Source: a virus
Virus record (IMG/VR): IMGVR_UViG_3300030090_001566
Coordinates: 1-40,136 of that record
Length of the DNA: 40,136 bases
Reading direction: 5' to 3' (one strand)
The notes below the pieces were generated by a model that saw only the letters and a list, made by a program, of their open reading frames with translations, was not told the DNA's origin and did not search any database. Positions within the stretch are counted from its first letter, which is position 1, and each line of letters begins with the position of its first letter. Positions 1 through 40,136 of this stretch are shown here, piece after piece. The position numbers were made by a program, and so were the translations under genes.

Positions 1-1
1 A

Positions 2-307
2 AGATTTACACGAAACGAATTTATAGATGGTACTTACACCATGAGCTGGGATAAAAACCGGTGGGAAAAACTAAGAAAAGATAATTGGATAGAGGTGTGG
101 AGACATAGAAACAGAACTACAATAAAATACTCAGTGTTTAAAACCTCGTTCAAATGTTCTCAATTAATAAGTAGAATATATAGAATACTTTTAGGACAAG
201 AAGACCTACCTACTTCAGAGAGAAGTAAGTTTTATAATAACAAATCATATACAGATAAAGTTTATAATAAAGCTATAGATGATATGATAAAAGATAAAGA
301 TAGATAA
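2..307 (+). CDS. Hypothetical protein, 5' end cut by window edge
   Basis: The frame is open to the left edge. The first ATG inside the window is at 41, but 13 codons upstream (RFTRNEFIDGTYT) are also open and look protein-like, so I read this as a gene that begins before the window. The visible part is basic and Trp-rich at the start (MSWDKNRWEKLRKDNW) and ends with a charged helix. I recognise no domain and no catalytic motif. The next gene starts 1 nt after the stop, so it is co-transcribed with the tagged small-protein cluster that follows. Function unknown. Confidence 0.6.
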   Translation, partial: RFTRNEFIDGTYTMSWDKNRWEKLRKDNWIEVWRHRNRTTIKYSVFKTSFKCSQLISRIYRILLGQEDLPTSERSKFYNNKSYTDKVYNKAIDDMIKDKDR

Positions 308-308
308 T

Positions 309-836
309 ATGGCATTTAAAATGAAAGGCTTTAGTGGCTTTGGTAATTCACCAGTAAAACAAGATAAGAAAGTGCAAGGGCCTAAAACAGAGGGTAATAT
401 TAAACCTCAACCATCAGAAAACCCAGACCTAGCTGTAACAGGAGGTAAGAGAGACCCGTTAAGTGAAAAAATAGCTGATTACGAAGATAGAATAGAGTTT
501 CTTAAAGAAAAATACTCTGAATACGATAGACCTATGACTGATCAAGAAAAAAGGGATTTAGCTAAATTAAAACAAGAGTTAGCGATAACAAGAAGAGGTA
601 CTAAAAAACCACCTTTAAAAAAGAAAAATACAATAAAAGAAAACAAATTTGATGTAGATAAATTAGCTGATAAAGATGATCAAAGATTTTTAGATAAACA
701 AAGAGAAGAGAGAGTTAAGTATTCTGAACTAGATAATAAAGGTAAGGCTATTTATAATAAAAATAAACAAAAAAATAACAAACCAGATCAAAGCAAGTTT
801 AGTGACTTAGAAAAATACGACGACGATAGAGGATAA
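309..836 (+). CDS. Small basic protein with MAFKMKG tag
   Basis: 175 residues, highly charged and Lys-rich, predicted mostly helical or disordered. It opens with the tag MAFKMKGFSGFGNSPVK, whose FKMK core and SP dipeptide recur in other small proteins of this window. Residues about 50-75 (DPLSEKIADYEDRIEFLKEK) look like a short coiled coil, and the C-terminal third is Asn/Lys/Asp-rich. There is no membrane segment or Cys motif. The gene starts 1 nt after the previous stop and sits in a run of four tagged genes before the holin. I do not recognise a family. Its setting in the late region suggests a minor virion or late accessory protein, which is inference. Confidence 0.75.
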   Translation: MAFKMKGFSGFGNSPVKQDKKVQGPKTEGNIKPQPSENPDLAVTGGKRDPLSEKIADYEDRIEFLKEKYSEYDRPMTDQEKRDLAKLKQELAITRRGTKKPPLKKKNTIKENKFDVDKLADKDDQRFLDKQREERVKYSELDNKGKAIYNKNKQKNNKPDQSKFSDLEKYDDDRG

Positions 837-847
837 AATATACAACT

Positions 848-1303
848 ATGGCATTTAAACTAAAATATAAAAATTTAAAAGGTGTTATCGAACAATTAAA
901 GGGAGCTTCTAAAAAACATAAGAAGCAAGCTGAGATATTAGAAAAACACGTAGATAAAATGAAGTCACCGTTAGAACAAGAAGATGATTTAGGTTATACT
1001 GGTCTTAACTTTGACCCATCTGCTGGTTACACCACAACAGGTAAAAAAATACCCGGCTTTAGAGACATGGTTAGTTTAGAGCAGCAACAAGCAATAGCTA
1101 AAAAGGTAGACGAAAGAAGAGCTAGAAAAAGAAAAGAAAAAGAATTTAAAGAATTAGAAGAAGCAGGAGGAGGAAGTCTTGATGATTTAAAAGCAAAAGA
1201 ACAAGAAAGACTTAATAAACTTGCAGATAATCCAGTTACGCAGACACCTGTTAATGAGAAGAACGTGTTAAACATAAATACTAGTAGTAACTATGGCATT
1301 TAA
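848..1303 (+). CDS. Small tagged coiled-coil protein
   Basis: 151 residues, opening MAFKLKYKN, a variant of the tag seen in the neighbouring genes. Residues about 10-42 are a Lys/Glu-rich helix, followed by a conserved-looking patch (GYTGLNFDPSAGYTTTG) and a second strongly charged coiled-coil stretch at about 77-125. There are no Cys residues and no membrane segment. The 3' end overlaps the start of the next gene by 11 nt, which suggests translational coupling. Function unknown; a virion-associated role is inferred only from context. An opposite-strand ORF within 1027-1275 is a shadow of this gene. Confidence 0.75.
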   Translation: MAFKLKYKNLKGVIEQLKGASKKHKKQAEILEKHVDKMKSPLEQEDDLGYTGLNFDPSAGYTTTGKKIPGFRDMVSLEQQQAIAKKVDERRARKRKEKEFKELEEAGGGSLDDLKAKEQERLNKLADNPVTQTPVNEKNVLNINTSSNYGI

Positions 1304-1688
1304 GATTAACAAGTCAATAGTAAGAGGCACTGGTGAACACAAAGATCTAGTGTTTAAAATGAAAAGAAAAAAACTAGGTAATGGTATTGCTGGTGAAGCT
1401 AATAACGATGGTACGATATTTGTTAGTAAAGATATACCTAAAAACAGTCCGTTAGAAGCAGAAGTAGTTGCTCATGAAGGAGATCACATGTTACGTATGG
1501 AAACTGGTGAGTTAGGGTATGATGACAACTCTGTAACTTGGAGAGGTAATAAATATCCTAGAAAAGACGGTAAAATAAAATATAAGGGTTCATGGAAACC
1601 CGAAGGTGATAAATCATTTCCATGGGAAAAATTAGCGTACAAAGTAGGTACGAAAGCTAAAAAAGAAGCTACAAAAAAAAATAAATAA
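1293..1688 (+). CDS. Putative HExxH zinc metallopeptidase, tagged
   Basis: 131 residues. It opens with the shared tag (MAFKINKS, with VFKMKRKK further on). Residues 61-65 are HEGDH, an HExxH zinc-peptidase motif on a hydrophobic helix (EAEVVAHEGDHMLRME), preceded by 'NSPLEAE'. A downstream acidic residue in SFPWEKLAY (E112) could be a third zinc ligand, as in gluzincin-type peptidases. The segment GYDDNSVTWRGNKYPR between them looks like a conserved strand-turn. There is no signal peptide. The gene lies two upstream of the holin, so a lytic or cell-wall role is possible; a virion-maturation protease is the alternative. The motif is seen directly; activity and substrate are inference. Confidence 0.6.
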   Translation: MAFKINKSIVRGTGEHKDLVFKMKRKKLGNGIAGEANNDGTIFVSKDIPKNSPLEAEVVAHEGDHMLRMETGELGYDDNSVTWRGNKYPRKDGKIKYKGSWKPEGDKSFPWEKLAYKVGTKAKKEATKKNK

Positions 1689-1690
1689 AA

Positions 1691-2020
1691 ATGGCAAGAA
1701 AATCAAAAGCAAAATTTAAAATGAAGGGTCACACTCTTCCTGGTATAAACCAAAAATCAGAAACACCAAATTTAAAAGATGGTAGATCACCTTCTTCTGC
1801 GTTTCAAATGGAAAAAGAAAGTCCTAACAAAATAGTTGGTTTAGCCGCTGGGGCTTTATTAGGTCAAACTAAGTTTGGAAAAAACATAATGGAAAAAGGA
1901 AAAAATATGTTAGGTGGTGTAGCTGGTAAGCTTGGTATAGGTGGGGGCCTTAAAGAAAAAATGGCTAAAAAAGTAGATGAGAAAGTAGACGAAACGGTTG
2001 AGGAGGCCTTAGAAGAATAG
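1691..2020 (+). CDS. Small protein with FKMKG tag and Gly-rich helix
   Basis: 109 residues. Residues 1-14 are MARKSKAKFKMKGH, again carrying the FKMKG core, followed by two SP dipeptides. The middle (KIVGLAAGALLGQTKFGK) is a short hydrophobic Gly/Ala stretch, and the next segment (MLGGVAGKLGIGGGL) is glycine-rich. The C-terminus is an acidic/lysine helix. The hydrophobic stretch is short for a full membrane span and may be amphipathic. The gene sits 1 nt before the holin gene, so a role in lysis or as a minor virion component are both open. No known family recognised. Confidence 0.7.
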   Translation: MARKSKAKFKMKGHTLPGINQKSETPNLKDGRSPSSAFQMEKESPNKIVGLAAGALLGQTKFGKNIMEKGKNMLGGVAGKLGIGGGLKEKMAKKVDEKVDETVEEALEE

Positions 2021-2021
2021 T

Positions 2022-2414
2022 ATGGGTATATTAGGTAAAATATTTTCAGCTGGAGCTGGTGATTTAATAAAGAACGTAGGTGGTGTAATAGATAAGTTAC
2101 ACACTTCAAAAGAAGAGAAGCTTGAAGCTGAAAAACAAATAAAAGATATGATAATGGGTTATGAAGCTCAAATGCAAAAAGAGGTTTCTAACAGATGGAG
2201 CATGGATATGAGTTCAGACTCTTGGTTATCAAAAAATATAAGACCTTTGGTTTTAATATTCTTATGTGTATCAACAGTGTTGTTAATATTTATCGATGCT
2301 GGTGTTATATCGTTTGAAGTTAAGGCTTCATGGGTAGACTTATTACAATTAGTATTAATAACAGTGATCGGCGCTTACTTCGGTGGTAGATCACTAGAAA
2401 AAGTAAAAAAATAA
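2022..2414 (+). CDS. Holin, 3TM/GTA-holin type
   Basis: 130 residues. The N-terminal half is an amphipathic region plus a charged helix (residues 28-55). The C-terminal half carries hydrophobic segments at about 74-92 (RPLVLIFLCVSTVLLIFI) and 104-121 (DLLQLVLITVIGAYFG), followed by the basic tail GGRSLEKVKK. The signature SWLSKNIRPLVL, then a short loop, then IGAYFGGRSLEK matches what I know of the 'holin of 3TMs, for gene-transfer release' family. Such proteins permeabilise the inner membrane at lysis. The start is set by the adjacent upstream stop (1 nt gap). The lysis partner is not obvious; the HEGDH protein two genes upstream is a candidate. Confidence 0.75.
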   Translation: MGILGKIFSAGAGDLIKNVGGVIDKLHTSKEEKLEAEKQIKDMIMGYEAQMQKEVSNRWSMDMSSDSWLSKNIRPLVLIFLCVSTVLLIFIDAGVISFEVKASWVDLLQLVLITVIGAYFGGRSLEKVKK

Positions 2415-2418
2415 AATT

Positions 2419-2787
2419 ATGGCAATATCACAAGATACAGCGTATGGATTTGGTCAACTTGGATCTTTATTCTTAGATGCTTCAGGAGCAGCAAGCCCTC
2501 CAACGGGTAAAGTTTTTGTAGCTATTACATTTTTAGCAGACACAGTATTTGATGCTTCAGGTGGTTTAGTTGCGGACACTACAAACACAGCGATTGCAGG
2601 TTTAGAATATGCAGGTACAGAGGCAGCAGCTCACAATTTAAGTGATGGTAGTGAAACCGCAATATCAGGTTCTGGAGGTTTACAAATTGACGCTTCAAAT
2701 ACATTTCCGAAAGGAGTTACTATTTACGGTAGATATACTGAAATAGACTTAACTTCTGGTATGTGTATAGCTTATATAGGAGAGTAA
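2419..2787 (+). CDS. Small predicted structural protein
   Basis: 122 residues, rich in Ala, Gly, Ser and Thr, low in Lys/Arg, with predicted beta structure and no signal peptide. The C-terminal segment FPKGVTIYGRYTEIDL followed by a hydrophobic CIAYIG end resembles a type of small protein I associate with marine phage late regions, usually called a virion structural protein. Its stop overlaps the next start in a TAATG arrangement (2785-2789), indicating translational coupling with the LamG-like gene. A decoration or tail role is inference. Confidence 0.7.
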   Translation: MAISQDTAYGFGQLGSLFLDASGAASPPTGKVFVAITFLADTVFDASGGLVADTTNTAIAGLEYAGTEAAAHNLSDGSETAISGSGGLQIDASNTFPKGVTIYGRYTEIDLTSGMCIAYIGE

Positions 2788-3476
2788 TGTTAGGATTAGG
2801 TAATAGTATAACTTCAGGCACAGTCTATGATGATGTTTCATGGGTGCCAACTGACGTAGATGGGTTAGTACTATGGCATAAAAACGATACCAATATAGCT
2901 GTAGGTCAATGGAACGACTCTTCTGGAAATAACAACCATGCCACTCAATCAACCTCTGGCAACCAAGCTTCAATAGACAAAGGTGGTTTTCATTTCGACG
3001 GCTCAGATGACTACTACGAATATGGTACTCAGCTAAATATAGGTGCCTCTGAGGGTTATACTTTAGCTATGGTATACCATCTTGACAGTCATAGTGTTAA
3101 AAATGTAGTTTTTTCAAAAGATGCTAACTCAACTTTCTTTGAGTTTTTTGATGCAGATACCGTTAGAGTAAACTACGGTGGAAACGTAATTAACTTAAAT
3201 GGTGGTACTCATGAAGCAGGATCAGATAATATACTAGTAGTAACCCGAGAAACTGATGGGACACATCGTCTTTTTGAAAATGGATCTGATACACAAGTAA
3301 CAACAGGGAGTCAAACAGGCGCTGCTGTGTGGGAAAATTTTGGTATAAGAAATGACAACGACAGACCTTTTAACGGTAAAATATATGAGATTATGGTTTG
3401 GGACAATGTAACTTTAGGAGGTAGTGACTTAACTAATTTAAATACATACTTAAAAAACGTTAGAAACGGTTTATAA
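2787..3476 (+). CDS. LamG/concanavalin-like lectin-domain protein
   Basis: 229 residues from ATG 2787, which overlaps the previous stop as TAATG. An in-frame ATG 24 nt upstream (2763) lies inside the previous gene and is less likely. The pattern GLVLWHKNDT, then GQWNDSSGNNNHATQ, then FDGSDDYYEYG, then YTLAMVYHL, and finally FNGKIYEIMVWDN is that of LamG/concanavalin A-like jelly-roll domains, which bind glycans. In a phage this suggests a receptor-binding or head-decoration protein that contacts surface polysaccharide. There is no signal peptide, in keeping with a virion protein. Domain call good; substrate unknown. Confidence 0.75.
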   Translation: MLGLGNSITSGTVYDDVSWVPTDVDGLVLWHKNDTNIAVGQWNDSSGNNNHATQSTSGNQASIDKGGFHFDGSDDYYEYGTQLNIGASEGYTLAMVYHLDSHSVKNVVFSKDANSTFFEFFDADTVRVNYGGNVINLNGGTHEAGSDNILVVTRETDGTHRLFENGSDTQVTTGSQTGAAVWENFGIRNDNDRPFNGKIYEIMVWDNVTLGGSDLTNLNTYLKNVRNGL

Positions 3477-3499
3477 AAATTAAAATTAAATTAAATAAA

Positions 3500-3772
3500 A
3501 TGGCAAAAAGAAAAACACCGAAGGCTAAAAAGCCTTCAAAAATAACTAATGACGAATTAAATAAAGTACAATCAATTATTGATAATATAAACAGAGCACA
3601 ATTAGAGATAGGTAGCTTTGAAACTAAGAAACATAATTTATTACATCACGTAACAATAATGCAACAAAACTTACGTGACATGCAGTTAGGGCTTGAGAAA
3701 AGTTATGGTACAGCTGATATTAATATTGAAGATGGTACTATAAATTACGAGAACAATGGCAAAACTAATTAG
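3500..3772 (+). CDS. Small coiled-coil protein
   Basis: 90 residues. A Lys-rich N-terminus (MAKRKTPKAKKPSK) precedes a long helix at about 17-70 (SIIDNINRAQLEIGSFETKK and onward) with heptad-like hydrophobic spacing. The tail reads YGTADINIEDGTINY. This resembles small late-region proteins I have seen in Bacteroidota and marine phages, without known function. It overlaps the next gene by 17 nt. An A/T-only leader (3477-3499) precedes it, with no Shine-Dalgarno. A role as an assembly factor or minor virion protein is a guess from location. Confidence 0.7.
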   Translation: MAKRKTPKAKKPSKITNDELNKVQSIIDNINRAQLEIGSFETKKHNLLHHVTIMQQNLRDMQLGLEKSYGTADINIEDGTINYENNGKTN

Positions 3773-3977
3773 AAAAATTACTGTAGGCAAAGACTACAAG
3801 GACAACGCTATGCACTATGCTGTAGGCCAGGATGTTTATGGTGGGCATACTATATGTAATATAATAGAAGAAAAAGATAAATATTCTGTTTACATAAAGA
3901 AAAATAAAGACGTGTTACCTTGGAAGGACTTTAACAAAAACATGGCGATATCAGTAGAATATAATTTAGAGTACTAA
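3756..3977 (+). CDS. Small hypothetical protein
   Basis: 73 residues, mixed alpha/beta by composition, with recognisable blocks NAMHYAVGQDVYGGHTI and VLPWKDFNKNMAISVEYN. There is no Cys motif, membrane segment or signal peptide. It overlaps the previous gene by 17 nt and the next by 1 nt (TAATG at 3975-3979), so it is part of a translationally coupled run leading to the GroES-like gene and terminase. I do not recognise a family; the compact size suggests an assembly partner. Confidence 0.65.
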   Translation: MAKLIRKITVGKDYKDNAMHYAVGQDVYGGHTICNIIEEKDKYSVYIKKNKDVLPWKDFNKNMAISVEYNLEY

Positions 3978-4567
3978 TGAAAGCACCTTTTGACTTTGTT
4001 ATAGAGCCAAAGGGTAATAGATACAACAATGTTAAAAAAGTTGGTGACAAAGATCTTATTATTAATACAGAGATATTTAACCATCAGTTTGTAAATAGAG
4101 AGGCTATTGTTAAATCTGTACCTACGGCTTATAAAACAAAAATAAAACCAGGAGATACTATTATAACACATCACAACGTTTTTAGAAGATGGCTTGATGT
4201 TAAAGGAAGAGAAAAGAATAGTAGAAGTTTTTTTAATGAAAATACTTATCTTATAAAAGAAGATCAAATATTTTTGTACAAAAGAAACAATAAGTGGAAA
4301 GCTACAGACGGATATTGCTTTGTACAGCCTATAAAACAAAGAAACTCGTTAGACGTAGAAACAGAAGAGCAGTGTGTAGGTATAGTTAAGTACACTGATG
4401 GCATTAATGATATTGGTGATCTTGTAGGATTTACACCTTTTTCAACCTATGAGTTTATAATCGATGGAAAGCGTTTATATAGAGTTATGAATAAATTTAT
4501 TACAATTAAATATGAATATCAAGGAAACGAAGAAACTTATAATCCAAGCTGGGCAGAGAGCAGTTGA
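3977..4567 (+). CDS. Putative tandem GroES-like (cpn10) co-chaperonin
   Basis: 196 residues that read as two GroES-like barrels in one chain. Repeat 1 (about 4-101): FDFVIEP at the start, REAIVKSVP, then KIKPGDTIITHH, and a closing strand YLIKEDQIFLYK. This follows the cpn10 order (V..P, GxVvaV, vKvGDkVlf, yLivredDIlai). Repeat 2 (about 110-180): GYCFVQPI, CVGIVKYTDG, DIGDLVGFTPFSTYEF, DGKRLYRVMNKFITIKYE. Such folds cap GroEL-type chaperonins; phage versions (T4 gp31, RB49 CocO) help fold the capsid protein. No GroEL is in this window, so it would act with the host's. The fold assignment is by pattern only. It could instead be an unrelated beta-barrel head protein. Confidence 0.5.
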   Translation: MKAPFDFVIEPKGNRYNNVKKVGDKDLIINTEIFNHQFVNREAIVKSVPTAYKTKIKPGDTIITHHNVFRRWLDVKGREKNSRSFFNENTYLIKEDQIFLYKRNNKWKATDGYCFVQPIKQRNSLDVETEEQCVGIVKYTDGINDIGDLVGFTPFSTYEFIIDGKRLYRVMNKFITIKYEYQGNEETYNPSWAESS

Positions 4568-4790
4568 AGAACTAATCAACGTTGCTAGAGAAAAGATTAT
4601 TACTAACACAGAAGATGATGTTTCTGCTGATAGACTGAAGAATGCTGCGGCTACTAAAAAACTAGCAATATTTGACGCGTTTGAAATACTTAACAGAATT
4701 CAAGAAGAAAATAACATCCTTGAGGGCAAAACACCTGAAAAGGCAGAGAAAAAAGTCTTTAAAGGATTCGCAGAAGGCAGATCTAAGTAA
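4512..4790 (+). CDS. Small protein before TerL, possible small terminase
   Basis: 92 residues, almost entirely helical. The core block is DDVSADRLKNAAATKKLAI then FDAFEILNRIQEENN. The start lies 56 nt inside the previous gene; no other in-frame ATG exists downstream, so this start or a non-ATG start must be used. The stop overlaps the terminase start by 1 nt (TAATG, 4788-4792). Its position immediately before the large terminase and its small helical character fit a small terminase subunit, which recognises the packaging site. I see no clear helix-turn-helix, so the role is inferred from position. Confidence 0.45.
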   Translation: MNIKETKKLIIQAGQRAVEELINVAREKIITNTEDDVSADRLKNAAATKKLAIFDAFEILNRIQEENNILEGKTPEKAEKKVFKGFAEGRSK

Positions 4791-7006
4791 TGTACAGTCA
4801 AAGTTTAGTTAAGGTTATAGAGCCTGTAAAGAAAACAACAATAACACGTTTGAATCGTGGTAAAAAATGGAAATATGGATATAATAAAGAACATGATATT
4901 ATCGTTTTATCAAAAACTGGTAAAATTAGCGAAATACTTGAAATACAAAATCTGCGCATTGCTTTACCACCTGTGCCCATGCAAGTACATGGACTGCAAG
5001 AAAATAAGTGGAAAAAAATAGATTATCCTCAAGAACTACAAAAAATTAAAAATATATTCGACTGGAGAGCTTATCCTGAAGAAAGTAAAGATCAATGGTT
5101 TGATTATATAGACGAAGAGTTTAAAAGAAGAGACGAGGGTTTTTGGTTTATGAACAATGGTAAACCAACCTGGATAACTGGTACGCACTATATGTATTTA
5201 CAATGGAGTAAAATTGACGTTGGAGCTCCAGACTATAGAGAAGCTAATAGAATATTTTATATATTCTGGGAAGCTTGTAAAGCTGACAAGAGGTGTTATG
5301 GCATGTGTTATCTTAAAAACAGAAGGTCTGGTTTTAGTTTTATGTCTTCAGCTGAAACAGTTAATTTAGCAACCATTTCAAGTGATAGTAGATATGGTAT
5401 ATTGTCTAAATCAGGTGCAGATGCTAAAAAAATGTTTACAGACAAAGTAGTGCCTATTAGCATTAATTATCCATTTTTCTTTAAACCTATACAAGATGGT
5501 ATGGACAGGCCAAAGTCAGAACTTGCTTATAGAGTACCAGCTAGTAAGTTTACAAGAAAGAAAATTACAACAAACGAGCAGCTTGAAGATATTAAAGGAT
5601 TAGATACAACTATAGACTGGAAAAATACTGGTGACAACAGTTATGATGGAGAAAAGCTTAACTTATTAGTACACGATGAAAGTGGTAAATGGGAAAGACC
5701 AGATAACATACTAAATAACTGGAGAGTTACGAAAACATGTTTAAGATTAGGTGCTAAAATAGTTGGTAAGTGTATGATGGGTAGTACTAGTAACTCACTA
5801 GATAAAGGTGGAGATAATTTTAAAAAACTATATAATGATTCTGACGTTACCAAGCGAAATAGAAATGGACAAACAAAATCTGGTTTATATTCTCTTTTTA
5901 TTCCAATGGAATGGAACTATGAAGGATTTATTGATGAATACGGAAATCCAGTATTTAATAACCCAGACGATGATGTCTTCGGACCAGATGGTGAACTAAT
6001 AGATATAGGAATAATAGAACATTGGCAAAATGAAGCGGAAGGTTTAAAAGGAGATCCAGATGCTTTAAATGAGTTTTACCGCCAGTTTCCAAGAACAACA
6101 GAACACGCGTTTAGAGACGAAACAAAAAATAGTATATTTAACTTAGTTAAGTTATACGAACAAGTAGATTACAACGAAGGTATAGGTAGTTCTTCAGTTG
6201 TAAACACCGGTAACTTTCAGTGGGTAAACGGTATTAAAGATACACAAGTTATATTTTACCCAGACCCACAAGGTAGATTTAAAATCAGTTGGACACCACC
6301 ACAACATCTACAAAATAAAATAATAGTTAAAGGCGGTATTAAATATCCAGCGAATGAGCACATGGGTGCTTTTGGATGTGACAGTTACGATATATCAGGA
6401 ACAGTAGACGGTAGAGGTTCTAATGGCGCCTTACATGGGTTAACTAAGTTTAGCATGGAAGACGCTCCGCCTAACCAATTTTTCTTAGAATATATAGCTA
6501 GGCCACAAACAGCTGAAATATTTTTTGAAGATGTATTAATGTCGTTAGTATTTTATGGTATGCCATTGCTAGCGGAAAACAACAAACCAAGGTTATTATA
6601 CTATTTAAGACGTAGAGGTTATAGAGGTTACAGTATGAATAGGCCTGACAAAGTTTGGAACAAACTATCAGTTACAGAAAGAGAGATAGGTGGTATACCA
6701 AATTCAAGTGAAGATATAAAACAAGCTCACGCTGCTGCTATAGAAATGTATATACAGCAACACGTAGGTCATTTAGGAGATGGTAACTATGGTAACATGT
6801 ATTTTAACACAACTCTAAACGACTGGGCTAGATTTGATATAAATAAAAGAACAAAGTTTGATGCAACAATAAGTAGTGGATTAGCTGTTATGGCTTGTAA
6901 TAGACATTTGTATGCTCCAAACGCAATAATAGAAAAACCAAAATTAAACATAAATATTGCTAGATATTCTAACACAGGCGGTATGTCCAAATTAATTAAA
7001 GAATAA
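4790..7006 (+). CDS. terL: Terminase large subunit (packaging ATPase-nuclease)
   Basis: 738 residues, usual TerL size. The N-terminal ATPase has an Arg-rich Walker A-like loop LKNRRSGFSF (about 175-184), Walker B LNLLVHDE (290-297) and a coupling motif KCMMGSTSNSLDKGG (327-341). The C-terminal RNase H-like nuclease has candidate metal ligands at D531 (GAFGCDSYDISG), E596 (LLAENNKPRL) and D691 (KFDATISSG). The enzyme cuts concatemeric DNA and pumps it into the prohead through the portal. The Walker A departs from the classic GxxxxGK[ST], as in many phage terminases. It is followed 1 nt later by the portal gene, the normal packaging order. Confidence 0.92.
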   Translation: MYSQSLVKVIEPVKKTTITRLNRGKKWKYGYNKEHDIIVLSKTGKISEILEIQNLRIALPPVPMQVHGLQENKWKKIDYPQELQKIKNIFDWRAYPEESKDQWFDYIDEEFKRRDEGFWFMNNGKPTWITGTHYMYLQWSKIDVGAPDYREANRIFYIFWEACKADKRCYGMCYLKNRRSGFSFMSSAETVNLATISSDSRYGILSKSGADAKKMFTDKVVPISINYPFFFKPIQDGMDRPKSELAYRVPASKFTRKKITTNEQLEDIKGLDTTIDWKNTGDNSYDGEKLNLLVHDESGKWERPDNILNNWRVTKTCLRLGAKIVGKCMMGSTSNSLDKGGDNFKKLYNDSDVTKRNRNGQTKSGLYSLFIPMEWNYEGFIDEYGNPVFNNPDDDVFGPDGELIDIGIIEHWQNEAEGLKGDPDALNEFYRQFPRTTEHAFRDETKNSIFNLVKLYEQVDYNEGIGSSSVVNTGNFQWVNGIKDTQVIFYPDPQGRFKISWTPPQHLQNKIIVKGGIKYPANEHMGAFGCDSYDISGTVDGRGSNGALHGLTKFSMEDAPPNQFFLEYIARPQTAEIFFEDVLMSLVFYGMPLLAENNKPRLLYYLRRRGYRGYSMNRPDKVWNKLSVTEREIGGIPNSSEDIKQAHAAAIEMYIQQHVGHLGDGNYGNMYFNTTLNDWARFDINKRTKFDATISSGLAVMACNRHLYAPNAIIEKPKLNINIARYSNTGGMSKLIKE

Positions 7007-7007
7007 T

Positions 7008-9398
7008 ATGAGAGGTAACTATAATTTTCCAAGCCAAGTAGTTAGCGATATAGAAAAATCATCGCAGGAGTACGGTCTAAAAGTAGCTAGAGCTATTGAG
7101 GCCGAGTGGTTTGATGGTGAAAGAAATGGTAGAAATAGATATTCTAACCATATAAATAATTTCCACAGACTAAGACTATACGCTAGAGGAGAACAATCAA
7201 TACAAAAATACAAAGATGAGTTATCAATAAATGGTGACTTAAGCTATTTAAACCTAGACTGGAAACCAGTACCAATTATACCTAAGTTTGTAGATATTGT
7301 TGTAAACGGTATATCTGAAAGACAATACTCTATAAAAGCATATTCTCAAGATCCATACGGAGTAGAAAAAAGAACTGCTTATATGGAGGGAGTTTTAAAA
7401 GACATGAGAGCTAAAGAGTTCGATCAAATGGCTCAAAATCTAATGAACATGGACTTTACGCAAAACAAAGGTGAAGACGTTCCAGAGACCCAAGAAGAGT
7501 TAGATTTACACATGTCTTTAAATTATAAGCAGTCTGTTGAAATAGCCGAAGAACAAGCTATAAATACTTTGTTAGACGGTAACAAATACGATTTAACTAG
7601 AAGAAGACTAATATATGATTTAACTGTTTTAGGTATTGGCGCTTGTAAAACTTCTTTTAATACTTCTGAAGGTGTTACAGTTGATTACGTTGACCCAGCT
7701 AATCTAGTGTACTCTTATACTGAATCACCTTATTTTGATGATTTATATTACGTTGGAGAGGTAAAGTCAGTTCCTGTAAACGAGTTGATAAAACAATTTC
7801 CAAATATATCTAACGAAGAGTTAAAAGAAATAACAGAAAATAATTATAAGCATAACTATAGATATAGTAATCGTAGAGCTTACAATGAAGAAGATAAAAA
7901 CAAGATAGATGTATTATATTTTAATTATAAAACTTTTACTCATGAGGTATATAAATTAAAAGAAACGTCTACCGGTTTACAGAAACTTATAGAAAAAGAC
8001 GATAGCTTTAATCCACCTGTAGGTGAGAATTTAGCGTTTGAAAGATTAGGTAGAAAAATAGAGTGTTTATACGAAGGTGTGTTAATACTAGGCACTGGTA
8101 AACTACTTAAGTGGAACAAAGCTAAAAACATGATGCGTCCTAAAAGTGATTTTACTAAAGTAACAATGAATTACTCTATATGCGCACCACGTATGTATGA
8201 GGGTAGAATAGAAAGTTTAGTTAGTAGAATAACTGGGTTTGCAGATATGATACAGCTAACACACTTGAAACTACAACAAGTAATGTCACGTATGATACCT
8301 GATGGTATTTATTTAGATGCTGATGGTTTAGCGGAGATAGACCTAGGTAATGGAACAAACTATAATCCACAAGAGGCTTTAAATATGTTCTTCCAAACTG
8401 GTAGTATAATTGGTAGATCACAAACAATAGATGGCGCTCCTAATCCAGGTAAAATACCTATTCAAGAAATACAGTCAGGTGGTGGTGCTAAAATGCAAAG
8501 TTTAATTGGTACATACAATTATTACTTGCAAATGATTAGAGATACTACCGGTTTGAACGAAGCTAGAGATGCGGCTACACCAGATCCAAAAGCTTTAGTT
8601 GGTGTACAAAAGTTAGCAGCTGCAAATAGTAACACGGCTACTAGACATATATTACAAGGTGGTGCATTTTTAACACAAGAGATATGTGAACAAATATCTT
8701 TAAGAATATCAGATATATTAGAATATTCTCCAACTGCAAACGCTTTTATACAAGCTATAGGTTCACATAATGTAGCCACGTTACAAGAAATGAAAAACTT
8801 ACATCTATATGACTTTGGTATATTTTTAGAGTTAGCGCCAGACGAAGAAGAAAAACAGTTATTAGAAAACAATATACAAACAGCTTTATCTCAACAAACA
8901 ATAGACTTAGAAGATGTAATTGATTTAAGAGAAATAAAAAATATAAAACTTGCAAATCAACTTTTAAAAATACGTAGAAAAAAGAAAATGCAAAAAGACC
9001 AGCAAATGCAACAGCAAAATATGCAAGCGCAAGCTGAGTCCAACGCACAACAACAACAAGCAGCAGCTCAAGCTGAAATGCAAAAATCTAAAGCTGCTTT
9101 AGAAAACGAAATGATGTTTGAAGCTAAAAAATCAGAGTTAGCAACTGCTAAATTAAAAGCTGAAGCTGATATGAAGAAAATGCTAATGGACCACGAATTT
9201 GAATTAAGCTTACGTATGAAGAAGATGGAGATGGAGCAAATGCAAGAAAAAGATCTTTCAAAAGAAAAGTTAAAAGGTCAAAACCAAGTTAAAACACAAC
9301 AAGTAAAAAATCAAGCAGAAAAAGCAAAGGGCTTTGAGTCTTCTGGCAACGATGTGCTTGGTGGTGGTATGAGGCTAGGCGCTTTTGACCCTCAATAA
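7008..9398 (+). CDS. Portal protein
   Basis: 796 residues directly after TerL, the standard portal position and size for large podovirus portals. The N-terminal half contains NLDWKPVPIIPKFVDIVVNG (about 83-102), typical of portal proteins from Bacteroidota phages. A helical stem/wing region follows, with FADMIQLTHLKLQQVMSRM and an MIRDTTGLNEARD block (about 510). The last 140 residues are a Gln/Met/Lys-rich coiled coil (KKKMQKDQQMQQQNMQAQ and onward), ending in GGGMRLGAFDPQ. The portal is the dodecameric DNA entry/exit ring at one head vertex. The long coiled tail could form the barrel or contact ejection proteins; that is inference. Confidence 0.88.
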   Translation: MRGNYNFPSQVVSDIEKSSQEYGLKVARAIEAEWFDGERNGRNRYSNHINNFHRLRLYARGEQSIQKYKDELSINGDLSYLNLDWKPVPIIPKFVDIVVNGISERQYSIKAYSQDPYGVEKRTAYMEGVLKDMRAKEFDQMAQNLMNMDFTQNKGEDVPETQEELDLHMSLNYKQSVEIAEEQAINTLLDGNKYDLTRRRLIYDLTVLGIGACKTSFNTSEGVTVDYVDPANLVYSYTESPYFDDLYYVGEVKSVPVNELIKQFPNISNEELKEITENNYKHNYRYSNRRAYNEEDKNKIDVLYFNYKTFTHEVYKLKETSTGLQKLIEKDDSFNPPVGENLAFERLGRKIECLYEGVLILGTGKLLKWNKAKNMMRPKSDFTKVTMNYSICAPRMYEGRIESLVSRITGFADMIQLTHLKLQQVMSRMIPDGIYLDADGLAEIDLGNGTNYNPQEALNMFFQTGSIIGRSQTIDGAPNPGKIPIQEIQSGGGAKMQSLIGTYNYYLQMIRDTTGLNEARDAATPDPKALVGVQKLAAANSNTATRHILQGGAFLTQEICEQISLRISDILEYSPTANAFIQAIGSHNVATLQEMKNLHLYDFGIFLELAPDEEEKQLLENNIQTALSQQTIDLEDVIDLREIKNIKLANQLLKIRRKKKMQKDQQMQQQNMQAQAESNAQQQQAAAQAEMQKSKAALENEMMFEAKKSELATAKLKAEADMKKMLMDHEFELSLRMKKMEMEQMQEKDLSKEKLKGQNQVKTQQVKNQAEKAKGFESSGNDVLGGGMRLGAFDPQ

Positions 9399-9399
9399 G

Positions 9400-9426
9400 A
9401 ATTATTAATTATTATTATATTATATT
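9400..9426 (+). promoter_or_regulatory. A/T-only leader of scaffold gene
   Basis: The gap between portal and scaffold genes is almost purely A and T (attattaattattattatat then tatattATGG) with no Shine-Dalgarno. A nearly identical leader precedes the gene at 12117. An unstructured A/T leader without SD is normal for Flavobacteriia translation starts, so this likely acts as the initiation region. Confidence 0.45.
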
Positions 9427-10590
9427 ATGGCAAAAAAAGAAAACAAGGCTGAAGAGCCAAAGGTAGATAATACCGTAGAAAAAATTAAAGTTAAAAGAAA
9501 ACCTAAAAAGTTTTCAAATGTTAATGAGACTATAAAAGTTGATTTAACTAAAAAACCAGAAGTCAAAGAAGAAATAACAAAAGTTGATTTAACTGAAAAA
9601 CCAGAAGTTAAAGAAGAAACACCAGTTGTTGAAGTTGTAGAAGAAATAAAAGAAACTCCTGTTAAAGAAGAAGTAAAAGAAACTCCTGTTGTAGAAGAGA
9701 TTACTAACGAAGAAAAAGCAGAAGTTACACCTACACCAACACCTGTAAAACAAGAAATAAAACAACCAGAGTTACCAGAGAACATACAGAAGCTAATGAG
9801 TTTCATGGAAGAGACTGGTGGTGATTTAAACGACTATGTACAACTTAATAGGGATTACTCTGACATGGATAATCATACTTTATTAAGAGAGTATTACAAA
9901 CAAACTAAACCTCATCTTCAACCAGATGAAATTGATTTTATGATGAACGATCAATTTTCTTATGACGAAGAAGAAGATGAGACAGATATAAAAAGAAAAA
10001 AACTAGCGTTAAAAGAGCAAGTTGCCAACGCTAAAACTCAACTGGAAGAGTATAAATCCAAATACTATGAAGATATTAAAGCTGGAAGTAAGTTAACAAA
10101 CGAACAACAGAAAGCTATTGATTTCTTTAATAGATACAACAAAGAGTCTGAGCAAAAAGAAAAGGCTCGTTTGCAGGCAAAAACTACTTTCCAAAACAAA
10201 ACAGACCAATTATTTAATGACGAGTTCAAAGGTTTTGAATACAATGTCGGAGACAAAAGATATAGGTTTAATGTTAAGGATGTTAGTGAAGTAAAAGATA
10301 ATCAAAGTAATATGGATAATTTTATCAAGAAGTTCTTGAATGAAAACAACCAAATTGAAGACGCTGCTGGTTATCATAAATCAATGTTTACTGCAAACAA
10401 TGCTGACGCTATAGCTAAGCACTTCTACGAACAAGGTAAGGCTGATGCTTTAAAAGACAGTATGGCTAAATCTAAAAACATCGATATGTCACCTAGAGGT
10501 TCACACGGAGACGATACGAATAGTGGAGGTTTAAAGTTTAAAGTGTTAGACAATAGCTCAACTCCTACGTTTAAATTTAAAAAAAAGTAA
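9427..10590 (+). CDS. Capsid scaffold-like protein
   Basis: 387 residues between portal and major capsid genes, the normal scaffold position. The N-terminal 120 residues are low-complexity Lys/Glu/Val/Pro, with a 15-residue tandem repeat (KVDLTKKPEVKEEIT and KVDLTEKPEVKEETP) and a 9-residue repeat around KETPVKEEV. The middle is a charged helical region (KRKKLALKEQVANAKTQLEE, about 188-207, and on). The C-terminus ends FKVLDNSSTPTFKFKKK, a basic hook like those by which scaffolds bind coat protein, and similar to the FK(M/F)K tags elsewhere in this window. It likely guides prohead assembly and then exits. Function inferred from position and composition. Confidence 0.65.
   Translation: MAKKENKAEEPKVDNTVEKIKVKRKPKKFSNVNETIKVDLTKKPEVKEEITKVDLTEKPEVKEETPVVEVVEEIKETPVKEEVKETPVVEEITNEEKAEVTPTPTPVKQEIKQPELPENIQKLMSFMEETGGDLNDYVQLNRDYSDMDNHTLLREYYKQTKPHLQPDEIDFMMNDQFSYDEEEDETDIKRKKLALKEQVANAKTQLEEYKSKYYEDIKAGSKLTNEQQKAIDFFNRYNKESEQKEKARLQAKTTFQNKTDQLFNDEFKGFEYNVGDKRYRFNVKDVSEVKDNQSNMDNFIKKFLNENNQIEDAAGYHKSMFTANNADAIAKHFYEQGKADALKDSMAKSKNIDMSPRGSHGDDTNSGGLKFKVLDNSSTPTFKFKKK
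9534..9623 (+). repeat. In-frame 45-bp tandem repeat, two copies
   Basis: Two adjacent 45-nt copies within the scaffold-like gene (9534-9578 and 9579-9623) differ at a few positions and encode the 15-residue repeat KVDLT(K/E)KPEVKEE. The period is a multiple of three, so copy-number change would keep the reading frame. Confidence 0.8.
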
Positions 10591-10616
10591 GTATTAATTA
10601 AAAACAAAATTAAAAA

Positions 10617-12047
10617 ATGGCAATTACAAGTGCAACGGGGATAGATGCTGCCCCAAGAAAACAAACGTTGTCGACTAACTACGTAGACTTTACATCGTCT
10701 GCTACTGAAGGTTGGGCACAACAATACTTACCAGATCTTATGGAAAAAGAAGCTGAGATCTATGGTAAGAGAACAATCGCAGGTTTCTTAGCTCAAGTTG
10801 GAGCTGAAGAGCCATCTGCTGCTGATAGAGTTATATGGTCAGAGCAAGGTAGATTACATTTAATTTACACAGCTACAAACGAAGATGTTTCCGCAAATAT
10901 ATTTACAATTGTAAATGATATTGATGGAAACTCTGTTGGAGCTGATCACGGTATTAGAGTTGGTGATATGGTGTTAGTTTCTAGCGCTTCATTAACTTTA
11001 AGAGGTTATGTTTCTGCTGTGTCTACTAATACAGCTACTATCTTACCTTACGCGGAAGCTGATTTTGATGCTGCTGGTTTCTCTGATTCAGCTGGTGCTG
11101 GAGCTTACAGAATATTAGTTATTGGTTCTGAATTTGAAAAAGGAACTGATGGTAGATCTTCTGCTAACTCTCCAAAGTTTAAGTCACACTCAAATAAGCA
11201 CATCATTATGAAAGATTACTACGAAGTATCTGGATCTGATGCGTCTTCTATTGGTTGGGTAGAAATATCTGGAGAAGAAGGACAAAACGGTTACTTATGG
11301 TATTTAAAAGCTGAAGGTGATACAAGAGCTAGATTTGCTGATTACTTAGAAATGACTATGTTAGAAGCTGAAACTGCTGTTGCTAACGCTGGAGCTATTG
11401 GTGGTACTGATGGAGGTGCTTTACAAGATGGTACGCAAGGTTTATTCCAAGCTATCACTACAAGAGGTCATCAAACTACTGGTGTAACTGGTGTAAACGC
11501 TGCTACTGACTTAGCTGAGTTTGATGCTATATTAGCTGTATTTGACGCTAATGGTGCTATTGAAGAAAACATGATGTTTGTAAATAGAAATACATCTCTA
11601 GCTATAGATGATATGTTAGCTTCTATGAACTCTTACGGAGCTGGTGGTACTTCTTATGGCGTGTTTGACAACGAAGAAGATATGGCTTTAAATTTAGGTT
11701 TCTCTGGATTCAGAAGAGGTTCTTACGACTTCTACAAGTCTGATTTTAAATACCTAAATGACAAAGGAACAAGAGGAGGTTTAAATGATACTGTTACTAA
11801 TATTAGAGGTGTCGTTATTCCTGCTGGTGTATCTTCAGTTTATGATGAGCAATTAGGTAAAAACCTTAAGCGTCCATTCTTACACGTAAGATACAGACAA
11901 TCTGAAACAGAGTCTAGAAAGATGAAGTCTTGGGTTACTGGTTCTGTTGGAGCTGCTACATCTGGAAAAGATGTTATGGAGGTTCACTACTTAACTGAGA
12001 GATGTTTAATTACACAGGGAGCTAATAACTTCATGTTAATGAACTAA
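10617..12047 (+). CDS. Major capsid protein
   Basis: 476 residues, the expected size for an HK97-fold coat protein, directly after the scaffold-like gene. The N-terminus (TLSTNYVDFTSSATEGWAQQ, then YLPDLMEKEAEIYGKRTIAG) is a typical N-arm plus start of the domain. The C-terminal part contains FLHVRYRQSETESRKMKSW and ends TERCLITQGANNFMLMN. Codons are more uniform and GCT/GGT-rich than in neighbours, as expected of a highly expressed gene. A strong hairpin terminator follows. An inserted beta segment (about 95-165, DIDGNSVGADHGIRVGDMV) may be a surface domain. The assignment rests on order, size and these features. Confidence 0.85.
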   Translation: MAITSATGIDAAPRKQTLSTNYVDFTSSATEGWAQQYLPDLMEKEAEIYGKRTIAGFLAQVGAEEPSAADRVIWSEQGRLHLIYTATNEDVSANIFTIVNDIDGNSVGADHGIRVGDMVLVSSASLTLRGYVSAVSTNTATILPYAEADFDAAGFSDSAGAGAYRILVIGSEFEKGTDGRSSANSPKFKSHSNKHIIMKDYYEVSGSDASSIGWVEISGEEGQNGYLWYLKAEGDTRARFADYLEMTMLEAETAVANAGAIGGTDGGALQDGTQGLFQAITTRGHQTTGVTGVNAATDLAEFDAILAVFDANGAIEENMMFVNRNTSLAIDDMLASMNSYGAGGTSYGVFDNEEDMALNLGFSGFRRGSYDFYKSDFKYLNDKGTRGGLNDTVTNIRGVVIPAGVSSVYDEQLGKNLKRPFLHVRYRQSETESRKMKSWVTGSVGAATSGKDVMEVHYLTERCLITQGANNFMLMN

Positions 12048-12063
12048 TCATTTATATTAAGGA

Positions 12064-12099
12064 TCGAGGCTTCGGCCTCGACCCTTTATTTTATTAATT
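12064..12099 (+). terminator. Rho-independent-like terminator after capsid gene
   Basis: A perfect 7-bp GC-rich stem (tcgaggc at 64-70 pairs with gcctcga at 75-81) is closed by the extra-stable UUCG tetraloop. It is followed by a T-rich tract (tttattttattaatttt). It lies 16 nt after the capsid stop and likely limits read-through or stabilises the capsid message. Confidence 0.85.
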
Positions 12100-12116
12100 T
12101 TATTATATATTATATT
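12085..12116 (+). promoter_or_regulatory. A/T-only leader repeated from scaffold gene
   Basis: The sequence ttattaattttattatatat then tatattATGGCAAAAAA closely matches the leader at 9400-9426, including the first codons (MAKK). There is no Shine-Dalgarno. It probably serves as the translation initiation region and overlaps the T-tract of the terminator. Confidence 0.45.
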
Positions 12117-12938
12117 ATGGCAAAAAAGAAAAAAGTAGAGGTTGAAGAACCTCAAGTAGAAACAGTTGTTAAAACTGTTACTAAAAAAGAAATAAAAGAC
12201 AATAGCCCAGAAGCTAATTGGGAGGTAAAAGATAGAGTGTATTATCTTAAAAACAATAAATCACCTTTGACTTATTTAATTAGAGGTAGTAATATTTATT
12301 GGTTTGACGAAAATAAAGGTTACGAAAGAGAATTAAAATACACTAAAAATCAAAGAACTTGTTTTGTTGATGAGATGAAAGGAGAGCAAAGACTAGAACA
12401 CATTATATTTGAAAATGGATCTCTGTATGTACCTAAACAAAAAACAGTGTTACAAAAGCTTTTGTCTTTATATCATCCTCATAGAGATAAGTTGTTTGAA
12501 GAATATAAACCTATTGAAATAGCTAAGCATCAAGTTGACTGGTTAGAATTAGAAGTAGAAGCTCTTACAGCAGCTAGAGATTTAGATATTGATTTAGCAG
12601 AAGCTGTTATGAGAGTAGAAATAGGTTCTAAGGTATCAAAGATGAGTTCTAAGGAACTTAGAAGAGATTTGTTATTATTTGCTAAAAACAATCCTCAACT
12701 ATTCTTAGAATTAGTTACTGATGAAAATGTACATCTTAGAAATATAGGTATAAAAGCAACTGAACAACGTATTATAAAGCTATCTCAAGATCAAAGAACT
12801 TTCATGTGGGCTTCTAATGATAGAAAGTTAATGACAGTTCCTTTTGACGAGCATCCATACACTGCTTTAGCTCATTGGTTTAAAACTGATGAAGGTATGG
12901 AGATATACGCGAGTATAGAAAAAAGATTAAATAACTAA
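12117..12938 (+). CDS. Hypothetical post-capsid protein
   Basis: 273 residues. The N-terminus is a Lys/Glu/Val low-complexity stretch (MAKKKKVEVEEPQVETVV) resembling that of the scaffold-like protein. Residues 35-105 look like a beta domain with aromatic-rich strands (RVYYLKNNKSPLTYLIRG, IYWFDENKGYEREL). The rest is helical (VDWLELEVEALTAARDLDID). No enzyme motif is seen. It is flanked by two strong UNCG-loop hairpins, so it is expressed as a unit distinct from the capsid gene and the connector genes. Its position suggests a head completion or decoration role, which is inference. Confidence 0.7.
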   Translation: MAKKKKVEVEEPQVETVVKTVTKKEIKDNSPEANWEVKDRVYYLKNNKSPLTYLIRGSNIYWFDENKGYERELKYTKNQRTCFVDEMKGEQRLEHIIFENGSLYVPKQKTVLQKLLSLYHPHRDKLFEEYKPIEIAKHQVDWLELEVEALTAARDLDIDLAEAVMRVEIGSKVSKMSSKELRRDLLLFAKNNPQLFLELVTDENVHLRNIGIKATEQRIIKLSQDQRTFMWASNDRKLMTVPFDEHPYTALAHWFKTDEGMEIYASIEKRLNN

Positions 12939-12944
12939 TCAAAC

Positions 12945-12981
12945 TGTAGAGCGGTCGCCCTACGGGGCGATCGTAACTACA
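12945..12981 (+). terminator. Strong UACG-loop hairpin, possible terminator
   Basis: A 10-pair GC-rich stem, including two G-U pairs (gcggtcgccc against gggcgatcgt), is closed by a TACG tetraloop of the UNCG class. An outer 5-bp helix (tgtag at 45-49 with ctaca at 77-81) extends it. The downstream strand is A-rich (aataaaaaaatatt), not T-rich, so a classic intrinsic terminator is not certain. It may instead be an RNA stability or processing element. Confidence 0.6.
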
Positions 12982-12994
12982 ATAAAAAAATATT

Positions 12995-13684
12995 ATGGTA
13001 AACGTAGACACAGTATATCAAAAAGTATTAACAATAGCTAACAAAGAACAAAGAGGTTATATAACTCCTTTAGAGTTTAACTTATTAGCAAATCAAGCTC
13101 AATTAGAAATATTCGAAGAATACTTTGCTGGTTTAAACCAAACAATTCAAACGCCAGGTATTGATTCTCCTTATGCTGATTTGACTTCAATATTAGAAGA
13201 TAAAATATCTGTATTTCAACAAAGTCTTGGGGTTGCTCAATTTGCCGCTCTTCCTGTAGCTGGTACAAATTTTCGTATAACACTTCCGGATGACGTCTAT
13301 AGAATAGTTTCGCTTTATTTAGGCGATTCAGAAGCGGAGAAATTAAACAATATACACTTTCAACACGTTAAAAAGCAAGGGCCACTAACAAAACCTACAT
13401 TAACTAGACCTGTATATAACCTTCAAAGATTTTTCTTAAGAATACACAATGGAAATCCTGTTGACCCAAGCGTTACAGATGTTAGCATGCATTATATTAG
13501 AAGGCCTGTTAAACCAGAGTGGGGTTACGTTGTTGTAAATGAGCAAGCACTATACAATGCTTCTACAGCACAAGACTTTGAATTACACGCTTCAGAAGAA
13601 ACAACTTTAGTATTAAAAATATTAGGACTAGCTGGTGTAGTAATGCAAAAACAAGACATAGCAGCAATAGGACAACAAGTATAA
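12995..13684 (+). CDS. Head-tail connector / ring protein candidate
   Basis: 229 residues. The N-terminus NVDTVYQKVLTIANKEQRG then YITPLEFNLLANQAQLEIFE resembles proteins that follow the capsid gene in Bacteroidota podovirus-like and crAss-like genomes and are described as connector or ring proteins. A beta region follows (NFRITLPDDVYRIVSLYLG), then DVSMHYIRRPVKPEWGYVV. The final part is helical (ELHASEETTLVLKILGLAGV). Such proteins bridge portal and tail tube. The role comes from gene order and resemblance, not from a defined catalytic motif. Confidence 0.6.
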   Translation: MVNVDTVYQKVLTIANKEQRGYITPLEFNLLANQAQLEIFEEYFAGLNQTIQTPGIDSPYADLTSILEDKISVFQQSLGVAQFAALPVAGTNFRITLPDDVYRIVSLYLGDSEAEKLNNIHFQHVKKQGPLTKPTLTRPVYNLQRFFLRIHNGNPVDPSVTDVSMHYIRRPVKPEWGYVVVNEQALYNASTAQDFELHASEETTLVLKILGLAGVVMQKQDIAAIGQQV

Positions 13685-13694
13685 AAATAAATAA

Positions 13695-14588
13695 ATGGGA
13701 TTAATAAACGAAACTGAACACAGCTACTACAACGGTAATGATTTTGGTGGTTACCAATTTATATCACTAGATCATATAATAAATAATTTTATGATAATAT
13801 ACGTTGGTGAAGGAAAAATAATACCAAAAACTAAAAGAGTAGATGTAGCGTTCCACGCTCAAAGAGCTATACAAGAGTTAAGTTATGATACTTTTAAATG
13901 TACAAAGTCTCAAGAAATAGAGATACCACCTTCTTTAACAATGGTACTACCTCAAGATTATGTTAACTATGTAAAACTTACTTGGTCTGACTCTCTTGGT
14001 ATACAACATATTATTTACCCTACTAACACTACATCTAATCCAAAGGCTATAAAACAAAACGCAGACGGCACATATAATTTTGATGCTGACGCAGATGGTA
14101 CTGTTTCTGCAACAGAGACAGATTTGTTATATCAAGATGATTCAAACACTTTGGATAGCTTTAAATCATCTACATCTATAAATCAAGACGACGATTATAA
14201 AGACGATACATATTGGCCAAGTTTAGGAGGTAGGTATGGAATAAATCCAGCTTACGCCCAAATAAACGGATCGTTTTATATAGACGAATTAAAAGGAAAA
14301 ATACATTTTTCATCTAATATTTCAGGAAAAACTGTGATATTAAAATATATAAGCGACGGACTAGGTACTGACGCAGAAATGATAGTACACAAATTTGCTG
14401 AAGAAGCCATGTACAAATCTATAGCTTACGCTATACTATCTACTACTTTAGCTGGACAAGCTTTAGCTGCTAGCTTCAGACAACAAAAATCCGCTGCTAT
14501 AAGAACTGCAAAATTAAGGTTATCAAATTTAAAAATAGAGGAGCTTACTCAAATAATGAGAGGTAAATCTAAATGGATAAAACACTAG
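13695..14588 (+). CDS. Tail tubular A-like / ring protein candidate
   Basis: 297 residues. The N-terminus contains RVDVAFHAQRAIQELSYDTF, a helical pattern common to adaptor proteins such as T7 gp11-like tail tubular protein A. A beta region follows (IPPSLTMVLPQDYVNYVKLT). An acidic insert at about 120-175 (DADADGTVSATETD) may bind a metal. It ends with GTDAEMIVHKFAEEAMYKSI and a basic helical tail. In podoviruses this adaptor sits between the portal and the nozzle. The next gene (tubular B/stabilization type) starts 3 nt later, the expected order. Assignment from order and pattern. Confidence 0.6.
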   Translation: MGLINETEHSYYNGNDFGGYQFISLDHIINNFMIIYVGEGKIIPKTKRVDVAFHAQRAIQELSYDTFKCTKSQEIEIPPSLTMVLPQDYVNYVKLTWSDSLGIQHIIYPTNTTSNPKAIKQNADGTYNFDADADGTVSATETDLLYQDDSNTLDSFKSSTSINQDDDYKDDTYWPSLGGRYGINPAYAQINGSFYIDELKGKIHFSSNISGKTVILKYISDGLGTDAEMIVHKFAEEAMYKSIAYAILSTTLAGQALAASFRQQKSAAIRTAKLRLSNLKIEELTQIMRGKSKWIKH

Positions 14589-14591
14589 AAT

Positions 14592-16409
14592 ATGCCAGAA
14601 TTGAAACGTGGTTTCGGTGCTGCTAAAATGAATAAGGATGCGGACGAAAGAACAATTCCTAATGGCGAGTACAGAGAAGCTTTAAACATACAAATAACTA
14701 CTTCTGATGAATCTGATGTTGGTACGTTACAAACTTTATTAGGTAACACTAAAATAGAGTTTAACACGTTAACAACGTTGCAGTTTTCTAATAGTGCTAA
14801 ATGTGTGGGTACTATAGCGGACGAGCAAAAAAATAGAATATTTTATTATGTAAAAGACGATGTCAATTTTACAGATTACATATTTGAATATAACTTACAA
14901 AGCAACCAAATTGTACCTTTGGTTGTTGATAAATATAGAGTAACTGTAAATACTAGCTCACTTACAACAGGCCAGTCAGGTACTGTTAGAACTTTTAAGA
15001 TATCAGACTTAGGTAGCACGACGGAAAACATAACAAATGTTAGGCCTGGTATGAAAATAATACAAGCTAGTTTTGATAACGGTAGTGTTATTGTGTCTTC
15101 AGCTAACAACATAAAAGTTGTAAACATGAAAAGAGTAGCTAACACATCTGAGTTTGAAGTTTTATTAGACGACTTTTCTGACAACGCTTCGTTTTTTAAC
15201 GCGGTAAGTAACATTTCGGGACAAATAATATTAGAAGCTCCGAAAGCCTTAAATTTACCTGATAGATTAATAACAAGTATCAACGTGTTAGACGATACTT
15301 TGTTTTGGACTGATGGTGAATCAGAGCCTAAGTATTTAGACGTTACTTGTATAAAGACAGATCCTAGTGGCACAATACATAGTAAATATATAGTCAAAGA
15401 CAAAGATGACAATATAATAACAGATGCACAGCCTAATAGCATAGACTTTAGAGAAAACCCAGACTACATAAAAGAAGAACATCTAACTGTTATTAAAAAA
15501 TCCCCTTTATATCCCCCAACTTTATTAATGAGTAATACATCTAGTTTTAGATTTGCGCCTGGTGGTTTGTCAGAGCTAAAATCTTCTATTAATGATGTTT
15601 TTGTAGATAACAACGATAACCCCTTAGAAATAGGTACTATTAAAAATATTGAGTTTCAATCTCCTACGCCTGATTACGAGGTAGGCGATGTTTTATTACT
15701 TAGAAGAGAACCTGATTTTGAAGGTAACGAAGATTTGAGTAATTTTGAAATACAAGCAGAGCTATTAGAATTTAATCCTTCCGCATCACCTAGTCCTACC
15801 GGTAAAATAAAAATAACATTTATTAAAGATATGCTTGGGCATGTCTTTGCTACTAACGAGGTTTTTAATACTATGTTAAAACAAGAAAAGCCTTTATATG
15901 AATTTAAATTTCCTAGATTTGCTTTTAGGTACAAATATCAAAACTCACAATATTCTCCAATATCACCATTTTCAGAACCAGCATTTATACCTGGTATTTT
16001 TAATTACAAACCAAAAGATGGTTTTAATATAGGCATGGTTAACAATTTAAGATCACTTTATGTTATGGACTTTGTTCCAGATTCAGATACTTTACCTAGA
16101 GATGTTGTGGCTGTAGATATTTTATATAAAGAATCAGATACAAATGTTATATACATTGTACAGACTATAGAGTATGAAGATGAAGAGTGGGACGCTAAAG
16201 GCTCAGATATAAATACAAAAGCTGGTAACTTTGCTAGAACAAAAGGAGCTTTGTTAATAACGTCAGAGATGTTAAAATCAGCCATTGAATCAAACCAAAT
16301 ACTAAGACCTTGGGACAACGTTCCTAGAACTGCTAAATCACAAGAACTTGTAGGTAATAGACTTGTATACGCTAACTATAAACAAAATTATAATTTAAGA
16401 GATATTTAA
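14592..16409 (+). CDS. Stabilization / tail tubular B-like protein, N-terminal part
   Basis: 605 residues. The opening block KMNKDADERTIPNGEYREAL (12-31), then NIQITTSDESDVGTLQTLLG, is a strong signature of the large podovirus nozzle/stabilization proteins (T7 gp12 position) in Bacteroidota and crAss-like phages. The rest is beta-rich, with blocks such as DRLITSINVLDDTLFWTDGE (about 226-245) and FKFPRFAFRYKYQNSQYSPI. It ends QELVGNRLVYANYKQNYNLR then DI. In the single-chain relatives I know, that block runs straight into the sequence that here starts the next ORF. I therefore read this as the N-terminal part of a gene split in two. Confidence 0.7.
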   Translation: MPELKRGFGAAKMNKDADERTIPNGEYREALNIQITTSDESDVGTLQTLLGNTKIEFNTLTTLQFSNSAKCVGTIADEQKNRIFYYVKDDVNFTDYIFEYNLQSNQIVPLVVDKYRVTVNTSSLTTGQSGTVRTFKISDLGSTTENITNVRPGMKIIQASFDNGSVIVSSANNIKVVNMKRVANTSEFEVLLDDFSDNASFFNAVSNISGQIILEAPKALNLPDRLITSINVLDDTLFWTDGESEPKYLDVTCIKTDPSGTIHSKYIVKDKDDNIITDAQPNSIDFRENPDYIKEEHLTVIKKSPLYPPTLLMSNTSSFRFAPGGLSELKSSINDVFVDNNDNPLEIGTIKNIEFQSPTPDYEVGDVLLLRREPDFEGNEDLSNFEIQAELLEFNPSASPSPTGKIKITFIKDMLGHVFATNEVFNTMLKQEKPLYEFKFPRFAFRYKYQNSQYSPISPFSEPAFIPGIFNYKPKDGFNIGMVNNLRSLYVMDFVPDSDTLPRDVVAVDILYKESDTNVIYIVQTIEYEDEEWDAKGSDINTKAGNFARTKGALLITSEMLKSAIESNQILRPWDNVPRTAKSQELVGNRLVYANYKQNYNLRDI

Positions 16410-16410
16410 T

Positions 16411-19400
16411 ATGGCAACATCATCAAGCTCAGGAAATAATACTTCTTTAAAAGTAAGTTTATCGGCTAACATAGAGTCTGCTGATAAAACTAATAATATA
16501 GGTGAAAAGTCTTTAAAGTCACAAAGAACATATCAAGTTGGCGTTGTGTTTAAAGATATTTATGGTAGAGAGACACCTGTGTTTACAGATAAAAAAGGTA
16601 CGTTTACCGTGCCAAAAGCTGTGTGTGATAAGAAAAGCTCTATAGTTACTAAGCTAGATAACAAAGTGCCAAACTGGGTTGATACTTATAAGTTTTTTGT
16701 TAAAGAAACTTCTAATGAATATTACAACGCTTGTATGGATAGATGGTATGATTCTGAAGATGATAATCTTTGGTTAAGTTTTCCATCTGCTGAAAGAAAC
16801 AAAATGCAAGAAGATGGTTATATAATACTAAAGAAACAAGCTGTTAGTCAAGATCCGGTAATTGAAGAGGCTAGATATAAAATAATAGATATACAAAATG
16901 AAGCACCTGATGATATTAAAACAGACTTTGAAGATTATGGTGTAGACACTGTTAGGGTTTTGCAAAACGGCGCTTTACCAGGTAGTAAAACTATAAAGTT
17001 TGATTTTAATAGTGGAGGTAACGACTGGAATTCATCTGTGTTTTTTGACGCACAAAAAATTAGTACAAATTTAGCAAATACTACTGGTATAACAGATACT
17101 GGTTTTATAGGTTGGCCATTAGACAATGTTGCTATAAAAATTTCTAATACAGCCGGTGTTACAACTGGGTATTTAGATGTAGCTAATATATATTTAGATG
17201 GCTCTAGTTTATTTGTAGAGCTTTCAAAGCCTCTTGCTGGTGCTACTGATGGTTCTAATAACGTAACCACTAATAGTGTTATAACTAGTATTATAACTAA
17301 TCCTGGTGCAACAAACACCGATGTTCAAGTAAGAATAGCTAGAAAAGTTGTTAAAAACAAAAAAGAATTTGATGGTAAGTTTTTTGTTAAAATAGCTAGA
17401 GACGCTGTTTTAGATAGAAAAGTTAGAGAAGTGGGTAATGTTACAGCTAGTTTTACTGTTAAAGAACAAATAGATATGTATTCGCTTACTACAACAAAAG
17501 TTAATAGTACTGAAACACACTGGGAAGACGTTGGAGAAAATTGGTTTATAGATGATGCTAGCAGAGCAAACGTAGGCACAGGTGGTGGAACTGGTATATA
17601 CGGACCTTACGATAGAGACAATGGTTTTGGTATCAGAGGAAATGATACTGCTCTTACTCCTAGATCTGGAGACTCACAGTCTAGTTTACAATGTACTATG
17701 GAGTTATCGTTAAATAGAATAAAAGACGGTACTGATGGTTATGACATAAGTAATAACACTCAAAACAATCAAGATTTTTTAAATAAAATATCACAACCAG
17801 GTACTTTGTTTAGATGGCAAGAAGATCCATACCAACATGTATATAGAGTTGTCTCATGTGGAGATAGTAGAAATTTAAACACTAATGAAGGTCCACCAGA
17901 TCATAGTTATAAAAAAGGTATATTAAATTATTCCTCTAAAAAATCAGATAGAAAAGCTAAGAAAAATAAAAGTATTAGACTTTATTTAACTTTTGTAACT
18001 ACAGGCTGGAGACTAGAATCAGCACAGTCTGGAAGCAATTATGGAGGTACTTATATATTTGACGAAAACGACGAGTCGCTAAGGCCTTTTAATTTTGACA
18101 ATCAATACCCTTCGCCTCTTACTCAAATCACCGTGACTTGGGATCCAACTAAAAAAGGGTTTGGACAGTACGCTGGCGCTACTTCACCGTCTGATACTAC
18201 TGGAACCATAAATCAAGATGGAACGTCTATACAAATGGATGATAATTTTCACAACACTATGCAGATATTAAATTTAGATGTTGGTGATCAAGAACCTGTT
18301 TTTACTACCGATCCTGCCGTGTGGGAAACAGAACCTAGAGAAGATGTAGGTTTAGATATATATTTTGAAGCTAGTCAAGCGTATCCCACTAAATTAACAG
18401 ATCAAACAAATGAGCTGTTCGCACCGTACGGATGTACAGTAACTTGTGTTGATGTAATAAATAATAAAACTTTCTTTTTACCAGAAGGAACACAACTATA
18501 TGACTGGGCACCAACAGGTAACGGTGGTAACACTTTGTTATTAACTGCCAAAGCGAATGAAGTTGGTATACTTGACAAAGCCGTTTCTACAACTAACCCG
18601 GGTTATTTAACTACTTTGACAACTGGCACTTATACTGTTAACGGCGTTGATATAGATATAACATCACCACCTAGTTCTAATATATTTGCAGATTTAAACA
18701 ACGATTTTCGAGGCTTAGAGTTAAGATTTACAAAACAAGATGGTAGTTACACTACAGCTAAAATAAAAGAGTTTTCTGTTTGGAGTAGTACTAATCAAAA
18801 TGCTATTCCTAATTTTATTACACCTAGTAATACAGATTTTATAAAGATTACTTTAAATAGAGATTTAACTAATAATAATATAAGACTACCTTATTTTAAT
18901 TGTTACTCGTTTGGTAATGGCGTAGAGTCTGATAGGATAAGAGATGATTTTAACCAAGTTAGAATAGGTAAAGGCGTTAAAGCTTCTACAGTACCACCAA
19001 TACCTTATCAAGAAGAAATTAAAACAAATGGCTTAATATATTCTGGTATATGGAACTCTAACAATAGTGTAAATAGATTAAATCAATTTATAGCAGCTGA
19101 AAAAATAACTAAAGATGTTTCACCTACTTATGGTAGTATACAAAAATTAAAAGCTAGAGACACTGATTTAGTTGCTTTCTGCGAAGATAAAATATTAAAG
19201 ATACAGGCGTATAAAGATGCTTTGTATAGTGCTGATGGTAAACCGCAACTAATAGCATCTAACAATGTGCTAGGTGATGTTAGTTCGTTTAAAGGAGAAT
19301 TTGGTATATCTAAAAATCCAGAGTCTTATGCCGAAGATGGTTACAGAATGTATTGTACAGACAAACAAAGAGGTGAAGTATTAAGAATATCAATGGATGG

Positions 19401-20241
19401 TATAACACCTATATCTAACTTAGGTATGGATGATTACTTTGGTGACAATTTAAAACTACAACAAGAACTAAGAGGTAGTTTTGACGATAGAAAAGATGAG
19501 TACAATTTAACTTTAATTACCACTAATAGATCTGCAACCACGGTTTCTTTTAGTGAAAAGGCAAAAGGCTGGACTAGTTTTAAATCTTTTATACCAGAAA
19601 CTGGTGTAAGTTTAAATAACGATTACTATACATTTAAAAACGCTGAGATATATAAACACCACACAAATCAAACACGAAACGAGTTTTATGGTGATACTTA
19701 TGAATCTTATTTAGATATAGTTTTTAATGAAATACCTGGGGTTGTTAAAAACTTTACTTATATGAATTATGAAGGAACTCAAGCTAAGACAATTCAAGAT
19801 ATTACAGACCAAGAGTACTATAACAATATAGCAAAAGACGGTTGGTATATAGAAAGTGGTTTTACTGATTCACAAGAATCTGGCTCTATGTACTTTAAAG
19901 ACAAAGAAGGTAAATGGTTTTCTTACATGAAGGGTAAATCTGTTAGCACTATAAGTGATTTAAATAGTAAAGAGTTTTCTTTTCAAGGTATAGGGATTTG
20001 TGATAATATAACTACAGACCCAGGGTCTACTACACCTACAACTACTATACCAACAACTACTACAACGACTACTACAACCACACCAGTAACAACAACTACT
20101 ACAGGTGTATCAACAACAGGTGTTATAACGGTAGGGCAAGGTTCTGGTGGAGGAACAAGTACTTCAGGAGGTTCAACTCCACCGCCACAACCGATAACTA
20201 CATTTACAATAACAGTACAAGATTTAGGAGATGAAGATTAA
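16411..20241 (+). CDS. Stabilization / tail protein, C-terminal part
   Basis: 1276 residues, beginning 1 nt after the previous stop in the +1 frame with its own ATG. After a Ser-rich start (MATSSSSGNNTSLK), residues about 34-57 (KSLKSQRTYQVGVVFKDIYG, then RETP) form a block that in relatives continues the previous protein's domain. The long beta-rich body contains ELRGSFDDRKDEYNLTLITT and KGWTSFKSF, typical of the end of nozzle proteins. The C-terminus has a Thr-rich linker (about 1207-1231) and a Gly/Ser/Pro stretch before a short strand (TTFTITVQDLGDED). It likely forms the distal tail nozzle, with a fibre-like extension. Confidence 0.7.
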   Translation: MATSSSSGNNTSLKVSLSANIESADKTNNIGEKSLKSQRTYQVGVVFKDIYGRETPVFTDKKGTFTVPKAVCDKKSSIVTKLDNKVPNWVDTYKFFVKETSNEYYNACMDRWYDSEDDNLWLSFPSAERNKMQEDGYIILKKQAVSQDPVIEEARYKIIDIQNEAPDDIKTDFEDYGVDTVRVLQNGALPGSKTIKFDFNSGGNDWNSSVFFDAQKISTNLANTTGITDTGFIGWPLDNVAIKISNTAGVTTGYLDVANIYLDGSSLFVELSKPLAGATDGSNNVTTNSVITSIITNPGATNTDVQVRIARKVVKNKKEFDGKFFVKIARDAVLDRKVREVGNVTASFTVKEQIDMYSLTTTKVNSTETHWEDVGENWFIDDASRANVGTGGGTGIYGPYDRDNGFGIRGNDTALTPRSGDSQSSLQCTMELSLNRIKDGTDGYDISNNTQNNQDFLNKISQPGTLFRWQEDPYQHVYRVVSCGDSRNLNTNEGPPDHSYKKGILNYSSKKSDRKAKKNKSIRLYLTFVTTGWRLESAQSGSNYGGTYIFDENDESLRPFNFDNQYPSPLTQITVTWDPTKKGFGQYAGATSPSDTTGTINQDGTSIQMDDNFHNTMQILNLDVGDQEPVFTTDPAVWETEPREDVGLDIYFEASQAYPTKLTDQTNELFAPYGCTVTCVDVINNKTFFLPEGTQLYDWAPTGNGGNTLLLTAKANEVGILDKAVSTTNPGYLTTLTTGTYTVNGVDIDITSPPSSNIFADLNNDFRGLELRFTKQDGSYTTAKIKEFSVWSSTNQNAIPNFITPSNTDFIKITLNRDLTNNNIRLPYFNCYSFGNGVESDRIRDDFNQVRIGKGVKASTVPPIPYQEEIKTNGLIYSGIWNSNNSVNRLNQFIAAEKITKDVSPTYGSIQKLKARDTDLVAFCEDKILKIQAYKDALYSADGKPQLIASNNVLGDVSSFKGEFGISKNPESYAEDGYRMYCTDKQRGEVLRISMDGITPISNLGMDDYFGDNLKLQQELRGSFDDRKDEYNLTLITTNRSATTVSFSEKAKGWTSFKSFIPETGVSLNNDYYTFKNAEIYKHHTNQTRNEFYGDTYESYLDIVFNEIPGVVKNFTYMNYEGTQAKTIQDITDQEYYNNIAKDGWYIESGFTDSQESGSMYFKDKEGKWFSYMKGKSVSTISDLNSKEFSFQGIGICDNITTDPGSTTPTTTIPTTTTTTTTTTPVTTTTTGVSTTGVITVGQGSGGGTSTSGGSTPPPQPITTFTITVQDLGDED
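20029..20103 (+). repeat. ACT/ACA trinucleotide repeat coding a poly-Thr linker
   Basis: A run of ACT, ACA, ACG and ACC codons with a few interruptions encodes a Thr tract of about 25 residues (TTPTTTIPTTTTTTTTTTPV and on) near the end of the tail protein. Mixed synonymous codons suggest selection for Thr rather than pure replication slippage. Length changes would stay in frame. Confidence 0.85.
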
Positions 20242-20252
20242 TATAATTTGAT

Positions 20253-20783
20253 ATGAATAAATATACAGTAAACACAATAACAACAATAGATATACCTCAA
20301 GACTTTGGTCTTTTAGATAATGCATCGTTTTTTCCACCTACAAGTAATAATTTTTTAACTATCACGCCAAAACCAGGTGAAGATATAGCTGCTAAGTTTT
20401 TTAGACTTGGAGCTGCCAGCTTGCCTATGAACCTAAGTTTACAAGGCGCCACTGATAGTCAAACAGAATTTCCTTCTAAGTTTGAATGGAAGGTTGATCC
20501 AAATGTAATGGGATTAGTACCTTTGTACAAAATTGTTTTACAAGACTCTGAAAATCCAACTAACGATCCTAACTTTACAGGTGGTGGTACTAATCAGGTT
20601 TACGTATGGATTTATTTTGGTATACCAGGAACCCCTCCTCAACCTATTACGGCATCTACTAATTTGACTTATAATTTAGATATTGATTTTGATGATGACG
20701 CTTTGACTTTAAGTGATGTTTTACCTCGGGGCGCTGTAGGGTCTAACACTTCTGTAGGTACTATTAACACCATAACTATATAA
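20253..20783 (+). CDS. Small tail/appendage protein, hypothetical
   Basis: 176 residues, beta-rich by composition, acidic, no signal peptide or membrane segment. Recognisable strands include KFFRLGAASLPMNLSLQG and NQVYVWIYFGIPGTPPQPI. The ending DIDFDDDALTLSDVLPRG is acidic. It begins 11 nt after the tail nozzle gene and is 1 nt from the next gene. I do not recognise a family; the setting between nozzle and ejection proteins suggests a small tail or appendage protein. Confidence 0.65.
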   Translation: MNKYTVNTITTIDIPQDFGLLDNASFFPPTSNNFLTITPKPGEDIAAKFFRLGAASLPMNLSLQGATDSQTEFPSKFEWKVDPNVMGLVPLYKIVLQDSENPTNDPNFTGGGTNQVYVWIYFGIPGTPPQPITASTNLTYNLDIDFDDDALTLSDVLPRGAVGSNTSVGTINTITI

Positions 20784-20784
20784 C

Positions 20785-22035
20785 ATGGCTACAACTAAAA
20801 CTATATCAAGAGACGGAGAAACTAGGGCTATAAAAATAACAGGTAAAGCTGGTTCTACTTTTGAATTTTATATAAAACAAAGTTCTAATTATTACAACTT
20901 TAATAGCGAAACTTTTACGTCTTCTATTTTTATACTTAAAAAACAAGAAATACCTGCCGATGGTAAATACGTTAAAAACGTTGTTATACCAGCTGTTACA
21001 AGTAACACTAAATATGATTTTTTTATAACACCTACGGGTAATTCTAAATTAAATATAAATACTACAGACGATTTAAAAGTAGGTACGCTATATCAAAAAG
21101 GTGCCGCTACATTAACAGTTACAACAACTGATGATACAACTCTTAGTATAGCTAGTGGCTTAACAGGTGGTACGGCTACAGAGGTCGGTGCGACAGTTAA
21201 TCAAACAGGTGCCATAACAGAAGCTAGCGGTAATTTAGTTTATATACACGAAATACCAACATGGAACCCTAGAACAGGTGGTGCGTGGACTAACTCTAGA
21301 AAATTAGAAAAACAAGTGGCGCACGGAGCAAAGACTATATATGCTTTAAGAGATACTAGTGGCTTAGTAACGGGGTTAACAGTTACAGGGCCAAATATAG
21401 TAGACGAAATAACAGTTTCAGCAATTAGTGGAAACAATATAACTTTGTCTTCAGCTACACGGTTAGACCCAGGTGATGTATTAACATTTACACCTAGTCA
21501 GTGGGAGTTCTCCGCTATAAGCTCTAAAGTAGTTTCAACACACTCTGGAACAACTTCTGTTACTTTCACACAAGACGTTACGATTGCAAAGGTAGGTATA
21601 GATAATTTAACAGTAGAGCTTGATGTAGACGAATTTATTAGTATAAAGCCAAACGCGTTTCCAGTGAATGTTAGATGCCCAGTTGGTACGACCATTGAAA
21701 TAGATTGCGCTGCAGAGTGTACTAATTTTTTAGGTACATTAGGTGATTTAGACGCTAATTTATCTAGTAAGACATTTAAAGTTCACTCTATTCCAGTAGC
21801 AGATAGTTCTAGCGCCGCTATAAGAACTGGTGATACAAATATAGTAGGATCATTACCAAATGTTGGTGCAGATGAAGCGTTTGGTAGTGCTGGTGTTTCT
21901 ACAGTAGAGTATACGCCTCACGCAAGTATGATACCTGGTGATACAGATGTTTTTTATTACAAAACAGTAGATGCTCAGTCATCACCACAAACAAGTTCAT
22001 TAACACAAGGCAAAGTAACCGTAACAATAGCATAA
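20785..22035 (+). CDS. Beta-rich tail/appendage protein
   Basis: 416 residues, very rich in Thr, Ser, Val and Ile, all-beta by appearance. The body has repeated short strands (TTTDDTTLSIASGLTGGTA; VSAISGNNITLSSATRLDPG). The C-terminal third holds a likely Ig- or cadherin-like domain (STVEYTPHASMIPGDTDVFY, then YKTVDAQSSPQTS, ending GKVTVTIA). It contains CPVGTTIEIDCAAEC, with three Cys close together. It probably forms a tail spike, fibre or surface appendage that could meet the host. It has no enzymatic motif. The next gene starts 1 nt later. Domain call by pattern. Confidence 0.65.
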   Translation: MATTKTISRDGETRAIKITGKAGSTFEFYIKQSSNYYNFNSETFTSSIFILKKQEIPADGKYVKNVVIPAVTSNTKYDFFITPTGNSKLNINTTDDLKVGTLYQKGAATLTVTTTDDTTLSIASGLTGGTATEVGATVNQTGAITEASGNLVYIHEIPTWNPRTGGAWTNSRKLEKQVAHGAKTIYALRDTSGLVTGLTVTGPNIVDEITVSAISGNNITLSSATRLDPGDVLTFTPSQWEFSAISSKVVSTHSGTTSVTFTQDVTIAKVGIDNLTVELDVDEFISIKPNAFPVNVRCPVGTTIEIDCAAECTNFLGTLGDLDANLSSKTFKVHSIPVADSSSAAIRTGDTNIVGSLPNVGADEAFGSAGVSTVEYTPHASMIPGDTDVFYYKTVDAQSSPQTSSLTQGKVTVTIA

Positions 22036-22036
22036 T

Positions 22037-22384
22037 ATGGCATTAACTACATTAACATTTCCTAACGATATAAACGTTTCAGTACAAATAGGTGATATAA
22101 TTTATTACGCGCCCGCTAGTACCGTAAATAATCACGATGAATTAACAGGCAGTATAATAGAGCTGGGCCCTGTAACTAGTATTAGTAGTAATAATATAGA
22201 AGTTACACATGACGTAAGTATAACTCCACCTAGTTCAAGTGATTTTATTATGTTTGCTAAAGACAGATCTGCTAACATGTCTAGTCTTTTAGGCTACTTC
22301 GCAGAGTTTAGAATTAAAAACGACTCAACAAAAAAGTCAGAAATGTATAGTTTGTCCGTGGACGTCACGGAGAGTAGTAAATAA
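22037..22384 (+). CDS. Small tail-associated protein
   Basis: 115 residues. An N-terminal beta region (VQIGDIIYYAPASTV) is followed by DFIMFAKDRSANMSSLLGYF, then AEFRIKNDSTKKSEMYSL. The latter C-terminal pattern resembles small proteins frequent in marine phage late regions, usually called structural. No signal peptide or membrane segment. It ends the tail/appendage subcluster; a 43-nt gap follows with only A/T-rich sequence and no hairpin. Role inferred from position. Confidence 0.65.
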   Translation: MALTTLTFPNDINVSVQIGDIIYYAPASTVNNHDELTGSIIELGPVTSISSNNIEVTHDVSITPPSSSDFIMFAKDRSANMSSLLGYFAEFRIKNDSTKKSEMYSLSVDVTESSK

Positions 22385-22427
22385 TTTTAAAAAAGTGTAA
22401 CTATATAGGTGAAATTTAATCTAATCT

Positions 22428-22874
22428 ATGGAGTTAAAAACAAAAGAGCATATAGAAGAACTACAAAAGTTTTTAATATCTATTGCTGATAATGAAAATA
22501 TAATAGCAGACGGCGGTAATATAGTTTATCGTGACAAGTTTAAGTACAAACATACTTTTGCAGATGGCATTTACGTTAGAGAAATGACTATTGAAAAAGA
22601 CGAAATAATAATTGGAGCCATACATAAACACTTGCATGTGTGGTTTTTGTTATCTGGAAATATAACTGTTTTAACAGAGGGTAAATTAAAAGAATACCAG
22701 GCACCATGTACTGTCTTATCTGAACCAGGAGTTAAAAGAGTTATATATGGAAATGAAGAATCTGTGTTTGTTAATGTGCATAAAAACCCAACTAACACAC
22801 AAGATATTAAAGAACTAGAAGAACAAATAGTAGCTTTAAATTACAATGAATATGAAGAATACATTAAAAAATAA
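22428..22874 (+). CDS. Cupin-like protein
   Basis: 148 residues. The central part follows a cupin pattern: IIGAIHKHLHVWFLLSGNIT (about 61-80), with H66, H68 and H70 on one strand as candidate metal ligands, then EYQAPCTVLSEPGVKRVIYG (89-108) and VFVNVHKNP with H118. The tail (about 123-148) is an acidic helix with a Tyr-rich end (NYNEYEEYIKK). Cupins are small beta-barrels that bind metals and may be enzymes or structural parts. I recall similar proteins in marine phages without a proven role. The lack of Glu in the first motif leaves metal binding unproven. Confidence 0.6.
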   Translation: MELKTKEHIEELQKFLISIADNENIIADGGNIVYRDKFKYKHTFADGIYVREMTIEKDEIIIGAIHKHLHVWFLLSGNITVLTEGKLKEYQAPCTVLSEPGVKRVIYGNEESVFVNVHKNPTNTQDIKELEEQIVALNYNEYEEYIKK

Positions 22875-22880
22875 TACATT

Positions 22881-23498
22881 ATGAGTTTTACAGTGGTAGC
22901 GATAGCAGGAGCAACATTAGGTGCGGCTAAAATGATAAAAGGTGGTATGGACAAGTCTAAGGCTAGAAAAAGACAGAACGCTGCTAAAGAGCAACTAGAA
23001 GCACAGATGGATGACTACATGAATCAAGAGGTTAAAAATCCTTATGAAGGATTAGAAAATATGTCTGAAGACCTTACTGTTGATACAAAAGCAGCTGAGT
23101 TTGCAGCGCAAAAATCTGAACAAGCTAGAGCAGATACAATGGGTAGTTTAGCAGCTTCCGCAGGTTCTAGTGGTATAGCAGCTTTAGCACAGTCTATGGC
23201 TAACCAAGCTACACAAGAAGCACAAGCAGCGTCACAATCTATAGCTGGTCAAGAACAAGCTAACCAAGCAGCAGAAAGAGCTGAGGCTGGTAATATACAA
23301 GAAAAAATGAGACAAGGTGAAATAATGGTTCAAAATATTAAAGACCAAAAAATAGGCACTAGAATGGGTATGACACAACAAGAAATGTTAGCTGAAGGGC
23401 AAAACGTATCTGATGCAGATGCTTTAATGTCTAGCGGTATGAGTGACATAGGTGCTGCTGTTGGTGGTATGGACTTTGAAAAAATAAAAAAGGGATAA
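22881..23498 (+). CDS. Internal virion protein, T7 gp14-like position
   Basis: 205 residues, close to the 196 of T7 gp14. A short hydrophobic N-terminus (VVAIAGATLGAAKMIKGG) precedes a long Ala/Gln-rich helical region (about 75-130: MGSLAASAGSSGIAALAQSM, then ANQATQEAQAASQSIAGQ). This low-complexity helix, position and size match the smallest ejection proteins of podoviruses. These form a channel through the outer membrane during DNA entry. It is followed 3 nt later by the next ejection gene. Assignment by order, size and composition. Confidence 0.6.
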   Translation: MSFTVVAIAGATLGAAKMIKGGMDKSKARKRQNAAKEQLEAQMDDYMNQEVKNPYEGLENMSEDLTVDTKAAEFAAQKSEQARADTMGSLAASAGSSGIAALAQSMANQATQEAQAASQSIAGQEQANQAAERAEAGNIQEKMRQGEIMVQNIKDQKIGTRMGMTQQEMLAEGQNVSDADALMSSGMSDIGAAVGGMDFEKIKKG

Positions 23499-23501
23499 AA
23501 A

Positions 23502-24977
23502 ATGGCAGAAGATAAATACACTCCAAGACTTACGGGTATAAGCGGTAATATACAACAACAATTGTTAGCAGGTGCTTATAATATAGCTAGAGCTAATGCA
23601 CCTAGATACGATACTTTAAACTTGATAGGACAAGGTATCGAATCTTTTTCTAATGAAATGGAAACTCGTAGAGCTAATAAAAAAGCAGAACAAGATTTGA
23701 TTATTGGTAAGATAGACGGTATAGTAGATGGTATATACGAAAAAGGTGGTAGTATGCCACAAAGATATTATGATCAAGCTTATGACTATGCTAATAAATT
23801 AAGAGAAGACTATATACTAGCTGAAGAAACAGGAGATAAAAAAAGAGCTGCTCAAATAAGAGGGCAGCTAAATACATTTTCTACTTCTATACAAACTACT
23901 AAAAAATCTTTAGAACAATATGGTGAAACCTGGAGAGAAGATGCTTTGATACCTAAAGAAAACATGACAGACGCACAATTAAATGTATTAAATTCTTTTA
24001 CAGAAGGAAATGCTGTTTTAATTGATGGTATTTTTCAATGGGAAAACAATAACTATAATCCAAACGATCCTAACTCAAAACAATACTTTACAGAAAAAGA
24101 TCTTGACAAAGCGCTTCCACTTAGAGACGATGTAACAAAAGAAACATATTTAAAAAACAATAACACAGTATTAAAAAATAGAGAGGCTTGGCTAAATGGT
24201 GAAGGTAGTGATTTTGATTATAGGTCAAACTATAATACTAACATGACCCTTATAAATAACTCTATCAAAACAAACGGCATACAATCTTTATTGTACGATG
24301 ATGTAACGGGTCAAGGATCCTTTGCTAGTACTTTTGATAGTGATACACCGCACCCTGATTATACGAGCTTCTTTGAAAATATGATGACTGAAGATGGTTT
24401 AAAAAATGTTAAAGCATTTGCTCTTTACGACAAATCAGGAGATGATGTCGTTGGTTATGAAGATTTTATACCCGACATAAGTGTTTTGCCTGGTTATTCT
24501 GAAATGGACAGCGACGAGGACGGTAAGATATCTAACGCTGAGTTAATGGCGGCGATTGAAAAAGACAACGAAGCAGGAGGAGCGCTAGAGCAAACAATAA
24601 AAAACTTAGTTGCACCTAAAATTAAAGACGCTTTATTAAACATAGATAATCCTAGCTACGACGAAAACACAACAAAAAAATTGTTAAATGATTTTTTAAC
24701 TAACAGACAGCGCCAAATGTTTTATGGTGGTGATTCTGAAACTTATAAAACTTTAGTTCCAAATCCTGGCGGTAGAAGTGCTGACAGTAAAAATTATTAT
24801 AGAAAAAATAAGCTCTATATCAACGGAGAAGAAATAACGTCTTTAGATCAATACAAAGAAATGGGTGGTAGCTATAAGTATTTAAAAGAACAAGGTTATA
24901 TTTACGATAATAATGAGGGTAAATGGAATAAAATAAAAGGCGTTGGTTTTGGTCAACCTACAGCAGATAATATTTAA
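23502..24977 (+). CDS. Ejection protein candidate with paired EF-hand loops
   Basis: 491 residues, in the gp15 position between the gp14-like gene and the giant gene. The N-terminal 150 residues are helical (ANAPRYDTLNLIGQGIESFS). Residues 310-321 (DKSGDDVVGYED) form a degenerate EF-hand loop, and 336-347 (DSDEDGKISNAE) match the canonical 12-residue EF-hand exactly, 14 residues apart, each flanked by hydrophobic helix-like sequence. This suggests a calcium-binding EF-hand pair. Other proteins with isolated Asp-rich loops are common, but the pairing argues for a true domain. A role in DNA ejection is inferred from gene order; calcium could control its state across the virion-to-cell transition. 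Confidence 0.6.
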   Translation: MAEDKYTPRLTGISGNIQQQLLAGAYNIARANAPRYDTLNLIGQGIESFSNEMETRRANKKAEQDLIIGKIDGIVDGIYEKGGSMPQRYYDQAYDYANKLREDYILAEETGDKKRAAQIRGQLNTFSTSIQTTKKSLEQYGETWREDALIPKENMTDAQLNVLNSFTEGNAVLIDGIFQWENNNYNPNDPNSKQYFTEKDLDKALPLRDDVTKETYLKNNNTVLKNREAWLNGEGSDFDYRSNYNTNMTLINNSIKTNGIQSLLYDDVTGQGSFASTFDSDTPHPDYTSFFENMMTEDGLKNVKAFALYDKSGDDVVGYEDFIPDISVLPGYSEMDSDEDGKISNAELMAAIEKDNEAGGALEQTIKNLVAPKIKDALLNIDNPSYDENTTKKLLNDFLTNRQRQMFYGGDSETYKTLVPNPGGRSADSKNYYRKNKLYINGEEITSLDQYKEMGGSYKYLKEQGYIYDNNEGKWNKIKGVGFGQPTADNI

Positions 24978-24987
24978 ATAAAATAAA

Positions 24988-27900
24988 ATGAGTAAAGGAT
25001 TATACGATTTTTTAATTACAACAGGTAACTATAGTAAGTCTTTTCAAGACTTTCAATCACAGTTTTCTAATGAAAACTCTATACAACAACTACATGAGTA
25101 CATGTCTGGTAACGGTACGTATTCTAAAGGTTTAAATGAATTTAAAGATCAATTTTTTGCTTCAAAAACTAAAGCTCCAACAACGCCAAACCCAAATGTT
25201 TCTAACCAAAACGTAGAAAATAAAAAAGAAGAAGAAAAACTAGATGTTAATGAGCAGTTAAAAACAGAAGCTAGAGACCTGTCTATTGACAAAGAGTTTT
25301 GGGCCACTCAAAAATATAAAAGAGAAGATTACTACCTAAGAGACGGTAAGTGGTATTATAAAAGTCCTAAAACCCAAAAAGAAGTTTTAATAGCTAGAAC
25401 AAAAGAAGATGGCAAAGCGGCTAACCCTGGTACTGTTGCACGTCTAGATGCTTTAGAACAAGAAGAGGCTAGATACCAAAATAACTTGCTTAAAATACCA
25501 GCTGATAAAAAAGTACAACAAATTAAAAGCGAGGGTGGTGAAGAACCAAACCGTAACAGTTATACGTTTGGTAACATGAAAAAAGTACGTGGTTATACAG
25601 ATGATAACGGTAATTTTATAGAGCTACCAGGAAAGCCTGGAGGATATGGCGGTTCATATACAGATCCAGCCACTGGTAAAACTTATAAAGTAACATTACA
25701 TCCAAACGCAAACTCTCAAGGATTTGTAGATATAGGTAAGACAGCTTATGAAAGAGATTTAAAAAAGTGGAAAGAAACTACAGGTTCTCAAATTGAAGAA
25801 GTAAGAAGAAAGTCTGGAGCTATAAGTAAAGAGTCGGTTGAGATTAATTACAAGCTTCAAAAAAACCAAACAGAGTATAACAAAAAAATATCTGAACTAC
25901 AGATAAAATTAAACGCTGCTAAAACAGAAGAAGAAAAAAGTAAAGTAAGAGAAGAATTAAAACAGGTTCAGGCTGAGTTTGATAAAAAGTTAGATGGTAT
26001 AGATTACGAAGAGCGTAATAAAAAAGGTAAAGAAAACATGCCTACTGTTACAGCTGATTTAGCTGGTATGGATGATGACAATGCTATAGACGAGCTTGTT
26101 GATAAGTTTGGTAAATATGGTTTTAAATTTGAAATATCTAGAACCGACGGTGACAAAGTAACTATCACGTCTTCTAATGGAGATGTTGAAACTTTTGAGT
26201 TTGATAGTTTTTTTGGTGACGCTTTTGGTGGTGACACAGAAAAAGCTAAAAAACTAGACGAGTGGATGCGACCTAGAGCTGTAGAGTTTAGTAGTGTTGT
26301 AGATGCCTTTCGTTACAGAATGACTTTGAACAATGAAGAAAAAGAAATTAAAAACGAAGAGGCTAGAGTTGAGGTAAATAATTATTACGAAACTGGTAAT
26401 GATAGACTTTACGAAGATTTTATTGAAAACTACGATAGTATACCTAATGATATAGAAGATAGTTACGAAGGAAAAGCAGCTAGAGATATAAAACAATTTG
26501 CTGAAACTTATGGTATGAGTGAAGCAGAAATTAGAAGTTTGTTTTACAATCAATACGGTATTAAATATAACTTAGAAACAAGAAGCGAACTTGATGCAAT
26601 ATACAATGAAGATGGTAAAAGTAGAAAATCTAGAGGAGAGACTAAAAACATTCCAGGTAGAGGATATATTACCATACCACGTAAAGGATATAATTTAGAT
26701 GGTATAGACGATTTTAAAAAGAAGTTAGATAATCGACTTTCAGCTAAATTTAAAGATGTTATTAAGAACGAAAAAATAGCTATACAAAATATAGCTTTTG
26801 ATAGATTTAGAAAATTACCGTTTGTTTCAGAAGATATGAGTAATGAACAAATGGCCAAAATATATGGAAAAGAAATAAATGCAATAATAGAGGATATAAC
26901 AGAAGAGTGGAAAAACGTTTCAAATACTACTGACGAAAATTTTGATGTAGAAGCTTATAAAAACCATCCAGTATATAACCAGCTTAAGGGTATACACGGA
27001 GCAGAAGCTATTCAAAACGAGGTTACTAGACGTGTTTCAGAAGAAATAGAAGGTTTAGGTGGGGAGCTTTTTGAAAAAAGTAAAGCACAAACAACTTTAA
27101 GAGATAAAACAAATATAAGAATTGATGATTTAGATGAAAGAACAAGGTATGTAACTAATTCAGTTGAAGTTTTATCTAAAGAACTTAGAAACATAGATGG
27201 AGATGGGAGTACTTATGGGTTAGAATATGAGGCTAAATGGTTGAAGGAAAATGAGCCTTTGCTAAAACAAAAAATAGAAAAAATTAAAAGTGGCGTTAGA
27301 ACAGAAGAACAAAGAATTGCCGCTAACAAACAGATTGAGACCTTACTTAATGAATTTAATTCTCATGCAGAAAAATATAACAATTTAATAAACAGTAGAA
27401 AAAATATATATAGTGCTGCTACTGCTTTACAAGTTGAAGCTAGTGAAATTAAGTTAGAAGAAAACGACTTAAAAGTAATAGTAGACGGATTAAAAAGAAA
27501 TCATCAACCAGGAACTCAAGCAGTTAATTCTTTAGCTAATGGAACTATTGATTTAATACAAGGTTTACTTACTACTGGTGAAGCTGTTTTATATTACGCT
27601 AATCCTTTTGGTAGATTAGGTGATTACTTAGTAGACTCTGGTGTTATTGAAAACGAAACGCTTAAAACCGTCGTAGAAGTAGGTCAAGTTTTAACAGCTT
27701 CTCAGGGCGGTAGGTTTGACGATGATTTAACTACTCAGTCGTTTATGGGACACATGAACGAAAGGATTGACGCTTGGCAACAAGAATCTAAAGACCTTGT
27801 CCAAGAACCTCCTAAATTTGATGAGATAGATAGTTTAGCTGATTTTGGTGAATGGGCCGCTGTTATGTTGGGAAGCCAAGCCCCTCAGCTAGCTTTAATG

Positions 27901-30900
27901 TATGCTACAGCTGGACAAAGCCCACTTATACAGGGACTGTTAATGTCTTCTACCGCAGGTGGACAAAAGTTCATGGGCATGGAAGAACAAAAAAATCTTT
28001 ATTTAGAAACTAGCGGTGTATACGGTGAGAACTTTGGTTTTGATCAAATGTTTTGGAGTAGCGCCGCTGTTGGTCTTGCAGAATCTTTATCTGAAAGAGT
28101 TACTTTTGGACAGATAAAAGGTGTCAATAGACTATTAAAACAAAACACAGCTGCATCTAACGGTTTTAAAGACTACATGAGAAACGTGGTGTTTACTAAA
28201 GACTACGCTAAGTTTGTAGGTAAAGGTGTTTATGATTTAGTAGAAGAAGGTGGTTCAGAAGTTATAGCTACTATGTCTGAAAACTTTGTAGATATACTAA
28301 ACGGTGAAGATATAAGTATATATGATAATATACAAGAGTCTTTTGTGAGTGGTGGTTTAATTTCTGGTGCTATTAAATCTCCTATTTTATTTGGTCAAAT
28401 GATAGCGCCTTTTCAAAGTAGTAATAATCTTGCTATAATAGAAGACGCTGATAGAAGAATAAAAGAATTAGAAGGTTTAATATCTATGGGTAGACCTACT
28501 AAGGGAGCTACACAAGAAGAAATTGAAGCTTGGGAAATACAAGAAGCTAAATACGCAGAACAAATAGTTGAGTTAGGAAGAAAAAAGATAGATGCTCTTG
28601 GTCGTGATATTAAGAGAGTAAATTCAATGGATGACGCTGCTAAACGTCAAGTTCTTGATATAGATAGTAAAACAAGAGACCTAGTAAAACAAAGACAAGA
28701 AATAACAAACGATCCAAATTTAGATCAACAAACAGTAAATGAAAGAGTAGCTTCTATAGACAATCAAATACAAGAAGAAGTTAACAAAAGAGATGAAATA
28801 CTAGGAAGGTACACGCCAGATATTGTAGACAAGCGTTACGAACGAGACATGGAGTCGGCTAAAAAAAGAGCTGCAGAAAGAAACGCTTTAGGCGGTACTC
28901 AAGTTACTGTTACAGATGGTAATGACATGGATATGTTTGATTTGTTAGCCAACACAGAAGGTTATAATGTTACTAGAAATGAAGATGGAAGTATACAAAA
29001 CATAACTCTTCAACCTGGTGCTAGAAAAGGTTTGATAAATCAAATGAAAGAAGCTTTAGAAAGTGGAAACCTTAACCCTGAAGATACTAAAATGGTTCAA
29101 AGAGATTTAAACTTTTTGGAGTCTGGCACTACTATAACAATGTCACCAGATGATTTCTTTAGATTAAACGGTAGTAAAAGTAATTATGGCGTTCAGATAC
29201 CTGTTTTTGATAATAATGGACAGTTAAAAGAACAAAAAGTTTTTGTTAATAAAGCTAGATCTTTAGATGCTGGAAAGTTTTATACAGCTTCACACGAATT
29301 GTTACATGCCGTTTTACATCAAACGCTTAAAAGAGATCCAGAGCTTCAAGAAGCTTTTGGTACTATGGTGTTAAACGCTTTAAACAATACGGGTGTTAAA
29401 ATACCTCAAGCTTTAAAAGATCGTATTGACCAATATTCTAAAGAAGAAGGTAGAGGTGAAGAAATAATGGCGTTGTTATCTGAAGCTGTAAGAGAAGGCG
29501 ATATAAAATTACCTGGTACAGCTATTAGAAATATGAAAAATTTCTTTAGAACATGGACACAGCAAACTACTAATAGAGATATATCTTTTGATACAGACCA
29601 AGACGTAATAAACTTTATTCAAGATTATTCTTTTTCAATGAAGAATAACAAAGAAAATAAAGCTATAACTAGAATGTGGCAAAAGGGAGCAGGTGGAAAA
29701 CTTGTAGCGGATGCACAGACTGAATATAGAAAAAGAGTTGAGCAAAACAAGGTAAATCCAGATCAAGCTATGTTTTCTAAAAACGTAGAACAAGCAATGA
29801 GCAATCAACCTGACCTAATGTCAGATATAGATTCTTTTGTTAAAAATCCAGACGGAACGCCAAAGTACAAAACTCAAAATGATTTTATAAACTCTATAGA
29901 TGGTGGTGAGGCTTATAACTTAATAACAAATACTAAAAAGCTAGATGGTTTAATCCAGGCTGGTATTATGGCACAAGGTATAAATACACCTCAAGCTATA
30001 GGTGAGTTTACTAGAAACGTAAAGGATAAACTAGGTGAAAGACTATTAAAGAACTTTGACCCAGCCAAAAACGACAGTTTGTTTGGTTGGTTAACTGGTG
30101 TTTCGGGTGGTGCTGGACAATCAATTATTTACAGAGCTAAAGGTGATGTAATGGTTGATTATAAAAAACGAGTACAAACTACCTCTGCTGACGTAGGTGT
30201 AAGAACTGATACCGGCGAAACAATAGGTACTCAATTTGAAGCAGATGTAGATACTGATGTACAAGCTTTTGAAAATGAAATTATAATACCAGGCTCTAAT
30301 GTTAGAGTTGATAAAAACCAAACCGATGTAGTATTTTTAGAAAGCGTAAACGCTAAAGTTACTCAATCAAAAGTAAATTCAGTAATTCAAAAAGCAGGAG
30401 TTAATTTAAAAGGCTTAACATATAACGGTACAAAGAAAATGTTGGTGCAACACGACGGCGGTAAACCAAAGTCTAAGCGTAAACCTACAGGTCCTTTGTA
30501 TGGAGCACTTCAGTCTGTTAGTAATCTATTTGGTGTAGATTCAATGCGTGTAATAAAAGAACAGGATTTAACTGGTGCACAAAGAACTTTGGCTAGAGAG
30601 TATATAAAGGAAAATGCTCAACAGTTAATTGACATGTTGCCAGAAGGAGAAAACAGAAGTGGTGACGCTACGGGTGTTGCTAACACTGTTCTTGGAGAAT
30701 TTTATATTAAAGGCGAAAGAATATCTATGGCTGAAAGCGCTAGCGCTAAAGGTAAAAATAGACAAACTAAAAAAGAAAATATAACAACCCAAGAGTTTAT
30801 AGAGTTTTTTAATAAACCAGGTACAAAATCAGATGGCGCTATAAGAGCCCTAATTGTTCAGTCGGCAACAATAGCAGCTAATCAATCAATAAGACAAAAC

Positions 30901-33900
30901 GCTATTGAAAACACGACTGAAACTCTTAGTACCATAGCTTTAGTTGGAGATGGTAAGTCTGCTACTATGTTTAGTAAGAGAGAGGGTATGCCTAATTATA
31001 AAAGGCTAGGCGCTTTTGATGCAAAGCTAAATGAGCAAAAAAGAAATATTCTTTGGAATAGAGTTGACCAGTTTGCTGGTACATTAGCAGCCACTAATGC
31101 AGTTCCACTTCAAAATAAAAAAGGAGATATAGTTAATTTAGAGTTATCTAAAAGATCTATAAAAGAAGGTATTAAAGATGTGTTTGGAGACGTTTACACT
31201 AAGGCAGAGTTAAATGAGTTGTCAGAGTCTATTTTAGATATAGTTAAATCTAAACCTTTAAAATACTCAACTGAAGTTGATGGTAAAATAAAAAATAGAA
31301 AAGCACAAGATGTTATTGAAAAACAAAGCGCTATCGTAGAGGCTTTGTATACTTCTAAAGTAGATGCCGACACTAAGATAGCTAGCTTTACAGGAACGGG
31401 TGCAACTACAGCAGGTTTAGGTAACGACACAGATCTAATGGATGTGTCTAGAGCTAGAATTAAAACTTATATTGACACTAGAGTAGAGGAAATTAAAAAA
31501 GAATATGCTGGACAAGGTGATGCTGTTATTGGTGGACAAATAATAAAAATGTTATCAGAACAAATGGACCAGCACATTACAGCTGGTAAGGTTTGGGATG
31601 GTAGACAACAATTGTTTGCTGCTACGCCTGACTTTGTTTTAAACGTAGCATCTAAAATACCAGGTTTAAATTTTGCTATCAAAATTTCTAGTAACGGTAG
31701 AACTGAATTAGATACTAAAACGGCAACTTATAACTCTAATAGTAATATAACTAGAAGTTCTGACAATTTACTGTCTACAGATAGTAGAAGTAAAAAATCA
31801 GAAAACTTAAGCCAGAAAGATATTAACAAAAGAAAAAGCTCTGTATTTACAAAACTTGATCCTAACTTAACAGGAACAAATATACAACAGCAAAGGTTTA
31901 AAAATTATCCTCAATCAGGGCCGGGTTTAATAACAGATTTTATTTTTAATAAAGACAGAGTTTCAGAAAGGAAACAAGACGCTTTAAACGCACAGTTAGA
32001 ATTAAATAACTTTGTTAGGTTTGTAGCTAAAGAATACAAAGAAGGTAATATGTCAGAAAGAGAACTGCAAGTTCACATGGCTACATTACTTTCTAATATG
32101 AAACCTACTTTGGCAAGAGCAGCTATGCCTAAGTACATAGCTAAAGGCTTGTTGCCTGATGGTTATCAAAAAATGACTAAAAAACAAATTGAAAACTATT
32201 TGAAAAACACAGGCGCCGTGTATGAACACATGCAGCCTAGAGTTGGTATGGTTATACATTTGTTTAATCAACATATAAATGGTAATGGCGTAACAGACAC
32301 ACAGGTTCCTGATTTCTTTTCAAGATACAACATAGCTATTATACCTGAAGCTATGGACGTTAAGGCTTTGAAAGCCGCTGGATTAAACTCATCTTTAGCA
32401 CCAGGACAAACAATGACTATGCCAGAGTGGATAAGGTATTATAACGCTTTAACAAAGCTTAAAATGGAACATCTAGACACTTTAATAGATATTGATACTG
32501 GAACAGAGTTAGAACCTACTGCTCATATAGTTAAAGCTAAGGAAATATTAAATTCTCAACGTAGCGAATCTAACATGTTTAGTAAAGCTGTTAATAATGC
32601 TAATGCTATAAATGAGAACACACCATCAAGAGGTGCTTCTGTATTTGACTTTGATGAAACACTAATTGACAAAGGTGAAAATATCATTGTTGCTACTAAC
32701 CCAGAAACAGGTGACAAAGTAGAAATAAGTAGTGGACAGTGGCCTATACAAGGACCTAAGTATGCAGAACAAGGTTATAGTTTTGATTTTAGTGATTTTA
32801 CATTTGTTAAAGGTGGTATTGACGGGCCGTTATTACAGAAACTTAGAAACAGAATAAAAAAGTTTGGACCTGAAAATAACTACGTGTTAACAGCTAGGCC
32901 TGCTGACGCGGCCCCACATATACACGAGTGGTTAAAATCAAAAGGTATAAATATACCTTTAGAAAATATTACAGGACTAGGTAATAGTACTGGTGAAGCT
33001 AAAGCTTTGTGGATGGCTCAAAAATATTCTGAAGGTTATAATGACATGTATTTTGTAGACGATGCTATGCCTAATGTTACTGCTGTTAAAGATATAATGG
33101 ACCAGCTAGATATTAAAGGTAAATCTGTTCAAGCAAAAATACAATTTAGCAAAAGAATTAAATCTGAATTTAGTAACATAATAAACAAAGCTGGACAACA
33201 AGAAATAGACCTTGATCTTAATAGAATATTAGAACAAACTAAAGGTGTAAAAGCTGAGTCTAGGTTCTCTGATGCACAAGCAAAAGTTAGAGGTAGTAAA
33301 AAAGGTAAATACGCTTTCTTTGTTCCACCATCAGCCGAAGATTTTAAAGGTTTAATATATAGATTTTTATCTAAGGGTAAAGTTGGTGAACAACAAATGG
33401 CTTTCTTTAAAAAGGCTTTATTTGATCCTTTTGCTAGAGCAACAACTTCTATTGATATTCAAAAACAAAAAATACAAAACGAGTATAGACAATTATTAAA
33501 ACAGTTTCCTGATGTAAAGGCAGATTTAAACGAGGTTATATACAACAACTTTACGTTAGGACAAATGATAAGAGTTTATAATTGGAATAAAGCTGGTTTT
33601 GAAATACCTGGTTTGTCACAAAGAGACTTAAACAACATAGTAAAAGAAATGGAAGCGGATGCAGAGGCTTTAGCTTTTGCTGATTCATTAGGTATAATAA
33701 CAAATCAAAACGATGGTTATATAGAACCTGGAGAGTTTTGGTTAGTAGAAAATATACAAAGTGATTTAAACAAAATTACAAACGAAATAAATAGAGATTT
33801 ACATCTACAGGAGTTTAAACAAAATAGAGAAAAAATATTTGGTGAGTGGCAAGGTGATAGGCTTGTTGGTCCTAATATGAATAAAATAGAAGCTATATAT

Positions 33901-35511
33901 GGTTCTAATTTTAGAGAAGCTCTTGAAGATATATTGTACCGTATGGAGTATGGTACTAAAAGAAACAAAGGTAACAATAGACTTGTAAACAGATTTAACA
34001 ATTGGGCTAATCAATCAGTTGGTGCAATCATGTTCTTTAACATGAGATCAGCTTTACTACAAACTATATCGTCTGTTAACTATTTAAACTGGTCAGACAA
34101 TAATCCTTTAAAAGCTGGTTTAGCATTAGCTAACTTCCCACAGTTTTTAAAAGACTTTTCAATGATATTTAACTCTGATATGTTAAAGCAAAGACGTGCT
34201 GGTAACCAAAGAGGTATTAATGAAGCTGAACTTGCTCAAGCTGTAGGTGGTGTTGGTGTAGCTAACAGAGTTAAAGCTATGTTAAACTGGTTACTAACAA
34301 AAGGATTTTTACCTACACAAATAGCAGATAGTTTTGCTATTGCTTCTGGTGGTGCTACGTTTTTTAGAAACAGAGTTAACAGTTATATTAAACAAGGTTA
34401 TACACAGACCGAGGCTGAAACAAAAGCTTTTCAAGATTTTCAAGAAGTAACTGAAGAGTCACAGCAGTCTTCAAGACCTGATATGATTTCGCAACAACAA
34501 GCTTCACCATTAGGTAGATATATATTAGCTTTTAAAAATACACCTATGCAGTATGCTAGGTTAATGAAGAGGTCTTATTTAGATTTAGTAAACGGTAGAG
34601 GTGATTACAAAACAAACGTTGGTAAGATAATATATTATGGTGGTATACAGAATTTAATATTTAACGGGTTACAAGCAGCGTTAGGTGCTCTTATTGGAGA
34701 CGACGAAGAAGAAGACAAGAAAACAAGTGAGCATGTTAGAATTGCAAATTCAATGGTTGATTCTATTTTAGGTGGTATTGGTTTTGGTGGTAATGCTGTT
34801 ATGACTGTTAAAAATGCTATATTAGAGTACAACAAACAAAATAATAAAAATTGGAACTCTGATCACACGTATACAATACTTAAGTTAGTAAGTTTTTCCC
34901 CTACTATTGGTAGTAAATTAAGAAAAGTGTATTCAAGTATACAAACAGAAAAGTTCAACAAAGATGTTATTAATGAAATGAATATGCTAGATATAGACAA
35001 TCCTAGATGGTCTGCTATAGCAAACCTTATTTCTGGTGCAACTAATATACCGTTAGACAGATTAGTCAAGAAAATGGATAATATAGATGCTGCTCTCACT
35101 GAAGATATATCTAACATAGAAAGATTTGCCTTGTTAATGGGTTGGAATACTTGGGACTTAGATATTGAAGACCAGGATATAATAGCTGTTGAAAACGAAA
35201 TAAAAGAAAGAAAACAGATAGAGGTAAAAGAAAAAAGAGAAAAAAAGAAAGAGGAACTTAAAAAGAAGAAAGAAGAAGATGATAGATTAAAAGAACAAGA
35301 AAACAAAGATAAAAACGACGGTCGTTGTGTAGCTATAACTAGTAGTGGTGCTAGGTGTAAAAATGAAGCTGTAGCAAATGGTTATTGTACTATACACGCC
35401 AAGGTAGAACAAGGTGAAAAAGAAGTACAGTGCTCTAAAATTAAATCTAATGGTGAAAGATGTAAAATGAAAACTAAAGCTAAAAGTGGTTTGTGTTTTT
35501 ATCACGATTAA
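24988..35511 (+). CDS. Giant multi-domain ejection protein / large polyvalent protein
   Basis: 3507 residues, in the gp16 position. In order: two N-terminal repeats (GLYDFLITTGNYSKSFQDF and LHEYMSGNGTYSKGLNEF, about 4-57); a coiled coil (271-337); hydrophobic or amphipathic segments (about 850-890, 956-995, 1122-1142); HELLH metallopeptidase motif (1436-1440); a block FDPAKNDSLFGWLTG near 1690; HAD phosphatase motifs DFDET (D2554, D2556), T2635 (VLTARP), K2672 and DD 2691-2692 (YFVDDAMPN); C-terminal hydrophobic helices (about 3007-3061 and 3214-3230); a charged coiled coil; and two Cys/His knuckles (3447-3470, 3482-3506). FSK junctions lie at 1595, 1994, 2530 and 2719. Such proteins are ejected with the DNA. 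T7 gp16 is 1318 residues, so this is far larger. Catalytic roles are inferred. Confidence 0.75.
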   Translation: MSKGLYDFLITTGNYSKSFQDFQSQFSNENSIQQLHEYMSGNGTYSKGLNEFKDQFFASKTKAPTTPNPNVSNQNVENKKEEEKLDVNEQLKTEARDLSIDKEFWATQKYKREDYYLRDGKWYYKSPKTQKEVLIARTKEDGKAANPGTVARLDALEQEEARYQNNLLKIPADKKVQQIKSEGGEEPNRNSYTFGNMKKVRGYTDDNGNFIELPGKPGGYGGSYTDPATGKTYKVTLHPNANSQGFVDIGKTAYERDLKKWKETTGSQIEEVRRKSGAISKESVEINYKLQKNQTEYNKKISELQIKLNAAKTEEEKSKVREELKQVQAEFDKKLDGIDYEERNKKGKENMPTVTADLAGMDDDNAIDELVDKFGKYGFKFEISRTDGDKVTITSSNGDVETFEFDSFFGDAFGGDTEKAKKLDEWMRPRAVEFSSVVDAFRYRMTLNNEEKEIKNEEARVEVNNYYETGNDRLYEDFIENYDSIPNDIEDSYEGKAARDIKQFAETYGMSEAEIRSLFYNQYGIKYNLETRSELDAIYNEDGKSRKSRGETKNIPGRGYITIPRKGYNLDGIDDFKKKLDNRLSAKFKDVIKNEKIAIQNIAFDRFRKLPFVSEDMSNEQMAKIYGKEINAIIEDITEEWKNVSNTTDENFDVEAYKNHPVYNQLKGIHGAEAIQNEVTRRVSEEIEGLGGELFEKSKAQTTLRDKTNIRIDDLDERTRYVTNSVEVLSKELRNIDGDGSTYGLEYEAKWLKENEPLLKQKIEKIKSGVRTEEQRIAANKQIETLLNEFNSHAEKYNNLINSRKNIYSAATALQVEASEIKLEENDLKVIVDGLKRNHQPGTQAVNSLANGTIDLIQGLLTTGEAVLYYANPFGRLGDYLVDSGVIENETLKTVVEVGQVLTASQGGRFDDDLTTQSFMGHMNERIDAWQQESKDLVQEPPKFDEIDSLADFGEWAAVMLGSQAPQLALMYATAGQSPLIQGLLMSSTAGGQKFMGMEEQKNLYLETSGVYGENFGFDQMFWSSAAVGLAESLSERVTFGQIKGVNRLLKQNTAASNGFKDYMRNVVFTKDYAKFVGKGVYDLVEEGGSEVIATMSENFVDILNGEDISIYDNIQESFVSGGLISGAIKSPILFGQMIAPFQSSNNLAIIEDADRRIKELEGLISMGRPTKGATQEEIEAWEIQEAKYAEQIVELGRKKIDALGRDIKRVNSMDDAAKRQVLDIDSKTRDLVKQRQEITNDPNLDQQTVNERVASIDNQIQEEVNKRDEILGRYTPDIVDKRYERDMESAKKRAAERNALGGTQVTVTDGNDMDMFDLLANTEGYNVTRNEDGSIQNITLQPGARKGLINQMKEALESGNLNPEDTKMVQRDLNFLESGTTITMSPDDFFRLNGSKSNYGVQIPVFDNNGQLKEQKVFVNKARSLDAGKFYTASHELLHAVLHQTLKRDPELQEAFGTMVLNALNNTGVKIPQALKDRIDQYSKEEGRGEEIMALLSEAVREGDIKLPGTAIRNMKNFFRTWTQQTTNRDISFDTDQDVINFIQDYSFSMKNNKENKAITRMWQKGAGGKLVADAQTEYRKRVEQNKVNPDQAMFSKNVEQAMSNQPDLMSDIDSFVKNPDGTPKYKTQNDFINSIDGGEAYNLITNTKKLDGLIQAGIMAQGINTPQAIGEFTRNVKDKLGERLLKNFDPAKNDSLFGWLTGVSGGAGQSIIYRAKGDVMVDYKKRVQTTSADVGVRTDTGETIGTQFEADVDTDVQAFENEIIIPGSNVRVDKNQTDVVFLESVNAKVTQSKVNSVIQKAGVNLKGLTYNGTKKMLVQHDGGKPKSKRKPTGPLYGALQSVSNLFGVDSMRVIKEQDLTGAQRTLAREYIKENAQQLIDMLPEGENRSGDATGVANTVLGEFYIKGERISMAESASAKGKNRQTKKENITTQEFIEFFNKPGTKSDGAIRALIVQSATIAANQSIRQNAIENTTETLSTIALVGDGKSATMFSKREGMPNYKRLGAFDAKLNEQKRNILWNRVDQFAGTLAATNAVPLQNKKGDIVNLELSKRSIKEGIKDVFGDVYTKAELNELSESILDIVKSKPLKYSTEVDGKIKNRKAQDVIEKQSAIVEALYTSKVDADTKIASFTGTGATTAGLGNDTDLMDVSRARIKTYIDTRVEEIKKEYAGQGDAVIGGQIIKMLSEQMDQHITAGKVWDGRQQLFAATPDFVLNVASKIPGLNFAIKISSNGRTELDTKTATYNSNSNITRSSDNLLSTDSRSKKSENLSQKDINKRKSSVFTKLDPNLTGTNIQQQRFKNYPQSGPGLITDFIFNKDRVSERKQDALNAQLELNNFVRFVAKEYKEGNMSERELQVHMATLLSNMKPTLARAAMPKYIAKGLLPDGYQKMTKKQIENYLKNTGAVYEHMQPRVGMVIHLFNQHINGNGVTDTQVPDFFSRYNIAIIPEAMDVKALKAAGLNSSLAPGQTMTMPEWIRYYNALTKLKMEHLDTLIDIDTGTELEPTAHIVKAKEILNSQRSESNMFSKAVNNANAINENTPSRGASVFDFDETLIDKGENIIVATNPETGDKVEISSGQWPIQGPKYAEQGYSFDFSDFTFVKGGIDGPLLQKLRNRIKKFGPENNYVLTARPADAAPHIHEWLKSKGINIPLENITGLGNSTGEAKALWMAQKYSEGYNDMYFVDDAMPNVTAVKDIMDQLDIKGKSVQAKIQFSKRIKSEFSNIINKAGQQEIDLDLNRILEQTKGVKAESRFSDAQAKVRGSKKGKYAFFVPPSAEDFKGLIYRFLSKGKVGEQQMAFFKKALFDPFARATTSIDIQKQKIQNEYRQLLKQFPDVKADLNEVIYNNFTLGQMIRVYNWNKAGFEIPGLSQRDLNNIVKEMEADAEALAFADSLGIITNQNDGYIEPGEFWLVENIQSDLNKITNEINRDLHLQEFKQNREKIFGEWQGDRLVGPNMNKIEAIYGSNFREALEDILYRMEYGTKRNKGNNRLVNRFNNWANQSVGAIMFFNMRSALLQTISSVNYLNWSDNNPLKAGLALANFPQFLKDFSMIFNSDMLKQRRAGNQRGINEAELAQAVGGVGVANRVKAMLNWLLTKGFLPTQIADSFAIASGGATFFRNRVNSYIKQGYTQTEAETKAFQDFQEVTEESQQSSRPDMISQQQASPLGRYILAFKNTPMQYARLMKRSYLDLVNGRGDYKTNVGKIIYYGGIQNLIFNGLQAALGALIGDDEEEDKKTSEHVRIANSMVDSILGGIGFGGNAVMTVKNAILEYNKQNNKNWNSDHTYTILKLVSFSPTIGSKLRKVYSSIQTEKFNKDVINEMNMLDIDNPRWSAIANLISGATNIPLDRLVKKMDNIDAALTEDISNIERFALLMGWNTWDLDIEDQDIIAVENEIKERKQIEVKEKREKKKEELKKKKEEDDRLKEQENKDKNDGRCVAITSSGARCKNEAVANGYCTIHAKVEQGEKEVQCSKIKSNGERCKMKTKAKSGLCFYHD

Positions 35512-35560
35512 AAATAGTTAAAAACAAGTGATTCTATAATAATAAAGTACACTAAAAAAA

Positions 35561-35839
35561 ATGGCAAAAGAATTAAATGAAGATACAAGCTTTCAAGTAA
35601 GCATTAAAACTTTAGGTGGTATAGCTGCTTTAATAGCCACGCTAGTGGGTATGTGGTTTACTTTACAATCAGACATTGCTGAGGCTAAAGAGTTACCAGC
35701 TCCACCAGATCCTGAGGTTACGCGTATGGAGTTTGATATGAAAGATCAAATGATTAGACAGACTATCATGACCACACAGGAGGACGTTCAAGAAATTAAA
35801 AAGTCTATTGAAAAAATAGAAGAAAAACTTTACGAATAA
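35561..35839 (+). CDS. Single-TM coiled-coil protein
   Basis: 92 residues. A short polar N-terminus (MAKELNEDTSFQVSIKTL) leads into one membrane segment (about 19-36: GGIAALIATLVGMWFTLQ), then a Pro-rich acidic linker (AKELPAPPDPEVTRMEFD) and a C-terminal coiled coil (about 60-92). This resembles small one-TM proteins common in marine phage late regions. Candidate roles are a second holin/antiholin, spanin-like or envelope-remodelling protein. It is the first gene of the coupled 3' cassette and its stop overlaps the next start as TAATG (35837-35841). Function is not established by sequence. Confidence 0.7.
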   Translation: MAKELNEDTSFQVSIKTLGGIAALIATLVGMWFTLQSDIAEAKELPAPPDPEVTRMEFDMKDQMIRQTIMTTQEDVQEIKKSIEKIEEKLYE

Positions 35840-36210
35840 TGAAAGAAAATAAAACACCTTGGAGCGTATATGTAGTTTACATGCTAGTATTAATATTCAT
35901 GATGGTAGCGGGTACAGTTAAAGGTCAAAATATTTGTAAGACAGACGTGTGCGTAGTTGAGTTTAATGCTGGTTGGAACAAAGCTAATAGTGTAGACTGG
36001 TTAGATAAGTTAAATGATTGTGGGGTTCAAAGAATAAACATAGACGAAGGTGACTGGCAAAAGAAATACAATATAGTTGTAGTTCCTACAATTATAGTTT
36101 TTAACGGCGAAGAAGTAAAACGTTATCAAGCAGATCTTAGTTTTACAATGGGTGTAACTAGAAAAGAAGTACAAGAAGAAGTTGACGAAATATTAATGGA
36201 AGATTTTTAA
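35839..36210 (+). CDS. Envelope-targeted thioredoxin-fold protein lacking CxxC
   Basis: 123 residues. The N-terminus (about 8-28: WSVYVVYMLVLIFMMVAGTV) is a signal peptide or anchor. Residues 38-100 follow a thioredoxin fold: CVVEFNAGWNKANSVDWLDK, then NIDEGDW, then YNIVVVPTIIVFNGEEVKRY, with the conserved cis-Pro at P83. The redox motif WCxxC is replaced by W46-NKAN, so it cannot be a normal dithiol oxidoreductase. Cys at 33, 38 and 61 are elsewhere. I infer a periplasmic protein that uses the fold for binding. It overlaps the preceding gene by 1 nt and is 2 nt before the next. Confidence 0.65.
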   Translation: MKENKTPWSVYVVYMLVLIFMMVAGTVKGQNICKTDVCVVEFNAGWNKANSVDWLDKLNDCGVQRINIDEGDWQKKYNIVVVPTIIVFNGEEVKRYQADLSFTMGVTRKEVQEEVDEILMEDF

Positions 36211-36212
36211 TT

Positions 36213-36602
36213 ATGGCCTACAAACAACCAAATAATCCTTTTGTTAAAACACAGTGTGGTAGACGTTACGCTCCTCTTGCTGTACAAATAAAAGCAAAGT
36301 TTAATTCACCTTTTGCAAAAGCAGATCCACGTAGAACTATTGGGCCTGGTAAAAATTTTAATAAAGTATCTAAAGATAAAAGCGCTACAGGTGGAGCGGC
36401 TGGTGGAGGTATGACTGAGAAAGGAGTAGCTGAATACAAACGTAATAACCCAGGTAGTAAATTAAAAACAGCAGTAACAACCAAGCCTTCAAAGTTAAAA
36501 CCAGGTAGCAAGGCAGCTAATCGTAGAAAATCATTTTGTGCTAGATCAAGAGGTTGGACTGGTGAAAGAGGTAAAGCAGCAAGAAGAAGATGGAACTGTT
36601 AA
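36213..36602 (+). CDS. Small basic Cys/Arg/Lys-rich protein
   Basis: 129 residues, very basic. Blocks: NPFVKTQCGRRYAPLAVQIK with FNSPFAK; GGGMTEKGVAEYKRNNPGSK then LKTAVTTKPSKLKPGSKAAN; and RRKSFCARSRGWTGERGKAA then RRRWNC. The middle-to-end pattern (GVAEYKRNNPGSKLKTAVT, KPGSKAANRRKSFCAR) resembles a domain I associate with marine viruses, with no defined function known to me. Three Cys (C15, one in FCAR and the last residue) may bind zinc or form disulfides. There is no signal peptide. The end overlaps the PAP2-like gene by 13 nt. DNA or RNA binding is possible given the charge. Confidence 0.7.
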   Translation: MAYKQPNNPFVKTQCGRRYAPLAVQIKAKFNSPFAKADPRRTIGPGKNFNKVSKDKSATGGAAGGGMTEKGVAEYKRNNPGSKLKTAVTTKPSKLKPGSKAANRRKSFCARSRGWTGERGKAARRRWNC

Positions 36603-37117
36603 AAGGTTTTCCAATACAAAAATACTTAGACAAGAAACCGCCTAGTGATAATTCAACAACAACTAAAGGTGAAGTTCAAGAACTAACTAAACTACCTATT
36701 AGAGAAAAGTTTATTAAAGAAAAAGATGATATTAAAAAATCTTTTGAAGGTATAGTAGGTAAAGAACCACTAGTACAAAAGTTAATCAATGAGTCCGCGC
36801 CTATTGTAATGAAAATAAAAAAACATCACAATAGACCTAGGCCTAAGGTTGTGGCTAATAAAATAAAAACAAACATGAAAGATGTAGAGATGGCTTCAAT
36901 GAAAACACCTTCGTACCCATCTGGTCATTCAGTTCAAGGTATATTAATAGCTAACGCATTAGCTGATAAACATCCTAACAAAAGAGATAAATTAAAAAAA
37001 ATGGGTAGAGATATATCGTACAGCAGAAGATCTGCTAGGGCTCATTATAAATCTGACTCAACGTTTGGAGAGCAGATAGGTAAAGATATGTACAACTATA
37101 TAAAAGATAAAATATGA
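36590..37117 (+). CDS. Soluble PAP2-type acid phosphatase
   Basis: 175 residues with all three PAP2 signature motifs in order: a K-x6-R-P motif (K75 to R82-P83 or K77 to R84-P85, within KIKKHHNRPRP), PSGH at 110-113 (PSYPSGHS) and SR-x5-H-x3-D at 145-156 (SRRSARAHYKSD). These bind phosphate and supply the catalytic His (H152) and the general acid (H113). The family includes lipid phosphatases, bacterial class A acid phosphatases and vanadium haloperoxidases. No membrane spans are present, so a soluble acid-phosphatase type is more likely than a lipid phosphatase. There is no signal peptide. It overlaps the previous gene by 13 nt and the next as ATGA. Substrate unknown. Confidence 0.8.
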   Translation: MELLKGFPIQKYLDKKPPSDNSTTTKGEVQELTKLPIREKFIKEKDDIKKSFEGIVGKEPLVQKLINESAPIVMKIKKHHNRPRPKVVANKIKTNMKDVEMASMKTPSYPSGHSVQGILIANALADKHPNKRDKLKKMGRDISYSRRSARAHYKSDSTFGEQIGKDMYNYIKDKI

Positions 37118-37287
37118 GAAATGCACCATTAAAAGCATTTGCATCACCTGCTAAGGGTAAAAAAGATGCCTGCTATCACAAGGTAAAATCAAGAGTTAAA
37201 GTTTGGCCTAGCGCTTATGCGTCTGGACAATTAGTTCAATGTAGAAAGGCTGGTGCTTCAAACTGGGGTACTAAAAGCAAAAAGTAA
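37114..37287 (+). CDS. 57-residue basic Cys protein
   Basis: The gene begins at an ATG overlapping the PAP2 stop (ATGA, 37114-37117) and ends in a TAA that overlaps the next start (TAATG). The product is basic. Its blocks are MRNAPLKAFASPAKGKKDAC, then YHKVKSRVKVWPSAYASGQL and VQCRKAGASNWGTKSKK. The pattern KKDACYHKVKSRVKVWPSAY resembles small zinc- or nucleic acid-binding-like domains I have seen in marine phage and giant-virus proteins. Two Cys (C20, C43) and a His (H22) could bind metal. Function unknown. Two-sided coupling supports translation. Confidence 0.75.
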   Translation: MRNAPLKAFASPAKGKKDACYHKVKSRVKVWPSAYASGQLVQCRKAGASNWGTKSKK

Positions 37288-37823
37288 TGGCTTACGATAT
37301 TAAGTCTAAGTTTAAAGCTAATAGTCCTCTTCCTTGTTGGAAAGGATATGAAAGAGTACCTGGTACAAGGCCAGGTGCAAAAGGTAGTTGTCGTAAATCT
37401 TCACCTAATAAAACTATGGGTTACGAGGTTAAAATAGAAAAAGGTAAGGTTGTTAGTGAAAAAGAAAGACCTCATAATGATTTTAAACCAGGTAGAGAAG
37501 GTGAAAGTCAACACGAGGCTTATCATAATAGGTTTCCAGAAAAACCTTTTACAGACGCAGAAGGTAGACCTTTAAAACAACAGAAAGGTGGTGGTACTAA
37601 AAAAGTATGTTTGCCTAAAGCAAAAATAGACAGAATGAGTAGCTCTGAAAGAAGTAAAGTAACAAGCGCTAAAAGAACAGCGGCTGCTAAAGGAGACTAT
37701 AGAAGATCTGGAAAAAGTAATGTTAGTGGTGCTCGTAAAAAAGGAGCTACACTAAGAGACTGGTTTAAAAAAGAAGACTGGAGACAAGTTGGTAACCCAA
37801 GTAAAAAATGTGGAGAAGCATGA
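37287..37823 (+). CDS. Small basic Cys-containing protein
   Basis: 178 residues, rich in Lys, Arg, Gly and Ser. The N-terminus MAYDIKSKFKANSPLPCWKG then YERVPGTRPGAKGSCRK carries both the FK...SPL tag seen elsewhere and a block, CWKGYERVPGT...GSC, that recurs in marine phage small proteins. A middle segment HNDFKPGREGESQHEAYHNR is His-rich; a Lys/Ser-rich part with VCLPKAKIDRMSSSERSKVT follows; the end reads LRDWFKKEDWRQVGNPSKKC. Four Cys are spread along the chain. No signal peptide. It is coupled to both neighbours (TAATG at the start, ATGA at the end). Function unknown; nucleic acid or metal binding possible. Confidence 0.7.
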   Translation: MAYDIKSKFKANSPLPCWKGYERVPGTRPGAKGSCRKSSPNKTMGYEVKIEKGKVVSEKERPHNDFKPGREGESQHEAYHNRFPEKPFTDAEGRPLKQQKGGGTKKVCLPKAKIDRMSSSERSKVTSAKRTAAAKGDYRRSGKSNVSGARKKGATLRDWFKKEDWRQVGNPSKKCGEA

Positions 37824-40033
37824 TTAGATTTTTATTATTAGCATTATTACCAACATTGGTATTTGCACAGAAAGAAGTTGTTATACATATAAAAACAGAT
37901 GGTTATCCTAGCGAAACTAGATGGATGTTATACGATTCTGTTTATCAAGGTGATACTATAGACTATGTAGACTATGGTCACTATACGCAACCTAACTTTA
38001 TGCATAGAGACACTTTGTATATTGATAGTGTACAAAACATATCGTTTGTTATATTTGATAGTTATGGTGATGGTATTGCAAATGGAGAATATTATGTTAC
38101 TATATGTGGTGATACTGTAGTTGATTATCCTGTTAGTACTTTTACTACAGGTTTAATACACAATAGAGCTGTGCCACAGTGCATGCCACAACCTCCACCA
38201 CCACCACCATTAGGTCCATGTATACCAACGATGATAAATATAAATCTTGACCAGTTTACAGATGAGACTAGTTGGGAAATAACAGATACAATGGGTAATG
38301 TTTTAATATCAGGAGGCCCATATCCAAACGTTCCTGATTACCAACCACAATATATTCCAACTTGCCTTCCTACAGGTGTTTTAAGGTTTACGATATTTGA
38401 TACGTATGGAGATGGTATAGCTGGAAGCCAGTGGGGTGGAAACGATGGCTCGTATTACGTAATGCAATGTGGAGATACCTTGGTGTACGGTACCACACCT
38501 AATTTTGGGACAGATTCCACGCATGTATTTATAAGTGATACTTGTATACCACCACCACCAGTGCCGGGCTGTATGGACAATAATTATATTGAATTTAATC
38601 CAGCAGCCACAGTAAGCGATAGTAGCTGTGCTACTTTAAAAATATATGGTTGTACTGATAGTACAATGTTTAACTATGACTCAACCGCAAACACTATGGA
38701 TTACATAGATAGTTGTGATTACACCCTTGTGCTGCATGACCTTGCGGGTAATGGTTGGGTTGGTAGTAGATTAGAAATTTACCAAGACGACACGTTTCAG
38801 TTTGTAATGACTTCTGGTTTTAACCAAACTTACACTCTACAATTAAACGCGCCTAAGCTAGTAAGAGCTAAGTTTTTTATTAATCAACAAGCTTCTCAAA
38901 CCGCGCCTGAATGTGGGTTTACTTTAATAAATCCTATGGGTGATACTATTATAAGTGTTAAGCCACCTTTTATGCAGCCGTTTTTTGTTTATAGTGGTAT
39001 AACCTATTGTGGCAATGAGTGTATTGAAATAATTGAAGGGTGTATGGATAATATGGCTTTTAACTATGATAGTGTCGCAAACACACCACTACCTTGTTAT
39101 TACGTACCGGGATGTATGTCTCCTGCATATCTAGAGTATCATATCGACACATCTAACGGGGTTTATACAGATTTTAATATACAGGATAGCTGTAACACAT
39201 TAGCTGTGTTTGGATGTACAGATATGGCTTCGTTTAATTATGACTCTACTGCTAACGTAGATAACGGTGGTTGTTTACCAGTTGTTATGGGTTGTATGGA
39301 AAGTCTAGCATTAAATTATAATCCGCTAGCAAACACACCTGATACGTGTATACCTTATATATACGGATGTACAGACCCGACAATGTTTAACTATGATAGC
39401 TTAGCTAATACAGACGACGGTAGTTGTGAGCCGTTTGTGTATGGTTGCATGGATTCAACTATGTTTAATTTTAATCCACTTGCAAATGCTCAAGATAATA
39501 TTACTCCTTGTGTTCCTTTTATATATGGTTGTACTGACCCGAGTATGTTCAACTACCAAGCTGACGCTAATACAGAAGATTTCAGCTGCATACCATTTAT
39601 TTATGGGTGTACTGATAGCACCGCTATTAATTACGATTCACTTGCTAACACTGATAATAATTCGTGTATACCGGTGGTTGTGGGATGTATGGACCAAGAT
39701 GCTTGGAACTACGAAGAACTAGCAAATGTACCTGATACTTGTTTGTTTGCAGCTGAGTGTATAACAGGACCAGGTGAACCTTACTTTTTAAACGATCCTT
39801 GTTATGCTTGGGTTATAGACGTTGACGAGTACTGTTGTACAAATGACTGGGATAGTATATGTCAATTAACTTACGATTATTGTGAAGGAACCTGGGTAGG
39901 ACCAATACCTCAACGTATATCACAACTAATAATGATAACAGATATATTAGGTAGGCCTGCTAGAATAGAGAAAAATAAATTATTGTTCTTTATATACAGA
40001 GACGGAACAGTTGAAAAGAAATTTATAAAATGA
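37820..40033 (+). CDS. Secreted Cys-repeat protein with T9SS-like C-terminal tail
   Basis: 737 residues from ATG 37820, which overlaps the previous stop as ATGA; an ATG 12 nt upstream is less likely. The N-terminus MIRFLLLALLPTLVFAQ is a signal peptide. Residues about 18-250 hold two beta-domain repeats (FVIFDSYGDGIANGEYYV and FTIFDTYGDGIAGSQW), and a third related unit starts at YTLVLHDLAGNGWVGSR. About 11 Cys repeats of the type YGCTDPTMFNYDSLANTDDG-SC follow (38567-39742), then a DEYCC..DWDSIC module. The last 39 residues (LIMITDILGRPAR, FFIYRDGTVEKKFIK) resemble the end of type A T9SS sorting domains. This suggests secretion and outer-surface display through the host's type IX system. Role unknown; adhesin or superinfection block are candidates. 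Confidence 0.75.
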   Translation: MIRFLLLALLPTLVFAQKEVVIHIKTDGYPSETRWMLYDSVYQGDTIDYVDYGHYTQPNFMHRDTLYIDSVQNISFVIFDSYGDGIANGEYYVTICGDTVVDYPVSTFTTGLIHNRAVPQCMPQPPPPPPLGPCIPTMININLDQFTDETSWEITDTMGNVLISGGPYPNVPDYQPQYIPTCLPTGVLRFTIFDTYGDGIAGSQWGGNDGSYYVMQCGDTLVYGTTPNFGTDSTHVFISDTCIPPPPVPGCMDNNYIEFNPAATVSDSSCATLKIYGCTDSTMFNYDSTANTMDYIDSCDYTLVLHDLAGNGWVGSRLEIYQDDTFQFVMTSGFNQTYTLQLNAPKLVRAKFFINQQASQTAPECGFTLINPMGDTIISVKPPFMQPFFVYSGITYCGNECIEIIEGCMDNMAFNYDSVANTPLPCYYVPGCMSPAYLEYHIDTSNGVYTDFNIQDSCNTLAVFGCTDMASFNYDSTANVDNGGCLPVVMGCMESLALNYNPLANTPDTCIPYIYGCTDPTMFNYDSLANTDDGSCEPFVYGCMDSTMFNFNPLANAQDNITPCVPFIYGCTDPSMFNYQADANTEDFSCIPFIYGCTDSTAINYDSLANTDNNSCIPVVVGCMDQDAWNYEELANVPDTCLFAAECITGPGEPYFLNDPCYAWVIDVDEYCCTNDWDSICQLTYDYCEGTWVGPIPQRISQLIMITDILGRPARIEKNKLLFFIYRDGTVEKKFIK
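38567..39742 (+). repeat. Tandem Cys-repeat array (GC[TM]D...NY...AN...C), about 11 units
   Basis: About eleven diverged units of roughly 25-35 residues begin GC(T/M)D or GCM(S/E) and end at a Cys, usually with (F/I)NY and (A/S)N in the middle. Unit length is always a multiple of three nucleotides and units alternate GCTD and GCMD forms. They likely form a rigid, disulfide-linked surface rod. Confidence 0.8.
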
Positions 40034-40136
40034 AAAAACTATTAATACTATTATTACTACCTATATTTAGTTATTCACAAAGTAATGTAAAAGATATATT
40101 TAAGTTTTCTACATTTTATGCGGCTGTAAACGGTGG
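40030..40136 (+). CDS. Secreted protein, 3' end cut by window edge
   Basis: The ATG overlaps the stop of the Cys-repeat gene (ATGA, 40030-40033). The visible 35 residues begin with a signal peptide, MKKLLILLLLPIFSYSQ, of Flavobacteriia type, followed by SNVKDIFKFSTFYAAVNG. The frame is open to the window end. No family can be assigned from this start; coupling and the second signal peptide in a row suggest a secreted pair with its neighbour. Confidence 0.65.
   Translation, partial: MKKLLILLLLPIFSYSQSNVKDIFKFSTFYAAVNG

Follow-up and report, generated by a model that had tools for sequence, protein, structure and literature searches.

The Locus and Its Genes

The stretch of DNA analysed (the window; 40,136 nucleotides) belongs to a record of 42,277 bases and ends at a gap of 10 N. 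The record covers part of the genome of a marine, crAss-like phage related to the Crassvirales; crAss-type major capsid and muzzle proteins are present, with phrog_13704 (E 3e-101) as the capsid match, PF25729 (E 2.7e-6) as the muzzle match and an additional match to phrog_14478 (E 1.4e-66). Nearest among the isolate phages searched is Maribacter phage Panino. A giant protein of 3507 amino acids is encoded at window positions 24988-35511; at its C-terminal end are two short Cys/His motifs, RCVAITSSGARCKN...YCTIH and QCSKIKSNGERCKM...CFYHD, which look like zinc-binding repeats.

The four genes dealt with here, and the features of the third, are listed in Table 1. Between them lie genes for a DUF6321 protein (36213-36602) and a PAP2-superfamily phosphatase-like protein (36590-37117), the homologues of which often relocate jointly. 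The mechanically called ORF of the Cys-repeat protein starts at 37808, and the signal peptide begins at the ATG at 37820. The barrel gene overlaps the Cys-repeat gene by an ATGA, ends at record position 41040 and encodes 336 amino acids with the 10-N gap included. It is followed in the rest of the record by a Peptidase_M15_3 gene and one further ORF, so that the late operon does not end with the two genes for secreted proteins, as had been assumed in the preliminary description.

Table 1. Features of the module region; positions refer to the window.
Feature	Positions	Strand	Basis
Module gene 1: 92-aa protein, one transmembrane (TM) helix and C-terminal coiled coil (i-spanin/holin-like topology)	35561..35839	+	locus comparison, hydropathy
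Module gene 2: secreted protein of thioredoxin fold, WNxxN in place of WCxxC, cis-Pro-Thr retained	35839..36210	+	profile search
Module gene 3: Cys-repeat protein	37820..40033	+	intact ORF, 737 aa
Predicted Sec signal peptide, residues 1-16, cleavage before Q17	37820..37867	+	pattern-based; invariant Q17
Three predicted beta-sandwich domains, residues 18-117, 134-239 and 298-394	37871..39001	+	AlphaFold model m0968b158f7ce
Eleven GC[MT][DES]..C repeats, residues 250-299 and 407-641	38567..39742	+	pattern count
Cys-rich module CYAWVxxVDxYCC..WDxxCQ..Y.YC, residues 647-688	39758..39883	+	homologue alignment
Short C-terminal sorting-type tail, residues 701-737	39920..40030	+	homologue comparison
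Module gene 4, first 107 bases: predicted secreted outer-membrane beta-barrel	40030..40136	+	AlphaFold, Foldseek

Architecture of the Cys-Repeat Protein

The hydrophobic N-terminus, MIRFLLLALLPTLVFA, is followed across the predicted cleavage site by Q17, which is invariant across 52 full-length homologues. The Bacteroidetes "Q-rule" predicts Gln right after signal-peptide cleavage (PMC5837995), and the predicted signal peptide, which fits this rule, would be of the Bacteroidota type. Together with the N-terminus of the barrel protein, MKKLLILLLLPIFSYSQ, this agrees with the earlier assignment of Flavobacteriia-type signal peptides to both genes.

Behind the signal peptide, three beta-sandwich domains are predicted with block pLDDT values mostly of 80-90; domains one and two carry DxYGDG signatures, and the third separates the two blocks of repeats. 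The protein contains 37 Cys and exactly 11 repeats, where about 11 had been noticed before, while in 1000 shuffles of the protein the pattern was matched at most once each. The Cys-rich module, likewise noticed before, is invariant or nearly so in 64 homologues. A fold search with the full-length model gave no convincing match, the top ones being long multi-domain proteins with very low TM-scores, and a catalytic domain was found neither by HMM scans nor by the fold search. In HMM scans, the window protein had no match in Pfam, NCBIfam or PDB and a best E of 0.07 in PHROGs; conclusions on it therefore rest on its relatives.

Short and Long C-Terminal Tails

The tail of the window protein, SQLIMITDILGRPARIEKNKLLFFIYRDGTVEKKFIK, is 37 residues long, and the description of a tail of some 40 residues, shorter than usual, was correct in length and sequence. 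Concerning the proposed likeness to a CTD of the type IX secretion system (T9SS), three strands are indeed predicted by AlphaFold (residues 703-707, 720-726 and 731-736; block pLDDT about 80), but not the seven-stranded, Ig-like beta-sandwich, which could not be formed by the short tail alone. By the motif definitions for type A CTDs (PMC10202324), the short tails are devoid of motifs A-C, including YPNP, and keep the D-motif (D..GR) at the extreme C-terminus; the near-terminal Lys of motif E is kept in all short and long tails examined. The D-motif and the C-terminal Lys are the core on which the function of a type A CTD depends; in experiments by others, the final 22 residues of one such CTD were enough for export, and the near-terminal Lys mattered (PMC10202324, PMC10994853).

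In HMM scans, the window tail alone matches neither TIGR04183 nor PF18962 nor any other T9SS model. The expected resemblance to T9SS CTDs thus fails for the window protein but holds for its family, 28 out of 64 phage homologues matching both TIGR04183 and PF18962 (type A T9SS; E to 6e-14). The type B tail TIGR04131 was not found in the Cys-repeat cargo by these scans.

The homologue set comprises 80 IMG/VR loci seeded by the Cys-repeat protein, 71 of them with a complete 3' end. After the common Cys-rich module, 38 of the 71 complete homologues continue with a short tail and 33 with a long one. Long tails typically contain YPNPT, a D-motif-like VYD..G, GxY and a terminal Lys, and their profile matches the solved T9SS CTDs 8glk, 8glj, 5hfs and 5ag8. 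Two homologues, L012 and L016, show 80% identity along a body of about 700 residues; the similarity stops at the tails, which are unrelated, one being short and the other a YPNP-type CTD. On the tree of the barrel proteins, the tail type switches about 6 times, with at least three switches forced by well-supported branches. Since short and long tails are swapped at the same site of the same protein, they probably do the same job. Direct homology of the two is at most suggested: against the long-CTD profile, the score of the window tail is not significantly above that of its shuffled versions (p 0.16), the mean of the short-tail group is 2.4 bits compared with 0.1 (sd 0.4) for shuffles, and profile-profile alignment with hhalign gives a probability of 5-9%, with one alignment in the expected register.

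The Short Tail in Flavobacteriales Genomes

A profile of the short tail is positive in 69 of 196 genomes from the order of a Flavobacteriales MAG, many of which have 20-38 copies (richest, at least 38), and, under a stricter cutoff, in 14 of 295 genomes of a wider class sample. In the bacterial loci that were read, the tail lies about 32 residues before the stop, at the extreme C-terminus; where the 5' end is present, the proteins mostly have a signal peptide. They carry LRR, thioredoxin, beta-lactamase-fold, PKD and PHB-esterase domains. An alignment of tails from small Flavobacteriales genomes reads ITDLLGRetk..N..LFYIYDDGTVEKKIIIE-stop over 37-40 residues. None of ten such proteins scanned matches a T9SS model, and neither Pfam nor NCBIfam has a model covering the short tail. 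SprA is encoded in 66 of the 69 carrier genomes and GldM in two of the remaining three, a correlation that is confounded by SprA also tracking free-living as against reduced (endosymbiont) genomes.

The natural tail swaps draw attention to a short C-terminal tail that neither Pfam nor NCBIfam describes. With it, many secreted proteins from ocean Flavobacteriales that are listed as "hypothetical" would be reclassified, and a minimal signal for the T9SS would be defined. The type A CTDs of the homologues, the tail swaps and the multiple copies of the short tail in T9SS-bearing Flavobacteriales all argue for the notion, put forward in the preliminary description, of a phage cargo for the host T9SS. 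At the level of sequence, a T9SS export route for the Cys-repeat protein is well supported.

A Conserved Four-Gene Envelope Module

Hydropathy of the first gene product reaches about 1.7 around residues 15-36, and profile scans gave no match to a spanin or holin family. The profile of the second matches thioredoxins in the PDB (best, 7e-9). Its CxxC active site is absent, NxxN being found in nearly all of 41 sequences; N47 and N50 are at least 90% conserved, and P83 and T84 are invariant. For the fourth gene product, AlphaFold predicts a barrel of about 12 strands (pLDDT 75), which in Foldseek matches outer-membrane barrels (best E 1.3e-6). Its identification as PorP/SprF was rejected, there being no NCBIfam PorP/SprF match among 60 barrels. 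In the barrel alignment, about half of the proteins begin not with a plain signal peptide but with a signal resembling that of lipoproteins (e.g., SCAAPKKCCSQ), with a lipobox-like N-terminus in 28 of 60, and the mature proteins are about 55-90% identical despite the differing signal types.

The four genes are a conserved envelope module. Of the 80 loci seeded by the Cys-repeat protein, 70 contain the barrel, 67 the thioredoxin-fold protein and 60 the TM protein. Seeding with the barrel yielded at least 589 viral stretches; the 78 loci examined contain the TM protein (70/78), the thioredoxin-fold protein (67/78) and a T9SS-like tail (53/78). Most barrel loci devoid of a tailed partner run off the contig at a distance of about 3 kb or less from the barrel, with few exceptions such as L226. 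The order of the module varies: in some loci the barrel follows the repeat gene, in others it precedes the TM gene.

The module is found in several kinds of marine phages, namely crAss-like ones, contractile-tailed ones and contigs of about 110-120 kb. A crAss capsid is encoded on 23 of 42 carrier contigs tested; those devoid of it include seven contigs of 110-120 kb, two contigs carry a contractile sheath, and a ribonucleotide reductase is present on one carrier contig of about 120 kb. Nine of the crAss-type capsid matches each contain one TAA, which may be an in-frame stop, a frame artefact or a recoded stop. The barrel occurs in a single one of 296 Flavobacteriales genomes, a MAG whose 43-kb contig 32 encodes it together with a contractile-tail sheath and the rest of the module. 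From the sheath it follows that this contig is itself of phage origin, and on this sample of genomes a bacterial origin of the barrel was rejected. The binning of this phage contig in a Flavobacteriales MAG is a hint at the host group. Within the sample, the module is confined to phages.

In 50,697 isolate phage records, the barrel, the TM protein and the thioredoxin-fold protein have no match, and the sole match to the repeats is a cyanophage protein. This protein has similar GCTD..C repeats and adjoins other probable virion proteins, and the Cys-repeat gene itself is located in the late region, 3' of the giant virion protein; its product might thus be imagined as a virion component such as a fibre, which either crosses the envelope or only looks like a secreted protein. 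Such a role is very unlikely in the light of the signal peptide and T9SS-type tail, which are conserved across the family and both missing from the cyanophage protein, and of the signal peptide on the partner barrel.

The main rival explanation for the module is a role in lysis. The TM protein would play the part of a spanin in the inner membrane; the barrel, along with the T9SS-exported protein, would weaken the outer membrane or block the export machinery, and the M15 peptidase would cut the wall. The position between the virion genes and the Peptidase_M15_3 gene, the i-spanin-like layout of module gene 1, the lipobox-like N-termini among the barrels and the conservation across unrelated phage lineages, as is often seen with lysis genes, are in line with this scenario. 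It is nevertheless considered unlikely, as the module genes are often apart from the M15 gene and shuffled in order, and as module gene 1 matches no family of spanins or holins. Moreover, a large exported repeat protein is not known to have a parallel among lysis systems.

Proposed Export Pathway

According to the explanation preferred here, to which a probability of roughly 0.6 is assigned, the Cys-repeat protein would be a late phage protein that is exported by Sec and the host T9SS and displayed on the cell surface as part of the four-gene envelope module. As judged from its signal sequence, it would cross the inner membrane via Sec. In the periplasm, the C-terminal tail would be captured by the host T9SS translocon, with passage through SprA, as the tail evidence and known biology suggest. 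The protein would end up outside the infected cell, presumably as a disulfide-rich, beaded rod. The thioredoxin-fold protein may play a structural part, helping the Cys-rich cargo during its periplasmic stage by means other than redox chemistry, and the adjacent outer-membrane barrel may serve as a surface partner or anchor, in the manner of SprF/PorP-like barrels for type B substrates. As the likeliest benefit, though the least secure step of this scheme, the surface of the infected cell could be remodelled, so that receptors are masked against superinfection or re-adsorption of progeny, or adhesion favours contact with a new host.

Alternatively, the protein might be released to the medium as a diffusible binding protein, given that type A cargo, once carried by PorV, may be set free or anchored to LPS (PMC10994853). 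With a linked outer-membrane barrel that suggests a membrane partner, and with no catalytic domain, release appears highly improbable. An extension of the preferred surface-display pathway, in which the phage supplies its own outer-membrane carrier for the host T9SS, is possible but doubtful; the barrel, confined to phages, would be a shuttle or anchor dedicated to the Cys-repeat protein, and the 37-residue tail would represent an undescribed minimal class of T9SS signal, used by marine Flavobacteriales on dozens of secreted proteins.

Relation to Known Systems

The papers found touch on phage use of the T9SS only briefly (PMC7468147, PMC6949934), and a search of open-access papers, with incomplete coverage, revealed no description of the four-gene module or the short tail. 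With a probable T9SS cargo that belongs to a conserved module shared by several lineages of marine phages, what phages gain from T9SS export becomes testable.

With type A cargo (TIGR04183/PF18962), the Cys-repeat protein shares a signal peptide with Q at +1, homologues with a canonical CTD, and a short tail with a D-like motif and a terminal Lys at the exact C-terminal position; it differs in that the window tail comprises only 37 residues, is devoid of motifs A-C and falls below the scores of both models. The type B systems SprB-SprF and PG1035-PorP (PMC9143113, PMC12618676) resemble the locus in that the gene of an exported repeat protein adjoins that of an outer-membrane barrel, whereas the window tail differs from type B and the barrel was not recognised as PorP/SprF. 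Secreted proteins of Porphyromonas gingivalis phages (PMC10367356) are likewise phage-encoded and have a Bacteroidota Q-rule signal peptide, but the T9SS is absent from the main text of that paper. Also comparable are Cryophage (Bellas et al. 2020, PMC7468147), for which phage-encoded T9SS cargo has already been published, and the crAss-BACON phages, for which ORFs with T9SS domains are mentioned (PMC6949934); in both cases, phage genes encode proteins with T9SS sorting domains. While the cargo there consists of enzymes, a PA14 protein and BACON proteins, it is here a Cys-repeat protein with exchangeable short and long tails, embedded in a conserved four-gene module.
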